Positions 1-64,000 of a stretch of DNA of 64,000 nt are shown piece after piece. The DNA is taken from the IMG/VR virus record IMGVR_UViG_3300017605_000087, positions 23,173-87,172 of that record. The stretch is one strand, 5' to 3'. Each line of letters opens with the position of its first letter. The first letter of the stretch is position 1. The notes under the pieces were generated by a model. That model searched no databases and had not been told where the DNA came from. It saw only the letters and a list, made by a program, of their open reading frames with translations. The stretch comes from a virus. The position numbers were made by a program, and so were the translations under genes.

Positions 1-3000
1 TTAGTTTTTACATTCATGTAAACACTATCAGTTCTATGCTCATTAAATGGTGCAGTAATTACTGCTAATTGCATTACATTACCATATTGACTAAATGTTA
101 CATCTACATTAGGATTACTATTAGCTTTATTAATATAATCTAATAAATAATCTATACTAGATACAAATTTATCTTTAGTTAATCTTTGAGTTATCCATCC
201 TTTTTTATTAGTAATATTTAAAGGTACTTGATTGTAATATTTTCTAATATTACTTTCTTTTTCTAACTCAAATTTAATAGCTTTATCAAGATTATTAGTA
301 GTAATACCTAAATCTTTATATAATTTAGTTAACTGTTTTGATATAATATCAGTATCTAAATTCCCTCCTTCATTAAGATATTTTACTAATGTATTCTTTT
401 CCTTTTCAATTCCGCTTATAACATCTGAAGTATAATATCCATTAGCTATTCTATTTTTTATCTTAGCTACAATATCATCTGCTTCTAATGTTTCATATAA
501 TGATTTTTTATTTCCGTAGTCAGGTTTTACTTCAAACTTATCTCTTAGTTTTTTATATAGTTGTACAACTACTGCTGGTCTTTGTTTATTAAATGAATGA
601 TACCAAGCATTAAGTAATTGTTCATTTTCTCTTACTCTATAAAATATATGATAATATGAAGGGTCTATATTTTCAGCCATAAATTTAATAGCATCTAACA
701 TCTCATACTTGTCATATTTTCCAAGCATGTTATTAGCTATTGTATTATAGGCTACATTAAAACTAATTGTTTCTCCTAATCCAGATAATGTATTAGTAGT
801 TGGTTTATATTTTAATAGTCCTTGTTCATCTACATACGATTGGTTTGCATCAGCTTTAGGTGTTGTAAGTATTAGTAATTTTATTTCAGCTAATACATTA
901 TCTTTAGAAGACATTTCCAATACGGCGGTATCATTCCAATTCTTTTCTAAATATTGTTCAGTAAATTGTTCTATTAACTCAGGACTTATATTGTACTCAT
1001 TAGTTATATACAACTTAGATTTCTCCCATATCTCACTATCATACTTACGTAAATTTTCTACATATCTATTGTATAAATCCGCTTGTTTTTCTCCTAGATT
1101 AGATATAAAATCGTTGTCATTAATTTTATTTCTAAGATGTTTTAATATAGCTATTCTTATTCCATCTATTCCCTTTCCTGAAACATTAGCATCTTCTAAT
1201 GCTTTTACATCTCCTAATGTAGATAAGAATAATCCTCCTGTAACATTTATTAAATGGTTCTCTTCTTCTCCCGTAAATCCTTCAGTTATAAAGAACTCAG
1301 AGGACTCTTGATCTTTCTTACTTTCTTTATCTCCAGTATTTCCTACTTCTTCATATAATTCTCCTTCTTCAGTTATACTATCGAACTCATCTCCAAAAGC
1401 ATCTCCAAGTTTTTTCTGAATATCAGTTTTATTACTGTGTGCTTTTAAATCAGTTATATTATTATTGAATTGTTCATTTAATATATCAGTTAATTCATCA
1501 AGTTTTGAACGTCCTGTTATTTGATTAAAAGTTTCTACAATTAATCTTTTCAATTTAGTCCATAAACTTTCAGGTTGATTATTTTCACCTTTAACTTTAA
1601 TAGAATCTAAGAAAGCACCAAATACGGGTTGAGTTAATCCATAAGTTACTATCTCTTCTACTTTACCTGAATCAACTAATTCTATTACTCTATTAATAAA
1701 AATAATAGCATTTCTTAATTCATTTTGTTGATTATTATTAAGTGCATCAGGTGTTGCATTAAATATATATAATGATAATCCTATTCTTTGTTCTTGTGTA
1801 ATTTTTCTTTTTCCTTTTTCTTCATCAAACTTAATAGTTGCCCAAAAACCTTTTAACTTAGTTTCAAATTGTTTTCTTTGTTCATCATTTTTAAGTCCAT
1901 TAGCTATTACTCCATGTACTAATTCATGGTTAAACGTACCTAACCTATTAGAACTTGACAAACCTCTTATTGCTTGTGTAAAATATACTTTATTTTCTTT
2001 ACGTGTATAAGCTCCTTTTACATTATTTCCTATTTCATCTTTAAAAGTAGGTCTTAATTTTTGTTCAATTTCTATATTTGCTTTTATAGCTTCTTCATAT
2101 AGAAAATTATATTTTTCAATTACTGGTAATAATGTATCAGCACTATCTTTTGTGATTAAACTTTTAGCAAATTTAACCATCTCATTATCTGTTTCTTCTC
2201 CTGCTACTCTTTCTTGTGATAATTCATCAGATGGAGTTTCAAATTCAGGTTTAATATTAATAATTAAAGGGAATCCTACAAAATCTTTACTTCTATTGTT
2301 AGTTAAATCATTTGTAAAATTACTTATTTTATTTCCCTGTCCATCTAATACTTTTCCAATGTTTGTTATAAGTCCACCAGTTTGTATAATATAGTGTTTA
2401 TAACTATCATATTCAATTCCACTTACAGTATCATAATAAGGGCCATCTAGTTTTAACCAGAAATAATCTACGTTTCTTTCCAACCCTGTAAATAATCTAC
2501 TCAAAAGTTTTCTTACTTCATCTTCTCCTTCTTTATTAGAGTTTACAACTTTTCCATCGTAATCAACATTGATACCACCACCTTCTGTAAAGAATATCTT
2601 TACAAGTTTTCCATCATGTTTAAATTGTACTCTATTATCTACTGTTTTTTCTTCCTCACCAAACTTAACTTTCTTTTTAGCTCCAACTAAAATTTTAAAT
2701 CTACCATCATCTTGTGTATCTTCATCAGGATAAGTTTCACTTACAATAGTAATACTTTCTATCTCATGTTTTAATTGAGTTAACTCAGCATTGTCTAATC
2801 TTATTCCTGATTGTTGTAGAATAGGTCTTAGTTGGAATATATAATCAGCTAATTTATCAGACAATTTTTTCTGATATGCTTTAGCTTCTTTTAATGTATC
2901 TGATAATTCTCCTTGCTCTAAACTTGGACTAATAGTTAATCCAATATTAGTTCTTATTAATGGAATACCAATTCTTTGTTCTCCAGATTTTAATACAACA

Positions 3001-6000
3001 TATTCTCTACCAGCGGCAAATTCTTTTCCTTTTAGATTAGTTACCTCAAACTCAGGTATTCCAGTTTTAATTGGAGCTAATGTTGTTTTATCATTTTTTC
3101 TAGTTGTAAATATATCAAAGTCGTAATCATCTTCATTATTACCTATGCTTTCATTTACAGCTTTATATATAAGTTTTCCTTTATCATCTCTTGATGTAAC
3201 AACTGCTCCACTAGTTAAATGTGCAATTTTAGCTTTAACAACTATACTCTTATCGGTTCCAATTACATTTCTTATTCTCCTTAGAGTTGTTAAATCTCTG
3301 TTCATTTTGTCATTCCAATTACCTAAGTTCTCAACAAGTTCTTGTTCATTAGGTACACCAGATTTAAAGAAATTATTACCAAAGAATAGTATATTAACTA
3401 AGTGGTCTAATCTTGTTGAAAAATTCTTTTTGACATCAACTTTAGCTTCACCTTTATTTTTTAATACATCTATTAATTCATCATTTTCTTTTAATCTATT
3501 TAACGCATTTAATCTTTCAACTCCTGTTAATGTTCTATATTCTAATATATCATTATATAAAGGATTAACAAAATCGGATATTGAATTGAATCTTTTAATA
3601 CGTTCTACTAGAGCTTCTTCACTTTCTAAATATTTAGAAGCGTTAGCATACGATATAGTATAGTTTATCCCAGGAACATTAATCATTAATGGAACATTGT
3701 TTGCATCATCAGCAAATTTGTTATATAATGGATTAGATTGATCTATTGATATAGATACTTCTGTTCCTACTTTTAATTTATTAAGAATATAATCTATAAC
3801 TCTAGCTCTTTCTTCATCATCAATAATTATATTTCCATCTACTCTTTTCTTATTAATTGGGTCTTTAATAGATTTCTTTTTAGTAGGATCATTTTTATAC
3901 ACAAAAGGAGATGTAAATACATTTAATAATCCTTTACCTCCTTGTTGTCTTATAGATTCACTAATAAAATCCGTATCAAATTGTATATTATCAGTTTCAT
4001 TATTTAACTCATCAAATAAAGATGTTCCGCCCAGTTCTTTTTGCTTTGCTTCCAGATAATTCTGGAAGTTTAAAAATTCATCTTTATCTAATCCTAATTC
4101 TATTATATCATTTTTTATAGTAGCTAGTTCTGTTTCAATAAATTTTAATGTTCCTTCTACATTATTAGCTGCTATTAATTGGTCTATTTTATCTTTCTTT
4201 AAATTTTCACTCATGCCAAATTCTTTAACATTGAATTTACCATCAGTATAATCTGTTTCGTCTGTCGTACTTTCATCAGCAACTTCTTTCTCTATCTCTC
4301 CAGTATCTTGAATTATTTTATTAATAGTTCCAGTTTTACCAGTAAATATTGCTGTTTCTCTTTCACTTAAAGGTTGTTTCTTAATTATTTTGTTAGCTAT
4401 CGAATTTAAGATTGATTCATCAGCTATATTATTATCAATATAATCTTTGAATTGTTCATCAGTGATAGGTTCAGTAGGTTTACTTCTTTCTATTTGTTCT
4501 TTCTGTACATTTAAACCTCTTTTCTTTTTCTGTATATCAATATCAGATTTAGATACTTTAAATCCTAAAGCATCTACTTCTTTTTGTAATTCGTCTAATT
4601 GAGTATTATAATCTCCTTCAACAGTAATAGCAGCTAATTTATCTTTAAGAACTTGTAATTGTTCTTTGTTAGCTTCTATAAATGCTTGTTTTAATTCTGT
4701 TTCTACTTTCTTAACTTCTTTAGGAGAAGTATCAACAGCTACTTTTTCTACTAGATACTCACTTGCTCCATCATAATAGATTTTATCTAGTGTATGTCCT
4801 ACTATATCAGGATTCAATCCTTTTAATAAAAGATCATTTATACTAGCTTTATCTAATATATCTGCTAGTTCATTAGCTCTCTTAGTATAAGATTCTATTA
4901 CACCATTTAATATTTTCTTTGTAGTAGGATTTTGATTAGATAATTCTTCTGTCATTAAATTAATAGATGTAGTAAGGGCATGTAGTTCTAGTATTCCATC
5001 TACATTTACTCCATCTTGTATTAATTTATTATAATGAATATCTTCTGCTTTTAATTTAGCAAGTTTTCCAGCTATTACATTAGATTTACTTTTAATAGTT
5101 TTTGAAGCAACATCATCTTTAATAGCTGAATTTAATATAACTTGTTTAATAGCTTGATTAACAGGAGTTGTAAATAATCTATTAGCATATTTATTATAGG
5201 CTGATTCTACATCTTTCCCTATTTCAAAAGCACGTTTAGAAAATATTACTGCTTCCTCTGGACTTAATTTATACTCATTCTCTAATTGTTTAATAAATTC
5301 AGGATGTGCAAAGTATTGTTTTAATAAATCTGAGTTACCATATTGAGCAGCATTAATCCACATATCAGTTAATGCTTTTTCTTTAATATCAGTGATTAAT
5401 TCATTTTTAGTTTTTTCAATTGTTGCTTCATCTCCTGTAATTTCTTCTCCAGTATAAGGATTAACTCCATTTTTTATTTGATTTAATAAACCAAATGCGC
5501 CCTGTAATTTAACAGTACGGCTTTTAATCTCTGTTATTCTTTCTCTATCAAAAGCATTTCTATCAACACCTTTGAATTTATCCATAGCCCATCCAGTAGC
5601 TCCAGCTACTTTAGTAAATACTGCTCCTCCTCCAACTCCCCAAAATGCTGCTTCCCAAGCGTGTGGGTCAGATATATATTTTTCTAATCTACTTCCAAAT
5701 GATGGGTCGTATGCTTTTTTTAATAGATATTTACCATAATTATTTCCTTCTTTATTTCCAGCATAGTTTATAAATTCTTCTGCTCCTTCACTTAATTCAA
5801 ATTTAAAACTACTTCTCATATCTTTGAAATATAGTCCAAGTTTACTAGGTAAACTTTTTTCAACTACATCTCCAAGTATTTCTTTTTGAGCTAAATTTAC
5901 TGTTGTTTTTTCTCCTAATCCACCAATTAGTTTATTTCTTCCTGCTTTAATTATACTTCCAGGTTTGAATCCAAATAATAAACGAGATTGTAAAACATCA

Positions 6001-6962
6001 AATACAATATTTACCGAATTAATATCATAACTTCTCCAAGCAGCTTTACTTCCAATACTATCAGCAAGTTGTTGTTTACTCATCAATTTTTCGTCCTCAT
6101 CTAATCCAGCATTGTTTTGTTTCCATGTTTCAAAATCACCATCACTCATTGGATTAAATAATTCCAATGCTTCATTTCTAGTTTCTAATAAAGTTTGATT
6201 AGCTTCTCTAAAGTTTTCAGCATGTCGCATACCAACTGCTGTACTAAATATATTAGTCCAATATTTTCCTTTTTCTCCTAACATTGGAATTTTAGCTCCA
6301 AGTTTGGTTAGCATAGTTCCTTTACCAGCAACATTTGCTAACTTAGATATTTTATTTACATATCCTAAAAATTTTCCAGTATATCCTACTGCTTTAGCAG
6401 TTCCTAATCCAGGTATCAATAAAGATAACGAACTTGCAACACTAACTCCATTATCAGCCCACCACGCATAATCTCTTACATCAAATGCTTTGTTAGGATT
6501 TTCTCTATATATAGGCATTTGTTCTTTACTCCATTCAGTAATATTGTTTCCAATATCTGTTAAAGCATTACTAAATTCATGTGGGTTTCCAGTATTTCTT
6601 TCAATTATTGCTTCTGGTATATCTAAAATAGCTCCGACTCCTGCAATAGTTTGTCCTACAATTTCTCCTAGAACAGCTTGTCCTAACATATTACCAGTTT
6701 GTGATAACCAAGATTGATTTTTAGCTTTTAAATAATCATCTAATGTTCCTAATCCAGCGGTATTTTTATCTAATGATAAATAAGGATGCTCTCCAAATAT
6801 AGGAGCATTTGCTAGTTTAGAAAATTGTTGGTAATCGGAAGGCTGCAAATTTCCAGCTAATGTAGAAATCCCTGACGGTTTATCAGTTAAGTTTTTTGCA
6901 GCATCTAAATTGATACCATTAGAACCTTTATTTGGTTCATTGGAACTTGGTAATATAATCAT
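1..6962 (-). CDS. Giant virion/cargo-type protein with zincin motif, C-terminus outside window
   Basis: The frame is open from an ATG at 6962 to the left edge, at least 2,320 codons, so the C-terminus is missing. Seen by translation: a Gly/Ala-rich hydrophobic stretch near residues 165-235, long charged helical regions with many Lys and Glu, a metalloprotease-type HELVH at residues 1679-1683, and an acidic DYDFD at 1279-1283. It follows two other large proteins downstream of the muzzle gene, the place where crAss-like phages encode ejected cargo proteins and the giant virion RNA polymerase. HExxH is the zinc and catalytic signature of zincins. I infer a virion-packaged, ejected multidomain protein that may cut a host or phage protein. 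I cannot show an RNA polymerase domain; that could lie in this protein or in the next gene to the left. Confidence 0.75.
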   Translation of the reverse strand, partial: MIILPSSNEPNKGSNGINLDAAKNLTDKPSGISTLAGNLQPSDYQQFSKLANAPIFGEHPYLSLDKNTAGLGTLDDYLKAKNQSWLSQTGNMLGQAVLGEIVGQTIAGVGAILDIPEAIIERNTGNPHEFSNALTDIGNNITEWSKEQMPIYRENPNKAFDVRDYAWWADNGVSVASSLSLLIPGLGTAKAVGYTGKFLGYVNKISKLANVAGKGTMLTKLGAKIPMLGEKGKYWTNIFSTAVGMRHAENFREANQTLLETRNEALELFNPMSDGDFETWKQNNAGLDEDEKLMSKQQLADSIGSKAAWRSYDINSVNIVFDVLQSRLLFGFKPGSIIKAGRNKLIGGLGEKTTVNLAQKEILGDVVEKSLPSKLGLYFKDMRSSFKFELSEGAEEFINYAGNKEGNNYGKYLLKKAYDPSFGSRLEKYISDPHAWEAAFWGVGGGAVFTKVAGATGWAMDKFKGVDRNAFDRERITEIKSRTVKLQGAFGLLNQIKNGVNPYTGEEITGDEATIEKTKNELITDIKEKALTDMWINAAQYGNSDLLKQYFAHPEFIKQLENEYKLSPEEAVIFSKRAFEIGKDVESAYNKYANRLFTTPVNQAIKQVILNSAIKDDVASKTIKSKSNVIAGKLAKLKAEDIHYNKLIQDGVNVDGILELHALTTSINLMTEELSNQNPTTKKILNGVIESYTKRANELADILDKASINDLLLKGLNPDIVGHTLDKIYYDGASEYLVEKVAVDTSPKEVKKVETELKQAFIEANKEQLQVLKDKLAAITVEGDYNTQLDELQKEVDALGFKVSKSDIDIQKKKRGLNVQKEQIERSKPTEPITDEQFKDYIDNNIADESILNSIANKIIKKQPLSERETAIFTGKTGTINKIIQDTGEIEKEVADESTTDETDYTDGKFNVKEFGMSENLKKDKIDQLIAANNVEGTLKFIETELATIKNDIIELGLDKDEFLNFQNYLEAKQKELGGTSLFDELNNETDNIQFDTDFISESIRQQGGKGLLNVFTSPFVYKNDPTKKKSIKDPINKKRVDGNIIIDDEERARVIDYILNKLKVGTEVSISIDQSNPLYNKFADDANNVPLMINVPGINYTISYANASKYLESEEALVERIKRFNSISDFVNPLYNDILEYRTLTGVERLNALNRLKENDELIDVLKNKGEAKVDVKKNFSTRLDHLVNILFFGNNFFKSGVPNEQELVENLGNWNDKMNRDLTTLRRIRNVIGTDKSIVVKAKIAHLTSGAVVTSRDDKGKLIYKAVNESIGNNEDDYDFDIFTTRKNDKTTLAPIKTGIPEFEVTNLKGKEFAAGREYVVLKSGEQRIGIPLIRTNIGLTISPSLEQGELSDTLKEAKAYQKKLSDKLADYIFQLRPILQQSGIRLDNAELTQLKHEIESITIVSETYPDEDTQDDGRFKILVGAKKKVKFGEEEKTVDNRVQFKHDGKLVKIFFTEGGGINVDYDGKVVNSNKEGEDEVRKLLSRLFTGLERNVDYFWLKLDGPYYDTVSGIEYDSYKHYIIQTGGLITNIGKVLDGQGNKISNFTNDLTNNRSKDFVGFPLIINIKPEFETPSDELSQERVAGEETDNEMVKFAKSLITKDSADTLLPVIEKYNFLYEEAIKANIEIEQKLRPTFKDEIGNNVKGAYTRKENKVYFTQAIRGLSSSNRLGTFNHELVHGVIANGLKNDEQRKQFETKLKGFWATIKFDEEKGKRKITQEQRIGLSLYIFNATPDALNNNQQNELRNAIIFINRVIELVDSGKVEEIVTYGLTQPVFGAFLDSIKVKGENNQPESLWTKLKRLIVETFNQITGRSKLDELTDILNEQFNNNITDLKAHSNKTDIQKKLGDAFGDEFDSITEEGELYEEVGNTGDKESKKDQESSEFFITEGFTGEEENHLINVTGGLFLSTLGDVKALEDANVSGKGIDGIRIAILKHLRNKINDNDFISNLGEKQADLYNRYVENLRKYDSEIWEKSKLYITNEYNISPELIEQFTEQYLEKNWNDTAVLEMSSKDNVLAEIKLLILTTPKADANQSYVDEQGLLKYKPTTNTLSGLGETISFNVAYNTIANNMLGKYDKYEMLDAIKFMAENIDPSYYHIFYRVRENEQLLNAWYHSFNKQRPAVVVQLYKKLRDKFEVKPDYGNKKSLYETLEADDIVAKIKNRIANGYYTSDVISGIEKEKNTLVKYLNEGGNLDTDIISKQLTKLYKDLGITTNNLDKAIKFELEKESNIRKYYNQVPLNITNKKGWITQRLTKDKFVSSIDYLLDYINKANSNPNVDVTFSQYGNVMQLAVITAPFNEHRTDSVYMNVKT

Positions 6963-6974
6963 AAATACTATTAA

Positions 6975-9404
6975 TTAAAATCCTATTGTTGTGTTACCTG
7001 AATATCTTACTCTCGGTTGACTATATACATTATATTGTCCACCTTGCTTAATAGTATTATAATTATTAGTGTTGGTTAAATTATTATTTACCCCACTATT
7101 TGTTTGATCTGTATTGTATTGCATGGTAGGAAGTTGTACACCTAATGTTCCACCTGCATTTGACATAACATTGTACATATCTATGCTGAACTTAGTTCCC
7201 ATTTCCCTCATTGCATTATCTGTCTGTTCTAATAATCCTAAGTATTGATCTCTTAATCCAGCATCTTGTGGATTGTTTACCCATGCTGTATGAGCTTGGT
7301 CTAACTGATTAGCTAGATAATCTAATACTTCACTATTTCTCATATTTACAGTTTGTCCATCTTTTACTACTGGTGTACTTACATTACCAATAGAATTTCT
7401 GGTTGTTTCCATTTCTTTTAAAATGGAAGTATGCCCTGTAATTATTGCATCATTTTGTAGGACATTATATACTTGTTTAGTATCTAGTCCATGTAGTTTT
7501 GTATCTCCTGCTGCTGTATTTACTTTTACAATATCAGTAACAGTAGGTGTATATTCTTTATATAAGTTTAATTCAACTGATTCAATTCCTGTTGGTTTTC
7601 CTTCTTTATCTAATCCTTTAACATTCTCACCAAATCTAAATATTTCTTGCCCAGTCATTTCATTAAAGGCTTTCATTTTATCTTTATCCCATCCAGCCTT
7701 CTTCATTTCATCATAAGTATATGTTGCATTATAATCCATTACAAACTTTCCATCTATTCCTTTATAAGCTCCTTGTATTCTACCTGTTCCAGTAGTTAAC
7801 TTATCCATAGTAGTAACGAAATTAGTCAATAAATTCTTTTGACTATCAGTTAACTTTGACTCCTTAAATGTTTTATATGTACTTCCTAATTGATTAGCAT
7901 CAACTCCATATTGTTTTGCTACTTTATCTATTTGTTCTTTAATCTCAGATTCAGTTGAATATTTATCAGGATATTGCCATGTATTACCATAAGTTAAATT
8001 AGTTCCAGTAATTACTGCTTTCTTTTCACTTAGTATATCTTTTAAAGCATTAATAGCGGGAAGATATTTTAAATCATCCTGTTTAATACCCATTTGTCCT
8101 AATAAACTATTATCTCCTAATTTAGCATACATTCCTGCTCCGTTAAGAGTTCCTTCATCACCAAGTAATGCTTTAGTCCATACTTCTTGATTTAATTGAG
8201 TATATGTTCCTGGTTCTATTGCAACTAAGTCCATATAAGGATTAGTATTATCTAATTCTTTCATACTCATTTCAAAACTTTGTTCCATCTTTAATTTAGA
8301 CATCCAATCTTGATATAAGTCAACCTTTTCTTTAGTATAATCCAACCATCTGGCTGCTGGATTAACTGCTTGTTTCATGTGTTCTTGGTCCCACATGTTA
8401 TTATATATACTTGTTAAAGCATCTTGATTTATATTTCCATTCTTATCAAATATGAAATCATTCATATAAGGGTCAGACACAAATACTTGTTTATTAGTTT
8501 TACTATTTAATTGATAGTTTCCTAATTTACCATCTTTAACAACTAATCCAAATCTGTCTGCAAATTGTTGTACATTAGGTTGTGTAAATACTAAATCACC
8601 ATTTGCATCTATTACTCCAAAATTTGCAAAATCATCTACTGATTTTTCCCATCTCATTCTATCTTGAAACTGAGGATTTTGTGCTATATATTGCATAGCC
8701 ATTTCATTAGCATCGTCTTCACTTATTTGTTCTGTTGTTCCAAATTTTAAATATCCACTTCCAGCTCTTGTTAATCCTATTGTTTGTAATGTATCAGCAT
8801 TTGCATCTTTAAGAAAATCTCTAGTAACCTTAGCCCAATCTTGTGCATCAGGTACGTGCATACTACTCCACATATTACTATACTTCCCTGTTACTGGGTC
8901 ATATTGTAATTGTTTATTATTCTTTAATGAGAACATTGTTTTCCAATTGTTCACATCTATTTCAGTTACTTTACCATCTTTCCTTCTAGTTTCTAAATCT
9001 CCTAAATCTTTATCATACATTGCTTTATCTTGTAAAGCTCCTTGTACCATTTTATCATTTGCAAAATCATAACTAGCTTGTTGTACTAACCAACTAGCAT
9101 CTTCCCATCTTCCACTTTCTCTAATTCCTTTTAATTTACCTTTTGCATTATCTAATGCACCACGTATAATAGGATTATTAACATCTCTAGTTGAGAGGTT
9201 ATTAATCATTGTTTCTAATTTGTCTTGTGCTAATCTTGTAGTTTTATATGTATCATCTAACTTCATGGCCGTCATATACATTTCCTGTATAGGCGCACCA
9301 GCATATTGTGGTACATAGTTGGCATAAGAATTATTGACTACATAAGGACTAGCCCCTTCATCAATATAAGTTTCTCCTCCAACGGGATACTTTTTAATCA
9401 ACAT
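6975..9404 (-). CDS. Large virion cargo-type protein (809 aa)
   Basis: Function is not recognised from motifs. The protein is mostly hydrophilic and predicted helical, with a Gln/Asn-rich C-terminal tail (about the last 50 residues). Residues 5-13 read KYPVGGETY, a motif that also occurs inside the neighbouring 923-residue protein. It starts 2 bp downstream of that gene's stop and is followed 12 bp later by the giant ORF, so the three are co-transcribed. Position directly after the muzzle gene is that of cargo proteins in crAss-like virions, which are packed in the tail and injected with the DNA. Cargo role is inference from order. Confidence 0.7.
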   Translation of the reverse strand: MLIKKYPVGGETYIDEGASPYVVNNSYANYVPQYAGAPIQEMYMTAMKLDDTYKTTRLAQDKLETMINNLSTRDVNNPIIRGALDNAKGKLKGIRESGRWEDASWLVQQASYDFANDKMVQGALQDKAMYDKDLGDLETRRKDGKVTEIDVNNWKTMFSLKNNKQLQYDPVTGKYSNMWSSMHVPDAQDWAKVTRDFLKDANADTLQTIGLTRAGSGYLKFGTTEQISEDDANEMAMQYIAQNPQFQDRMRWEKSVDDFANFGVIDANGDLVFTQPNVQQFADRFGLVVKDGKLGNYQLNSKTNKQVFVSDPYMNDFIFDKNGNINQDALTSIYNNMWDQEHMKQAVNPAARWLDYTKEKVDLYQDWMSKLKMEQSFEMSMKELDNTNPYMDLVAIEPGTYTQLNQEVWTKALLGDEGTLNGAGMYAKLGDNSLLGQMGIKQDDLKYLPAINALKDILSEKKAVITGTNLTYGNTWQYPDKYSTESEIKEQIDKVAKQYGVDANQLGSTYKTFKESKLTDSQKNLLTNFVTTMDKLTTGTGRIQGAYKGIDGKFVMDYNATYTYDEMKKAGWDKDKMKAFNEMTGQEIFRFGENVKGLDKEGKPTGIESVELNLYKEYTPTVTDIVKVNTAAGDTKLHGLDTKQVYNVLQNDAIITGHTSILKEMETTRNSIGNVSTPVVKDGQTVNMRNSEVLDYLANQLDQAHTAWVNNPQDAGLRDQYLGLLEQTDNAMREMGTKFSIDMYNVMSNAGGTLGVQLPTMQYNTDQTNSGVNNNLTNTNNYNTIKQGGQYNVYSQPRVRYSGNTTIGF

Positions 9405-9406
9405 GT

Positions 9407-12178
9407 TTAGAAATCTTTTTCAGTTTTGTTAGTTCCATTTAACTCATTATATAATTTGATAGCGTCTTTAGTATCTCTACCTGTACGTTTCAAATCTTTA
9501 ATATCCCCTTCAAGCATTGCAGGATATTGTTTATACACATCTTTTAAGAATTGTGTATCTTGTAAATTTGCAGGAACTACTCCTGTATCTCTAAATTGCT
9601 TAGATAATATTTGCCATTTTTGTTTATCTAAATCTGACATGTTTTTCTCTGCTTGTTGTTGTCCATAATCAGATACAGCATTGGCTACATTACTACTCAA
9701 TGATGATAATATTCCTTTTTCTCTTAGAGCTACATCTTGATTATATCTATCTATATTAGCAAAATTATGTGCTGATATAGATTGATCGTTTAACATTTTT
9801 GTATTCTCTAATTGATTCTCTGTATTTTCTTTTGTAGTATAAGCTGAGTTTTTAGCAGACATGGTGTTAACATCTGCTGCCATTTTATTTACTCTAGCTA
9901 TTGCACTACTTGATGTATTAGCATCTATATCTTCCTTCGACCCTCTATTAATTCTATCAATTGCTGCTAATTGGTCATTAATATCGAACTTAGTATTTAA
10001 TGGTGCGGCATTAATTTTATTTGGAATAGGAACTTTAGGAGATGCTAATGTAGTTGCAAGATTAAACATATTATCTACATAAGGAGCTATACTAGCAAAT
10101 CCATTTCCTTTATTATTTGCCGGACTATTATTACTATTCATATTAGAAGGTTCTACTCCTTCAACTTTAGGTGTTGGTGTATAACTTTTTTCTAATGTAT
10201 TCTTATTTATAATATCATTAATACTCTTCATTATATCCTTTGTAGTAGGATTATACGTATCAATTGGATTCTGTTTCTCTCTTATATAATAAGGATTTTG
10301 ACTATTATCAGCAGTGAATTGTCCATTATTATTAGGCATTCCCCAAGCTAGATTTTGAGTTTCTGTTGGATATAATTGAACCTCTGGGTATGGGTCTGTT
10401 TCTCCTCCATTTGGATAACGCATTGCCATTCCTCCTTTTTTAAAACCTACTATAAAATTTTTCAACATATTTTCATCTGTTACTTGTTGATTATTATGTA
10501 GAGTATCAACTACTGTATTATTATCTAATATATATTGTCCATATTTATCAGTAGCGTATGGATTTAATCTAAAGTCTAATGCACCTTTATAATAAGTACC
10601 CTTACTATTTTCCTCATTAGCATCTACTCCAGTGTGGTGCATAGGAACCCAATATTGTGATGTATATTGACCTATCCATCCATCTACATCTGATAATGAT
10701 TGTGGAGCATGACTTCTATTTATTTTAGTACCTAATGTTGGACTATTATAGATGTCATTATAATATTGTTGCATTTTCTTAACATAAGAATCTTTCTCAT
10801 ATTTAAAATTAGGATTAGATTTAGTATATTCAGTCCATATATCATTACTTAAATTACCTTGACTTCTATCTAATTTTGTACGATCTACATTATTATCTGT
10901 TAAGTATTTATTATAATAGGAAATTAATCCAGTCCAATCTTGTATCTCTTGTCTAGTTGGTACAGTTCCACCATCAGGATACATTCCAATCTTCATTCCA
11001 TCTTTAGCAAATCCTGCCATTCCTCCATAATTACCATTCATTGATTGTTGAGTCTGAAATAACTTCTCTATTAAGAAATCACTATTCATCATTTCTTTCT
11101 CAAATGTATCACTTAAAATTGGATCAATTATTTTATCATTAATGTTCTCTTTTCTATCTCCATATTTCTTCATCGTCTTCTGCTTATCTTTCAATAATTT
11201 AGCATGACGTTCTGCAAATGTTTCTTTAGTTCCTGGAACTTTTAATGAATCACTAAATATTTTATTTCCATCTACTGTTTCTCCTCCTTCTGCTTCTATT
11301 ATATTTCCTTGTCCTGTTGCAATTTTAACTCCACCTTTATCATGTTGTTTACCAACAATCACCCCTTCATTCTCACCAGTTACACTAGGAACTATTGTTC
11401 CACCTTGTAATGGTTTCATTCTTTGTTGCATTTCTTGAGGAACAGCCATTCCTCCATAATTAAAATATGATGAAAAGTTTGTTCCTTGTGTTGGATATTG
11501 ATTTAAGTAGGCTTTATCTTGAGTTATTTGTTGATCTCTTGCCATCTTCTCTTTCTCTTTCCTTTTTTCTTTCTCAGAGAAACCATCTATTACAGAAGAT
11601 ATTAAACCACCTACTACTGGTATTTGACTTGCTAATCCACTAAATACTCCAGCACCATCTACTTTTCCTCCTGCTATTCCTTCTGTAATTGCTGGTGAAA
11701 CAGCATTAGAGAATGCTCCAAATAATCCTCCACCCGCACCACCTAACATATCACCCATTCCTCCACCACCTCCACTTTTTGCTCCTTCTAAAGCTCCAGC
11801 AGCACTTGATTTTTCACTTGCTTGTTGTAATATTTTTCCTGTTTTTGGGTCTATTAAATTTCCATATTTATCATACAATTCTTTTTCATAAATTGCATCT
11901 CCTCCAGTTCCAAATTCAGGAGTCTTACTAGAATTAGTAAGATACGTATTAAATGTCTTATCTAAATACTCATCGTATTTTTTATCTTGTTTATCAAATG
12001 AACCAAATGCAAATCTATTAGCATAGTCTTGCATTTCTTCATTATTAGTAAATGTTACTGCTCCATGTTTTTGGAGGTCAGCAACATCTATATTTTTTCC
12101 ATCGTAGTTAACAAAGTATTTACCTCTACTGTTATCTACATTAAATGGTTGTTGTCTATTCTTTTTACTTTTACTCAT
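9407..12178 (-). CDS. Large virion cargo-type protein with repeated GG motifs (923 aa)
   Basis: The N-terminal 120 residues are polar. Residues 130-195 form a Gly/Ala-rich, weakly hydrophobic segment (GGGGGMGDMLGGAGGG) that could insert in membranes. It is followed by a dense Lys/Glu stretch. Short motifs recur: FNYGGMA near 239, NYGGMAGFAKDGM near 383, GMYPDGGT near 398 and KKGGMAMRYPNGGET near 580. HDKGGVKI and EAEGGE sit at 279-300. The motifs at 398 and 588 flank a compact 180-residue region rich in Trp, Tyr and His. The C-terminal third is Asn-rich, then helical. Gene order next to the muzzle gene suggests an ejected cargo protein; cleavage at the GG motifs is a hypothesis. Confidence 0.7.
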   Translation of the reverse strand: MSKSKKNRQQPFNVDNSRGKYFVNYDGKNIDVADLQKHGAVTFTNNEEMQDYANRFAFGSFDKQDKKYDEYLDKTFNTYLTNSSKTPEFGTGGDAIYEKELYDKYGNLIDPKTGKILQQASEKSSAAGALEGAKSGGGGGMGDMLGGAGGGLFGAFSNAVSPAITEGIAGGKVDGAGVFSGLASQIPVVGGLISSVIDGFSEKEKRKEKEKMARDQQITQDKAYLNQYPTQGTNFSSYFNYGGMAVPQEMQQRMKPLQGGTIVPSVTGENEGVIVGKQHDKGGVKIATGQGNIIEAEGGETVDGNKIFSDSLKVPGTKETFAERHAKLLKDKQKTMKKYGDRKENINDKIIDPILSDTFEKEMMNSDFLIEKLFQTQQSMNGNYGGMAGFAKDGMKIGMYPDGGTVPTRQEIQDWTGLISYYNKYLTDNNVDRTKLDRSQGNLSNDIWTEYTKSNPNFKYEKDSYVKKMQQYYNDIYNSPTLGTKINRSHAPQSLSDVDGWIGQYTSQYWVPMHHTGVDANEENSKGTYYKGALDFRLNPYATDKYGQYILDNNTVVDTLHNNQQVTDENMLKNFIVGFKKGGMAMRYPNGGETDPYPEVQLYPTETQNLAWGMPNNNGQFTADNSQNPYYIREKQNPIDTYNPTTKDIMKSINDIINKNTLEKSYTPTPKVEGVEPSNMNSNNSPANNKGNGFASIAPYVDNMFNLATTLASPKVPIPNKINAAPLNTKFDINDQLAAIDRINRGSKEDIDANTSSSAIARVNKMAADVNTMSAKNSAYTTKENTENQLENTKMLNDQSISAHNFANIDRYNQDVALREKGILSSLSSNVANAVSDYGQQQAEKNMSDLDKQKWQILSKQFRDTGVVPANLQDTQFLKDVYKQYPAMLEGDIKDLKRTGRDTKDAIKLYNELNGTNKTEKDF

Positions 12179-12184
12179 GTGTTA

Positions 12185-15100
12185 CTATCTAAAGTTTTGC
12201 ATGTAGTTAACTATACTGTCATGGAAGTAAAAATCTTTTTGGATATTATTGTCGTAAATATAGCGAACAATTACGAATTTTCCAAGTAAATTATCTTTTT
12301 TAAACCAAGTTTTTTGTGCAGCTATGTTAATAGTATTTACACTTCTATCTTCATTTATTATAGGGTTGTTCTTATTAATTACCATATCTCTAATCTCATT
12401 ATAATTCCAGCTTCCTTCTATAAATCTATTATTTCTTTGGAACCATAATAAGTCTGGTACAGCTATTATTCCAGTACATTGATCTGTATTATATAAACAT
12501 ATATGTGTAAGAGTTTCATTAAAGAACCTTGTTTCATTAACTTCTACTTCTGTAACCCATGTAACACTTTCTACTATTTTAGTAACTTCAGGAGATTCAT
12601 TATGAATCATATCCCAATATGAAGGATATACAGTTGCATCATAATATATTCCTTTTATTGTTTTAATGTTATGTTTAAATATTCTTCCTAATGTTGAAGT
12701 ATTATTTATAGCATATATTCCTGATCTATTATGAAATAAATGATTAGGGTAATAATCGTGGAATGATACCCAACCCCCTTGCCCTTGATTAATTTCTGGA
12801 CTATATGATATAGTCCACTTTTTATACACAAAATCTCCAACTAGAGCTTGTGGTCCACCTGGCTCTCCTACTATATGATTTTCTACTAAAGGTCTATATA
12901 TAGGATTATCATCTTCATCAAACTCTTCTAATATTACTATATTACCATCTACTAAAAAAGCATCTCCTATTTGATCTTCATCTATATCTGGAGATAATAT
13001 TCCATGATATATTACATCGTCATTAAGTCTTATATCATTTTTACTAATTATAACTCTATTGAATTGTTCGTCAAAAGCTGCTGTTAATCCAAACTCAGTA
13101 AAGGGATTATCTATATCTAATGTAGTATTAGTATTAGCTCTCATCCAATTACGAACATTTAAGTTACTAATTTCTTTTAATGCTCCATCAAATATAAATA
13201 TTTTTCCTTGTTGTCTATCTAAAAATACATATCCTAATTTACAAGTGAAACTTGCCCATTGAGATTGATTTCCTGCATACCCTTCTCTTGTAGGTAATAC
13301 ATTTTGTGGAGGTCTATCAAATACATCACCTGTTCCTATATATACTTCTGTTATATCAGAAGATAATTTGTCTTTATTTAAAGCAGTATATAAACTATAT
13401 TTCTGATGTATAATTAAAGTCTTATCAAGAGTTTCTAATTTCCATACTTCTCCTTTATCTTTTTCTCCTTCGTGATATTCATTAGCTCTGAATTTTCTCC
13501 AAGATTCACTTTTTTCTTCATCTTGAGTTACATCAGTTCTTGCTACTCTATATGGTAGTTTATCTATAAATCTATCATACGGACTCCATGAACCGGGAAA
13601 CTTTAAATTCATTATTGATGAATAGCTAGGGTCATAATCTATATCTACACTCCATTTATTTGGAGCATTAAACCCTAAATTTTTCTTTCCACTTCCCATT
13701 AGTAAATGACTTGGAATCTGTGAAAAGTCATTACCTCTGTTTAATACATAATTGTAATTAGAATAACATGGAAATCTAAAATGTAATCCTAATGCTGTAT
13801 TAATTATATGTGTATTCTCAAGAGCTTCATCTCCATCTATATGTGTACAAACACTTAAATCATTCTCCCAATTAGTATTAGCTGGATAATAAGTAGTTCC
13901 AGCTTCACTATAAAAATTATGTTTAATTGAATACCCTGTAATAAATGTATCGAAATTAAATAATCCTCCTATTGGGCCATTTACTCCAGCATTTACTGGA
14001 TGAATTAATTTACTTGCTAATGCTAAATCTTGTTCATAAAAATTAGTATGAACATTTTTTATCATACTCATTATATTACCAACAGCAAAATAAAACAGAT
14101 TTACTTTTACTTCATCATGGTCTGACCCTGGATAATTCAATTCATCTCCTTGATCGTTAGCATTATCAAAACCTCTTCTAATTCTATATCTTGAAAGTAA
14201 ATCTGTACTTGTATTTTCAAATGTTGCTCTAATACATGCTTCTCTAGTATTATTAGATATAGGAACAGTAGCGGAATTATTCTCTGGAATATATTCAAAT
14301 TTCTTTATTGCTCTATATGCAAGGTTATCTGCTATCCAAGTTGTTCCAGTAGTATCAGGAACACCTGTTAATCCAGGCCCAGTAAGAACTGGTCCAGGAG
14401 GATTTCCAAGAGATACTGGAGAGTTTACGTTAGTAGATATATATTCTCCTTTTATGTACCTTGCATTAACACTTGGTGTGTTATGTAATAAAGGTATATC
14501 ATAAAGTCTTGCATGAGCATTACTAATTACAGTTCCGGGAGTATAAAATCCATTCAAATCAGGCCCACTTAATGTAGTATCGTTACCATACATTGCCTCT
14601 CTATATATAGGACTTGTTCCTAAAACTGTACTATTATCTAATGTTTTAATTGCATAACTAAATACAATTCCTTGTATCTGGTCTTTTAAATATTGTGGTA
14701 TTTCAATATTATGAAATCTTATCTTTATAAACTTATTAAGGTTAGCAAAACTTGTTCCACCATACATTGTTTTCAATCCTGGCATTCTATGATGTCTAAC
14801 CTTTTGTCCTCTTAAATCAATTCCTCCTGCAATAGCATTTCCATCATAATCTATTGTTCCATCATATTCATCTAAGTTAGGATATGTTTCATCTTCATTC
14901 TCCCAATATCCCGGATACTTACCACTGACAGGATGATTTATATTTGCTGTATCTCTAGTATGAAATAGTTTTGCAGAATCAGCAACACCTAATGCTGCTT
15001 CATCAGCACCAAATTCAGCAGGTTCAGCAGCAACAGCATTTGTTACAGTTTCATCTTCATCAAAAGCAGTTGCTCCAATAGTTATTTGTTGAACTTCTCT

Positions 15101-16381
15101 TCCTGGTATATGCATACCTTTTCCAATAGTTCCATCTTTATATACTGCGTGAGCATAAAAAGCATATACTTCCCAAGGTTTTAATGTTCTTACTCTTAAA
15201 CAATTCCCCGGATTAGCATACCATTCGTATCTTTTATATATACTTTGGAATATATTAGGAGGTAGTGCATTTGCTTGTGTTAAATCTTCTATACTTTCTG
15301 TAAACCAAGATACTGAAATATTATTAGCATACTTCTGAAATCTTAATTCTTCTTGAGTTTTTAAATTACCAGCACAAAGTCTTTTATTATTATATGTTCC
15401 AGTTTTAAATCTAGTATAGTTTACACTATCAATTAATATTTCATCAGGAGTTAAATCTCCTTTAAATTTTCCAGTCCATACAAAATTGATTTGTGTTCCA
15501 GTTATTTCAAACTTATCAATATATATTGCTGTTTTTACTTTATTTACTTCCTTAATTGCAGCAAGTTTAATATACTTAAATCTAGTATCAATATTATCAA
15601 TTGTAATATCTATTGATACTCCACTATTTCCATCTTGTTTACTTTCTTGATAAAGATTACTTACTTTAAAATCATTACCATTGTCTGTATTTAATATAAA
15701 AGAATCATGGTGATACTTAGCAATAGGAAATGGATGGGATGGTAGCATCCAGTTTAATTGATCGTCTTCACTTACCTCATAAGATGTTACTAAATAATAT
15801 ACTCCTGGGTCTATATCTCCACCTGGTTTAATATTCCCAATGGCATAGTTTGGAATATTCATATCAGGATATAGTAACATTAAGTTTTGTGCGTTACTAG
15901 ATGTAAACTCTTTTGAACCATTTACAGGAAATGGTAAATTAGTTAGATTTAATAATCTTGGTCTATTGCTATTTGTCTTAGTTCCATCCCAAAATGATAT
16001 GATTAAATCTCCTTTCCAATTATATTTGAATATACCTTCTATTGGACAATCCCATTGAAATTGTAATAATTGTAATCCAACAGTATCTTTACAAATTGTT
16101 GTATAAATACCTAATTCAAAATATCCTATTTCACATATAGAGCCGTTTCTTGAAAATACTACTGTTCCTAAGTTTGTAGGAATAGTTCCAAGTATCTTTC
16201 CATTAACTTGTTTTTCTAATTGTGCTCCATCTTCATTAGCAATTGATCTAAAACCTTTAGTAACAAGAATGTTTTTAGCCCAAGCCCATCCTTGTCCTTT
16301 AAGGTTTCTAGTATCTAACGAAAGTCCTTGAATATTCAGCACCTTAATATCTATTAAATGTTTTATCTTCGTATGTATCAA
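12185..16381 (-). CDS. Muzzle-like tail protein (1,398 aa)
   Basis: A very long, beta-rich, Asn/Thr/Tyr-rich protein starting MIHTKIKHLIDIKVLNIQG. Length, composition and position between ring-type connector genes and cargo genes match the muzzle (tail tip) protein of crAss-like phages, sometimes annotated as a P22-type stabilisation protein. It would close the distal end of the short tail. The only early ATG lies 38 bp inside the preceding 216-residue gene, an unusually long overlap; a non-ATG start a few codons downstream is possible. No enzymatic motif is visible. Identification rests on size and gene order. Confidence 0.72.
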   Translation of the reverse strand: MIHTKIKHLIDIKVLNIQGLSLDTRNLKGQGWAWAKNILVTKGFRSIANEDGAQLEKQVNGKILGTIPTNLGTVVFSRNGSICEIGYFELGIYTTICKDTVGLQLLQFQWDCPIEGIFKYNWKGDLIISFWDGTKTNSNRPRLLNLTNLPFPVNGSKEFTSSNAQNLMLLYPDMNIPNYAIGNIKPGGDIDPGVYYLVTSYEVSEDDQLNWMLPSHPFPIAKYHHDSFILNTDNGNDFKVSNLYQESKQDGNSGVSIDITIDNIDTRFKYIKLAAIKEVNKVKTAIYIDKFEITGTQINFVWTGKFKGDLTPDEILIDSVNYTRFKTGTYNNKRLCAGNLKTQEELRFQKYANNISVSWFTESIEDLTQANALPPNIFQSIYKRYEWYANPGNCLRVRTLKPWEVYAFYAHAVYKDGTIGKGMHIPGREVQQITIGATAFDEDETVTNAVAAEPAEFGADEAALGVADSAKLFHTRDTANINHPVSGKYPGYWENEDETYPNLDEYDGTIDYDGNAIAGGIDLRGQKVRHHRMPGLKTMYGGTSFANLNKFIKIRFHNIEIPQYLKDQIQGIVFSYAIKTLDNSTVLGTSPIYREAMYGNDTTLSGPDLNGFYTPGTVISNAHARLYDIPLLHNTPSVNARYIKGEYISTNVNSPVSLGNPPGPVLTGPGLTGVPDTTGTTWIADNLAYRAIKKFEYIPENNSATVPISNNTREACIRATFENTSTDLLSRYRIRRGFDNANDQGDELNYPGSDHDEVKVNLFYFAVGNIMSMIKNVHTNFYEQDLALASKLIHPVNAGVNGPIGGLFNFDTFITGYSIKHNFYSEAGTTYYPANTNWENDLSVCTHIDGDEALENTHIINTALGLHFRFPCYSNYNYVLNRGNDFSQIPSHLLMGSGKKNLGFNAPNKWSVDIDYDPSYSSIMNLKFPGSWSPYDRFIDKLPYRVARTDVTQDEEKSESWRKFRANEYHEGEKDKGEVWKLETLDKTLIIHQKYSLYTALNKDKLSSDITEVYIGTGDVFDRPPQNVLPTREGYAGNQSQWASFTCKLGYVFLDRQQGKIFIFDGALKEISNLNVRNWMRANTNTTLDIDNPFTEFGLTAAFDEQFNRVIISKNDIRLNDDVIYHGILSPDIDEDQIGDAFLVDGNIVILEEFDEDDNPIYRPLVENHIVGEPGGPQALVGDFVYKKWTISYSPEINQGQGGWVSFHDYYPNHLFHNRSGIYAINNTSTLGRIFKHNIKTIKGIYYDATVYPSYWDMIHNESPEVTKIVESVTWVTEVEVNETRFFNETLTHICLYNTDQCTGIIAVPDLLWFQRNNRFIEGSWNYNEIRDMVINKNNPIINEDRSVNTINIAAQKTWFKKDNLLGKFVIVRYIYDNNIQKDFYFHDSIVNYMQNFR

Positions 16382-16994
16382 ATAATAACATAGAAGAATT
16401 TTGTCTTATTTCTTCCATCTCTTCAGGAGTTGGAAAACTTAAACTATTTTTACATCTTGCCAACCACTTTTCAGCTCTTGCTTCACAATCTTCATATTTG
16501 AATACTGGATGGCTTACACCACCAGCTAATATAATTGACATACAATACCATTGACAAGCTATTTTAAACTTATCATTGTCTGGAACCATTAGTTTATTAT
16601 TTTTATCTAATGGTATTTTATAGTAATATACAGTTAAACAACCTTCTTTAAAAGGAGTTGTAATTGTATTCATATTAAAACTATAATTTCCTATATTTTT
16701 ATCACATATTTGTAGATCATTATTAGCATGTGCTACATTTGAACTCAAATCAATTTTATATCCATTATATGCAATTGCTCTAAGAAATTTTAAATCACAT
16801 GGAAATTCACCTTGATAATTCTTAATTTTAATCTTTTTAAATACTTTGTTATATATACGACCTACACCTACAAGTCCTATAAAATCAGCAATATCTTCAT
16901 CTATTTCTCCTAACCAATCGTTAGAATTTAGTTTGAAGATTCTAGCTATTCTTGCAGCTATTATGTCGGATGATATAAATAAATACCTACTCAT
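16344..16994 (-). CDS. Connector/ring-type tail protein (216 aa)
   Basis: A helix-rich protein whose stop overlaps the start of the muzzle-like gene by 38 bp and whose start overlaps the previous gene's stop by one base. In crAss-like and podovirus-like genomes, genes of about 200-240 residues immediately before the muzzle/stabiliser gene encode the connector rings between portal and tail hub. The N-terminal half (RIARIFKLNSNDWLG) is predicted alpha-helical and the middle beta, as in P22 gp4-type adaptors. Exact ring number is not assignable. Assignment is inference from context. Confidence 0.55.
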   Translation of the reverse strand: MSRYLFISSDIIAARIARIFKLNSNDWLGEIDEDIADFIGLVGVGRIYNKVFKKIKIKNYQGEFPCDLKFLRAIAYNGYKIDLSSNVAHANNDLQICDKNIGNYSFNMNTITTPFKEGCLTVYYYKIPLDKNNKLMVPDNDKFKIACQWYCMSIILAGGVSHPVFKYEDCEARAEKWLARCKNSLSFPTPEEMEEIRQNSSMLLFDTYEDKTFNRY

Positions 16995-17710
16995 TATCTT
17001 ATAAAGTTAATCATTACATCAGGATTTCTTCTTAGCATTGCATATATTCTACCAACAAATGTATCTTTACTTGCTCTACATGTTGGTACAAATAAAAACT
17101 TTTCCTTTATTGATTTCTTTATTTTTATACTTTTTGGACTCCAATAAACTTGTGGTCTATATGGGTCTGTGTAGAATACAATCCAATCATGTCCATTAGG
17201 ACATTCAGGACATTTAGGAATTAATCCTCTTTCTAATAATTCATATCTGTTTTTTCCAGATTCAACAGGATTAGCTCTTCCTTTATATGTTTTTCTTTTT
17301 ACTCTTTTTATGTATAACTTGCCGAACTTGAACATATTTAATGTATGTCCTTCAATCATATAATCAATAGCTTTATCATTAAATCTTTTAATTATAAATG
17401 CAAGTTCTTTAAATTCTTTTATTCCTTCTTGTTCTTCTAATTTCTTCTTTATTACATTTACTTCATTATAAGTCTTAACGTACAAATCAAGTTTAGACAA
17501 TATAACTCTTTTGTCTTTACTATCCCCCCAATATTCAATATCTCTATCGCTTATTCTTTCTCGTATATTTATTAATTCAATATCAGCAAATGTTTTCAGT
17601 AAATTTTCTTTACTCTGAAGGTTTTCTAAATCTACCTTCTTATTTTCATTTACTTTACTCTTATATACTTCAAATATTTCTTTAAGTCCGTTAATCTTTA
17701 GTTCACTCAT
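16994..17710 (-). CDS. Conserved structural-block protein, connector candidate (238 aa)
   Basis: The N-terminal 130 residues are strongly charged and helical (Lys/Glu heptad-like), and the C-terminal 90 are basic with a CPECPNGH motif near residues 191-198 that could bind a metal. It overlaps its upstream neighbour by 4 bp (ATGA type) and touches the next gene, so all three connector-type genes are translationally coupled. Function is not recognised. Position within the ring-protein block suggests a tail/connector component or assembly factor. Confidence 0.5.
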   Translation of the reverse strand: MSELKINGLKEIFEVYKSKVNENKKVDLENLQSKENLLKTFADIELINIRERISDRDIEYWGDSKDKRVILSKLDLYVKTYNEVNVIKKKLEEQEGIKEFKELAFIIKRFNDKAIDYMIEGHTLNMFKFGKLYIKRVKRKTYKGRANPVESGKNRYELLERGLIPKCPECPNGHDWIVFYTDPYRPQVYWSPKSIKIKKSIKEKFLFVPTCRASKDTFVGRIYAMLRRNPDVMINFIR

Positions 17711-18348
17711 TCTTCTTTATTCTCAAGTTTAGCTTCTATTTCATCTGGTTTCATTAATTGAAATTCACTACTTAAAATACCATTAACAATAGTTCTTAAT
17801 AAATCAGCAGGAATTGGATAAGGTTTATCATCATTCATACAATCATCAACACATGTATTAGCATCATAAGGATTAACTAATAAAGATTCTGCTTCTACAA
17901 ATTTAATTTTTGTACTACCTCCTCCTACAACATAACCAAAGTTATTTCTTTCATACCAACGTATAATATCTTTAGTTACTCTATTATGTTTAGTCTTTTT
18001 TACTACTTCAAAATCTGTATAAGTAAAATCAATTTCTCTACCAACACTTCCAAAGAACTTAAATCTTGTGCCACCAGTTCTTATAGTTTCTGGTAATATT
18101 CTTTCAGTTCTTCTTACTGGACAATCTAAACTTATATAACAAGTATCACCTTTATCAACTAATATTAAAGGGATAATTAATGTTTGATAAAATTGTCTAT
18201 CAACATAGTTTCTTTGTAATGATTGTTTAAGAAACTCTGCCCTATAATAATTAACTGTAAAACGTACTTGATCTTTGAACACTTCATTGAAATGTTCTCC
18301 ACGTATTGCAGCTATATGATCTGCTATTTTATTTATTGTATTATGCAA
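17707..18348 (-). CDS. Connector/ring-type protein (213 aa)
   Basis: Helical N-terminus (residues 1-60), then a beta-rich middle (RFKFFGSVGREIDFTY) and a short CVDDCMNDD acidic segment. It is the first of three overlapping connector-type genes that precede the muzzle-like gene. Size and order match head-tail ring proteins of crAss-like phages, and I assign it on that basis. No catalytic motif is seen. The start at 18348 leaves 3 bp after the fibre gene stop, so read-through translation coupling is likely. Confidence 0.55.
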   Translation of the reverse strand: MHNTINKIADHIAAIRGEHFNEVFKDQVRFTVNYYRAEFLKQSLQRNYVDRQFYQTLIIPLILVDKGDTCYISLDCPVRRTERILPETIRTGGTRFKFFGSVGREIDFTYTDFEVVKKTKHNRVTKDIIRWYERNNFGYVVGGGSTKIKFVEAESLLVNPYDANTCVDDCMNDDKPYPIPADLLRTIVNGILSSEFQLMKPDEIEAKLENKEE

Positions 18349-18351
18349 TTA

Positions 18352-19296
18352 CTATTGTATTTTAAGTAATGTTAATACTCTTGGAGAACCTAATGATACA
18401 TCTCCAAGTCCACTTGTTTGTGTTATTTTAAGAGAAACCATCTCTCCTAATACGACTGAAATTTTAACTGTAAATGAACTTAAATGTACACCTACATTGT
18501 TTGTATTCATGCTAAAGGTTGTTCCTACTCCAACTGTATCAATAGCCATCCTTGCAGTATAACTACTTTGTCCTGCATCATTAGTACTATGTGAAAATGA
18601 TATAGTAGCTAGATAATCACCAGTAGGTATATCATCACCAAAATCAAAATCATTACTAGTACCTGCTGTTACTGTTACAGCATCTACATTTGTTCTTTCA
18701 TAACCTAACGCACCAGCGGCTATTGCTGTTTCAACAGCGGCAACGCTTGGATATTTTATATTACTACCTGTATCAGCAGCAATGTTAGTAGATTTGTTAG
18801 CTTGATTCTCTGCTACATATCCTATATTTTGTTGAGCTATTGCCCAATTAGCTTGTGTATTTCCTGGAGTATCTATAAGTGCTCTTACTGTATCTCCTAT
18901 CTCAACATTTAACCCAGTTGGTAACACTCCAGCTACACTAATAGTCCATATATCTCCTTTTTTAATAGCTCCTGCTACTCCACTTCCTCCACTAGAAGGA
19001 TATGCGTTAACACTAGCATCAAAATTTCCTCTATCATCCCATAGTCCTACTACTAAACCATCTGCATAAGCCTTTGCATTTGTTTCTGCTGTTGCAGCAG
19101 AACCAGCAGCATCAAAAGAAGCTGCAACTAGAGCAGCAAGAGCAGCATTATTTGATAATGTTAGTAAACTTCTACCGAAAGCAGTAGTTGTTAATGCGGC
19201 AATAGCTGTTAAATCACTATCTAATGGTTGAAATCCAGCTCCTAATTTATCTAATCTTGAGATTATTTCTTCTAATAACTTTTCTTCAGCAGTCAT
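18352..19296 (-). CDS. Fibre protein with duplicated C-terminal beta domain (314 aa)
   Basis: The N-terminus carries a phage-fibre phrase, DSDLTAIAALTTTAFGRSLL at residues 27-46, and residues 167-195 carry another (NKSTNI...SNIKYPSVAAVETAI); both are common in tail-fibre proteins. The C-terminal 117 residues (198-314) form a Thr/Ser-rich beta domain ending GSPRVLTLLKIQ. The same domain ends the 347-residue fibre gene at 22073-23116, with aligned landmarks NVDA, DDIPTG, ATISFSHS, LGEMVSLKIT and GDVSLGSPR. I infer a receptor-binding or capsid/tail-decorating fibre. The start is fixed by TAAATG contact with the preceding 33-residue ORF. Confidence 0.7.
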   Translation of the reverse strand: MTAEEKLLEEIISRLDKLGAGFQPLDSDLTAIAALTTTAFGRSLLTLSNNAALAALVAASFDAAGSAATAETNAKAYADGLVVGLWDDRGNFDASVNAYPSSGGSGVAGAIKKGDIWTISVAGVLPTGLNVEIGDTVRALIDTPGNTQANWAIAQQNIGYVAENQANKSTNIAADTGSNIKYPSVAAVETAIAAGALGYERTNVDAVTVTAGTSNDFDFGDDIPTGDYLATISFSHSTNDAGQSSYTARMAIDTVGVGTTFSMNTNNVGVHLSSFTVKISVVLGEMVSLKITQTSGLGDVSLGSPRVLTLLKIQ

Positions 19297-19398
19297 TTAT
19301 TTTAATTTAGATAGTTCGTTGAATAACTTTGCTAATTCTTTATCACCAAATACTATGGCAACTCTTTTACTTATTTCAAAATAGTATCTACTTTCCAT
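19297..19398 (-). CDS. Small protein of 33 aa between lysis-type and fibre genes
   Basis: Reading the minus strand from 19398 gives a 33-residue ORF (MESRYYFEISKRVAIVFGDK, then ELAKLFNELSKLK). It overlaps the end of the 96-residue gene by 11 bp, and its TAA directly abuts the ATG of the fibre gene. It fills the only gap in this stretch exactly, which argues for a real gene. It is amphipathic, with no membrane segment or known motif. Function unknown. Confidence 0.5.
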   Translation of the reverse strand: MESRYYFEISKRVAIVFGDKELAKLFNELSKLK

Positions 19399-19678
19399 TT
19401 GAATATTTTCGTAATTCTTGTTTAAGTTCTCCTATGATTAAATTTTGTTTTCTCTCTCTAGCTTCACATTCTTTTTGAGCTAATTCTACATGTTTAACTC
19501 TTTCTTCTGTTCTAGTTAAACGAGTACTTAGAGCTTCAATAGTTTTACTAGACGCTTCTACTATTTTTGCTGCTGTATCAGCTATAAGATTATCTTTCTT
19601 TTGTCTTCCTATGATAATCCATGTAATAAACGTAGCTAATGTACCACTACTGATTGCTGTTGCTATTACCGTTTCCAT
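19388..19678 (-). CDS. Small membrane-anchored coiled-coil protein (96 aa)
   Basis: One N-terminal transmembrane segment (about residues 4-24, ATAISSGTLATFITWIII) is followed by a basic GRQKK stop-transfer sequence and a long Glu/Lys/Arg helix typical of a coiled coil. This layout is shared by many phage holin-associated or inner-membrane spanin-like proteins. It overlaps the end of the two-TM protein gene by 32 bp, so the two are probably a lysis pair. Role is inference from topology and neighbour. Confidence 0.5.
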   Translation of the reverse strand: METVIATAISSGTLATFITWIIIGRQKKDNLIADTAAKIVEASSKTIEALSTRLTRTEERVKHVELAQKECEARERKQNLIIGELKQELRKYSNGK

Positions 19679-20003
19679 CTACTTTCTCTAAAGTTTCAGT
19701 TGTTTTTGTTTCAGTTGTTTTTCTATATCCATTTCTTAGTTCAACTAAGTTCTGAAAATTTACATATCCCCACAATAACCCTATAAAAATTACATCAAGA
19801 CATGAACCTAATAGTAGTTTATCTGGGTCTGTAATCTTTTGCATAAATGATACTCTACCATAAGCATATAAAAATGTTAGAAACATTGCAGACATTCTAC
19901 GTCCACTCGATGTTCCATTCTGTCCTTCCATAGATGCTTTCCACCATAGTACGACATCTTTTGCTTCTTTATATGGTACTTTCCACCAAGTAGTTTTTTC
20001 CAT
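19647..20003 (-). CDS. Holin-like membrane protein (118 aa)
   Basis: I choose the ATG at 20003 (MEKTTWWKVPYKEAKD) because it follows the upstream TAA by one base. A longer frame back to 20030 would overlap the spike gene. Two hydrophobic segments are visible, about residues 36-53 (SAMFLTFLYAYGRVSF) and 62-80 (LLLGSCLDVIFIGLLWGYV), with a polar Thr/Asn-rich C-terminal tail. Small two-TM proteins beside fibre genes are often holins. No lysozyme is adjacent, so the function is provisional. Confidence 0.5.
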   Translation of the reverse strand: MEKTTWWKVPYKEAKDVVLWWKASMEGQNGTSSGRRMSAMFLTFLYAYGRVSFMQKITDPDKLLLGSCLDVIFIGLLWGYVNFQNLVELRNGYRKTTETKTTETLEKVDGNGNSNSNQ

Positions 20004-20004
20004 T

Positions 20005-22071
20005 TTATCTTGTATATCCAGCATTAACATATAAATTACCTACAACAGGATTAGTAGGAGCAACATTTGCTTTAGATCCTTCTGAATAAGTTACAGCAGC
20101 AGCTCCTCCAATTGATACAGCCACGCCGTCAGTAATTAATCTTGCTCCCATTAAATGAATTGCTCCACCTGCACTTGTAATAGGTATCACTCCAGCACTT
20201 GCAGCAGTACTAATTCTTGTATTATTAACTTCTAGTTCTCCTCCTGTTTGATTTATAACAACAGTAGTAGCTATTCTTGAACTTTCAAATATTACAGCAG
20301 ATGCACTAATTCTTGCTCCTGCTATGTTTCCTCTTTCAATCTTAAATACAATTTCGTTTCCAACACCAGTACATCTAAATAGTTCACGATTAGTCAATTC
20401 TATATCTCCAATCTTAATATCAGCTTTAAATGTTGTATTAGCCTGTGCATCAATGAATCCGTAAGTATTTGCACTTACATCTGACATATAATCTAATTCG
20501 ACTTCTAGTTTACCATCAATTACAGTAATCATTTGTATATATGCTTGAGATGCTGCTGCTCCTGGCATTTCAAATGTTTTAGCTTTAACTTTACATCTAC
20601 CATTCCAAGACATTCCAGCAGAATATATAATAGCGTTGAAGTTACTACTTGTTGTACATCTACAAACTCCTCCAATTTCAGCATAGAGATTTGATGTATC
20701 TTGTAATCTGAAATTCCTTCCTGCACAAACATAATCTCCTCTTACCTTTAGATATGTTGTACCATCTCTTAATACCATACCATTAGATATATTTGAAACA
20801 CTTACACTTTCAAATTCCAAATGAAATACAGCAGATGGATTAGTTCTTATTTGTAAGAATCCTCCTCCGCCACCATCTAAATCTTGTAATATTGAATTAC
20901 CTAATATTTTAACTGGTTGAGTTAAAACAACTCCTCCAGCAGTAGTATCAGCATTTAACATATCTCCTACGCTTTGAATTGTTGATCCAAGCATTCCCCA
21001 TATTGTTAATCCATCTACTAGTATACCTCCTCCAGATGAATGTGTTCCGGGAAGTAATAAAATTAATTGACCATAACTAAATAATGCCACAACAGCATTA
21101 ATTGATTGAAATGGTAAATCCATTCTTCCTACTTGTCCTGTTCCATCATCTCCATTAACAGGGTCAACAAAATATGTTGCATTAATTGGAATTTCAACTG
21201 TAATAGCTGCTATTGCAGCTTGTAAATCAAATAATGGTTTATATATACTATTCAAAACTTCAACAGCAATTATATCTCCAGCATTTCCTGCTGTTATTGC
21301 TCTTCCATATACAAATATACTATTAGTTTGATCTCCTACATTAGTAGGTCTAATCATTCCAGTAGCATTAACCATTACTTCATTATTTACTACTATTGTA
21401 TCATCTGCTTTTACATATACAAAATTAGTAACATCTACTATTGCTTTTCCATCATCTGTAATTCCTACAAGTACACCATTAATAGGTTTAGTATCATAAT
21501 ATTCATTAGTTACTAAACTTGGAGTTGTTTCAATAAAGTCAACTTCTCCAGGTGCAGCACCAGTTACAAGAGTAGCTGGTATAGCTCCATTTGCAATTTC
21601 ATCAACTTGTACTAAACTGAATCCAATATCTACTGCTGTATATTTAGCACCAAAAGTATTAGTAATATAATCTGCAAGATTTGCAGTAAATTCATCACTA
21701 GTAGTTGGTGGACTAAATGGCCCATTATTCATAACATCACCTTTAGTAATGTTTACTTGAACATCAAGAGCATTAGTTATTGTGCCAATAACAAGACTAT
21801 TAGCACCAACTGGAATACTAGTAGTTTGTAGAAACCACATTCCGAATTGTGTAGTAGTTACAGTAAAAGCATCATATAATATTGCATTACCTCCTGCATC
21901 AATAGTTACAGCTTTATTTATATCTCCAATAGTTAATGCTGTTGGAAATTGTTTAGTTCCATCAGAAGTTGTAAGTTCATCAATAGTATTGATGATAGCT
22001 TCAATCATTCTTCTATTTGATTCTGTTAATCCACTTTGGGATAACAAAGATATAAGTTCTACTTTAGTCAT
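20005..22071 (-). CDS. Right-handed beta-helix tail spike/fibre (688 aa)
   Basis: Residues 1-35 form a helical N-terminus (MTKVELISLLSQSGL) that may anchor it to the virion. From about residue 300 a typical beta-helix entry motif appears (YFVDPVNGDDGTGQVG, then LPFQSINAVVAL). It is followed by some 350 residues of short Gly/Asn/Ser-punctuated strands, as in pectate-lyase-like phage tailspikes. Catalytic residues cannot be picked out by eye. It lies between a fibre gene and lysis-type genes. I infer host-surface glycan binding or degradation. Confidence 0.7.
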   Translation of the reverse strand: MTKVELISLLSQSGLTESNRRMIEAIINTIDELTTSDGTKQFPTALTIGDINKAVTIDAGGNAILYDAFTVTTTQFGMWFLQTTSIPVGANSLVIGTITNALDVQVNITKGDVMNNGPFSPPTTSDEFTANLADYITNTFGAKYTAVDIGFSLVQVDEIANGAIPATLVTGAAPGEVDFIETTPSLVTNEYYDTKPINGVLVGITDDGKAIVDVTNFVYVKADDTIVVNNEVMVNATGMIRPTNVGDQTNSIFVYGRAITAGNAGDIIAVEVLNSIYKPLFDLQAAIAAITVEIPINATYFVDPVNGDDGTGQVGRMDLPFQSINAVVALFSYGQLILLLPGTHSSGGGILVDGLTIWGMLGSTIQSVGDMLNADTTAGGVVLTQPVKILGNSILQDLDGGGGGFLQIRTNPSAVFHLEFESVSVSNISNGMVLRDGTTYLKVRGDYVCAGRNFRLQDTSNLYAEIGGVCRCTTSSNFNAIIYSAGMSWNGRCKVKAKTFEMPGAAASQAYIQMITVIDGKLEVELDYMSDVSANTYGFIDAQANTTFKADIKIGDIELTNRELFRCTGVGNEIVFKIERGNIAGARISASAVIFESSRIATTVVINQTGGELEVNNTRISTAASAGVIPITSAGGAIHLMGARLITDGVAVSIGGAAAVTYSEGSKANVAPTNPVVGNLYVNAGYTR

Positions 22072-22072
22072 A

Positions 22073-23116
22073 TTATTGTACTTTGGTTAAAGTTAATATT
22101 CTTGGAGAACCAATTGAAACATCTCCTACTCCAGCTTGATTTGTTACTTTTAAAGCTATTGATTCTCCTAATGTTATTGCTATTTTTTGTGTAATAGTAC
22201 AAACATTTTTCATTGTATTATTTTGAATCATTGAAAATTCATTTCCTACTAATACACTATCTTTAGTTAATCCAGCTTTATATGTATTAAAAGTTACATC
22301 TCCTCCAGTATGACTAAAAGTTACAGTTGCTATATAATTTCCAGTTGGTATTGCATCATCAAAAATAAACTCAACATTTGTTCCACTTCCAACTAATATT
22401 GCATCAACATTACTATGTTGATAAGCTAATGGAGGGATTGCTGAAGCTGCTACTGTTTCTACAATATATACAGTTCTACTAAATGTTCCATCGGTTCTAA
22501 TTGCCTTAGTTATTTTTAAACCAGCAACAGTATTAGTAAATGTTAATGTTACTCCAACAGTAGTTCCTGTTGCAGCAGCACTAATTAGTATTGTTCCATG
22601 TGTAACTCCTGGTGTAAAAGATATTACATAAGCTCCTGCTGGAATATCTGTTCCTACTATTGGGTCACCATATGATAGTTTATTTCCATCTGCATTTAAT
22701 ACATTGGTAATACTTGTACTTGTATTAGTATTACCAGTCATTGTAACAGCAGTATCAGAAGCTCTCAATACTGTATCTATTTGTGGTATATGTGATGGTC
22801 TTACTATATTAGCAAAAGCAGTAGACAAAGCATCTTTATGTCCAATAGCTTCCAAATAAGTTGCTAGTCTTACTAATCCCTGAGCAGTTTCCGTAGCTGT
22901 ATCCTCTACATTCTTTTTAAATGTAATACTATTAAACAATTTGTCAAATACAGTTCCACTTGGATAATGGTTTGCTAGAAACCTATTATATTTAAGTGTA
23001 GGAGTTCCGTTAATTGTTACATAATATTGTGTTGGAAAACCTACCTCTTGGTCAGGTTTTGGTCCTACATTCACAGCTACTTGACGTAGGAAAAACTCTC
23101 TAAATTCTATATACAT
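22073..23116 (-). CDS. Fibre protein with duplicated C-terminal beta domain (347 aa)
   Basis: The ATG at 23116 (MYIEFREFFLRQ) is preferred because the longer frame overlaps the upstream gene and reads low-complexity residues. Residues 73-95 (TATETAQGLVRLATYLEA) match a segment frequent in tail-fibre proteins. Residues 130-200 resemble an Ig-like beta domain (GDPIVGTDIPAGAYV). Residues 230-347 are the same C-terminal domain as in the fibre gene at 18352-19296, ending GSPRILTLTKVQ. I infer a fibre that shares an attachment or trimerisation domain with that neighbour. Confidence 0.65.
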   Translation of the reverse strand: MYIEFREFFLRQVAVNVGPKPDQEVGFPTQYYVTINGTPTLKYNRFLANHYPSGTVFDKLFNSITFKKNVEDTATETAQGLVRLATYLEAIGHKDALSTAFANIVRPSHIPQIDTVLRASDTAVTMTGNTNTSTSITNVLNADGNKLSYGDPIVGTDIPAGAYVISFTPGVTHGTILISAAATGTTVGVTLTFTNTVAGLKITKAIRTDGTFSRTVYIVETVAASAIPPLAYQHSNVDAILVGSGTNVEFIFDDAIPTGNYIATVTFSHTGGDVTFNTYKAGLTKDSVLVGNEFSMIQNNTMKNVCTITQKIAITLGESIALKVTNQAGVGDVSIGSPRILTLTKVQ

Positions 23117-23135
23117 TTTAGTATTATTATATTGT

Positions 23136-23717
23136 TTAACATGTACATGGACATACAGTTTCAACGTTAACTGTACAGCTATATAAGTTTGCTAATGTTT
23201 CTTCTATGTTTATTGAAGTTGTTTCACTACATGATTCAGAAAATTCTAAAGGTTCTACTTCTAAATCTATTTCAATTCCCATTCCTTCGATTCCACCACT
23301 ACAATTAGTAGTAACTCCTTCACAAGGAGATGTAGTTGGTTCAACTTCAAATGTATTTTCGATTCCCATTCCATCTATTCCACATTCGGTTATAGGTGGT
23401 AATGAAAAGAATCCGGCAACTTTATCTAAGTCAATACCATTACAAGCAAATTTTTTCCTTTTATCTTCGTAACAATATTTAGTCTTAATTTCTTCCCATG
23501 TTTTAGTTCCACCATTTAATATACTAGATAATATTCCAATATAATAAATAGCAGCATAATATTGCATTGTTTTGAATTGTACACAGCTTTCTCCTTGTAT
23601 ATCTTCTTCTTTCCATTGTTGCTTATTCAAAGCTAATATCTCAGCCTTATAATACTTGAAAGTATTATTGATTGCTATTTCATAATAGTTAGCTTTATTA
23701 TAAGTTCTTAGAAACAT
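23136..23717 (-). CDS. Cysteine-rich structural-block protein (193 aa)
   Basis: Eleven cysteines, clustered towards the C-terminus, which ends CPCTC. An internal 15-residue repeat is plain: GIDGMGIENTFEVEP at 113-127 and GIEGMGIEIDLEVEP at 142-156. The N-terminal 80 residues look globular and helical. It is 4 bp from the next cysteine-rich gene (556 aa), suggesting that the two proteins assemble together. No known family is recognised. High cysteine content is unusual for cytoplasmic phage assembly and may indicate metal binding. Confidence 0.6.
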   Translation of the reverse strand: MFLRTYNKANYYEIAINNTFKYYKAEILALNKQQWKEEDIQGESCVQFKTMQYYAAIYYIGILSSILNGGTKTWEEIKTKYCYEDKRKKFACNGIDLDKVAGFFSLPPITECGIDGMGIENTFEVEPTTSPCEGVTTNCSGGIEGMGIEIDLEVEPLEFSESCSETTSINIEETLANLYSCTVNVETVCPCTC

Positions 23718-23721
23718 ATAT

Positions 23722-25392
23722 TTATTTACATCCTGTACAACCAGATGATGAAGATGTTTTTACACCATCTCCACATCCACTACAAGGTTTATTACAAGCT
23801 CTACAATATTCATTCATTCTATCTAACACCATTTGAATCTCATACAAGTCAGCTAATTTGTTAGGTAACAATGCTTCATATATAAAATTGAAATTATATT
23901 CTTCATTTAACATTGAAAAGAATGTATGTGCTGTAAGCATCATACTATTAAAGTCATAATATGCTTTACATGTATCTTGACAATCTGCCTTACATTTGCA
24001 ACATATTATTTTATCTAATGCTTTTAATATACACTCTTGTAATGCACAATATACTATAACTATAAATGTTTGAATCGTTTCTCCATCAGTTATAGTAAAC
24101 GTATATATACCATCACTTAAAGTTATATCTTTATATTCACCAGAATTTATTTCTACTACTAAATGTTCTACAAATTCACTTGTCGTATTTAATTTAGATA
24201 TTACAATTGATCTTGTAGCAAAGCTATTATTATAAGCCCTGTAAATATTACACTGTTGTTTCTTCACTTCCCACCAATTGCAAACATGTACAGGAAGATT
24301 AAAATTACAAGTAAATGGTCTTATTTCTCCGCCCCCAGTTACTACATATACTTCTGATAATGTAAATCTAACTATATAATCTCCTATTGTTGGATTTACT
24401 AAACCATAAGCATTAGCTATTGGGTCAAATACATATACTGGTGTAATACCAGTAAGATTAATGATTTGTGTACCTACTAAAGTACCATCATTATTATATA
24501 CTGAATAAGTTAATTCCAAAGAATCGAAAGCATAACTATTATTATCATTTACCCAATATGTTTCTAAATTTCCGAAATCTAATGCTGGATAAATGTTTGT
24601 TGTATTAACATTAGTTATACAATCTCCTACACATGTTTCACATGTAGCTGTTAAATTTTGAGTAGGTATATCTGTTTTCTTTAAGAAACTAGTTAATCCT
24701 CCTACACAACTATCTATTGGCGTACTTGGCCCTCCACAACATCCTTCTTCATATAATATTGTAGTTTGTTTTACACTAATGTTACTACTACATATTACTG
24801 TATTTCTAGTGTTAGCTAATGTAACACCATCAGCATCTAAATAAGATACTGAACCTCCTGAACTATCCAACTTATATAAATATAGGGCATTTGTATAAGG
24901 TTGATAATATCCAGTAAAACTACTATAAGCTCTTGTTTGTTCTCCTGATACTACGTTATTAGTTTCATTTATTAATCTAATATCCATATCAGGATTATCA
25001 TCCACAGGTGTTCCATCTCCATATAGAACATTAGGATTGTTTCCTAAATCATATCCAAATACTTGGAATATATTTTGATACAATATATATCCAGCTTTAG
25101 ATACTATAATTTCTACTTTACTTTTCATCCATACTTTAGGTATGTCAATGTTTAAAGTATAGTAGTCAGCGTTCTGTATTCCAATAGATGTTACAGTATA
25201 TCCTGCACCACTTACAATAGGTGCTGGAAATACATAAGTTGATACATCAGCAGTATTCCATACTATTGTATCATCAACTTTCAAAACAATACCTAAATTG
25301 ACATTGTTAAGTACGGCAGCAGCCTGACCACAAATCAAGTAGTCAGGTGCGCCGCTATTACCAGGTGAAAGTACTCTAAATCTAAGATTCAT
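23722..25392 (-). CDS. Cysteine-rich beta-domain virion protein (556 aa)
   Basis: Twenty-four cysteines. The protein starts with beta-rich sequence (residues 1-120 and again 280-440, Ig-like in composition). It ends in a cysteine-dense helical domain, with CCKCKADCQDTC near 466-477 and CRACNKPCSGC further on, and a Ser/Gly/Cys tail. Paired CxxC motifs suggest zinc binding or disulphides. Context between the fibre genes and a 325-residue structural protein suggests a tail or collar component. No homolog is recognised by name. Confidence 0.6.
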   Translation of the reverse strand: MNLRFRVLSPGNSGAPDYLICGQAAAVLNNVNLGIVLKVDDTIVWNTADVSTYVFPAPIVSGAGYTVTSIGIQNADYYTLNIDIPKVWMKSKVEIIVSKAGYILYQNIFQVFGYDLGNNPNVLYGDGTPVDDNPDMDIRLINETNNVVSGEQTRAYSSFTGYYQPYTNALYLYKLDSSGGSVSYLDADGVTLANTRNTVICSSNISVKQTTILYEEGCCGGPSTPIDSCVGGLTSFLKKTDIPTQNLTATCETCVGDCITNVNTTNIYPALDFGNLETYWVNDNNSYAFDSLELTYSVYNNDGTLVGTQIINLTGITPVYVFDPIANAYGLVNPTIGDYIVRFTLSEVYVVTGGGEIRPFTCNFNLPVHVCNWWEVKKQQCNIYRAYNNSFATRSIVISKLNTTSEFVEHLVVEINSGEYKDITLSDGIYTFTITDGETIQTFIVIVYCALQECILKALDKIICCKCKADCQDTCKAYYDFNSMMLTAHTFFSMLNEEYNFNFIYEALLPNKLADLYEIQMVLDRMNEYCRACNKPCSGCGDGVKTSSSSGCTGCK

Positions 25393-25437
25393 TTGCTGAC
25401 ATTTGAATTTAACTAGTTAATTAGATACTGGTGTTTA

Positions 25438-26415
25438 TTAAGCACCAGTTTCAATTGGGTCTGTTAAATCAAATGCTTTAGCCATTGTTGTTGCAAAATC
25501 AGCAGCTTCAAATGTTGCAGCTCCATCAGGAACAGCAAGAATCAATGTTTGTTCATTCTGCATATCTCTTACATGAGTTCCATTCTTTTCCTCATACCAA
25601 CTAATCACCCATTGGTCATAGTTAATTGCAGTATTAGTTAAGAATGAACCACTAAAGAATTTAGCTGGAAGATGTACTTTGTTTGCATTTCCACGGCTAT
25701 CAGAATATTCTTCTTCAAGAGCAGCTACTTGTGCCCCTAAACCTCTTCCGATAAACATGTTTAAGGAGTTACTTGCTCCTTCTTTTTCAATTGTAGAATT
25801 TACAAATATTCCATCTCTTCCAATTTGGAACTTCATTCCATATTTTGCATCAAGACGTAATCCTACGTTTACTCCTACAATTGTAACAGATGCAATAGGG
25901 AATAATGGGTCGTTCTCTGCAATTTTAGCATCAATTAATGCTTTAACTCCCGCTAATACAATTGCATTTGTAGCACCTACAAGCAATGTATATTCAAAAC
26001 GATATGGGAATTGTGTTTCATCTAATGCACCATCTCTACGAGCAAAGATATTTAATATTGCTTGAGTTCCTTCAACCAATGTTCCGGGAAAGTTTAAAGC
26101 TCCTGTTGCTCCATCATTTCCTACAAATTGTCTTTCATTTACTGAAGCGACATAAGGACATGAATCAACTCTAGCCTCTCTCCTGATAATATTTGGGGAT
26201 TTAAGAACTAATGTTTCACTATCTTGTACTCCAATAGCTACATAAAATTCTTTAATGTCATCAAATACAGGAGCAGTAATATCAATTAATGCACCTTCTG
26301 CAAAAATTGCAATAGCACCTTTAGCTAGTAAGTCTAGCTCATTCATGTTGGCTATGGTTCCACCACCAACTTTAGCTGCATATACGACATCAGCTAATGG
26401 AAAGATTCGTTTCAT
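25438..26415 (-). CDS. Virion-type protein (325 aa)
   Basis: A compact, soluble, Ala/Gly-rich alpha/beta protein with little low complexity, consistent with a highly expressed structural protein. Its DNA is less AT-rich than that of its neighbours. A 7-bp inverted repeat overlaps the stop codon (25427-25449), a possible weak terminator. Position in the capsid-to-tail block suggests a major tail, collar or decoration subunit. I do not recognise the family. Confidence 0.55.
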   Translation of the reverse strand: MKRIFPLADVVYAAKVGGGTIANMNELDLLAKGAIAIFAEGALIDITAPVFDDIKEFYVAIGVQDSETLVLKSPNIIRREARVDSCPYVASVNERQFVGNDGATGALNFPGTLVEGTQAILNIFARRDGALDETQFPYRFEYTLLVGATNAIVLAGVKALIDAKIAENDPLFPIASVTIVGVNVGLRLDAKYGMKFQIGRDGIFVNSTIEKEGASNSLNMFIGRGLGAQVAALEEEYSDSRGNANKVHLPAKFFSGSFLTNTAINYDQWVISWYEEKNGTHVRDMQNEQTLILAVPDGAATFEAADFATTMAKAFDLTDPIETGA

Positions 26416-26432
26416 ATTTTACTTGTTTTAAA

Positions 26433-27533
26433 TTAATTTTTTAATAATTCTTGATTGTTATATAGTAAGCCTTGAAAATTTCCTGCTTGTAATATTGCAG
26501 CTACTCTTTGTACGGCTGTATCTACTATCTTTTTTTGGACATCTTCTTTGAACTCTAAAGTTCTTCCTAAATTAATATCCATTCTTCTTGGAAACCTTAT
26601 ATATTCTAATACTAATTGTTCTACTACAAAAGTATTATCTTGAAATATAATTACACTCTTATTTTGTAAGTTACTTAACGGACTATTATACTTCGTACTT
26701 CCAAAAGAGAAACTCATCATATTTCTAGTATCTTCTCTATCTATAAGTCTGTCTGAGTAATAATTTCTTTTAATTGTACTATCAACAGTATATATTTGTA
26801 ATGTTAATTGTTCCATTGGAATAATTATTCCACCATTCATATTTACAGATATATTTGTAAATGATGTTTCGCTTACAAATATAAATGTATTATTATAATA
26901 CTGTCCATTAAACTCTTCCCAATATATTTGTACTGTTTGACTTGTTCTATTTATCTCTTCTAATATTAGATTGATTAATACAAACTTCAAGTCTTTATCA
27001 CTAAACCCATTCGGGTAATAATTATCTAAATCAAATAGAAGTGTTGAACTCCCTGTATTTAATGTTAATGAAAAATCCTTATAAAAATCAGTGATAGTGT
27101 TTACTGTATCATCTACTAAAACAAATTTACTTATATATAAAGTTTTGTTTGTTAAAGTCTTTTCAATTCCATTACATTTATAAACTGTTTTAGATACATC
27201 ATCTATCAGTTTAAAATAATTAGATGGTAATATTGCGTACATTGCATCGTCAGCATATCCATCAAACTCAATTCCTGCTTTAAAAGTAGTTAATAGTTTT
27301 GTTGTTACAAGATTCTGATAATCGTCATATCTAGCTTTATTATCTTGAAACTGTTTTCCTCCACTTACTCTAGTTCTTCCTTTAGGGTGAATTTGGTCGT
27401 CAATGAGCTTTAGAGCCGTATCATTTAATACCCAATCCATTTCCTCTGGTTCAAAGGCTCTATACCTATTTGAACTCATCTTTTGGAGTTTAGTATCAAA
27501 ATCTATGTGGCACTCTAAAGCTGTCATTGACAA
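26433..27533 (-). CDS. Conserved structural protein, ring/collar candidate (366 aa)
   Basis: The N-terminus has an HPKGRTRVSGGKQFQDNK segment near residues 49-66, then a long beta-rich region. Two genes downstream of the capsid gene, in the order where crAss-like phages encode portal-proximal ring or head-completion proteins. Seven bp separate it from the next 366-residue gene. The assignment is based only on order and fold impression. Confidence 0.5.
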   Translation of the reverse strand: MSMTALECHIDFDTKLQKMSSNRYRAFEPEEMDWVLNDTALKLIDDQIHPKGRTRVSGGKQFQDNKARYDDYQNLVTTKLLTTFKAGIEFDGYADDAMYAILPSNYFKLIDDVSKTVYKCNGIEKTLTNKTLYISKFVLVDDTVNTITDFYKDFSLTLNTGSSTLLFDLDNYYPNGFSDKDLKFVLINLILEEINRTSQTVQIYWEEFNGQYYNNTFIFVSETSFTNISVNMNGGIIIPMEQLTLQIYTVDSTIKRNYYSDRLIDREDTRNMMSFSFGSTKYNSPLSNLQNKSVIIFQDNTFVVEQLVLEYIRFPRRMDINLGRTLEFKEDVQKKIVDTAVQRVAAILQAGNFQGLLYNNQELLKN

Positions 27534-27539
27534 TCAATA

Positions 27540-28640
27540 TTATAAACTAGCTAATGGGTCTACTGTTTCTTCAACTTTAGGTTCCTCTGTTTTCTCAACA
27601 ATAGGTTCCACTTTTTCTTCAACCTTAGCTATTGTTTCACTTTCTTTTTTTAATTCTTCTACTACTTTAGCTTTATATGATAATGGGTCTTGATACTTCA
27701 ATCCTCTATCATTATATACAGCATCAAGTCCAGCTAGAATTTTAGTATAAGTATTTCTATGTTCAGCTTTTAATAAAAATGTAACTGCATCTTCTATACT
27801 TACTCCTAATCTAACTGTATCTCCTCCCATTGGTTGATAAATAATAGTTTCACTATTATCTAATCTTTCAAGTACATTAACGTTCAAACATCTAAATATA
27901 AATGCTTTCATCATTAATTGAGGGTCTTCGCAGAAGTTTTTAAACTTAGTGATTTTTACATTCTCACTATCTTTATCAACTGTTTCAGGAGTTGATAATT
28001 TTTCTAGTATAATGTATTTTTCATCTTCACTCATATCATACGGAGCATATCCATATAATAATAATACATTATCCAATTTAACTGGGTCTGCAATTAAGTC
28101 AAGTCTATATCTTAATGCTTTATTATTAAGATCAACTCTACTTCTTGCACGTTTGCTTTCTTCTCTCTTATCTTCAATATAAAAAGATATATTGAAACTT
28201 GAGTTAATTTCATCAAACTTATTTGCTACTCTACTATATCCTAGACAATATTGCCATAGAACATAATTAGCAGGATTTAATGGTTTAACTGTTTTACCAA
28301 ATACTTTATTGTATCTAGTTATATCACCACTTTTGTAATCATCATAGGCTTCTTGAGTTGAATACTCAACACCTACCTCTAATTCTAATCCTGTATCGTA
28401 TGGTACTTCTACTGTAAGATTATCGAAATAATCTGCTACTGCTTGATTCCATCCGGGATTGTTATATGCTGTTCTTATAATATTAGGAAGAAGAACCATT
28501 TTTTCTTCTTCTGTAATACAATTTGAACCATTTAATGAACCTCCTATTTTTTTCTTTGTAAAAGAAGGATCATCGCCAGTACCTCTCCGTACATCACGGA
28601 AAGGTACTTGCTTGATCAAAATTTTTCTATACTCTCTCAT
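27540..28640 (-). CDS. Conserved protein following the capsid gene (366 aa)
   Basis: Mostly helical and charged, with a Glu/Lys/Pro/Val-rich C-terminal tail (about residues 325-366, repeated KVEE/KVEP-type units) that is probably disordered. It is transcribed directly after the major capsid gene. Candidates are an auxiliary capsid or head-completion protein. The 57-bp gap upstream, 28641-28697, holds AT-rich leader sequence but no clear promoter. Confidence 0.5.
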   Translation of the reverse strand: MREYRKILIKQVPFRDVRRGTGDDPSFTKKKIGGSLNGSNCITEEEKMVLLPNIIRTAYNNPGWNQAVADYFDNLTVEVPYDTGLELEVGVEYSTQEAYDDYKSGDITRYNKVFGKTVKPLNPANYVLWQYCLGYSRVANKFDEINSSFNISFYIEDKREESKRARSRVDLNNKALRYRLDLIADPVKLDNVLLLYGYAPYDMSEDEKYIILEKLSTPETVDKDSENVKITKFKNFCEDPQLMMKAFIFRCLNVNVLERLDNSETIIYQPMGGDTVRLGVSIEDAVTFLLKAEHRNTYTKILAGLDAVYNDRGLKYQDPLSYKAKVVEELKKESETIAKVEEKVEPIVEKTEEPKVEETVDPLASL

Positions 28641-28697
28641 TCTGCGTGTTTTATTTTATTGTTTATATATACATTATAATTTATCACGACACTTATA

Positions 28698-30173
28698 TTA
28701 AGATAAGTTACATTTTACATGTAAGCAAAACTCATTGCGGAAGATGTTTACGGTCTTAGCTCCCAAGTAGTGAACTGAATCACTATCAAGGTCAGTAGAA
28801 ACTACTTTAGCTTTATTACCTACAACACTTGCAGCAAAGTTATCAAAAGGTGCTGGAGCCATACCAATTTCAGCACCAATGATTAATCCACGTCCTTTTT
28901 GTTTAACCATTTGTACGTTACGTTTTCCGTCATATACTGATTGGTCAATAAATACAGCTTCGTGAGAAGTCATTGGTAATCCACTAATAGGATGTCTGTC
29001 AGCAGCCTCAGCACGACCTCCAAAGTCGAATATTGGTGCTTTCACAACAGTCATTTTAGAACCATTGTTATGAACAAATGTTTTGAAGAAACCTCCAAGA
29101 ACAAGTGCATTAGAACTTCCACTAAGGAATTTATCACCTGTTCCACCTTCAATTACTTTCCACTCAGCAGCTTTTGCTTTCATAGCATCATCGAAGTCAT
29201 TTGCAAATCCTTCTCCACAGTACATTACAAACTCTTTATTGTCTGCATCAGTAGCACCGTATGTACTATCACCAATTAATTGATACAATTTCTTGTATGT
29301 TAATTGACCATAAGTATCATCATGTGGTACTTGTTGGAAAATACCTGCTCCGATTGGAATTGGTAAGCCTGATTCCTCATCAATTAAGTCAATCTCTCCT
29401 TGTTCATTTCTGTTATACAAAGATTCCCACATCCACTCTTCACACATTTCCATCCACTCCATGTGATGTTGCCACATTTCGTATTCTAACCAAAGGGTAG
29501 TTTTCTTACCTGCTCCGGTCATAAATTCTACTTCAACAATTCTATTTGATACGTTACCATCCCAACGATATGACTTTCTCATAACGTTCAACTGGTTCTT
29601 CATCTTTCCTGGGAATTTAGCATTACTTCTGTTTCCTTTTGATTTAGATTCAGAAACGATACCTGGCCCAGTCATTGACCATTTACTTCCAGCTACTAAG
29701 TCTGAGAATGGACAATAGCTATGTTGATTACCACTTAATAAGATCAACTTATATTGATAACCATTTGCTACTTGAATTGGTGGAGCCATTACACGGGCTT
29801 TTGTACCAGACCTTGATACAATTGGTGATTGTTCGATCAACCATCTACTAGCAAATACTACATAGAATGGTGCTCTTCCTACTCCGGGTTTATCAGTAGA
29901 TACATAACCGTGAGATACTACTACATCACTTTTTTTACTTCTTCTTTGTACAGGCCAAGTAAATTGTGCGTCTTGTACTTCACGTCCATCAGTTCCTCCA
30001 TTTTGTCCTTCTGTTAAAAAGGTTAATGGGAACTTATCACTGTCACGTCCACCTAAGTGTGTGATAACAGTTGATATTACATCAGGTTGAGTAATTAAGG
30101 CATTACTCAGACTGTTTTCATCAGTATATCCTTTACTGTCATACCGATCTTTGTAGATAATCTGTCCTTGCAT
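28698..30173 (-). CDS. Major capsid protein, crAss-like
   Basis: At 491 residues it has the length of crAss-like capsid proteins and typical segments: FYVVFASRWLIEQSPIVSRS near 102-121, GNQHSYCPFSDLVAGSKW near 147-164, and a Trp/Met-rich helix (LWLEYEMWQHHMEWMEM). It would form the HK97-fold shell. Codon use is less AT-biased than in its neighbours, as expected for a highly expressed gene. It follows the scaffold-like gene after 42 bp. Recognition is from family knowledge, well supported by gene order. Confidence 0.92.
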   Translation of the reverse strand: MQGQIIYKDRYDSKGYTDENSLSNALITQPDVISTVITHLGGRDSDKFPLTFLTEGQNGGTDGREVQDAQFTWPVQRRSKKSDVVVSHGYVSTDKPGVGRAPFYVVFASRWLIEQSPIVSRSGTKARVMAPPIQVANGYQYKLILLSGNQHSYCPFSDLVAGSKWSMTGPGIVSESKSKGNRSNAKFPGKMKNQLNVMRKSYRWDGNVSNRIVEVEFMTGAGKKTTLWLEYEMWQHHMEWMEMCEEWMWESLYNRNEQGEIDLIDEESGLPIPIGAGIFQQVPHDDTYGQLTYKKLYQLIGDSTYGATDADNKEFVMYCGEGFANDFDDAMKAKAAEWKVIEGGTGDKFLSGSSNALVLGGFFKTFVHNNGSKMTVVKAPIFDFGGRAEAADRHPISGLPMTSHEAVFIDQSVYDGKRNVQMVKQKGRGLIIGAEIGMAPAPFDNFAASVVGNKAKVVSTDLDSDSVHYLGAKTVNIFRNEFCLHVKCNLS

Positions 30174-30215
30174 TTTAATACATTTTTAAATTAGTATTGT
30201 TTATTTATTAATATT

Positions 30216-31553
30216 CTATTTTCCTACTGGTTTTGTTGCATCCCATACAAGTTCATCTAAAGAAGATGGTATATGGTTTGTTTTTTCTATTATTACTTCA
30301 TTGTTTTCTTTGGTTAAGTTTTCAGTAGATTTCATTTTAGTTAATGTTTGTACTTTAGCTACACCATTCAACGTTTGTAATACTGTTTTTAAATCTGTTT
30401 TTTTGAAACCATAGATATAATCCAAGAACAAGTTCATATCCTTATCTCGTTTCATTGCATCAAGAGCAGCTTGTGAGTGTCCTTTTCCATCCACATCAAC
30501 AGATATATATTTAAAGAACTCTTCTCTTTCAGTAACAGGTATTACCATATCACCTATTTTACCTTGTTCTTTTACTTGTTTTCCAATTCCATCCCAGTGT
30601 TCTTGGATTTGTTGTATTTGTTGATCTCTTTCAGTTTTAAGACGATTCATTTCATTTGTCTTATCCTGAGTTTGTTTAGCAGCTAACGCATCAACAGCAG
30701 CTTTAGCTTGTACATCTAATTGTTTTCCTTCTTTTGCGTATGTTGCTATTTGTTTCGCTTGTTCTTCAGGAATGCCATTATTAACATGGAAATTTACAAT
30801 TACATTAAACTTCTGATCTTCTGCTAATGCTTTAACATCAACTTTACTATAATCAATTTCCTGTTTGAAATATTTACTTGGGTCACCACCCATCATTCTA
30901 TACTTAGTATATTCTTCTACATCTGGCAATGCTTTGAATAAACTTTGAACTCCTATTTTCTGACTTTCTTTTACTACATCAGCTAGGTACTGATTTCTAC
31001 CTTCTTCGGTAGCTTCATAGACTTTTGGTTTTCCATCTTCTCCTAGTGGTTTAATCCCCACTACGTTTATCATATTATCTAAATAAGCTCTATTCTCATT
31101 TTCAATAGTTTCTATTTCTATCGCTTCTTTAGTTTTAATGATAGTTCCTTTATCATCTACTTGATTACCTTTGTCATCAAACTTAGGTTTATTTTTTTCT
31201 TCTTCTGCCTTAGCAGCATCTAAGTCTGCTTTAGATTTAACAACTTCTTTTTTATCATTTAGAAGATCACCTTTTTCATTAAATGATACTCCTCCAAATT
31301 TATCAGCTATTGCTTTATCTTCTGCACTTAGTTGTACACCTTCAGTTTTTTCTTCTACTTTCTTTTCTTCAGTTTTTACAACTGGTTCAGTTTTCTCGAT
31401 AGTTTTTTCTGTTCCATCAAGTTTTACTTCTTTGGCTTCTTCTAATTTGCCATTATTTCCAAACAAATCATTTTCAGTAATGATGGGAACCGTGTTCAAC
31501 ACGATAATACTACCGAATGGTTTAGAATCTTTGATTGGCATATTTTTGTCCAT
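30216..31553 (-). CDS. Scaffold-like protein (445 aa)
   Basis: Highly charged, Lys/Glu/Asp-rich and helical, with low aromatic content. It lies between the portal and major capsid genes, the usual place of a scaffolding protein that guides procapsid assembly. Two starts are possible: ATG 31553 (MDKNMPIKD) or ATG 31541 (MPIKDSKPFG). A sigma-type promoter ends only 4 nt before the first ATG (-7 box 31558-31565), so the message would be almost leaderless, or the second ATG is used. Confidence 0.65.
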   Translation of the reverse strand: MDKNMPIKDSKPFGSIIVLNTVPIITENDLFGNNGKLEEAKEVKLDGTEKTIEKTEPVVKTEEKKVEEKTEGVQLSAEDKAIADKFGGVSFNEKGDLLNDKKEVVKSKADLDAAKAEEEKNKPKFDDKGNQVDDKGTIIKTKEAIEIETIENENRAYLDNMINVVGIKPLGEDGKPKVYEATEEGRNQYLADVVKESQKIGVQSLFKALPDVEEYTKYRMMGGDPSKYFKQEIDYSKVDVKALAEDQKFNVIVNFHVNNGIPEEQAKQIATYAKEGKQLDVQAKAAVDALAAKQTQDKTNEMNRLKTERDQQIQQIQEHWDGIGKQVKEQGKIGDMVIPVTEREEFFKYISVDVDGKGHSQAALDAMKRDKDMNLFLDYIYGFKKTDLKTVLQTLNGVAKVQTLTKMKSTENLTKENNEVIIEKTNHIPSSLDELVWDATKPVGK

Positions 31554-31557
31554 ACGT

Positions 31558-31588
31558 CAAATGTATTTAATTGTTTATATATATCAAA
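31558..31588 (-). promoter_or_regulatory. Leftward Bacteroidota-type promoter before scaffold and capsid genes
   Basis: On the minus strand this reads TTTG, 19 nt, TACATTTG, an exact fit to the Bacteroidota primary-sigma consensus. It lies in a 103-bp gap between the portal and scaffold-like genes. It would give extra transcription of the scaffold-capsid segment. A second TACATTTG at 31601-31608 has no matching upstream box. Confidence 0.6.
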
Positions 31589-31656
31589 ATTAATAATTTA
31601 CAAATGTAAACAATAATCAATAACATATACGCTTTTTTTGAAAAAAAATTTACACA

Positions 31657-34047
31657 TTATTGACTTTTATTTTCTTTTGCTACTTTCTCTTTACTTTGTC
31701 TATCCTTTTCTTTATCATTCATCTTATCATTATGAATAATCATCTTGTTATTCTCTTGCATCAACTTATTACTACTATCAGTAAAGCTACTTATATTATT
31801 CATAGTTGCATCAGTAATAGCATTTATGTCAACCAATTCTTCTGGAGTAAAATCTGTATTCTCCATTCCTTCCGCTTTAATTGCTGCAACTTTAACAGCA
31901 GTAATGTTTTTCTTATCAGCTATTCTTTCAGTTCTATCTCCTTCTTCTTTAGTTGCTGCGAGAGTAGCTTGATTAATTCTTTCATTACTATCTGTGATTT
32001 GTTTTTGTTTAGCCATTTCATATTCTCTTAGAATAGCAGTATATTTTCTAAATGCTGCTTTCAAACTAGCTACATTTTTAGCTTCTGCTACTTCTGCTAA
32101 CATTTCAGGGTCACGGTCATTTTGTGCCATACTGAATCCCCATTGTTTCAGAATATTTAAACTTTCTGCTTCAGTAGATGTATCCCTAACAAATATTCCA
32201 TATTCAGTTGCAGCATGTTCCATTCCATCAATATCAACTTCATATATCTTACCAGTAGGATTTACAAATGCTCCTCTCTTACCATCTATCCAAGCTACCT
32301 TGCTATAATCAATTAATCCATTTAGTTCTGATTCTATAAACTCATCGAATAATCTAAACAACTCTCTACTTGTTGTGAATGACCTTACAATAGCTTCTTG
32401 TGTAGTTCCTTTACCAGCACTTTGAGTTACCTCTCCCATACGTTGTGGATTGAATCCAATAGAAGAATAAAACTCTTGTTTCAATCTTTCTATTAATTCA
32501 TGTAACTGAATTATATGAGAAGCTAAACTCATGTCTACATCTTTTAATGCTTGAATAGCAGCAGCAAAGTTAGGATTAGTTTCATCTATAAATAAATATC
32601 CTAGAGCATCTCCATAATACATAAATTTATCTTCATCCCATCCTTCTTCACTAGGTATTAAACCTTTAGGAATAAGAAGTAATTTGCCTTTATTTTTGTT
32701 TACTTCTTTTTCTAACTGGTATCTCAATATATTAATTAAAACCTGCCATTGTATTCCCCTTGTTCCCCAACTATAAGTTCTTCCATCATTAGTTAATTTA
32801 ACTAATCCATTATAAGGAAGTTTACAAATAGATTTATTATCTATTTCATTTCTTTGTATTGCAACTGGTCTTCCTCTTAAATGTATATGATGTCCTTGAC
32901 TTAAATCAATTCTAGTTCCTTCCCATACTTGGTCTATCCAATATTTCTCCATCGAAATATCTCCAGCTTCTTTATTTAGAACATAAGTTTCATCCACACA
33001 TTTTTTATCTACTTTACCAGTTATAGGATTATTAAATGTAACTTCATAATAACATCTTAAACTTTTCCATGTTCCATGATATACATTAAACCTATCACCA
33101 CTATGTTCATTCCAATTAAACTTAGCTATCTTCTCACCTAAGTTGACGGAAGATTCAATCCAGTTAGGATTAACACTTCCTGTGCCAAACCCTCCCTTCA
33201 ATGAATCCTCCATTAATTTTATAGGGTCATATTTATCTGTGGTAATAGCGGCTAAATCCCTATAATATAAGTCAACAATTTCAGGTATAGTTAACCTTCT
33301 AAGTCTTATTGCAGCATACCCATCTTCTAATAAGTTACTACCTTTCGCCATAAAAGGATAAATTTCATGTACTGGTACTTCATCATATATAATGTTTTCT
33401 CCATCTACATCTTTATATGAAAAGCATTGATTTACTTTTAAGAAAGCATCAAACATCTGCTGATGTTTACTTCTTAATCTATTCTCTGCTTTAATTGTTT
33501 CTATCTTCTCTTGTCCATCAATTGCTTTCTTTTCACTTAATGTAGCATAGAATAACTTATCTTTCTTTTTATAATCTTCTATCTTCTCCTGACCCATCTT
33601 AGTATCCATCCCAAGTTTATTAAGATTATTAATGAAGTCTTGTTCAAGTAAACCATCCATTTCTTTATTATGTACATCTATCATTCCACTCTCTACTTGC
33701 TTATTCATACATACTACTTGTGTAGTATCTGGTTCATTAGACTTCTCTCCTAATGCTGTTTCAAATATAATACTTAATATATCATAATTTCTCAGCCTTG
33801 ATGGAAACTTCAATAGTTCCTTCTTTCCTTTTACCGAGTATGGATTTAAAACGTATGAATATCCAGATTCATCAATTAATCCTTCACAAGCCTTTAGAAG
33901 CATAAGTAGTTCTTGTTTACTACCTACATTTCCATCTAATACTTGGTCAGCATAATAATCAATACAATCCATCCACCACGTTCTTCCATCTGCTCGTTTC
34001 TGCATTTTCTCCTGGTAAGATACTTTTTGCTTAGGAAACTCTCTCAT
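31657..34047 (-). CDS. Portal protein (796 aa)
   Basis: Length, Trp/Tyr-rich core and position directly after the large terminase match crAss-like portal proteins, the dodecameric DNA channel at the capsid vertex. The middle shows a portal-like stretch (LLIPKGLIPSEEGW, then IIQLHELIERLKQEFYSSIG and FNPQRMGEVTQSAGKGTTQE). The C-terminal 100 residues are a charged, partly disordered helix. It starts 22 bp after TerL. Identification combines gene order with family recognition. Confidence 0.85.
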   Translation of the reverse strand: MREFPKQKVSYQEKMQKRADGRTWWMDCIDYYADQVLDGNVGSKQELLMLLKACEGLIDESGYSYVLNPYSVKGKKELLKFPSRLRNYDILSIIFETALGEKSNEPDTTQVVCMNKQVESGMIDVHNKEMDGLLEQDFINNLNKLGMDTKMGQEKIEDYKKKDKLFYATLSEKKAIDGQEKIETIKAENRLRSKHQQMFDAFLKVNQCFSYKDVDGENIIYDEVPVHEIYPFMAKGSNLLEDGYAAIRLRRLTIPEIVDLYYRDLAAITTDKYDPIKLMEDSLKGGFGTGSVNPNWIESSVNLGEKIAKFNWNEHSGDRFNVYHGTWKSLRCYYEVTFNNPITGKVDKKCVDETYVLNKEAGDISMEKYWIDQVWEGTRIDLSQGHHIHLRGRPVAIQRNEIDNKSICKLPYNGLVKLTNDGRTYSWGTRGIQWQVLINILRYQLEKEVNKNKGKLLLIPKGLIPSEEGWDEDKFMYYGDALGYLFIDETNPNFAAAIQALKDVDMSLASHIIQLHELIERLKQEFYSSIGFNPQRMGEVTQSAGKGTTQEAIVRSFTTSRELFRLFDEFIESELNGLIDYSKVAWIDGKRGAFVNPTGKIYEVDIDGMEHAATEYGIFVRDTSTEAESLNILKQWGFSMAQNDRDPEMLAEVAEAKNVASLKAAFRKYTAILREYEMAKQKQITDSNERINQATLAATKEEGDRTERIADKKNITAVKVAAIKAEGMENTDFTPEELVDINAITDATMNNISSFTDSSNKLMQENNKMIIHNDKMNDKEKDRQSKEKVAKENKSQ

Positions 34048-34069
34048 TTTATTTGTATATTAGTTGAAG

Positions 34070-36232
34070 TTATTTATATAATCCTCTATTAAAGAAACTA
34101 TCATTATTAGTAGAAACTGTTTGAACTCTTACTGGTATTCCTCTTTCCTCTTCTATATCAAACATACCTACTAACATACATGAGATAGCATCTAAGTTTT
34201 TCTTAATTGAATATTTCTGTATTTGGTCTAATAAATAGCCACAATATATTCTATGGTAGTTATACATTACCTTTCCAGTTGTATCACTCTTTGTAATCTC
34301 TTTCTCTAAAAACTCTTTAAATAATGGTAGTGCTGCATCTTTTCTATCTTCGTTCATTGATATACCAAACTCTCTACCATACTTCTTTGCTAAGTTCTTA
34401 TCCCAGTTAATATTTGGTTCTTTCTTTAATAAATGTAAAGCACCCATAGCTTTAGCATTATTTTTCACATTTCCTCTATCATTCTCAAACAATACTTTAG
34501 CATTAAAATAAGCTAATAATCTAAACATGTTTCTGTCATACTCTTCCATAGTAGCAGGTCTTCCTATATACCATCCTACTATTATTCCTCCTCTACTAGG
34601 TGTAAATACATTTGGTTTCTCATATATAAATGTTACTCCCAAACTATTCTTTATAGTTAAGTTTTTCTTATCCTTATCTATACCAAATGGGTCATTCCAT
34701 GCTGTATATAAATTATCAGGTATTCTACCATTAGCATCTCTATATGGTTCTTGTATTAATGTAATACACCCAGTTAAATCTTTTACATTTCCTTTTATTG
34801 GATATTCCTTAATTGGTGTACATCTTTTGTCTTCTTCAAATACTAATGTTTGTCTTCCACTAACTTCTCTCTCCCTTATCCATCCATTCTTTAATCTAGC
34901 TTTAATAGCATAATCATGTTCAAGTCTTAACTGTTGATCGCTTACATCAGGAAAGTATCCACTACTAGATTCAGCAAATACTTCTTTAGGTTTCATAGCC
35001 CTTTCAGACTTCCAACCCATATAATCATTAATACTCTTGCTTACTCCCTTTTGATATTCATCTTCTATCCTAGCATATTCCAATGACATTTCTTTCATTG
35101 TATTACCATCCTTATCTATGAATGGTTCTAAGTTCTTCCAATATGGAAAGAAGTTTCCACTACCACTAAACTCATCTATTGTTTCATCTTCCCATTGATC
35201 TTTAAATGCTAAACATTTCCACTCATTAGGATTATAGAATATTTCCATAAATGGTTCCCAATTTGTATCCTTATCAGGATTACCACCAGTTCCCCATAAT
35301 ACCATTTGTCCGGTTATGAAAGCTCCACTTTCCAAGGTAGGTAACATTGCTTTTATAACTTGTTTTAAATTAGGGAATGATTGACACTCTTCAAACTTTA
35401 GTTTCTTTCCATCAACTCCCCTTCCTGGTTCTGCTGTATCTTTAAATGTTACAGGTCTTAGAATACTTTGGAATCCATCTTCTACATTAGTTCCTTGTGG
35501 AGTAAATCCTAATTTAACTTCCTCCTCTATATTCCATTTTAAATAACCTCTATTAAAGTCTGTATGTTTCTCGAAATGGTCTAAATATCCTTTAGCCATA
35601 TTCATAATCCTTCTACCTCCTACAAGATAATCCATTTGATAAGCACCTGCAACACATGTTACAAAAGGATTCATATTAACTTCTAATGCTAAATCAAATC
35701 CTTCAAAGTAACTAAATCCTTTACGTCTTGCTTTAGTTCCTATTAAATGTAATCCTATACTCTTTGCATATCTCTTTGCTGTTTCTAATTGATAGTGTCC
35801 ATCCCAAAAGTCTGGGAACCCCATAAATTTATCAGCAGCTTTTAATTCACTATTTGTTACCTTTAATATATCCTTTAAATCTTTTAAGTCGTCATATACA
35901 TTCTTTACTCTTTGAATTAAAGCATAATTCATAAAGCCATAATGTGACCCTGATATATGTACTTCTTTTATCTTTCCATTAACTAATTGTCCGGGTAATG
36001 TTACTCCATGTAATAGTTTCCTTTCTTCTTCATCCCAAAATTCTTTAAAATCTAAACTATCAGGTGGTGCTTTAGTATATACTCCATGTTTCATAAAGTA
36101 TTTACCAACCCTTGTTAATTCAGATGTATTCATAAATGATACATCTTCTGGTACATATAGTCCAGTTCCTCTATTAGGAAGTAATAGCTTTTGATTGTAT
36201 CTATCTACTATTTCATCTACTACTTCTTCCAT
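34070..36232 (-). CDS. terL: Terminase large subunit
   Basis: The 720-residue packaging motor has an ATPase half with a deviant Walker A (GTKARRKGFSY, residues 165-175, with Phe where Lys is usual before Ser). The Walker B-type end LKFEEC has tandem Glu at 281-282, and GQMVLWGTGG follows near 306-315. The nuclease half carries acidic positions in AWNDPFGID, LFENDRGN and the C-terminal DAISCMLVGMFD. It would cut concatemers and drive DNA into the head. It overlaps the preceding gene by one base. Confidence 0.88.
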   Translation of the reverse strand: MEEVVDEIVDRYNQKLLLPNRGTGLYVPEDVSFMNTSELTRVGKYFMKHGVYTKAPPDSLDFKEFWDEEERKLLHGVTLPGQLVNGKIKEVHISGSHYGFMNYALIQRVKNVYDDLKDLKDILKVTNSELKAADKFMGFPDFWDGHYQLETAKRYAKSIGLHLIGTKARRKGFSYFEGFDLALEVNMNPFVTCVAGAYQMDYLVGGRRIMNMAKGYLDHFEKHTDFNRGYLKWNIEEEVKLGFTPQGTNVEDGFQSILRPVTFKDTAEPGRGVDGKKLKFEECQSFPNLKQVIKAMLPTLESGAFITGQMVLWGTGGNPDKDTNWEPFMEIFYNPNEWKCLAFKDQWEDETIDEFSGSGNFFPYWKNLEPFIDKDGNTMKEMSLEYARIEDEYQKGVSKSINDYMGWKSERAMKPKEVFAESSSGYFPDVSDQQLRLEHDYAIKARLKNGWIREREVSGRQTLVFEEDKRCTPIKEYPIKGNVKDLTGCITLIQEPYRDANGRIPDNLYTAWNDPFGIDKDKKNLTIKNSLGVTFIYEKPNVFTPSRGGIIVGWYIGRPATMEEYDRNMFRLLAYFNAKVLFENDRGNVKNNAKAMGALHLLKKEPNINWDKNLAKKYGREFGISMNEDRKDAALPLFKEFLEKEITKSDTTGKVMYNYHRIYCGYLLDQIQKYSIKKNLDAISCMLVGMFDIEEERGIPVRVQTVSTNNDSFFNRGLYK

Positions 36233-36894
36233 TATCCATGATTTCTTTTAGGAGTTGCTCTATTGCCTATTGGTTTCTTACCTTTACTATACATTACTTT
36301 TCTTATTTTAGTAACCACCTCTTTCTCATACTCCTCAATATTTTTAATAGCAGCAGGTACAGACTTGCTTAAATCCATTAAGTCTTTCATTGCGTTTACT
36401 GCTAATTCCAAATCTTTTATCTCTGGTTTCTGTCCATTCTCTTTAGCTTTCATTACTGCTTGAATGTTCTCATTACAGAAATCTATAATTAAGGTGCTAG
36501 AATATAACCCCTGTTTTAATCCTTTAATAATACGTACATCATCACTACAAGCATAATATTCATTATATGCTCTACGTGCATCTTTAATTTCCTTATCCTC
36601 TTTCCAATCTTCTATACTTTCATTCTTTCTTTTTAACCAATATGGTATATCTGTTTTAGCTAATGCTAAGTATCTTCTCTCCATTTCAGGTTCAGATATA
36701 TAAGGACTTCTAAAATCTTCCATAAACCATACATACTTAAACGCCTCCTCATTCCATAACTTTTTCTTTCCCTCACTATCCTTATTTACATTGTATCTTA
36801 TATGCCATAATGCTTTAAACTCTGGAATGAGTTTAACTTCTTGTATATCGAATACAAGATCACCATCGTCATTTACATCCCAGAGTTTATACAT
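36232..36894 (-). CDS. Possible terminase small subunit (220 aa)
   Basis: Translationally coupled to TerL (one-base overlap). The N-terminal half is Trp/Tyr-rich. The C-terminal half is predicted as long helices (ELAVNAMKDLMDLSKSVP, then IEEYEKEVVTKI), ending in a basic tail (GKKPIGNRATPKRNHG) suitable for nucleic-acid binding. Position and C-terminal helices fit a small terminase, but I recognise no diagnostic helix-turn-helix, so it could be another conserved packaging factor. Confidence 0.45.
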   Translation of the reverse strand: MYKLWDVNDDGDLVFDIQEVKLIPEFKALWHIRYNVNKDSEGKKKLWNEEAFKYVWFMEDFRSPYISEPEMERRYLALAKTDIPYWLKRKNESIEDWKEDKEIKDARRAYNEYYACSDDVRIIKGLKQGLYSSTLIIDFCNENIQAVMKAKENGQKPEIKDLELAVNAMKDLMDLSKSVPAAIKNIEEYEKEVVTKIRKVMYSKGKKPIGNRATPKRNHG

Positions 36895-36901
36895 CTTCTT
36901 C

Positions 36902-37570
36902 CTATTTATCTAATGTTGGTCTAACTTCAGTAACAATATATTGTAAAGCACAATATTTAGATGTTCCTTTTAACATACCATCTACTAGTCTGAATCTTTG
37001 TCCTGGGTCAGTTCCTTTATTAAGGAAACTAGTTCCTGGGTCATAGAATCTATATGATACTTTCCCTTCATGGTCATACATTCTATCTACAATTACAACG
37101 AAGTGGCTTGTAGCTCTATTAGCATTACCAACACTTTCTTTCTTACGATTTACTCCAATCAATACTGGTTTCTTTTCATCTAACATTTTATCAAGTAATG
37201 CTAATCCTTCTTCAAGTCTTTTATCTGGAACTACATTTAATTTATCATCAAACTCTCCAGTTTCAATTCTCTTATCAGCATTAACAGTTTTGAATCCCGC
37301 ATCAGTAATCATAAGTTTACTTGCAGCACAACAAGCTATTTGCTCATCATGTTGATCGTGGTCGCCATCTCCATCTATATCTCCAACACGTTTACTGAAC
37401 TGTGTTTGAAATTTAACAATAGATGATAGGTCAACATTTTTAGATGGTACATTTACATGTTCCTTCACTCCTTCTTTTTTAACTGCTTGTTTCTTTGTTG
37501 TAGCTTTAATTTGTTCTTTCTTCTGATTTAGTTCATTCTCTGCTGAACCATCAGTTGTTTGCTTTGCCAT
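36902..37570 (-). CDS. C39-like cysteine peptidase with a calcium-loop-like motif (222 aa)
   Basis: A papain-like/C39 layout is visible: Cys in EQIACCAASKL (C80/C81), His in ATSHFVVIVDRM (H156) and Asp in YRFYDPGTS (D177), with PVLIGVN before the His as in bacteriocin-type C39 peptidases. Just before the Cys is DIDGDGDHDQHDE (64-76), which resembles an EF-hand or dockerin loop. The N-terminal 45 residues are basic and disordered. Possible roles are peptidoglycan cleavage during lysis or entry, or processing of virion proteins. No signal peptide is seen. Confidence 0.65.
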   Translation of the reverse strand: MAKQTTDGSAENELNQKKEQIKATTKKQAVKKEGVKEHVNVPSKNVDLSSIVKFQTQFSKRVGDIDGDGDHDQHDEQIACCAASKLMITDAGFKTVNADKRIETGEFDDKLNVVPDKRLEEGLALLDKMLDEKKPVLIGVNRKKESVGNANRATSHFVVIVDRMYDHEGKVSYRFYDPGTSFLNKGTDPGQRFRLVDGMLKGTSKYCALQYIVTEVRPTLDK

Positions 37571-37581
37571 ATTATTGAGTT

Positions 37582-38571
37582 TTAAATTACTATTTCATTC
37601 TGTAATCTTTGTTTCTCTTCTTTCTTTAATCCTAAAAAGTTTATTACAGCTTTAGCTTCATTCTTTAAATAAGGCATTTTGTGCCATGTTATATCATCTG
37701 CAATTATTATTCCAGTATCAGTTTTATTTCCTCTTATATGACATAATTGCAATCCATCTACTTCTAACTTCATTCCCCACATCTCACATATATAAGCATA
37801 TATACTTAATTGTAAAGCATACTTATTTCCTATACTATTATCTAAATGACAAAGTGGGTATAGCATCTTTTCTCTTGTGCTTACCCACTCAGTCGTTATT
37901 ATACTACTTCCATCAGGCATTGTTTGTTTCTTATAATACCCTGCCTCAAATCTAAATGGACTCTTATTAGTCTTCCAATCTTTTATCCTAAATGTTCCAT
38001 ACTTAGATACTATAAGATTGTCTATCATTCCAGCTAAGAACGGCCAATTCAAATATACTATCTTCTCAGTATGTATTGTATATCCCGCATCTATATCTTC
38101 TTTCACTCTTTCAAAGACTTCAGGAAACTGTTTCTTAATCCTTCTATATGCTCTTATATCTTCTCCTTCTATTTCAGCTTTATCTCCCTGTATTAATTTT
38201 ACTGTCGCATTAGTACCATCCTCTATTTGCTTATGTATCTCAGTTCCCTTAACACATGCAATTTCCTTTAAGTGTTCCCACTCTCCTTTTATATGAGAAG
38301 TAGATACACTTAAAGGTATATTAAATGACTGCGATAATAAATCTTTGATAGTTACTTTGATGTTATCTATATAGATACTTTCCCAAGCTACTGTATCAGG
38401 TCTTACTTTATACCCGCTACGTTTTAATGCTCCATATAGTAACCAGTATTCTTCTCTGAATTTCGGAGTAACCAATCCGATAGTTGTGGTAACAGATATG
38501 TACCTATTACCTAGTTCATCACTATAAATATGTTCTGGTTCTTTTAGAACCACATTTCTCTTTACGAGCAT
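37582..38571 (-). CDS. PD-(D/E)XK family exonuclease, RecB/Cas4-like
   Basis: The fold's catalytic signature is visible in order: His in GTEIHKQIE (H113), Asp in AGMIDNLIV (D184), FRIKDWKTNK (D198 and K200), and a QLSIY motif (Q254, Y258), as in RecB/AddB/phage 5'-3' exonucleases. It would degrade or resect DNA, possibly with the RecT-like annealing protein encoded on the other arm. It is transcribed at the head of the leftward operon between the IHF/HU-like gene and the peptidase. Confidence 0.75.
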   Translation of the reverse strand: MLVKRNVVLKEPEHIYSDELGNRYISVTTTIGLVTPKFREEYWLLYGALKRSGYKVRPDTVAWESIYIDNIKVTIKDLLSQSFNIPLSVSTSHIKGEWEHLKEIACVKGTEIHKQIEDGTNATVKLIQGDKAEIEGEDIRAYRRIKKQFPEVFERVKEDIDAGYTIHTEKIVYLNWPFLAGMIDNLIVSKYGTFRIKDWKTNKSPFRFEAGYYKKQTMPDGSSIITTEWVSTREKMLYPLCHLDNSIGNKYALQLSIYAYICEMWGMKLEVDGLQLCHIRGNKTDTGIIIADDITWHKMPYLKNEAKAVINFLGLKKEEKQRLQNEIVI

Positions 38572-38590
38572 AAGGTATTGAATCCAATAC

Positions 38591-38908
38591 CTATGTTCCT
38601 GTTCTAAGAACCGTTAAGTTCCCTAGTTTCATAGATATTGGATTTATATTTAGAGCTTCTACTTTTCTACGTTCAATAGTATTAGCCATCCTTACTTTGG
38701 TTGGTTTTTTTTTAAACTCTTTTGTAACCACTTTACCAATGTAAGGAAACTTCATTCCTTCTCCTTTTGCTAAAGATTCATAACCAGTTTCAAATTGGCA
38801 ATCAATAGCTAAAGCAATCTGTTCTAATGATAGTTCATATCCGAACTCCTGACGGAACTCTTCTTGAATATCAAGTAACATTTTGTTTATATGTTGATTC
38901 TTTTCCAT
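38591..38908 (-). CDS. IHF/HU-like DNA-binding protein (105 aa)
   Basis: The ATG at 38908 (MEKNQHINKMLLDIQEEF) is chosen because a strong promoter at 38940-38971 would start transcription inside the longer frame that begins at 38962. The core LSLEQIALAIDCQFETGYE followed by KFPYIGKV resembles the helix-helix-beta start of phage IHF/HU relatives, with a basic tail (KEFKKKPTKVRM). As first gene of the leftward arm it may organise DNA or regulate the divergent region. Confidence 0.55.
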   Translation of the reverse strand: MEKNQHINKMLLDIQEEFRQEFGYELSLEQIALAIDCQFETGYESLAKGEGMKFPYIGKVVTKEFKKKPTKVRMANTIERRKVEALNINPISMKLGNLTVLRTGT

Positions 38909-38939
38909 TATTACTGATTCTTTATATAAAAGATTAACG

Positions 38940-38971
38940 CAAATGTAAGTTACTTGTTTCACTTATCCAAA
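38940..38971 (-). promoter_or_regulatory. Main leftward promoter
   Basis: On the minus strand: TTTG (38971-38968), 20 nt, TACATTTG (38947-38940), an exact consensus match. It leaves a 31-nt leader before ATG 38908 and would drive the whole left arm. Confidence 0.75.
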
Positions 38972-39068
38972 TGTTTTTGGACATTTCTTTCAAATTTAAC
39001 ATTTATCTACTCATATTTATAAAGATACATAGATTTAATATAGGGTTGCATCATCTAGGTTATTTAGT

Positions 39069-39101
39069 TTTGATTGGACTACATATTAATATGTATGTTT
39101 T
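39069..39101 (+). promoter_or_regulatory. Possible rightward promoter (one mismatch)
   Basis: TTTG (39069-39072), 21 nt, TATGTTTT (39094-39101), one mismatch to TAnnTTTG. It would give a leader of about 270 nt containing the hairpins before the 39377 gene. Confidence 0.35.
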
Positions 39102-39233
39102 GATTTTCAAAAATTAAAATAATTTTTTGAATGTTTTGGGTAGAAGCGTACCCCACCCTAATATACACCCCGCCAACTCAAAACGGGATACAAGTACCCC
39201 GTATCCTTGATTCACTCCCAACTTAGTTCTGAG

Positions 39234-39285
39234 GAGTATTTGGGATTTATACATATAATAAGGTATAATTCCATCGAGAATACTC
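39234..39285. repeat. Long two-step inverted repeat
   Basis: The outer arms are GAGTATT (39234-39240) and AATACTC (39279-39285). The inner arms are GGATTTATAC (39243-39252) and GTATAATTCC (39263-39272) with one mismatch. It would fold as a stable RNA hairpin or act as a DNA cruciform. Confidence 0.65.
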
Positions 39286-39328
39286 TTTCCGAGTAAAGTA
39301 AGACATCGAGAAGGTCTTGCACATGGTA

Positions 39329-39344
39329 TCATAACATGTTATGA
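39329..39344. promoter_or_regulatory. 16-bp perfect palindrome, operator candidate
   Basis: TCATAACATGTTATGA is its own reverse complement. It sits 13 bp left of the -7 box of the leftward promoter at 39357-39389 and 33 bp upstream of ATG 39377, so a dimeric repressor here could control both directions. Confidence 0.6.
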
Positions 39345-39356
39345 AGTATGACAATT

Positions 39357-39389
39357 CAAATGTAAATTAGATCGTTATGGAAGATCAAA
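39357..39389 (-). promoter_or_regulatory. Second leftward promoter, overlapping start of the 39377 gene
   Basis: On the minus strand: TTTG (39389-39386), 21 nt, TACATTTG (39364-39357). It lies across the first codons of the rightward gene and would produce a leader or antisense-type RNA through the control region. Confidence 0.5.
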
Positions 39390-39976
39390 AAGATGTGCAA
39401 ACTATGGTTGCACCACAAGGAGATGCAAATGGAGTATTTACTCCTCAATTGAAAGCTACTGCAAAAGCTAAAGTATCAACTCTGAAATCAGCTAAAGGTA
39501 ACACCATTGTTATCTTGAAGAATGAGTTCAAACATGAGTTGTTGCAAAAGGGCACTGAAGTGCTGCAAGTAATTGGAAGTGATTTCAAACAATTACTACG
39601 TGATGCTAAAATCACATTCTTTGGATTACGTGCTGCTTGTGAAGCAGGTGAAGTAACCATGGAAATTGGAATCAAATGCACCATCAAAGGTAAACCATAC
39701 TATAAGTATGATGGTGAGTCTACGTATATCGCAGGTGAGAACGTAGAAGGAGAAGATGGTATGGAATTGCACAGAGCATCAGTGATTAAGTTCATTGTAA
39801 GTGCAAAAGGCCGTCAAATTGCAAATGCTGAGGATAAACTCGTAGAAGCTAGAAATAACTTTGAAAGACGTAATCCAAAAGCTGCTGCTGCATTCCTTTA
39901 TGGATCATTAGGAACAGTTAATGCTGCTCCTGCAAATGATGGAGATGATAAAGGATTGGATGAAGAGCCAATATAG
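39377..39976 (+). CDS. First rightward gene, unknown protein with acidic tail (199 aa)
   Basis: The sequence is a soluble alpha/beta domain followed by an Ala-rich and then acidic C-terminus (NDGDDKGLDEEPI). Acidic tails of this kind occur in single-strand DNA-binding and other recruitment proteins, but no OB-fold motif is visible. It is the first gene of the rightward arm, just after the palindrome, and has its own terminator hairpin downstream, so it is likely an early, strongly expressed gene. Function unknown. Confidence 0.7.
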   Translation: MEDQKDVQTMVAPQGDANGVFTPQLKATAKAKVSTLKSAKGNTIVILKNEFKHELLQKGTEVLQVIGSDFKQLLRDAKITFFGLRAACEAGEVTMEIGIKCTIKGKPYYKYDGESTYIAGENVEGEDGMELHRASVIKFIVSAKGRQIANAEDKLVEARNNFERRNPKAAAAFLYGSLGTVNAAPANDGDDKGLDEEPI

Positions 39977-39989
39977 TAAAACATGTGAT

Positions 39990-40015
39990 ACAGGTGGTGA
40001 GTAATCATCACCTGT
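39990..40015 (+). terminator. Hairpin terminator after the 39377 gene
   Basis: An 11-bp stem (one G-T pair), ACAGGTGGTGA/TCATCACCTGT, with a GTAA loop, followed by TATTATAT. Confidence 0.6.
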
Positions 40016-40053
40016 TATTATATCCAAAGTTGTAACCAATTAATACCATATAT

Positions 40054-40155
40054 ATGTTTGCACTAATGAGTGAAGCAGGAATGTCCATATTAGGATTTAT
40101 CTGCATTATCGCAGCAGCTATTGTTGTATCATACAGCATAGCACATTCAAGGTAA
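40054..40155 (+). CDS. Single-TM mini-protein (33 aa)
   Basis: ATG 40054 opens a 33-residue frame, MFALMSEAGMSILGFICIIA and on to HSR, with one membrane helix (about residues 10-28) and a polar end. It is preceded by the recurrent leader AACCAATTAA (40034-40043) and followed by a terminator. Such single-pass mini-proteins are common in phage early regions. Function unknown. Confidence 0.5.
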   Translation: MFALMSEAGMSILGFICIIAAAIVVSYSIAHSR

Positions 40156-40168
40156 TCACACATAACAG

Positions 40169-40192
40169 GAAATAGCTAACGCTATTTCTTTT
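40169..40192 (+). terminator. Rho-independent terminator
   Basis: A perfect 8-bp stem GAAATAGC/GCTATTTC with a TAAC loop and TTTT directly after it, 14 bp past the stop of the 33-residue gene. Confidence 0.7.
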
Positions 40193-40262
40193 AGCGGCAA
40201 ACAAACATTAGTACCAATATGTAGCACAACAAATAGTACAATAGATAAGCGAAAAATTAGCC

Positions 40263-40442
40263 ATGATTACAAAGCTCATATATTGCAAAAGATGTACATT
40301 CCCAACAAGACAGGTAATGTATAATGAAGATACACATGAATATAAATGTGTATGTGGAGAAATCAACAAAGACACCTCAATTAATGAGGAAGACAAACAA
40401 ACATCAGATGATGACAAAAATGATAAGGAAAAAGGTGAATAA
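40263..40442 (+). CDS. Small zinc-ribbon-like protein (59 aa)
   Basis: The frame starting at 40263 reads MITKLIYCKRCTFPTRQVMY, then a KCVCGEI segment, then an acidic tail (DDDKNDKEKGE). CxxC at residues 8-11 and CxC at 29-31 form a plausible four-cysteine zinc site. Likely a small regulator or adaptor; target unknown. Confidence 0.55.
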   Translation: MITKLIYCKRCTFPTRQVMYNEDTHEYKCVCGEINKDTSINEEDKQTSDDDKNDKEKGE

Positions 40443-40462
40443 CAAAAGCCGATTTCCTTTCA

Positions 40463-40515
40463 TTTTTACGTGATTTACGTAAATTTGGTAGGTGTTTTTA
40501 CGTGTTTTACGTAAA
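40463..40515. repeat. Two palindromic 21-bp repeats, operator/iteron candidates
   Basis: Copies at 40463-40483 and 40495-40515 differ at one base and lie 32 bp apart. Each is TT plus a palindrome, TTTACGT, 5 nt, ACGTAAA. Spacing of about three helical turns would place two bound dimers on one DNA face. Confidence 0.65.
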
Positions 40516-40598
40516 CCTAGTATTGATAATCAATCACTTACAAGGTTTTAGTGGACATATATATAATAGCGTTATTTTGTTTTTGAATTAAGTAGTAG

Positions 40599-40641
40599 AA
40601 CTCGATGGAGTTGCTGTGTGTACAGCAGGAGCCTTGGCTCC
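40599..40641 (+). ncRNA. Three adjacent short hairpins
   Basis: AACTC-gatg-GAGTT (40599-40612), GCTGT-gtgt-ACAGC (40613-40626) and GGAGCC-tt-GGCTCC (40628-40641) follow each other with at most one base between them. All three stems are perfect. Probably an RNA element; not a normal terminator because no T-run follows. Confidence 0.5.
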
Positions 40642-40806
40642 AATTATCAAACTATTCAAATCAACATTTCACCAAATAACATCATAAACAATTCAAATCA
40701 ATCAAATTACTTAGATTACTCAAAACAATATCGAATTACATTTAATTACTCATTATTATATGGTGTATTTATTTGTTAATTTTCTTGTTTTTAACTATAC
40801 TATTAC

Positions 40807-40828
40807 CTAAATTCGCATACGAATTTAG
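40807..40828 (+). other. 9-bp hairpin upstream of the 40870 gene
   Basis: CTAAATTCG-cata-CGAATTTAG, a perfect stem without a T-run, 42 bp before ATG 40870. It could be a leader hairpin or a protein-binding palindrome. Confidence 0.45.
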
Positions 40829-40869
40829 TTATCCAATTATCAATTCATTTAATAACTAATTCAATAAGC

Positions 40870-41112
40870 ATGGATATAAGATACACAATAATCAATGAAA
40901 AGGGTGAACCAATACATCCTACAATAAGTATTAAGAATATTGGTGGTGTATTTATTGTACCATTAATAGGAACAGATGTATTATTTGATGATGATAGTAG
41001 ATTTCCTGAATACGTGAGAAATAAATTCTTTAGAGTATCTCATGTATTATTATATATGGGTTATCATCATACAGAAGCAACATCAATTAAACTAACTGAA
41101 ATAACATTATAA
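40870..41112 (+). CDS. Unknown protein (80 aa)
   Basis: A compact mixed alpha/beta protein (MDIRYTIINEKGEPIHPTIS at the start) without membrane segments or known motif. One base separates its stop from the next ATG, so it forms a two-gene unit with the 91-residue protein. It follows a long non-coding stretch with hairpins. Function unknown. Confidence 0.6.
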   Translation: MDIRYTIINEKGEPIHPTISIKNIGGVFIVPLIGTDVLFDDDSRFPEYVRNKFFRVSHVLLYMGYHHTEATSIKLTEITL

Positions 41113-41113
41113 T

Positions 41114-41389
41114 ATGTGTTTAATTAAATCACTAGATGATCTAAATAAATATGGAGATTTATGTGATAAGATATATCACTTAATATCTGATGAAGATAGA
41201 CATACATTAATGTTTAATACAATGTTTGGAGATGTTAGGAAAAGTAGGTGTAATGATAATAATGAAGGACAAGAACGTTCATTAGGTGTAATATATGTTG
41301 GCTCATGGGCAGTTGAAGAAGCAGCAAAAGCATTTAAAGAAATGTATTTGAAGTATAGAGAGAAACATAAACTAACACACCCTATATAA
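41114..41389 (+). CDS. Unknown protein (91 aa)
   Basis: Soluble, with a helical C-terminus (AVEEAAKAFKEMYLKYREKH). Translationally coupled to the preceding gene. The next gene starts after a spacer with the AACCAATTAA...ACATAACA leader. No family recognised. Confidence 0.6.
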   Translation: MCLIKSLDDLNKYGDLCDKIYHLISDEDRHTLMFNTMFGDVRKSRCNDNNEGQERSLGVIYVGSWAVEEAAKAFKEMYLKYREKHKLTHPI

Positions 41390-41396
41390 ATACTGT

Positions 41397-41418
41397 AACC
41401 AATTAAAACAACATAACA
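41397..41418 (+). promoter_or_regulatory. Recurrent leader element (example copy)
   Basis: AACCAATTAA, then ACATAACA ending at the ATG. Near-identical copies precede ATGs at 42049, 42280, 43897, 44645 and 44909; weaker ones precede 40054, 42626, 46003 and 48031. It contains no Shine-Dalgarno sequence. It could act in translation or as a promoter for a phage RNA polymerase. Confidence 0.65.
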
Positions 41419-41961
41419 ATGAGAACATTCATGTATTTATTACTATTCACTATATGTGTATTAGTAATATCATTAAGAGTAAATGCACAACCCAATTTAA
41501 CAGTATTACAAATAGATACTGGTGTAGTAGCTTGTCATCAAGGTATGATAAGTATGACTATTGAAAATGATTCAATTGAAAATGTATCAGGTTTATTCAT
41601 GCTTGATTATTATAATTCCAATTGGATTAGTAGTAATGTCGATATATCTATTACAACACTAGATAGTATATTTGATATTACATTTAGTGGAATAGGTCAA
41701 ATAATGCACGATTATGATTCAATTAGAGTACAATATAGACATTATGCAAATAATGATACTATATTAATTGGATATTATGGTATACATTGTCCTAATCTGA
41801 GTATTGATGAATATTATACAAATGATATGAATATATCAAGTACAATATTATATAATATGTCAGGACAACCTATTAAAGATACTGATGCTTATAATATGTA
41901 TATCAAATTGATTACATATAGTAATGGTAAGCAGAGGTGGGAGAAAATATTAAAGCAGTAG
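41419..41961 (+). CDS. Secreted protein with T9SS-sorting-domain-like C-terminus (180 aa)
   Basis: Residues 1-23 are a clear signal peptide (hydrophobic core YLLLFTICVLVI, probable cut after VNA). The middle is beta-rich. The last 38 residues contain ILYNMSGQPIKD, then YIKLITYSNG and EKILKQ. They follow the pattern of the type A C-terminal sorting domain of the Bacteroidota type IX secretion system (iYN-GQ-v, G-Yi-k, Kii). I infer export to the periplasm and possibly through the host outer membrane. The domain is shorter than usual, so the T9SS reading is tentative. It may act in superinfection exclusion or surface modification. Confidence 0.6.
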   Translation: MRTFMYLLLFTICVLVISLRVNAQPNLTVLQIDTGVVACHQGMISMTIENDSIENVSGLFMLDYYNSNWISSNVDISITTLDSIFDITFSGIGQIMHDYDSIRVQYRHYANNDTILIGYYGIHCPNLSIDEYYTNDMNISSTILYNMSGQPIKDTDAYNMYIKLITYSNGKQRWEKILKQ

Positions 41962-41971
41962 TTCAGAGTAG

Positions 41972-42016
41972 AGTGTGGTACTATAATAGCGAAAGCAATA
42001 CAGGTTAGGCCACACT
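41972..42016 (+). ncRNA. Stem-loop with internal GAAA tetraloop
   Basis: AGTGTGG (41972-41978) pairs with CCACACT (42010-42016). Inside lies GC-GAAA-GC (41989-41996), a GNRA-type loop. TTTATTATT follows, so it may terminate transcription. It precedes a copy of the AACCAAT leader. Confidence 0.5.
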
Positions 42017-42048
42017 TTATTATTAGTTTAACCAATAATACACATAAC

Positions 42049-42246
42049 ATGAAAAATAATGAAGAACAATCAAACATAGAAATATGTAGCAAATGTGGAC
42101 ATGAATTAATGGACTGCAATTGTACAATAGATGATAGTGATATGGATTATTATCCAGTACACATAATGAGTAGTAAAAGTATAATTATTGACAACAATAA
42201 CTTGTTAATGAATGACTACTTTAATGTACAACATCATTATCTATAA
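42049..42246 (+). CDS. Small zinc-ribbon-like protein (65 aa)
   Basis: ICSKCGHELMDCNCTID near the N-terminus gives CxxC and CxC pairs typical of a small zinc ribbon. The remainder is acidic, then polar. It resembles the 59-residue protein at 40263 in cysteine layout but not in overall sequence. It is preceded by the recurrent leader at 42030-42048. Function unknown. Confidence 0.6.
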   Translation: MKNNEEQSNIEICSKCGHELMDCNCTIDDSDMDYYPVHIMSSKSIIIDNNNLLMNDYFNVQHHYL

Positions 42247-42279
42247 TAATATAAGTTTAACCAATTAAAACACATAACA

Positions 42280-42525
42280 ATGAGTACAACAACCATTCAA
42301 ACAATCATACCTAAAGAGATAACTAACGATCTTGATGGTGGCGATATACAACATGCTTCATTTGGATATTATGATGGTATTGAATATGCCAAACAAAATA
42401 ATTTGAAACAAACCACAACATTTAGAGAAGTAGATGAGTTTACTCATTTTATAGTATGTTGTGGTGATGTAATGGTCAGGGTTAAATCAACAGATTATCC
42501 TGATATCCCACGAAGACAAATATAA
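42280..42525 (+). CDS. Unknown protein (81 aa)
   Basis: A soluble small protein (MSTTTIQTIIPKEITNDLDG at the start) with no known motif. It has its own recurrent leader (42259-42279) and is followed by a strong terminator, so it forms a single-gene cassette. Confidence 0.6.
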   Translation: MSTTTIQTIIPKEITNDLDGGDIQHASFGYYDGIEYAKQNNLKQTTTFREVDEFTHFIVCCGDVMVRVKSTDYPDIPRRQI

Positions 42526-42566
42526 TCCCGTTCTTACACACAGTTAAGTGGTTTAGTGATGTGATT

Positions 42567-42597
42567 GAGTGCTATGCCGTAAACATAGCACTCTTTC
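42567..42597 (+). terminator. Strong rho-independent terminator
   Basis: A perfect 10-bp stem GAGTGCTATG/CATAGCACTC with a 7-nt loop, followed by TTTCTT. It separates the 42280 cassette from the next genes. Confidence 0.8.
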
Positions 42598-42625
42598 TTA
42601 AATTGAAACAAATAAAACAACATAT

Positions 42626-42922
42626 ATGAAATTTGTAGTTTACACAGTCGGAACAATTATCTGTTTAAATACCAACAAAAGATTAAATTCACAGGATAAA
42701 CCTGAAGGATTTAAAATGGAATTAGAAACAGATGAATTAACAGAAGCATTAGCTAAATTTCAGGAGTTACAAGATGCTAATCCACAAAATCCTGCACAGA
42801 ACCTATTAGATGAGAATAGTGATTGGGATAGCAAAGAGATGGATGAGGCAATAGAGAAAGCAAACTCTGAAAAGAAAGAAGAGGTTAAAGAAAAACCAGA
42901 GAGATCAACTGATGATAAGTAA
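42626..42922 (+). CDS. Acidic unknown protein (98 aa)
   Basis: The N-terminal 20 residues are hydrophobic and beta-like. The rest is Glu/Lys/Asp-rich and helical, with a disordered C-terminus (KEKPERSTDDK). The stop overlaps the next start by 11 bp, so both are coupled. The leader before it is a variant of the recurrent element. Function unknown. Confidence 0.6.
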   Translation: MKFVVYTVGTIICLNTNKRLNSQDKPEGFKMELETDELTEALAKFQELQDANPQNPAQNLLDENSDWDSKEMDEAIEKANSEKKEEVKEKPERSTDDK

Positions 42923-43361
42923 TGAACTTGAAGTTGAAATAGAAGATATTGCTGATGCCAGAGTATTTATATTAGCTGGTAATGCAATATTTACTCTAGT
43001 TGGTGAAAAGACTAGATTTACGTACAGAGTGAGAAAGAAAACTTTTAATCTTAGTAGTGAGTTCTATTATTATACAGTTGAAGTATTAACTGGAATGAAT
43101 AATAATACTGATTATACTAATATTGGAAAGATTATAGATATGGGTACAATATACAAATATACTTTAAGAAACAATGAGAAAGAAGCTCCATTAAGTGTTA
43201 GAGCATTTGCATGGTTCTTTAAAAGATTAATGTGTAAATTACCTGATATTAATAGAGTAAAATTCTATCATGTTGGAAGATGTGGTAGATGTGGAAGAAG
43301 ATTAACAACACCTGAATCAATACAAACTGGCATGGGAGAAATATGTGCTAGTAAAATGTAA
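42912..43361 (+). CDS. Protein with C-terminal zinc-binding CGRCGRxL motif (149 aa)
   Basis: The last 30 residues contain GRCGRCGRRLTTPESIQTG and end EICASKM. This is a motif I know from many phage and actinobacterial proteins (DUF6011-type), where C-C-C zinc binding is assumed. The preceding 110 residues are beta-rich and contain an Arg/Lys/Tyr-rich segment. It likely binds nucleic acid. The large structured region begins immediately after its stop. Confidence 0.6.
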   Translation: MISNELEVEIEDIADARVFILAGNAIFTLVGEKTRFTYRVRKKTFNLSSEFYYYTVEVLTGMNNNTDYTNIGKIIDMGTIYKYTLRNNEKEAPLSVRAFAWFFKRLMCKLPDINRVKFYHVGRCGRCGRRLTTPESIQTGMGEICASKM

Positions 43362-43896
43362 TATGTCTGCTAGACATGTCAATGAACTATGGTGGGACAC
43401 AACACCTAGAGTAGTAATACTCTTATGAACAGCAGTTCTCGCAACCGGAACCGTTCTTTGTATATGAACCATGATATTAGCGAGGTTAGAAACTCACATG
43501 GACTGTCGATTCGTCAACAGAAGAGAAACAGAAGGACTAAATAGTTTATTTAAAATATACTTATACAATTGGCTCTCTATATTGGGATAGTGGGAGATAC
43601 GACTGCTCCACCAGAGGACAACCGTTAAGACAACCATTTAGAGTAGGAGATGATAATGTCATGGACTCCTGTGTAAGTTGCTTCACCGAATGAGTAGCTC
43701 AACTCTATTAGGTATATATGTACGATGGATATGAAGTAAATGAAGTCGTATGAAGATAGGACATATCGGTCGCACAGTTGCCTGAGAACCAACTGATGCC
43801 CATACCGATAAGTAGCGAACCTGTTATAGTGAGGTGATAAGCTATTCCTCACTTCCCTTCGGGGATTAAAACGTAACCAATTAAATACATAACATA
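43362..43896 (+). ncRNA. Candidate large structured RNA (about 500 nt)
   Basis: A 535-bp gap with no normal gene and visibly higher GC than its neighbours. Perfect or near-perfect stems follow one another: 43363-43377; 43408-43423 (GUAA loop); 43427-43438; 43590-43611 (one bulge); 43645-43670; 43721-43750; 43764-43810 (three nested stems); 43828-43853; and 43854-43865 with a C(UUCG)G tetraloop. It ends at a copy of the recurrent leader before ATG 43897. I do not recognise it as a known phage RNA class. A 39-codon frame (43425-43544) overlaps its first third. Confidence 0.6.
43425..43544 (+). CDS. Possible basic 39-aa peptide inside the structured region
   Basis: The ATG follows a GUAA hairpin by one base. 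The frame reads MNSSSRNRNRSLYMNHDISE and continues to QQKRNRRTK, then TAG. The composition (10 Arg/Lys in 39) is plausible for a nucleic-acid-binding peptide but could be chance. Low confidence. Confidence 0.25.
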   Translation: MNSSSRNRNRSLYMNHDISEVRNSHGLSIRQQKRNRRTK

Positions 43897-44022
43897 ATGG
43901 AAACTAGAATTAAAAAGAAAGTATCTTATAATAAAGTAGGTGTACCATTTAATGCTGGAGCTTACAGATGTATAGGAGGCACAGGAAGTGGGGTTATACC
44001 AATCTTTATTTATATGAATTAA
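43897..44022 (+). CDS. Small unknown protein (41 aa)
   Basis: The frame from ATG 43897 (METRIKKKVSYNKVGVPFNA) ends with a hydrophobic IPIFIYMN tail. Its TAA lies one base before the next ATG, and it has a copy of the recurrent leader, so it is likely translated. Basic N-terminus, Gly-rich middle. Function unknown. Confidence 0.5.
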   Translation: METRIKKKVSYNKVGVPFNAGAYRCIGGTGSGVIPIFIYMN

Positions 44023-44023
44023 T

Positions 44024-44332
44024 ATGGTAAAATGTATTTGCATAGATATTTCAGACAAGCCAGAGATTATACCTAATCACATGTGGCCTGTATTAAATAA
44101 AGAGTATCACATAACATGGATTTACTACCATACTCTACAAGGAGTTCAAGGAGTTGAACTCAAAGAGATAGCTATTGAAGGCTGTCCACCTTACGAATCA
44201 TATAGATTAACAAGATTTGCATTCACCAAAGAAGGAATAGAAGAATTAATGAAACTATTCAAACAATGTACTGATGCAAATGCTGTTGATATAGATGAAT
44301 TATTTAAAGAACTAGAAGTAATAGAAGTTTAA
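44024..44332 (+). CDS. Unknown phage protein, 'CIDxSxKPxxIP' type (102 aa)
   Basis: The start CICIDISDKPEIIPNHMWP and the middle ELKEIAIEGCPPYESY resemble a family of short proteins I have seen in Bacteroidota phages and mobile elements, without known function. The C-terminus is helical and acidic. It is coupled to the 41-residue gene upstream. Confidence 0.6.
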   Translation: MVKCICIDISDKPEIIPNHMWPVLNKEYHITWIYYHTLQGVQGVELKEIAIEGCPPYESYRLTRFAFTKEGIEELMKLFKQCTDANAVDIDELFKELEVIEV

Positions 44333-44341
44333 CCGACAATT

Positions 44342-44488
44342 ATGAACAAACTAGCGCAAATGTCCAACCGAAGAGAAGAAATAGTAGTATTCTGTGCCAA
44401 AGCATTAATATTTGGTATAGTAACTACTGTTATAATAGCATTAGGAGCTGTAATGTTTATAGCATCTGCTATTTTAATCAACAATTAA
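44342..44488 (+). CDS. Single-TM mini-protein (48 aa)
   Basis: The frame from 44342 starts MNKLAQMSNRREEIVVFCAK and continues with a single 25-residue hydrophobic helix (LIFGIVTTVIIALGAVMFIA) ending ILINN. Positively charged N-terminus, so N-in topology is likely. Function unknown. Confidence 0.5.
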   Translation: MNKLAQMSNRREEIVVFCAKALIFGIVTTVIIALGAVMFIASAILINN

Positions 44489-44644
44489 ATTACTGTTACT
44501 ATGAACCAGCGCAGAGACAGTTGGGCTGGGAATGGAGGATAACTCTTAATTGAGGACATAGGTATTACCCGTAATAAACGTATTTTATGACAAGTAGTAT
44601 ATACTCTATTTACTTTAAAGTTTAACCAATTAACACATAACAAA
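44489..44644 (+). other. Non-coding spacer with short hairpins
   Basis: It contains CCAGC/GCTGG (44506-44529), a TATTA-CCCG-TAATA hairpin (44563-44576) and a 13-codon frame from ATG 44501 (MNQRRDSWAGNGG). It ends in the recurrent leader at 44624-44644. Confidence 0.4.
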
Positions 44645-44755
44645 ATGAAAACAACAACCGACAAATGGATTAGGTTTACTGTTGTTCTAACATTTACATT
44701 ATTTTACCAATTATCATGTCATATAACTACTAGCGAAAGTGAGTCAATCAACTAG
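44645..44755 (+). CDS. Small lipoprotein-like or TM peptide (36 aa)
   Basis: The frame from 44645 reads MKTTTDKWIRFTVVLTFTLF then YQLSC and a polar tail, stopping at TAG. The hydrophobic stretch followed by LSC resembles a short lipoprotein signal with Cys 25. It carries the recurrent leader. Function unknown. Confidence 0.4.
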   Translation: MKTTTDKWIRFTVVLTFTLFYQLSCHITTSESESIN

Positions 44756-44842
44756 GACTATATCTCCGAATAATGGACACGGTTCATTAAAGAAATTGAA
44801 GGGGCATGATTATTACTCATAATTATATTATATTATTAGGTT

Positions 44843-44878
44843 AAATGGTGCATGGAAGGTAAAATACATGCACCATTT
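44843..44878 (+). terminator. 12-bp hairpin before the 44909 gene
   Basis: AAATGGTGCATG (44843-44854) pairs perfectly with CATGCACCATTT (44867-44878). Only a weak T-run follows, so it could be a terminator or a leader hairpin. The recurrent leader starts 11 bp later. Confidence 0.5.
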
Positions 44879-44908
44879 ATTAAAGTTTAACCAATTAAAA
44901 CACATAAC

Positions 44909-45142
44909 ATGTTAACAACCAATGGTACTTACAAAAGACTAACATTACATCAAAGAATATCTTTGAAAGGAATGATAGCAAGTCCTAAAGAAAGAGAAGT
45001 ATTGAATCATAAAACAAGAGAACAATTAGATAAAGAATTAGATGCTTTAAGAGCATATTGGTTATTATCTGATAATTTTGTTGAATCAGTAGAACTATTC
45101 TTTAGAAATGTAAAAATAGTTAGTAATCCAACACCTATGTAA
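44909..45142 (+). CDS. Unknown protein (77 aa)
   Basis: Helical and polar (KEREVLNHKTREQLDKELDA in the middle). It has the recurrent leader at 44889-44908 and is coupled to the next gene (1 bp). It starts a run of nine close-packed small genes up to 47,579. No family recognised. Confidence 0.6.
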   Translation: MLTTNGTYKRLTLHQRISLKGMIASPKEREVLNHKTREQLDKELDALRAYWLLSDNFVESVELFFRNVKIVSNPTPM

Positions 45143-45143
45143 T

Positions 45144-45548
45144 ATGAAATTAGTCGGTAAAATACTAATAATAGGAACAGTAGATAGTGGATTAATGACT
45201 ACTGAAGCAATTAAAACTGCAATGCTAGAACATAAAGCTAGTGTTGTCATAGTTGGAAAGGGAATGACAGATGCAGAAGTAGAAGCTGACGAATCTGCAA
45301 TGGAAAAGATAAGGGAATTAAAAGGTATTCCAGCATTAAATAGTATCTTAATGGAAGAAATAAATAGATTATCTTTCAAATTATCTAAATATCAACCACT
45401 AAAAGAAGTTGAATTAAAAGATATAGGTATTAAAGGAATAGCTGAGATTAAACCAACTATGGGAAAACGTCAACACAACAAGTTTCACACAAAGGTTAAC
45501 ACCAAACCTTATAAAACTGGTAAACAACACAATCATAGAAGAAGATAA
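45144..45548 (+). CDS. Unknown protein with basic tail (134 aa)
   Basis: The N-terminus has a beta-strand and Gly-rich turn (GKILIIGTVDSG) but no complete nucleotide-binding loop. The middle is helical. The last 30 residues are very basic and His-rich (GKQHNHRRR). Nucleic-acid contact is likely for the tail. Function unknown. Confidence 0.55.
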   Translation: MKLVGKILIIGTVDSGLMTTEAIKTAMLEHKASVVIVGKGMTDAEVEADESAMEKIRELKGIPALNSILMEEINRLSFKLSKYQPLKEVELKDIGIKGIAEIKPTMGKRQHNKFHTKVNTKPYKTGKQHNHRRR

Positions 45549-45549
45549 C

Positions 45550-45804
45550 ATGAAGAAGAAACTATTAATGCTAATAGCAACGGTGTTTTATCATTTACAT
45601 AACTTTGTAGTTAGATTTGATAAGACACCGTATTTCATGCACCAAACCAGAAGATACATATTTGTTAGATGGTTAGGAAGAATAACTCTTAATACATCTA
45701 ATCAAGTATTAAATATAGCAACCACAACTAAACAAGACAAAATAAGAAGAAAACTCTATGAAGATAACTATAAATCAAATAATTCTTCTATTAGAAGTTT
45801 ATAG
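45550..45804 (+). CDS. Small basic protein with hydrophobic N-terminus (84 aa)
   Basis: Residues 4-20 (KLLMLIATVFYHLHNFVV) are hydrophobic and may associate with the membrane. The rest is rich in Arg, Lys and Asn. The end overlaps the next gene by 47 bp, so the C-terminus or the next start may be wrongly placed. Function unknown. Confidence 0.45.
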   Translation: MKKKLLMLIATVFYHLHNFVVRFDKTPYFMHQTRRYIFVRWLGRITLNTSNQVLNIATTTKQDKIRRKLYEDNYKSNNSSIRSL

Positions 45805-45985
45805 AGGAACAGAAGCTCTACAATCAATGATTGGTACAAATAATGAAGATTATAAGAAATTAGTTAATCTTAAACTAATCAAAGGTAAAGAAAAAGGTGG
45901 AATAACCACTTGGAAAACTACAAAACAAGGAACAGCATTAGTTACTAATATAAAATATTTAGGATTAATGGTGATTAATATGTAA
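45758..45985 (+). CDS. Possible small winged-helix protein (75 aa)
   Basis: ITINQIILLLEVYRG, then NEDYKKLVNLKLIKGKEKG and WKTTKQGTALV have the spacing of a winged helix-turn-helix (helix, recognition helix, wing, 'TxxG' end). I infer a DNA-binding regulator. It overlaps the upstream gene by 47 bp. Confidence 0.45.
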   Translation: MKITINQIILLLEVYRGTEALQSMIGTNNEDYKKLVNLKLIKGKEKGGITTWKTTKQGTALVTNIKYLGLMVINM

Positions 45986-46002
45986 ACAATTAAAACAAAT
46001 AT

Positions 46003-46212
46003 ATGAACAATCAAAGAAAACCATTAATTGCTGCTAGACCTAATAAGACGGTCAACCACAACTACAATGAAGCTAAGATTGACAATCTTACAATCCAATT
46101 TGGAGTGAGTAAGACTTTCGCAAGATTAATGCTAAAGTACGAATGTAAAACTCCTGATGATTACCGAAAAATAAGGAATAAGAGGAAGAAGGAAAGAACA
46201 AAAAAGAAATAA
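46003..46212 (+). CDS. Basic small protein (69 aa)
   Basis: Lys/Arg/Asn-rich throughout, ending in KIRNKRKKERTKKK. The middle (IQFGVSKTFARLMLKYECKT) could be a short helix-turn-helix. Probably nucleic-acid binding. A variant of the recurrent leader precedes it. Confidence 0.5.
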   Translation: MNNQRKPLIAARPNKTVNHNYNEAKIDNLTIQFGVSKTFARLMLKYECKTPDDYRKIRNKRKKERTKKK

Positions 46213-46217
46213 CTAAT

Positions 46218-46430
46218 ATGAAAAAGAAACTTGTAACAATAGCTACGTATGACAAAGGTTCATGCTTAGTAGGAATGGGTTATTCAGGTGTAGAAGATGA
46301 TTCTCCAAGAGGATTTATTATATGTATTCCTGTACCACTTCCATGGATTATGGGAACATTTGTATTAGGAATTGGAGTTAAAACATTTAATAATAAAGAC
46401 AATTATGCCAAAAAGCCGAGTAAGACGTAA
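46218..46430 (+). CDS. Unknown small protein with hydrophobic segment (70 aa)
   Basis: Residues 33-55 (FIICIPVPLPWIMGTFVLGI) are hydrophobic with several prolines, giving one possible membrane segment. The end overlaps the next gene by 26 bp. No family recognised. Confidence 0.5.
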   Translation: MKKKLVTIATYDKGSCLVGMGYSGVEDDSPRGFIICIPVPLPWIMGTFVLGIGVKTFNNKDNYAKKPSKT

Positions 46431-46608
46431 TAGAAAATTACCTAAGAGTAAATACGCCAATGCTAGACCAAAATCTACTAAAAGAGTTAAAGTAGAGATT
46501 CCAGAAGAAGAACAACGCACAATACCTGCTGTATATAGTAAGAAAGGTATTCTAATAAGACCAGAATATAAGAAAACACATAAAACAATAACACTTCACA
46601 CTTATTAA
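46405..46608 (+). CDS. Very basic small protein (67 aa)
   Basis: ATG 46405 (MPKSRVRRNRKLPKSKYANA) is preferred to the upstream ATG 46372 because it shortens the overlap and gives a consistent composition. About a third of residues are Lys or Arg. Probably a nucleic-acid-binding or ribosome-associated peptide. Function unknown. Confidence 0.5.
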   Translation: MPKSRVRRNRKLPKSKYANARPKSTKRVKVEIPEEEQRTIPAVYSKKGILIRPEYKKTHKTITLHTY

Positions 46609-46609
46609 T

Positions 46610-46939
46610 ATGGAAAACACAGAAACAAGAGTAGATGTAAAAAGACCAATATATTTGGAAAACCTAATTGAAGCTAGTCTTAAACAAGATATTTCAGTTA
46701 GGAAAACTAATACTGAATTAGAGTTAGATTTTACAATAGCTAAAGCTGAGATGCAGAAGAAGATTGTTGAAGTAACTTTACAAATAGCTAATAAAGAAAC
46801 TGAATTAACTAGAAAAGAAAATAACATTCCATTATATCCTGATGATTGTTATGAAGTAGCTTGTGAAATAGCTCTATTAAATAACAAATTGAAGTATTTT
46901 GAGAAGTTACTAGATTCTAAATTCAATATCAATGCTTAA
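46610..46939 (+). CDS. Coiled-coil protein (109 aa)
   Basis: A long heptad-like helix covers most of the protein (TELELDFTIAKAEMQKKIVE and following). No membrane segment or catalytic motif. The stop overlaps the next start by 8 bp. Likely a small dimeric adaptor. Function unknown. Confidence 0.55.
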   Translation: MENTETRVDVKRPIYLENLIEASLKQDISVRKTNTELELDFTIAKAEMQKKIVEVTLQIANKETELTRKENNIPLYPDDCYEVACEIALLNNKLKYFEKLLDSKFNINA

Positions 46940-47579
46940 AGAAGGAACATTAGTAGCTGTTAAAAATATGAAAACAGTTACACCAAATGGACAAGAACTA
47001 TTTGGAGAATGGGTATTTGCCAAAGTAGTAGCTTATGATGAAGAAAACAAACAGTATGCTTTAAACATAACAAAAGGTTTTAATGGAAGAGCTACTGGTG
47101 ATGTTAGAATAATTAAAGCTGCTGACCATGAAGTACATGATATAGTATTAGTCCATTGTTTTATCAGTATGGTAGTTCATAAAATAGCTCAATCCCATGA
47201 TAGAATAGCTGCACTCGTATCTGAAGCTGTAAAACATTATGCTGAATGGGTATTAGGAATGAATCCGAAAGAAAGAGTATGGTATCCAATAAGAAGTAGA
47301 AATGAATTAAAACAATTCATATTTACATTAGATACTTTAGCTAAAGCAAGAGCAACAAGGAGAGAAAGACAGATGGGGATGGTTATGGAATGGATGAAGG
47401 AACAAGAAGAAGCTAAAGATTTTGGTAATATGGTACATGAACTGTGGACTGATTATATTAATAAGGGTAAATTGGAAACAATAGAGATAAAGAAAGGAAC
47501 TTATAAAATTAATCAATGTGAGTGTGGCGCACCAATTTATAGAGCATCTCAGGACAAGAGGTTATTAATAACCCTATAA
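46932..47579 (+). CDS. Unknown protein (215 aa)
   Basis: The N-terminal 60 residues are beta-rich and resemble a small barrel (GTLVAVKNMKTV, then FAKVVAYDEENKQYALN). The remaining part is helical, and the C-terminus has a CECG pair. It ends the small-gene run; a promoter and a new operon begin right after it. No family recognised. Confidence 0.55.
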   Translation: MLKEGTLVAVKNMKTVTPNGQELFGEWVFAKVVAYDEENKQYALNITKGFNGRATGDVRIIKAADHEVHDIVLVHCFISMVVHKIAQSHDRIAALVSEAVKHYAEWVLGMNPKERVWYPIRSRNELKQFIFTLDTLAKARATRRERQMGMVMEWMKEQEEAKDFGNMVHELWTDYINKGKLETIEIKKGTYKINQCECGAPIYRASQDKRLLITL

Positions 47580-47607
47580 ATAAACTATGCGATTATTTTG
47601 TTAAATA

Positions 47608-47639
47608 TTTGCATATCTATCAGTAAATCCGTATATTAG
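47608..47639 (+). promoter_or_regulatory. Rightward promoter of the replication operon
   Basis: TTTG (47608-47611), 20 nt, TATATTAG (47632-47639), one mismatch to TAnnTTTG. Only 6 nt separate it from ATG 47646, so the mRNA would be leaderless or nearly so. Confidence 0.55.
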
Positions 47640-47645
47640 CACCTT

Positions 47646-48011
47646 ATGTCTTTAACCATCTATGTATTAAGAAAGTATGAGAATAGCCGAAGAATTGACT
47701 TAGAACTTATTGCTAAAGTAATAAGACTCCCACTATCTGCTGTAAGAAATAACAAAGCAATGGGGATATATCTAATAGATGTATTTGGTAATAAGTTACA
47801 ATCAAACGTTGTAACAGTATTAGGACTTGAAAAGAGTTACGAGGAATACTATGAATTATTTCTAGCATATCTTGAACGTAACAGAGAAAATGAAATACTA
47901 GAAAATCAATATGGAAAAGTATATAATGGGGCTGATTTCATTACAGTAACAGAATCATGCCGACTTTTATTACCACACGAAGTAGATAGTAAAGGTCAAT
48001 TTATTGTTTAA
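47646..48011 (+). CDS. Unknown protein, first gene of replication operon (121 aa)
   Basis: The N-terminus (LELIAKVIRLPLSAVRNNKA) has a helix-turn-helix flavour, as in small regulators. The rest is mixed. It is directly downstream of a promoter, with the ATG near the expected transcription start. It may be an early regulator. Evidence is weak. Confidence 0.5.
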   Translation: MSLTIYVLRKYENSRRIDLELIAKVIRLPLSAVRNNKAMGIYLIDVFGNKLQSNVVTVLGLEKSYEEYYELFLAYLERNRENEILENQYGKVYNGADFITVTESCRLLLPHEVDSKGQFIV

Positions 48012-48030
48012 CCATTTAATACTTAAAATT

Positions 48031-48624
48031 ATGCCAGACGAGCAAAACAAACATGACAAGAAACCATTCACAGAGTATGACCAAAAGAAAGGTAAACTAC
48101 GTAAAGCTAGGTTTCACGAAATTATAAGTAAATTAACACTTATGGAAAGAGCAGAACTATCTGCTACATTAATGCCCGAAGTAAACATGCCAGGGCAAGT
48201 TGATATAAAAGGAGTACAGAAGTTTTGTAGGTCATTACAAAATCCTGAAATACCTTTCGCAAAGAGTAATAATGAGCCTAAACCAGTAACAAAGGTAACA
48301 GAGAAGCCAATACAAGAGAAAAAACCTCAAGTAAATGCTCCTATGTTAGCTTCTACAAAGTTGAAGGATTTAGGTAAATTACCAAACATAGCTCCGTCAG
48401 ACATAAAAGATTACAAGATTGAGCCAGAACAATTCGCAGAAGTAGAAATGACCGAACAATCATTTAGAGGATACTTTAACACGTTGGGAGAACAATTTGT
48501 ACAAGAGCATGACTTACATGTGGTAGGTGGAACATTCAAATATCTAGGAACTGTTGATAACGGTGTAGGTAAATTTAAAATGTTCAGACAAGTAAGTAAG
48601 ACTCTAGTTGAAGAACAAGTATAA
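48031..48624 (+). CDS. Unknown hydrophilic protein (197 aa)
   Basis: ATG 48031 (MPDEQNKHDKKPFTEYDQKK) is chosen over 48004 because it clears the preceding stop and follows an AACC-type leader. The N-terminal half is charged and partly disordered with Lys/Pro runs. The last 60 residues are globular. A hairpin follows downstream. Function unknown. Confidence 0.55.
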   Translation: MPDEQNKHDKKPFTEYDQKKGKLRKARFHEIISKLTLMERAELSATLMPEVNMPGQVDIKGVQKFCRSLQNPEIPFAKSNNEPKPVTKVTEKPIQEKKPQVNAPMLASTKLKDLGKLPNIAPSDIKDYKIEPEQFAEVEMTEQSFRGYFNTLGEQFVQEHDLHVVGGTFKYLGTVDNGVGKFKMFRQVSKTLVEEQV

Positions 48625-48645
48625 TTTAAGATTGGTTGGTTAAAC

Positions 48646-48693
48646 GATGTAGTAAGAGAGTGAGGTAGTTATGTGCCTCACTTTCCCTACATC
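48646..48693 (+). terminator. Two-step hairpin, terminator or leader
   Basis: Outer GATGTAG/CTACATC (48646-48652 with 48687-48693) encloses AGTGAGG/CCTCACT (48659-48665 with 48676-48682). The inner part resembles the hairpin at 43828-43853 (AGTGAGGT, loop, CCTCACTT). It ends 13 bp before ATG 48707. Confidence 0.6.
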
Positions 48694-48706
48694 AATATAT
48701 AAGGAT

Positions 48707-48958
48707 ATGATAAAGATAAAGAATTTAGAACTATTAGCTGAACTAGATACTACAAATCGAGAGATTTATCTTTTTATCGGCACTAATTCAATTGAAATGC
48801 AAGTAAAACATTATTATATTCCTATTGGTAGTAAAGAAAGAGTAGTGGAATGTTGTTTAACATATCCTGCGAATAGATTTAACCAAATTGACATGAAAGA
48901 TGCTTTAAAATGGGCAGATAATCAAATAAACGAATTAATTGCAATTAAAAACAACTAA
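48707..48958 (+). CDS. Unknown protein (83 aa)
   Basis: ATG 48707 (MIKIKNLELLAELDTTNREI) is preferred: AAGGAT, a weak Shine-Dalgarno-like sequence, is directly upstream, and the longer frame from 48671 would start inside a hairpin. Mixed alpha/beta, no motif recognised. The next gene begins one base after the stop. Confidence 0.55.
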   Translation: MIKIKNLELLAELDTTNREIYLFIGTNSIEMQVKHYYIPIGSKERVVECCLTYPANRFNQIDMKDALKWADNQINELIAIKNN

Positions 48959-48959
48959 T

Positions 48960-49283
48960 ATGATAAGCATATTAAGAACGGTAACACAAGATATTGTAAG
49001 AAAAAAGAAAGAAGAAAAGAACTATAATAAGATACCAGTTAAATCACATTATTTATCGGGTTCTTTATTCATTCAAGAGAAACTAAAAGACTTAGCGAAG
49101 AATGTACACGATGATGTTGTTCCGTTAATTGAAAGAGAAGATGTAGTAGGATATGTTGAAAAAAGTGGTAAAGTAAAAATCACTTATGAAGATGAAGCTA
49201 CATTAGAAATAAAATTTGGTTCACCAAGAAACCAATACCTATACAGACAAGGTAAAGAAATTTTATTTAATGAAGAAGCATGA
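48960..49283 (+). CDS. Unknown basic protein (107 aa)
   Basis: ATG 48960 (MISILRTVTQDIVRKKKEEK) fits the one-base spacing from the previous stop; a frame from 48939 would overlap. The N-terminal 40 residues are basic and helical, and the C-terminus is beta-like. Its position directly before the RepL-like gene suggests a replication-associated role, which is inference. Confidence 0.5.
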   Translation: MISILRTVTQDIVRKKKEEKNYNKIPVKSHYLSGSLFIQEKLKDLAKNVHDDVVPLIEREDVVGYVEKSGKVKITYEDEATLEIKFGSPRNQYLYRQGKEILFNEEA

Positions 49284-49740
49284 TAAGTATGAGCAAAATC
49301 CATTCTTAGTTGACTTACAAATAAGTGAGAAATCAGAACTAAAAAAGATAATAGATTCAGGTGCAAAAATAGTAGATAAAGGACATGAAGTAGATTTAAA
49401 AGTTGTATATGCTAGTGAGAAGATTAGAGAAAGAGCTAGATTCTTAAAAGTATATGATAATGATTTAAGTTACTTAATAAATCTAACTAAACCCGGACTA
49501 ATAATGTTTGTATATCTCTGCAAACAACTAAGAGTAAATAAAGATAGAGTTTTACTAAACTCTGATGATGCACACGAAAAGTATCATATATCAATTAGAA
49601 ATGCTAAAGAAGGTATATTAAATCTAATTGATAACAGTATAATAGCTAGAACAAATGATACTAATATATATTTTCTTAATCCTAAATTAATATATAGAGG
49701 AGAAAGAAGATTTTTGTTACACCCAGATAATCAATATTGA
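49270..49740 (+). CDS. RepL-like winged-helix replication protein (156 aa)
   Basis: ATG 49270 (MKKHDKYEQNPFLVDLQI) is chosen; the longer frame from 49216 reads through the previous gene. The C-terminal half, LINLTKPGLIMFVYLCKQL, then GILNLIDNSIIARTNDTN and IYFLNPKLIYRGERR, has the helix, wing and 'NP-x-x-GdR' ending of RepL-type plasmid replication initiators. It may start phage or episomal replication. Similarity is recognised by eye only. Confidence 0.5.
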   Translation: MKKHDKYEQNPFLVDLQISEKSELKKIIDSGAKIVDKGHEVDLKVVYASEKIRERARFLKVYDNDLSYLINLTKPGLIMFVYLCKQLRVNKDRVLLNSDDAHEKYHISIRNAKEGILNLIDNSIIARTNDTNIYFLNPKLIYRGERRFLLHPDNQY

Positions 49741-49741
49741 T

Positions 49742-49966
49742 ATGTGGCCCAAATGTGATAAATGTGGTAAATACCATACAGAAACGAAAACATGTGACGA
49801 AATAGAAGATATGGTTGAAGGTTTAACAATGATTGTTGAATTAACTAAATCTGGATATGCTGGAACATTACCAAATGGTAATATAGTTGATAGAAGAGAA
49901 CATCCTGAAGCATATCCTATGGCTGAAAATCCAATGCTAGGAATAGCTAAACCAAAAGATGTATAA
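49742..49966 (+). CDS. Zinc-knuckle-like small protein (74 aa)
   Basis: The N-terminus CDKCGKYHTETKTC places three Cys and one His (5, 8, 12, 18) like a short zinc knuckle. The remainder (GYAGTLPNGNIVDRREHPEA) is polar. It starts one base after the RepL-like gene's stop and overlaps the next gene by 8 bp. Probably an accessory protein; role unknown. Confidence 0.55.
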   Translation: MWPKCDKCGKYHTETKTCDEIEDMVEGLTMIVELTKSGYAGTLPNGNIVDRREHPEAYPMAENPMLGIAKPKDV

Positions 49967-50528
49967 GAGTAGAGCAAGAGGATATGGACAAATGAATGAG
50001 TTTGTACATTCTATGAAAACATTATTAGAAAATAATCCTAAGAATGGTGTTTTTGTTCCTACAACTAAATATCCAAAAGAAACATTAGAATGGTTAGAAA
50101 GATTAGGATTAAAAGCTAAAGCTGAACCAAGTTATGCAACAACCAACTCAAAACCAATATGTAATTGGCGAGGTGGTCTAATAGGATTTACTAAATCAAG
50201 TAAAAAATTAACAGGTTACATATTTTATAAAATGAAAGATACAGCAGTTATATTAATAGAAAAAGAAAGAAACGAACAACAAACTAAACATGGCAAAACT
50301 ACTAAGATAGATGTCATAGAAAATCCTAATGGAGAATTAATACAAGGAGCAAAAGCTATTATTGATGGAGATTTAATGGCTTTTCCAAGTAATTGGAAAG
50401 CAACCTTTGTTAATAAAATGGTAAACAAACCATTAAAAGAAAGATTAGTTATCGCAGCAGCATTATTAGCTGCTGAAATTGATAGACTACAATATCTTGA
50501 AGATAATACAAATCAAGACACTTTATGA
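49959..50528 (+). CDS. Two-part protein with widespread phage C-terminal domain (189 aa)
   Basis: Residues 1-95 form one part. Residues 96-189 (IEKERNEQQTKHGKTTKID, later AALLAAEIDRLQYLEDN) match a domain common in phage proteins, with ER-x-x-Q near its start and ALI-AEIDRL near its end; its function is not known to me. The first part may bind substrate or DNA. It overlaps the next gene by 4 bp. Confidence 0.5.
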   Translation: MYKSRARGYGQMNEFVHSMKTLLENNPKNGVFVPTTKYPKETLEWLERLGLKAKAEPSYATTNSKPICNWRGGLIGFTKSSKKLTGYIFYKMKDTAVILIEKERNEQQTKHGKTTKIDVIENPNGELIQGAKAIIDGDLMAFPSNWKATFVNKMVNKPLKERLVIAAALLAAEIDRLQYLEDNTNQDTL

Positions 50529-50743
50529 TAGAAGAAGGAGATGCAATAAATGATTGCTACATGAGTGGAATTGGAGAGTTATCCGACATAGGATGTCCAG
50601 GAGAAATAGAACATATAGGTGAAGATTATGTAATAGTAAGAAATAGATTTACTAATAAACCTATATTCGTAAATAAATCAAGAGAAGAATTTGAGCAATT
50701 TTTAGCAAATACGAATAATGACACACATCGAGATAACACCTAA
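50525..50743 (+). CDS. Unknown small protein (72 aa)
   Basis: Acidic, mixed alpha/beta (GEIEHIGEDYVIVRNRFTNK) with a beta-hairpin-like core. Overlaps both neighbours, ending 26 bp inside the helicase gene. No family recognised. Possibly a helicase accessory factor by position. Confidence 0.5.
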   Translation: MIEEGDAINDCYMSGIGELSDIGCPGEIEHIGEDYVIVRNRFTNKPIFVNKSREEFEQFLANTNNDTHRDNT

Positions 50744-52139
50744 TGAGAACCAAGAACTAGCATTAAAGTTCTTAGTAAATTGGATAAATAATAACCATAA
50801 AGAAATTGAATTACCAGAAGATACTAGAATAACAATAGATTGGGCAAATAAGTTGTTTATGACACTTGTTGGTTCAGCAGGAACAGGTAAAACAACAGTA
50901 TTAAAATGGTTGTTAGAATTAATTGATAATAGTAAAACAAGAAGGATAGTTGTAACAGCTCCTACTCATAAAGCAAAAAGTGTAGCTGAAAGAGTAACAG
51001 GATTAATGGGTCAAACTATTCAAAAATTATTAGGATTAAGACCTAATACAGACTTAGAAGAATTTAATATTGATAATGTTTTATTTGATCCAATTGGAAC
51101 AAGTGAAATAGCAAATTGTGATTTAGTTATTGTTGATGAATGTAGTATGATAAATGAAGATTTACATAAGTACATTACAGATCAAGCGGCTAGATATAAA
51201 GTAAAAGTATTATTTGTAGGTGATGAGTTACAACTTCCACCAGTAAAAGAAATATTATCAAATACATTTAAAAATACCAACTGTGTAAGATTAACTCATA
51301 TTATGAGGCAATCTAATACTAATCCAATGAATGAATTGTTACACAGGTTGAGAGAAGATATAATGAATCCACATCAAAATTCATTTGCTGAATACTTGAG
51401 AGATAATCCAGTAGCATATAATGAGGATGGTGAAGGTTATGAAATGGTTAGAGATGAATCCATAATGAGAGATAAAATGGATGTTATTTTTAACTCTGAA
51501 AGATTTGCAGAAGCAAAAGATTTAATAAAACTATGTGCATGGACTAATGCAGCAGTTGGAACAGCTAATGGAACTATTCGTAAAATGATTTACAAAGATA
51601 GAGCTGTACAACAATTAGTATTAGGAGAAGTATTAATGAGTTATAAAAGTATATCTGATGGAGATGGTGATGTTATATTAGCAAATTCAGAGGATTACAT
51701 AGTAGCTGATTTAATGCCAGCCCAAAACTTTTATGATATACCTTGTCTAAGAGTAAATTTAACAAGAGGAGTAGGAGGATTTAAACAACCACCTATATAT
51801 ATTGTTGATAGAAATAGCTATGCTGAGTATAAAGAGAAAGCAGGTAAATTCTTAAAGGATGCTAAACTAAAGAAAGCATGGAAAGCATATTTTACATTCG
51901 CAGATAATAGTCTAACAATGGAACCATTGAAGATTAGAGTAATGAACAATGAGAATGTTAATCCTAAATCAATAGATTATGGATATGCTTTAACAGTTCA
52001 CAAAACACAAGGTAGTACATACGAAACAATAGTTGTTAATGCCAGAGATATAGCAAAGAACAGAGATGTAGTTGAAAGACGAAAACTTATGTATGTTGCA
52101 ATATCCAGAGCAAGTAAAAACGCTTTAATATTTGTATAA
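50718..52139 (+). CDS. Dda/RecD-like SF1B DNA helicase (473 aa)
   Basis: The motor motifs are visible in order: Walker A GSAGTGKTTVLKW, VTAPTHKAK (motif Ia), DLVIVDECSMI (Walker B), LFVGDELQLPP (motif III), and near the end YALTVHKTQGSTYE and LMYVAISRASK (UvrD/RecD C-terminal motifs). This fits a 5'-3' helicase of the Dda/RecD2/Pif1 group. It likely remodels forks or recombination intermediates with the polymerase encoded next to it. Confidence 0.85.
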   Translation: MTHIEITPNENQELALKFLVNWINNNHKEIELPEDTRITIDWANKLFMTLVGSAGTGKTTVLKWLLELIDNSKTRRIVVTAPTHKAKSVAERVTGLMGQTIQKLLGLRPNTDLEEFNIDNVLFDPIGTSEIANCDLVIVDECSMINEDLHKYITDQAARYKVKVLFVGDELQLPPVKEILSNTFKNTNCVRLTHIMRQSNTNPMNELLHRLREDIMNPHQNSFAEYLRDNPVAYNEDGEGYEMVRDESIMRDKMDVIFNSERFAEAKDLIKLCAWTNAAVGTANGTIRKMIYKDRAVQQLVLGEVLMSYKSISDGDGDVILANSEDYIVADLMPAQNFYDIPCLRVNLTRGVGGFKQPPIYIVDRNSYAEYKEKAGKFLKDAKLKKAWKAYFTFADNSLTMEPLKIRVMNNENVNPKSIDYGYALTVHKTQGSTYETIVVNARDIAKNRDVVERRKLMYVAISRASKNALIFV

Positions 52140-52237
52140 TGACATTCTATAATGTAGCATGGACAATCCTAATAGGTGCTGGTGTATTATGGGTAGCATA
52201 TACATATTTTAATAATAAAGAAGACGAAGAATGGTAA
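52139..52237 (+). CDS. Single-TM mini-protein (32 aa)
   Basis: The frame reads MTFYNVAWTILIGAGVLWVA and then YTYFNNKEDEEW. It overlaps the helicase stop by one base (TAATG) and the polymerase start by 7 bp, filling the gap exactly. One membrane helix with an acidic cytoplasmic tail. Function unknown. Confidence 0.5.
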   Translation: MTFYNVAWTILIGAGVLWVAYTYFNNKEDEEW

Positions 52238-54741
52238 TATTCGGTACTGACAAAGATTATAACTTCAATGGTGAAGATATAAAGACATCAACATTCGATA
52301 AGGTATTAGCACATTTAGATAATTTTATATCTAATAAAGTAGATTTTAAAGAAGATATTGTACTAGGTATCGACTTAGAAACTACTGGGCTAGACCCGTA
52401 TGTTAATGACCCACTATTAGTAGCCATTGGAGTTCTTGATCGACAATATGTATTCGATGTTACGAACAAAGAGAATGGCTACAAATTAGGAAAACTAATT
52501 GAGAAGTGGGATAGGATTATAAAGTGGTTAGGACAAAACTTGAAGTTTGATAACTGTATGTTGTTAGTAAATTTGTTGTGTAGATTACAGAAGATGTATG
52601 ATATAATGATAGCTGAACAACGTATATATCAAAATATGGATTACAGTTATGGTTTTGAATCAATTCTGTTAAGACATACAGGACAAGAATTTCAAGTAGA
52701 TAAAAAGACAAGATTAGAGTTTATTGGAGTAAATCCACAAACACACAGATTTACAGAAAAACAAATAAGATATTCAGCATTTGATATAAAGAACTTATTT
52801 CCTATATATGACAGTCAATGTAAGTTGATTGATAAATATAAGCTACATTTTCTGTTAAGTGAGAAGATGGAGTTTGGATTAATCAATGTATTAAGTGATG
52901 CTGAATTAGAAGGATTTTACTTGAATGAAGAACAATGGAGAGATAACATTGCAAAGAATGAAGAGTTAGAATTTATAACTCAAGTAAAATTAGATGAAGA
53001 AATCAGAAAATTAAGAGATAATTTATTAGAGGGTGAAGAACGTTTAAGTTTGGTTGGTGGAATGTATGACCAAATAAGACGTAAACATCCTAAAATAATA
53101 TCTACTGATTTATTTGGTGGAAAAGTAACCTTTGCAGATATGCAAGGAGGAAAAGGAAAGAAACGTAAGAAGGTAAAAATTAATACGAATAATCCTAATT
53201 ATAGTAGTCCAACACAGATGGTAAGATTGTTTGGTAATTTGAAACAATTAATGCCTACTAAGTATGGACGATACGAAATCCCTGTATTAAAACTTGTGAA
53301 AACTAAACAAGGTGGTACGAAGATTAAGATAATGAATAAAGAGATGGAGTTCTCAACTAAAAAAGAATACTTAGAACAGTATATCCTAAAGTTCTCGACT
53401 TCCGCTATGGTAGAGTTTGTTAAACAATTAATTGTTTATAGAAAAACGAATAAGAAGATAGACAGCTTTGGAGAGAACTTCATTTTGAATTATACTAATC
53501 CAGTAACAGGTAAAATACATACTATATTTAGACAATGTTCAGAAACTAAAGGTGATGATACAGAAGGTAAATCACCTATCAATGGAAGATTAAGCTCTGG
53601 AGATACAAGTAGAGGAAGACCTAATATGCAAAATATACCAAGAGAAAAGGAGTATAGGACTGCATTTTTTGTTGACCCTAAGTATAGTGTAATAACATGT
53701 GATTTAGGTGGAGCAGAAATTACCACAATGACAGCTAAAAGTCAAGATGAGAAACTTCTTAGATATGTTAATGAAGGTATATTTCACGATTATGCTGCAA
53801 CACATGGATGGAGAAGAATTTTCAATTTAAGAGCTAATACATTAAAAGAATTTACAGCTTTAATAGGACAATCTCATAAAGAAGAATATAGAGATTTAAT
53901 GGATAAAGTTGCAAACTTTGTAGTAGATAAAAAGAACAATCCTGATTTAAGACAAATTGGTAAAAACATGCACTTTGGTATATTCTATGGACTACATGAA
54001 AAAAAAGGTAGTGAAACATTGAATATTACTAGAGAAGAAGCTAAAGTTTATATTGATTTTATTAGACAAGCCTTTCCTAAAACCATAAAGAAACTACAAA
54101 GTTACGAATATTTTGCTATTGATAATGGTTATCTTATAATAGACGAAAGAACTAATGCAAGAATTTGGTTCCCAAGGATTGTAAGAAATATTAGACATAA
54201 TATTGAAGTAGCAAATAGAAACAAACAGAATCCTCATAAACATTTACATGAACAATATACTGAAATAGAGTTCATGGAGAAAATAGAAATAGGAGGACAA
54301 GCAAGAAATATACCTATTAGTGGTACACAAGCTAATATGCTTAAAGAGTCAATGGTTGAGATATATGATTATATTAAAAAACATGGATTAGATTGTAAGA
54401 TATTATTACAAGTTCACGATGAATTAGTAGTAAGATGTCCAAAGAATATGGATGGGCAATCTGATGAATGGAATGAAGACCCAAAATATGTATATTTCAA
54501 ATTAGATAACCCAATTGATATTAAGGATGATGATATGAGAGAGTATTATGGTTGGGATAAATATGACATAGATGTTAGTAAAGATGTAAGAAGTCTAACT
54601 ATTCACGATGGTAAACTATATGGTTTTCATGTAGATTTTCCAAAGTTTGTAGCATTAACAATGTGTGAAGTGGCAAATAGGTATTTAAACGGTTTTAAAA
54701 TGAGAGCAGATTATCATGTCGCAGATACATGGACAAAATAG
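52231..54741 (+). CDS. Family A DNA polymerase with 3'-5' exonuclease (836 aa)
   Basis: Exonuclease motifs: Exo I GIDLETTGLDP (D48, E50), Exo II NLKFDNCML, Exo III YSAFDIKNLF. Polymerase motifs: A VITCDLGGAEITT, B KNMHFGIFYGLHE (Lys, FG and YG conserved), C LLQVHDELVV. All catalytic acids are present, so both activities are expected. A basic insertion lies near residues 305-320 (GGKGKKRKKVK). It is the replicative polymerase typical of many crAss-like phages and is flanked by helicase genes. Confidence 0.95.
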   Translation: MVIFGTDKDYNFNGEDIKTSTFDKVLAHLDNFISNKVDFKEDIVLGIDLETTGLDPYVNDPLLVAIGVLDRQYVFDVTNKENGYKLGKLIEKWDRIIKWLGQNLKFDNCMLLVNLLCRLQKMYDIMIAEQRIYQNMDYSYGFESILLRHTGQEFQVDKKTRLEFIGVNPQTHRFTEKQIRYSAFDIKNLFPIYDSQCKLIDKYKLHFLLSEKMEFGLINVLSDAELEGFYLNEEQWRDNIAKNEELEFITQVKLDEEIRKLRDNLLEGEERLSLVGGMYDQIRRKHPKIISTDLFGGKVTFADMQGGKGKKRKKVKINTNNPNYSSPTQMVRLFGNLKQLMPTKYGRYEIPVLKLVKTKQGGTKIKIMNKEMEFSTKKEYLEQYILKFSTSAMVEFVKQLIVYRKTNKKIDSFGENFILNYTNPVTGKIHTIFRQCSETKGDDTEGKSPINGRLSSGDTSRGRPNMQNIPREKEYRTAFFVDPKYSVITCDLGGAEITTMTAKSQDEKLLRYVNEGIFHDYAATHGWRRIFNLRANTLKEFTALIGQSHKEEYRDLMDKVANFVVDKKNNPDLRQIGKNMHFGIFYGLHEKKGSETLNITREEAKVYIDFIRQAFPKTIKKLQSYEYFAIDNGYLIIDERTNARIWFPRIVRNIRHNIEVANRNKQNPHKHLHEQYTEIEFMEKIEIGGQARNIPISGTQANMLKESMVEIYDYIKKHGLDCKILLQVHDELVVRCPKNMDGQSDEWNEDPKYVYFKLDNPIDIKDDDMREYYGWDKYDIDVSKDVRSLTIHDGKLYGFHVDFPKFVALTMCEVANRYLNGFKMRADYHVADTWTK

Positions 54742-55048
54742 TAAAGAATGGTCTGGAGATAGTCCCGGAGTAGGTGGAAAATCATTTACTTTAGAATTAA
54801 GTGAAAAATGGTTTTCTGATAACATATTCAAACCTATTCTTCCTAAGTATAAAAATGACTACCGAAGAAAACCATTAATAATGTATTGTGGATATAAAAC
54901 TATGGTAGAAATATTAGGAATGAAGAAGAAGACTTTGAGTAATAAGCAATCTTTAATAGTATTCAAACTAAAATATGAAAAGAGAAGAATTAACGCCAGA
55001 AATAATGCAACAACTCCCGTTAGAAGGAAGACAATATCTTCATTATAA
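54716..55048 (+). CDS. Unknown protein (110 aa)
   Basis: It overlaps the end of the polymerase gene by 26 bp and the DUF1653 gene by 74 bp. The unique middle is plausible protein sequence (KPLIMYCGYKTMVEILGMKK), but the last 25 residues are basic and lie in the overlap. It could be real with an untidy end, or a frameshifted piece. Function unknown. Confidence 0.4.
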   Translation: MSQIHGQNSKEWSGDSPGVGGKSFTLELSEKWFSDNIFKPILPKYKNDYRRKPLIMYCGYKTMVEILGMKKKTLSNKQSLIVFKLKYEKRRINARNNATTPVRRKTISSL

Positions 55049-55229
55049 AGGAGGATATTATAGTATCTTATGTATAGCAGAGCATACAGAAACAAAGGAG
55101 TTAATGGTTGTATATCAATCAGATTTCTTTCATACTTGTCATGTAAGATCATTGGGAGAGTGGTTAAAGAAAACAGAAGATAAGAAAGAAAGATTTGTAC
55201 TTCAAGATGAAGCACCGGCAAGTCAATAA
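54975..55229 (+). CDS. DUF1653-like protein (84 aa)
   Basis: The core YLHYKGGYYSILCIAEHTET followed by LMVVYQSDF and VRSLGEWL matches the DUF1653 pattern (Y-HYKGG-Y-vl--A-H-E-------YR). The family is small and of unknown biochemical role, common in phages and bacteria. A later start (MQQLPLEGRQ) would reduce the overlap with its neighbour. Confidence 0.65.
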   Translation: MKREELTPEIMQQLPLEGRQYLHYKGGYYSILCIAEHTETKELMVVYQSDFFHTCHVRSLGEWLKKTEDKKERFVLQDEAPASQ

Positions 55230-55230
55230 A

Positions 55231-55521
55231 ATGAAAAAAGATGAGCTTGTAGGAATTGATTTAGATGATAAGGGAATGTGCGCTTATTGTTGTAAGATCG
55301 AAAGATGTACAAGAGATCATTTTTATCCTAAAAGTAAAGGAGGAAGATTAACAGTTCCAGCATGTGAGATATGTCAGAGAACTAAAGGAGCTAAGATGCC
55401 ACGACATTGGATTTCTTACCTCGAAAAACATCCTTTAATTGATAAGGAAAGATTAAAGATTTTGAAGGATAATGTATATAATATTGAAATATTTATAAGA
55501 AATAATCCACATTTAAACTAA
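55231..55521 (+). CDS. HNH-family endonuclease-like protein (96 aa)
   Basis: ATG 55231 (MKKDELVGIDLDDKG) is chosen because it lies one base after the preceding stop. CAYCCKIERCTRDHFYPKSK, then CEICQRTKG, shows the two CxxC zinc pairs and the DH of an HNH module. It may nick DNA or take part in packaging or homing. It lies among replication genes and shows no intron. Confidence 0.65.
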   Translation: MKKDELVGIDLDDKGMCAYCCKIERCTRDHFYPKSKGGRLTVPACEICQRTKGAKMPRHWISYLEKHPLIDKERLKILKDNVYNIEIFIRNNPHLN

Positions 55522-55525
55522 GAAG

Positions 55526-56287
55526 ATGAAATTAACACTAAGAGAGTTCCTATTAATAGCTGGATTAGTTATATTAGGAGTAGTATTATTAACTAGAGAA
55601 TCTTGTAATAGAGCAAAACTAAGTGAAAAAGAAAATATAAACTTAGCGTTACAAGATAAAGTCCAATATGGTGTAAACAAGTTTGGAGATTATGCTAGTA
55701 GAATGATTATTATGTCAGATAAAATAGATGATTTAACATCTATTAATGCTGGAAATGATAGCACTCTCTTTATGTTACAACAACAATTGAAATATTTCGA
55801 TAAGAAATTAAAAGGTGGTGATAATGTAACTGTGTTTTATGATAGTTCACATGTTCATAGCACTACAAATAACTACTATGTAAATGGAGATAGTAGTACA
55901 AGAATAAGTAAATTCCAAGACAAATGGATTAATTATACAATAACAAGTAAAAAGGATAGTACAACATTAGATTTACATACTACTGATGGATATTCAGTAG
56001 CTATATTACATGAAAGAAGAAAACTATTTAAAAAGTTTAACAACAAAGGAGATTCTATATTCTTTAAGAAAATGGTTCCTGTTGCTGTTGTTACTTCATT
56101 CAGTCCATATAGTAGTGTAAAAGATGTAAGAAGTTATTCTGTAACAATTCCTAAAATTCCTAAATGGGGGTTAAGTCTTCAAGGAGGAGTAGGAATGGTT
56201 GCAACATTTAACGGACAAGTATATCCCGGAGTACATTTAGGAATAGGTGTACACTATATTTTAATACCATTTGGTAAAACCAGATAA
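55526..56287 (+). CDS. Membrane-anchored periplasmic protein (253 aa)
   Basis: An N-terminal membrane segment (residues 8-24, LLIAGLVILGVVLLT) is followed by a coiled-coil region (30-95), a beta-rich part and an end (WGLSLQGGVGMVATFNGQVY, GIGVHYIL) resembling strands found in Bacteroidota envelope proteins. It may span the periplasm, as spanins do, or act in exclusion. The start is 4 bp after the HNH gene. No firm family assignment. Confidence 0.5.
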   Translation: MKLTLREFLLIAGLVILGVVLLTRESCNRAKLSEKENINLALQDKVQYGVNKFGDYASRMIIMSDKIDDLTSINAGNDSTLFMLQQQLKYFDKKLKGGDNVTVFYDSSHVHSTTNNYYVNGDSSTRISKFQDKWINYTITSKKDSTTLDLHTTDGYSVAILHERRKLFKKFNNKGDSIFFKKMVPVAVVTSFSPYSSVKDVRSYSVTIPKIPKWGLSLQGGVGMVATFNGQVYPGVHLGIGVHYILIPFGKTR

Positions 56288-56288
56288 T

Positions 56289-57815
56289 ATGATTGACCAA
56301 AGTAAACTAGAACGTCAAAAAGAAGGAGCTAGAAAATGGAAAGAAAATCAAGGTAGAGGTACATTATGTTATCCAACAGGTTTTGGTAAAACTAAAACAG
56401 GTCAATTAATATATGAACCTTTCCTTGATTTTAACAAAGACAAAGACTATACAGTTGCTATTGCTGTAACATCTACTGCTATTAAAGATCAGTGGGTAGA
56501 ACAAGTAAAAGAAGAACATAAGTCAAGATTATTTGTTTATACGGCAGATGAATTACTAAGTAAAGTTATTCATACCACCCTATTAATAATAGATGAAATT
56601 GATATGTTTTTATCTACTGAACGATTTAAAATAATAGATGGAACACAAGTTAAATGGAAGTATGGATTAGGATTAACTGCTAACTGGGAGGATAGACATA
56701 AAAGACATGAAAGATTAGGAGAGTTCATGCCATTAGTAGATCACATAAGTGAGAAGGAAGCATTAAAGAATAAATGGATTTCACAATTTATTGAATATAA
56801 TATTGGAGTAGATTTTGATAACAGTTATATTTATAGAACTGAACATATCAAACATTCAGACGGTACAGCAGAAGACTTACCAATGACTAGAGAGGAATAT
56901 TATCATTATATTTCAGGTGAAATTCAAAGGTATAATGCTAAGTTTGGGGCTAATGGAATGGCAATGGCTAAAAGAGTTCTTAATGGATTCAAAGGAAACC
57001 ATCCAGAAACAGGTCAATATGTAGATATTCCAAATATTGCTTATGCAAGAAAAGTAGCTATTAATAATGGATGGCATAGTAATTTAGATTTAACTGATGA
57101 AGCGGATGAACAAATAGATAATGAGTGGAATCCTAATAAAGTAATAGGATATGCAAAAAATCTATTCAATTATGTAAGATTAAGAAAACAGTATTTATAT
57201 GATGCTGTTGAGAAACTACCAATAGGAAAGGCAATATTAGATAAATTTCCTAATGCAAAAGCAATAGCATTTGCAGAAAGTACAGAATTTGCAGATAAAT
57301 TTGCAGAGTATATTAATAAAGGGCAACCTAAACCTATATGTACTGTATATCATAGTAATATAGAATCAAGACCATTAATAGACCCTGCAACTGGAGATTA
57401 TTTTAAATATAGTAGTGGTAAGAAAAAAGGACAACCAAAGATATTTGGTGCTAAGACTTTAAAAGCTGCTGCTATAAACGCAATAAAAAGTGGTGATGTT
57501 AGATGTATTTCAACTGCAAGAGCATTAGATAGAGGTTTTAATGTACCAAGTATTAATCTAGTAGTTGCAAACAGTAGAAATAGTAATTTCCAACAACATC
57601 AACAAAGAGGAGGAAGAGCTAAAAGAGTTAATCCTCTTGCAGAAGATGAAATAGTAATTATCGTAAACATTTATATACGATATACAAAAGAAGAAGAATG
57701 GTTAAAGGAAGCACAGAGCAGAAATGAGAGTGCTACCTATTGGGTGAATACTGTCGAGCAAATAGATTATACGCCCAAAGAGAAATATGAATTTAATAAT
57801 GAGTTATTTTTATGA
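56289..57815 (+). CDS. SF2 helicase (508 aa)
   Basis: ATG 56289 (MIDQSKLERQKEGARKW) is one base after the previous stop. Motif I CYPTGFGKTKT, motif II LLIIDEIDMF (DEID), motif III-like GLTANW, motif V RALDRGFNVPSI and motif VI QQHQQRGGRAKR are all present, as in the Rad25/SNF2-like DEAD-family helicases of crAss-like phages. It probably unwinds or translocates on duplex DNA during replication. Confidence 0.85.
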   Translation: MIDQSKLERQKEGARKWKENQGRGTLCYPTGFGKTKTGQLIYEPFLDFNKDKDYTVAIAVTSTAIKDQWVEQVKEEHKSRLFVYTADELLSKVIHTTLLIIDEIDMFLSTERFKIIDGTQVKWKYGLGLTANWEDRHKRHERLGEFMPLVDHISEKEALKNKWISQFIEYNIGVDFDNSYIYRTEHIKHSDGTAEDLPMTREEYYHYISGEIQRYNAKFGANGMAMAKRVLNGFKGNHPETGQYVDIPNIAYARKVAINNGWHSNLDLTDEADEQIDNEWNPNKVIGYAKNLFNYVRLRKQYLYDAVEKLPIGKAILDKFPNAKAIAFAESTEFADKFAEYINKGQPKPICTVYHSNIESRPLIDPATGDYFKYSSGKKKGQPKIFGAKTLKAAAINAIKSGDVRCISTARALDRGFNVPSINLVVANSRNSNFQQHQQRGGRAKRVNPLAEDEIVIIVNIYIRYTKEEEWLKEAQSRNESATYWVNTVEQIDYTPKEKYEFNNELFL

Positions 57816-58393
57816 TTGATATAGAGAGGTACATAGAGTTCATTGTGAAGCACAAAATGACTCAAGAACAATTTACTTTTTTATATCTTCTCTATTATTC
57901 TACAATAGATGAGAAAAAAGCTCATGCACTAGTCAAAAAATATAAAGGATGGATAGGAGTAGATAAGATGCTCTCAGATAGTGCAAGAGAAGACTTAATA
58001 GCAAAAGAATTAATAAAAAGAACAGACCATACAGATAAGTTTGGTAGTTTTGTTATTATGGATAAGTTCCTAGAAGCATTTGTTGATTTAGAACATGCAG
58101 CTAGAGAATCATGGAATTTATACCCAGGATTTAGTAAAAATAATGGGGTATTATATACATTAAAATCATTTGATTTTGAAAGGTATAAAAGATTGTATGG
58201 TCAAGCAATAAACCTTAGTTATTATGAACATAAAGAGGTAATGCTAGATTTACAATATGGAAAAACAAATGGACTATTAACTTATAAAATAGAAAACTTT
58301 GTTAAAGGAAAAGGATGGCTTGATTTAAGAGAATTTAGATTAGGACAAACAGTTCAAGTAAAGAAACACGTACAAAACCAAGAAGACTTCTAA
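57812..58393 (+). CDS. Unknown protein, helicase-loader candidate (193 aa)
   Basis: Helical N-terminal half (residues 12-85) with a winged-helix-like segment (AREDLIAKELIKRTDHTDK, then FVIMDKF). It overlaps the SF2 helicase stop by 4 bp and ends one base before the DnaB-like helicase. Position and size recall phage helicase loaders, but no ATPase motif is present. Role is inference. Confidence 0.5.
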   Translation: MIDIERYIEFIVKHKMTQEQFTFLYLLYYSTIDEKKAHALVKKYKGWIGVDKMLSDSAREDLIAKELIKRTDHTDKFGSFVIMDKFLEAFVDLEHAARESWNLYPGFSKNNGVLYTLKSFDFERYKRLYGQAINLSYYEHKEVMLDLQYGKTNGLLTYKIENFVKGKGWLDLREFRLGQTVQVKKHVQNQEDF

Positions 58394-58394
58394 T

Positions 58395-59507
58395 ATGATA
58401 AGAGAGCTAAATGGAAAGAATATAGAGTTACCTGATGATTATGATGAGAAAAAATCAAGGTATATACTACCTGTGCAGAAGATGGAAAATGCTGCTAAGG
58501 ATGCTCTCAAAGTAATAGAAGAAGAAAGGTCAGGTGAACAACATGGATTATATTGTAGGTGGCCAGATTTGAATAAAGCAATGCTTAAATATTGGCGATT
58601 CAATAATGTGAGTGGATTAGGAGGATTATCAGGAAGTGGAAAATCTATAACATTAAATATGTTATTAGATGATTTTACTGATATAGAAGATGTAAAAGAA
58701 GATGAGAAAAATGGAATACTAGCGAGAAAAGCACTTAATAGTGATTACGCAGGAGATGTATTATGTCTTCATGCAGGATATGAAATGGATCCCGCTGATG
58801 AAGTATTAAGAACAGTCGCAAGTAAAAGAAAAACATCTTATAGTTACTTACTAAGTTCACAATGGATAGAAGCAGAAAAAGCCTATAATAAAATAAATGA
58901 AAAACAACTTGATGAAATTAAGAGAAATCTTGATGGATTAAAGAATAAACCAATATATTATATAAAAAGAGTAGGAACAGGAGAACAACTATATTTAACT
59001 TGTTATGAAATAATGAATAAATTTCCTAACAAGAAATTGGTTGTTAGTATGGATCATACTTTATTAAACAAATATAAAGAAGGACAAAGAGGAGAAATAG
59101 ATATGATAGCTAACCTTGCACAAGACTTTATAAAAATTAGAAAAGACTTTGAAGCAATGGTAATTCCATTAATGCAATTAAATGGAGCTATTGAAACTCC
59201 CGAAAGAAGAAACAATCCGGCTCTACATTATCCCATAAGAACAGATTTGCATGGTAGTAATCAAATGTCAATGGCATTGGATAATATAATGATATTTCAT
59301 AGACCTGCATTATTGAATCTAGGAATATATGGAGAAAAGGATACAATGAATAGGCAAATAAATGATACAAAACATTTAGTTCATGCTGCTGTAATTAAAA
59401 GTCGAAAAGGGAAAGTTGGTAATGCTTGGCTCAAAGAAGATTTTGCCCACACTCAATTATTGAGTGCGAAGCGGGATGATTTTATTACAGATGAAATTGC
59501 AATTTAA
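58395..59507 (+). CDS. DnaB-like replicative helicase lacking N-terminal domain (370 aa)
   Basis: Walker A GGLSGSGKS (76-84), Walker B-type LVVSMDHTLL, a DnaB-style glutamine motif MQLNGAIETPERR and a DNA-loop-like region DLHGSNQMSMALDN. The usual DnaB N-terminal domain is absent; only about 70 residues precede the RecA core. It would be the ring helicase at the fork, working with the primase and PolA. It is the last gene before the promoter at 59,529. Confidence 0.85.
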   Translation: MIRELNGKNIELPDDYDEKKSRYILPVQKMENAAKDALKVIEEERSGEQHGLYCRWPDLNKAMLKYWRFNNVSGLGGLSGSGKSITLNMLLDDFTDIEDVKEDEKNGILARKALNSDYAGDVLCLHAGYEMDPADEVLRTVASKRKTSYSYLLSSQWIEAEKAYNKINEKQLDEIKRNLDGLKNKPIYYIKRVGTGEQLYLTCYEIMNKFPNKKLVVSMDHTLLNKYKEGQRGEIDMIANLAQDFIKIRKDFEAMVIPLMQLNGAIETPERRNNPALHYPIRTDLHGSNQMSMALDNIMIFHRPALLNLGIYGEKDTMNRQINDTKHLVHAAVIKSRKGKVGNAWLKEDFAHTQLLSAKRDDFITDEIAI

Positions 59508-59528
59508 CAAAATAATTACGTCAAAATA

Positions 59529-59560
59529 TTTGCAAATAAGAGTTCTTATATATACATTTG
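59529..59560 (+). promoter_or_regulatory. Rightward promoter of the RecT/SSB/primase genes
   Basis: TTTG (59529-59532), 20 nt, TACATTTG (59553-59560), an exact consensus match. It leaves a 33-nt leader before ATG 59594. Confidence 0.78.
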
Positions 59561-59593
59561 CTTAAAGATTGATGTAAAAATCATTCATTATTT

Positions 59594-60550
59594 ATGGACG
59601 AACAAAAAGTAGAAACAAAACAAACCAACGATAAGTTAGCTAAAACTAACCAAAGCGTTCCGTTAGAAAATAATCTACTAAAGATTAATTTAAAGTTCAA
59701 CACCATTGATGAGTTCTTTGACTTTTGTGAGAAGTTATCAGGTGATAAGAACATGAGTCCATTAGATAGTAAAGAGGAAGTAGCAATTGCGCTACTTGCT
59801 GGAGCATCTCTTGGACTATCTGTTCCTGCTGCTCTTAATAATGTAGTTCCAGTAAACGGTAGAGCTACATTAAGTAATAATTTACAAATGGGATTATTGG
59901 CTAAAAAAGGAATCATCACACAAATAGTAGAAGATTACAAGCCAATATACAGAGTATATTATTATGAATATGATGAACAAACAGGAGAACCTAAAAAGAA
60001 AGATAATGTTCCTGTGATATTAAGAACGGAGGATATGTTTCAATCAGAAATTCAAATGCTGATTGATGGATATAATAGGTTATTAGAAACAGGAGATTTA
60101 ACTGATGCTGAAAAGAAAATGCTGAAGCCTAAAGTAAAATGGGCACCAGTAGGAATGGCAACTAAAGTTAAATTAGAAAGATTAATACAACAACCTGATG
60201 GAAGTTGGAAAGAAGCAGTTGTAGAAAGATCATATTCTACAATAGATGCTGATAAGATTTACTGTGTTGAAAAAAGCTCAGGCAAACTTAAACCAGTAAG
60301 ACAAGTAAAAGATAGTTGGAAGAATTATGAATCAGATATGCTTTATGCTAATGCTTTTAGAAGATGTGCTAAAGTAATTGGAAATGACCTTCTATTAAAC
60401 TTGTATTCAACAGAGGAAATGCTCGACACAACAAATAATAATTATGACTTGACAGAAGATGGTCAAGTGAAGATTTATGATGATAAGGGGAAAGTGAAGT
60501 ATCAAAGTCAAAAGACAGAAGATCAAGACTTTCAACCTGTCACTGAGTAA
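59594..60550 (+). CDS. RecT-like ssDNA annealing protein (318 aa)
   Basis: AIALLAGASLGLSVPAALNN then VVPVNGRATLSNNLQMGLLA matches the diagnostic core of RecT/Redbeta-like proteins (GAsLGl-P-qAl-n-yvinGr--l). WKNYESDMLYANAFRRCAKV fits the C-terminal helix. The tail is acidic and disordered. It would anneal ssDNA for recombination-dependent replication, plausibly with the PD-(D/E)XK nuclease of the left arm. Confidence 0.75.
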   Translation: MDEQKVETKQTNDKLAKTNQSVPLENNLLKINLKFNTIDEFFDFCEKLSGDKNMSPLDSKEEVAIALLAGASLGLSVPAALNNVVPVNGRATLSNNLQMGLLAKKGIITQIVEDYKPIYRVYYYEYDEQTGEPKKKDNVPVILRTEDMFQSEIQMLIDGYNRLLETGDLTDAEKKMLKPKVKWAPVGMATKVKLERLIQQPDGSWKEAVVERSYSTIDADKIYCVEKSSGKLKPVRQVKDSWKNYESDMLYANAFRRCAKVIGNDLLLNLYSTEEMLDTTNNNYDLTEDGQVKIYDDKGKVKYQSQKTEDQDFQPVTE

Positions 60551-60583
60551 TACAAATGTTTAACAAATAAAAACAAAAATCAC

Positions 60584-61132
60584 ATGTTTAAAGTAACGAA
60601 ACAAGTATCTGGAACCAGAGTGGCAAAAGATGAAGGAGTAGCAATGTTAGCTACACCATCTGAAAATGTAAAATTTACTGATGCTGCTGCAAAATTACTC
60701 GGTATTACTGATGTAAACCGAATTGTAACAATGGAAGTAGAATTGGAAAATGGTGAAACCCGTCCTGCTTTCTATGTAAGTCCATGGGCACACGTTAAAG
60801 GAACTGATGGTAAATTGGAAAAAGATGCAGAAGGAGTAGAAAAATTAGTTTTAACTAATGAACAAGCTCCTGAAAAATTACGTTCTAAAGGACGTAAACT
60901 TTCATATCCAAATGGAACTGGTGGAAGATTGCAAATGAATTGCGCACCATCATGGGAATTGTTGAAAGGAACTTTAGATGGAACACAACACTGGGCTATC
61001 AAAGGTTTAGCAGAAGGAGAAGAAGCCTTCAAACAAACAGTAGGCGGAGTAACAATTTATGTACTTGAACTTCAAGCTGATAAATATACTCCAAAATCAG
61101 AAAGAAAGCCAAAAGACGAAACTGCTGAATAA
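60584..61132 (+). CDS. Conserved unknown protein in the recombination operon (182 aa)
   Basis: A compact, soluble, beta-rich protein (residues 10-160) with a Lys/Glu tail (KSERKPKDETAE). Its codons are slightly less AT-rich than its surroundings, suggesting high expression. It lies between the RecT-like and SSB-like genes and ends in a strong terminator. It is probably a DNA-metabolism accessory protein. No fold recognised. Confidence 0.6.
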   Translation: MFKVTKQVSGTRVAKDEGVAMLATPSENVKFTDAAAKLLGITDVNRIVTMEVELENGETRPAFYVSPWAHVKGTDGKLEKDAEGVEKLVLTNEQAPEKLRSKGRKLSYPNGTGGRLQMNCAPSWELLKGTLDGTQHWAIKGLAEGEEAFKQTVGGVTIYVLELQADKYTPKSERKPKDETAE

Positions 61133-61151
61133 TTGAAGTTTTAAATTATAT

Positions 61152-61183
61152 AAATAATAGACCACAATAGTGGTCTATTATTT
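61152..61183 (+). terminator. Strong hairpin terminator
   Basis: A perfect 14-bp stem AAATAATAGACCAC/GTGGTCTATTATTT with an AATA loop, flanked by T-rich sequence, 20 bp after the 182-residue gene. Confidence 0.8.
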
Positions 61184-61219
61184 TATTTACCATATTTATA
61201 AACAAATTAATCAAAAGTT

Positions 61220-61933
61220 ATGCCAGAAGACGAATTAGAAGGTAAGTTAAATAGTGCCGAAGGTCAAGAGAATGATGACCTAGATATTGACTCGAAAGTT
61301 GAGTTAAGTGATAGTTACCCGCTGATACCAGCGAAAGACCCACAAATTGCTGGGTTATTAAGAACAACGTTTCATCCTGAGTACGAAACAAAAACAGGTA
61401 AAAATAAAGGAAAGAAACAACCTCTTTTAGAGTATGAGTTTCAATCTATGAAACAACCTGAAAGAAAAAGTATATTTAGAAGTTATGCTCCAAAAGCTGA
61501 TGATACAAAAGAAAAGAAACAAGCAGCTTGGGATAGAGTAAAGAAAAGATTCCTAAACATTTATCGTGCTTATACAGGACAAATGCCGCATGAAGATTTA
61601 TTCAAAGGTGCGAAAGGTGCAAAACAAGGAATGGAAGTAATTGCAAAAGCAATGAATACAGGAAATAATGGTAAACCAGTATTTCAAACAGAAGATGGAC
61701 AACCTATTCCAGTTTGGCTTATTCCAGTATATTATGGAACAAGTGTAGAATTACCTCTTGATAAATTTATTGAGAAAGTTCGCAAAGATGGAGAAGGAAA
61801 AGTTAGAGATTCACTTATCAAAGTATTACCATCTCACAATATTGAGATGAGCAATGATGAGGGAAAAGATAACAAAAAAGGTGGGAATGATTACTCTAAT
61901 GGTAATTTTGATTCAACAGACTTGCCTTTATAA
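61220..61933 (+). CDS. SSB-like single-strand DNA-binding protein (237 aa)
   Basis: The C-terminus (GNDYSNGNFDSTDLPL) is Gly/Asn/Asp-rich and ends in an acidic-hydrophobic tip (DLPL), close to the DD-I/L-PF tip by which SSBs recruit partners. The preceding 200 residues are beta-rich and Lys-rich (PLLEYEFQSMKQPERKSIFR). An acidic stretch lies at the N-terminus. Position between RecT-like protein and primase fits. The OB fold cannot be proven by eye. Confidence 0.55.
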   Translation: MPEDELEGKLNSAEGQENDDLDIDSKVELSDSYPLIPAKDPQIAGLLRTTFHPEYETKTGKNKGKKQPLLEYEFQSMKQPERKSIFRSYAPKADDTKEKKQAAWDRVKKRFLNIYRAYTGQMPHEDLFKGAKGAKQGMEVIAKAMNTGNNGKPVFQTEDGQPIPVWLIPVYYGTSVELPLDKFIEKVRKDGEGKVRDSLIKVLPSHNIEMSNDEGKDNKKGGNDYSNGNFDSTDLPL

Positions 61934-61953
61934 TAATTAAAGTAAGTAAAACT

Positions 61954-61983
61954 AAATGGGGTACAACTAAGTACCCCATTTTT
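61954..61983 (+). terminator. Strong hairpin terminator
   Basis: A perfect 11-bp stem AAATGGGGTAC/GTACCCCATTT with an AACTAA loop and Ts after it, 20 bp past the SSB-like gene. Confidence 0.8.
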
Positions 61984-61993
61984 ATATACTCTT

Positions 61994-63127
61994 ATGGATG
62001 ATATAAACCTAGACGGCTATCCCCCATTAAGTAAGAAGTATATTCTAACACACGTAACACAGGAACAAATATTTGAAAAGTTCACAGGTCTTACAGTAAT
62101 ACCAAACTATCAATACAAAAGTCCTTTTAGACAAGATAATACACCGGGTTGTAATTATTATTACTCTAGTGATGGAGTATTAAGATTTAATGATTGGGCT
62201 GGATACTTTCATGGTGATTGTTTTGATGCAGTAGCTTTTAGAATTAGTGTAGATGCTAATACAAAAGAAGGATTTAAAAGAGTTTTAGATCATATTGCAC
62301 AAGAATTTAGACTATGGAAATATGCGGATGAAACTGAGTTTAAAAGGATGCTTTACAATAGGCTTGTACAAAATGTTGTAAAGTTAGATAAAGAGATTGA
62401 TATAAAAGTAGTACAAAGAGATTGGATAAAAAGAGATGCAGAGTTTTGGAGTAAGATATTTGCAACTAAAGGATATTTAAACTATTTTACTGTTTATCCA
62501 GTAAGAGAAGTTTATCTTAACAATAATGTTAGATATATATTTCGTAATGATTGGGATTTAGCCTATTGTTATGATTTTGGTAAAGGAAGAAAGAGAATAT
62601 ATTTTCCATTTAGAAAGAAGTATAGATTTTTAGGCAATACTAATATATTACAGGGTATTGACAAATACGAGGTAAATAGAGTAGGATTAATAACTAAATC
62701 ATATAAAGATGTAATAGCTGTCAAAATAGTATGTCATAACTATTTTCCAATAAGTTCAGTAGCACCAACCAATGAAAAATACAAGTTAACCAAAGATGAT
62801 TATAGAACATTAAAAGGAAAAACTGATTTCTTATTTAGTTTATATGATTGGGCTAAGGGAACTGGAATAGATAAAATGAGTATTAGAACAGCAATACAAA
62901 TGAGGAGAAATTATAATGTTACTCCTTTATTCTTTACAAATGGAAGATTTAAAACAGTAAACTATAAAGCAAAAGACTTTTCTGAGTTCCTAGAAATAAA
63001 TAAGATGGATAAGACAAGATTTGTTGTTGAAAGAGTTTACGAACATTTTGAAAAAACATATTTTGAACCATACGAAAATGAAATTAATAACGAATTAAAA
63101 TGGATACAACAAGAGAGGCCATATTAG
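61994..63127 (+). CDS. DnaG-like primase (377 aa)
   Basis: YKSPFRQDNTPGCNYYYSSD followed by LRFNDWAG and HGDCFDAVAF is the characteristic N-terminal signature of phage DnaG-like primases, in which the zinc ribbon is reduced. C53, H73 and C76 remain. Toprim-like motifs are degenerate: GLITKSYKD (Lys/Ser where Glu is usual) and FSLYDWAKGTG (the second Asp missing). It may still prime with altered metal binding or need a partner. Confidence 0.7.
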   Translation: MDDINLDGYPPLSKKYILTHVTQEQIFEKFTGLTVIPNYQYKSPFRQDNTPGCNYYYSSDGVLRFNDWAGYFHGDCFDAVAFRISVDANTKEGFKRVLDHIAQEFRLWKYADETEFKRMLYNRLVQNVVKLDKEIDIKVVQRDWIKRDAEFWSKIFATKGYLNYFTVYPVREVYLNNNVRYIFRNDWDLAYCYDFGKGRKRIYFPFRKKYRFLGNTNILQGIDKYEVNRVGLITKSYKDVIAVKIVCHNYFPISSVAPTNEKYKLTKDDYRTLKGKTDFLFSLYDWAKGTGIDKMSIRTAIQMRRNYNVTPLFFTNGRFKTVNYKAKDFSEFLEINKMDKTRFVVERVYEHFEKTYFEPYENEINNELKWIQQERPY

Positions 63128-63552
63128 ATGGTGAAAGAGAAACAAAATTCATCTTTAGAAAGATTACACAAGAAGAACATGAAGCAATGGTTGCATATAT
63201 TCCACAGAAGGAAAATGAAACTGCTAGAAGAAAGTTTAAACAAGAGTTCGGATTTCATTTGAATGATATGGAAGGAATAGGTATTATTTCTCAGAATAAA
63301 AATGATTTCTGGATTGGTAAATGTTTAAGAACAGTAGATATGGGAGGCCCACATGGAAACGGTGTATGGGTTCCAAGTGGAAAAATCAAAGATGTTCAAA
63401 CCCATGAAGAATATGAAGATCATGGAGGTAAATTAAAACATAATGAAAGAAGGTTAATGACGCAAAAGATATTAACTCCAACAGAAGCCTTATTAGCTAA
63501 AGTTAAACACTTAGATGCAACATACGGTGTAATATACAGAATATATGCTTGA
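63100..63552 (+). CDS. Unknown protein (150 aa)
   Basis: Overlaps the primase end by 28 bp and the next gene by 8 bp. Soluble and mixed; the middle GGPHGNGVWVPSG and the helical C-terminus give no known motif. It may be a primase-associated factor by coupling. Confidence 0.5.
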   Translation: MDTTREAILDGERETKFIFRKITQEEHEAMVAYIPQKENETARRKFKQEFGFHLNDMEGIGIISQNKNDFWIGKCLRTVDMGGPHGNGVWVPSGKIKDVQTHEEYEDHGGKLKHNERRLMTQKILTPTEALLAKVKHLDATYGVIYRIYA

Positions 63553-64000
63553 TAAAGAATCGTTTGATTATTTATTTACAATTAATATTCCTAACTATAT
63601 TAGAGAAGTAACATTATCTGAACAACAAAATGCTCAGTATTATGAGTGGAAAGATGGTCAAATAAAAGGTAAAAAACCAGTTCCTAGAGAATGTATTATA
63701 CAAAAATTCAAACAGGAAAGAAAAGTTTTACCAGATCACTTAAAAGAACCATTCAAATTAGCTGTTATAGATAAACAATCTAATGTAGTTGGATTAGTAG
63801 ATACTGCTGATGATATTAAAAATGAAGTAAAAACACATCCTGTTTATAAAGGATGCAGACTTCGTTTATATAATACAGCAACAGGTGTCTATGTACTTGC
63901 AAATCCTACTAAAGTAGGGCAACCTAATAAATCTATTATTAACGGACAAAGAATTAGTAGTGGAGTTGTTAGAGAATTTGCTAAAGGTAAAATATTTGAA
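63545..64000 (+). CDS. Unknown protein, truncated by window edge
   Basis: The frame opens at ATG 63545 (MLDKESFDYLFTINIPNYIR) and stays open for 152 codons to the window end, so the C-terminus is missing. The visible part is beta-rich with VYVLANPTKVGQPNKS near residues 125-140. Function unknown. Confidence 0.55.
   Translation, partial: MLDKESFDYLFTINIPNYIREVTLSEQQNAQYYEWKDGQIKGKKPVPRECIIQKFKQERKVLPDHLKEPFKLAVIDKQSNVVGLVDTADDIKNEVKTHPVYKGCRLRLYNTATGVYVLANPTKVGQPNKSIINGQRISSGVVREFAKGKIFE

Follow-up and report, generated by a model that had tools for sequence, protein, structure and literature searches.

What occupies the 535-bp gap at positions 43362-43896 of a 64,000-nt stretch of viral DNA (hereafter the window; positions 23,173-87,172 of the 87-kb IMG/VR record IMGVR_UViG_3300017605_000087), bounded as it is by one + strand ORF at 42912-43361 and by a second that starts at 43897? 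A reading made before any database search had placed there a candidate large structured RNA of a crAss-like phage and listed several hairpins as evidence. The assignment of the phage is borne out by its TerL (phrog_6681), portal (phrog_6547) and MCP (phrog_11589), and tblastn with the TerL of the window returned 145 records, mainly of crAss-like phages and also of Flavobacterium phages. As had been claimed, no plausible ORF fills the gap, and its end coincides with a recurrent leader of which the window holds five copies where shuffling expects none; the leader directly precedes an ATG in a small-gene cassette on the + strand. The hairpins that had been named are likewise all present: AGAGUA(GUAA)UACUCU, CCC(UUCG)GGG and a two-part nested 16-pair stem near 43764-43810.

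What is conserved in the gap is nevertheless not a structured RNA of 535 nt. The gap as a whole folds no better than its shuffled versions (MFE z = -1.2 on the + strand, with 14 of 100 shuffles equally good, and -0.6 on the - strand), and its conserved part amounts to only about 120 nt. None of the listed hairpins belongs to this part, and neither homologues nor covariation support were detected for the GUAA hairpin, the UUCG hairpin or the 16-bp stem. The sequence-only reading correctly saw that the gap holds a structured RNA not described before; it erred on how far this RNA extends and on which hairpins count. Only the 3' part of the gap at 43760-43870 is unusually stable (z = -3.1, equalled by 0 of 200 shuffles) and forms four hairpins, from the nested 16-bp stem through the UUCG hairpin; no homologue of it was detected, and it is possibly a second RNA or a structure of the leader.

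The conserved element came to light when a blastn search with the gap returned a single 67-bp block in the crAss-like phage cr126_1, where it is unannotated and has a tRNA-Lys gene on either side, both in an array of 20 tRNAs. A 20-mer of this block recovered 10 IMG/VR contigs and looser patterns recovered more, while among 84,980 species genomes scanned for the exact core one true copy came up, on the contig of a MAG (L023); the core matches at L019, L021, L022 and L024, which appear to be chance occurrences inside genes, were set aside. There are 14 distinct copies, one per record: those of cr126_1, the MAG contig and the window, and the remainder from IMG/VR. A covariance model (R1) trained on six class A members, the window not among them, finds the window copy at 43570-43668 (E = 2.9e-5 in 237 kb searched) and the remaining subgroups at E <= 5e-6. 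Outside the element the window and the other loci share no similarity, and the neighbouring proteins of the window have no relatives in IMG/VR. A coding frame behind the conservation was to count against the earlier reading, and no frame on either strand stays open across all members. The parts of the element are given in Table 1.

Table 1. Positions of the conserved element, its predicted helices and associated features (window coordinates unless a locus is named)
Feature	Position	Strand	Pairing or basis
Conserved element, P0 to P0', about 120 nt, within the gap	43559-43678	+	blastn to cr126_1, model R1, comparative structure
P0, 5' strand ACUUAUACA	43559-43567	+	pairs with 43670-43678
P1, 5' strand CUCUA	43575-43579	+	pairs with 43639-43643
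P2 (pseudoknot), 5' strand GGAG	43593-43596	+	pairs with 43666-43669
Nearly invariant 28-nt core CACCAGAGGACAACCGUUAAGACAACCA	43609-43636	+	alignment of 14 sequences
P1, 3' strand UAGAG	43639-43643	+	pairs with 43575-43579
Hairpin AUGA/UCAU between P1' and P2'	43650-43662	+	sequence comparison; window's subgroup only
P2 (pseudoknot), 3' strand CUCC	43666-43669	+	pairs with 43593-43596
P0, 3' strand UGUGUAAGU	43670-43678	+	pairs with 43559-43567
Recurrent leader AACCAATTAA-N(0-8)-ACATAA	41397, 42259, 43875, 44624, 44889	+	motif count against shuffles
tRNA-Leu-like genes with the element	L015 10346-10520; L018 3188-3344		

The predicted fold is an H-type pseudoknot in which the strands of P1 flank the core, the 5' strand of P2 lies inside P1 and its 3' strand follows P1. 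Compensating base changes, whose absence was to count against the earlier reading, are seen in the stems of the homologues. P0 pairs in 10 of the 10 members where it is assignable, with differing sequences, and the four inner pairs of P1 form in all 12 compared sequences with 4-5 pair types each; the putative P2, which reads GGGAG/CUCCU in the window as against GGCUU/AAGCU in relatives, is supported by fewer independent changes than P1 and P0. Within the class A alignment 11 of 16 pairs have changed on both sides and 90.6% of cells are paired, compared to at most 55% with slid partners. Across all members the covariation score is 0.866 versus 0.228 for shuffled and at most 0.254 for slid partners, in an alignment that had been adjusted to the structure. 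In the alignment A7 the placement of L010, L023 and the window is imperfect, and as a check there are alignment-independent counts for P1, P0 and P2 and a permutation: P1 strands taken by conserved landmarks form 6.6 bp, compared to 4.3 when partners are permuted (0/5000), the kinship of the sequences being ignored.

The core follows the consensus CACCAGAGGACAACCRUUAAGAYAACCA, whose R and Y, G43624 and C43631 of the window, change together in all members (G always with C, A always with U); most of the 26 invariant columns of the 14-sequence alignment fall in it. The counterpart of the hairpin at 43650-43662 is UUAGU/ACUAA in L010 and L023. Ordinary folding of 43554-43680 gives a z of about 0, because a pseudoknot with a long and mostly unpaired core escapes this type of calculation.

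The RNA family is new in that it is absent from Rfam 15: cmscan at loose thresholds with the window and the homologues matched the element to no family, known ribozymes included. Within the open literature no description of such an element was found. Intron_gpI does not match the element, whether that of the window or that of L008, and the helix order and sequence of the element are unfit for a group I core; where the two occur together, in L005, the element is an insertion within a separate group I intron. With ARAGORN and Rfam the element itself never matched a tRNA or tmRNA, only its neighbours or host RNAs did, and no tRNA was found by these means in the window or in the entire 87-kb record; a tmRNA surrounding the window copy was rejected, there being no Rfam match.

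Some known phage and regulatory RNAs invite comparison. GOLLD and ROOL are structured, pseudoknotted noncoding RNAs of phages and prophages that are often located near tRNA islands, and the element is like them a pseudoknotted phage RNA with a tRNA-island niche (PMC12286853). They are, however, several times larger, many GOLLD RNAs exceeding 800 nt compared to about 120 nt here, and constitute a different family, without an Rfam match to the element. The H-type pseudoknot riboswitches preQ1-II, SAM-II and c-di-GMP-II have a conserved, partly A/C-rich single-stranded core, and in this as in the pseudoknot the element resembles them; unlike them it has no Rfam match, is not the leader of one gene and has no downstream gene common to its loci, where the neighbours differ. 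The type III antitoxin RNAs ToxI, CptI and TenpI are small, pseudoknotted and engaged in phage-host conflict, and consist of short tandem repeats beside a toxin gene, whereas the element is present in single copy and has no consistent neighbour.

The carriers appear to be crAss-like phages. The portal phrog_6547 is encoded in 9 of 9 searched element-carrying records longer than 36 kb; the fragments G008, G009 and G011 and the contig L023 lay outside the phage typing. A restriction to Crassvirales is likely and not proven, since the gene next to L016 (in G009) has relatives that are not crAss-like and those four sequences are untyped. No convincing copy was found in 14 other Crassvirales-type genomes, crAss001 and a Kolpuevirus among them (best E 0.09), nor any match in 396 Bacteroidota genomes in a weak search with strict filters and no positive control. 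The distribution is patchy. Some features of the carriers deserve mention in their own right. One 144-kb crAss-like record encodes a GroEL-like chaperonin (L014 8110-9648) and an RNA ligase (G007 70398-71009); the ligase was considered as a partner of the element and dismissed, being found in G007 only. Portal matches run across one TGA in the record of L010 (G004, 9962-12586) and across one TAA in cr126_1 (62486-64861), for which recoding, interruption or sequencing error are possible explanations.

The genomic contexts delimit the element and bear on its nature. In cr126_1 and L013 it lies between tRNA-Lys(CUU) and tRNA-Lys(UUU), and crAss001, cr112_1 and PhiCrAssBcn1 carry the matching tRNA-Lys pair without it, crAss001 and PhiCrAssBcn being cultured Kehishuvirus phages. 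Measured against this empty site, the insert is about 114 nt, has P0 and P0' as its limits and is present or absent as one unit. In L008 the neighbours of the element are tRNA-Asp and tRNA-Gly, within an array of 21 tRNAs. The window and L010 depart from this pattern in that their copies lie in long tRNA-free gaps, that of the window within the + strand small-gene cassette and with no recognised promoter, tRNA or terminator adjoining. The gap of L010, about 520 nt, together with the stability of 43760-43870 beyond 200 of 200 shuffles, is what might recommend a single large RNA spanning the whole 535 nt of which 43559-43678 is a domain. We regard such an RNA as very improbable given the whole-gap z of -1.2, a similarity between the window and other loci that ends with the element, and the short unit gained or lost in cr126_1.

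Elsewhere the element is associated with other stable RNAs. In L020 the host RNA is a permuted tmRNA (RF04321, E = 4e-6, under the gathering score), with the element in its intervening sequence, and in L011 the element directly follows a standard tmRNA. These tmRNAs are of interest in themselves, the one at about 5671-6008 (-) of L020 being circularly permuted and in a crAss-like phage record, the other (L011 3347-3655) of standard form and in a record with a crAss-like portal. In L003 a tRNA-like minihelix, GCCGGAG...GGTTCGATT...CTCCGGCA, without D and anticodon arms, lies just 3' of the element (- strand, below 4137). At L005, L006 and L009 the element is inserted between P7-5' and P3' of a group I intron (Intron_gpI, E = 4.6e-14), with a GIY-YIG endonuclease ORF adjoining and an ATPase ORF just downstream; this intron with its GIY-YIG ORF (L005 2565-3718, and L056 in the contig of L009) apparently sits in the P-loop region of the ATPase gene.

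Over 330 nt this intron is identical in two contigs whose ATPases are only 93% identical, which suggests recent homing; a copy of the L005 intron without the element was looked for and not found. The element could be conceived as selfish, or as a passenger: an RNA module able to spread between phages and to persist in discarded parts of stable RNAs without benefit to the phage. The 100% identity of the intron copy against the diverged ATPase protein would fit, as would a patchy distribution combined with a nearly invariant core and the 14 Crassvirales-type genomes that lack it. We hold this to be quite unlikely, for most copies have no adjoining mobility gene, there is one copy per record, and the strict conservation of fold and core argues for selection on the RNA itself.

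Two further loci, L015 and L018, carry the element in a tRNA-Leu-like gene, replacing the anticodon and variable arms (the tRNA of L018 scores 39 bits, E = 4e-7). An intron of tRNA-Leu was considered and rejected: members that lie outside tRNAs have counterparts of the flanking UGUAUU and GAGAUAUUAUU, and removal of the supposed intron from L015 would restore no complete anticodon stem, so that the flanks are read as parts of the element. This position, and that in the group I intron, where the element sits on a peripheral insertion, would suit a cis-acting aptamer or protein-binding tag controlling its carrier RNA (intron splicing, or maturation of the tRNA-like RNA or tmRNA), and c-di-GMP-II aptamers, which sit beside some introns, offer a parallel. 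Against this role, to which we assign a small probability, most copies are separate intergenic units, no downstream gene is shared and two copies resemble free transcription units.

The latter are L014 and L017, in which a promoter-like TTG-N20-TATATTTG, presumably of the Bacteroidota type, ends 6 nt upstream of P0. U-runs follow P0' in L017 and in L008 (U6 in the latter). Where a stable RNA recognised by a search tool adjoins or surrounds the element, both have the same sense in 9 of 9 distinct contigs (L015 by its similarity to L018). The conserved fold, the invariant core, this same-sense placement and the promoter-like sequence in two genomes point to an RNA as the product. That a complete unit recurs in unrelated transcripts, mostly in parts that are removed, suggests a free small RNA that borrows transcription and processing. 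We therein see about an even chance that the element represents an undescribed crAss-like phage family of stable, trans-acting small noncoding RNAs of about 120 nt. Such an RNA would be transcribed from its own promoter in L014 and L017, or else as a passenger of stable-RNA precursors, mostly in discarded parts (tRNA spacer, intervening sequence of the permuted tmRNA, intron periphery), from which tRNA-type processing would release it. P1 and P2 would keep the invariant core rigid; its surface may bind one factor, a protein or small molecule, that is conserved across hosts, and the RNA may then act in trans while the phage infects its host, for example as a decoy or a modulator. L015 and L018, where the element replaces the anticodon arm of tRNA-Leu, are not accounted for by a release through tRNA processing. 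An antisense action on rRNA was discarded, as the complementarity of the core to rRNA regions of one Bacteroidota genome is no better than that of shuffles.

The same contexts could be read in terms of catalysis. A new small self-cleaving or self-excising ribozyme, its active site formed by the pseudoknot around the core and its cut near P0, would separate tRNAs or free the pieces of intron and tmRNA, and the element is indeed placed between RNAs that need separation. In size, pseudoknot compaction, long invariant core and variable closing stem it resembles HDV-like, twister, pistol, hatchet and hammerhead ribozymes; it differs from them in matching none of the Rfam 15 ribozyme families. Host enzymes already cut tRNA spacers, moreover, and the units of L014 and L017 have P0 as their start and end and need no cut there, so that we consider a ribozyme unlikely. 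A mobile catalytic module unlike known introns, inserting into crAss-like stable-RNA transcripts and cutting or splicing itself out, would, if real, account for the locations in tRNA spacer, permuted tmRNA, group I intron and tRNA-Leu-like gene; we think it improbable.

The crAss-like phages rank with the most abundant viruses of the human gut, and we found no structured RNA gene of this kind reported for them in the open literature. The novelty pertains to the RNA family, as judged against Rfam 15, and the mechanism is only inferred. The element has covariation in its support, is defined as a precise unit by the empty site and lends itself well to experiment. That it is repeatedly placed next to stable RNAs, or in parts of them that are discarded, suggests either a cheap way of producing a small RNA or a mobile RNA of a kind not yet known.
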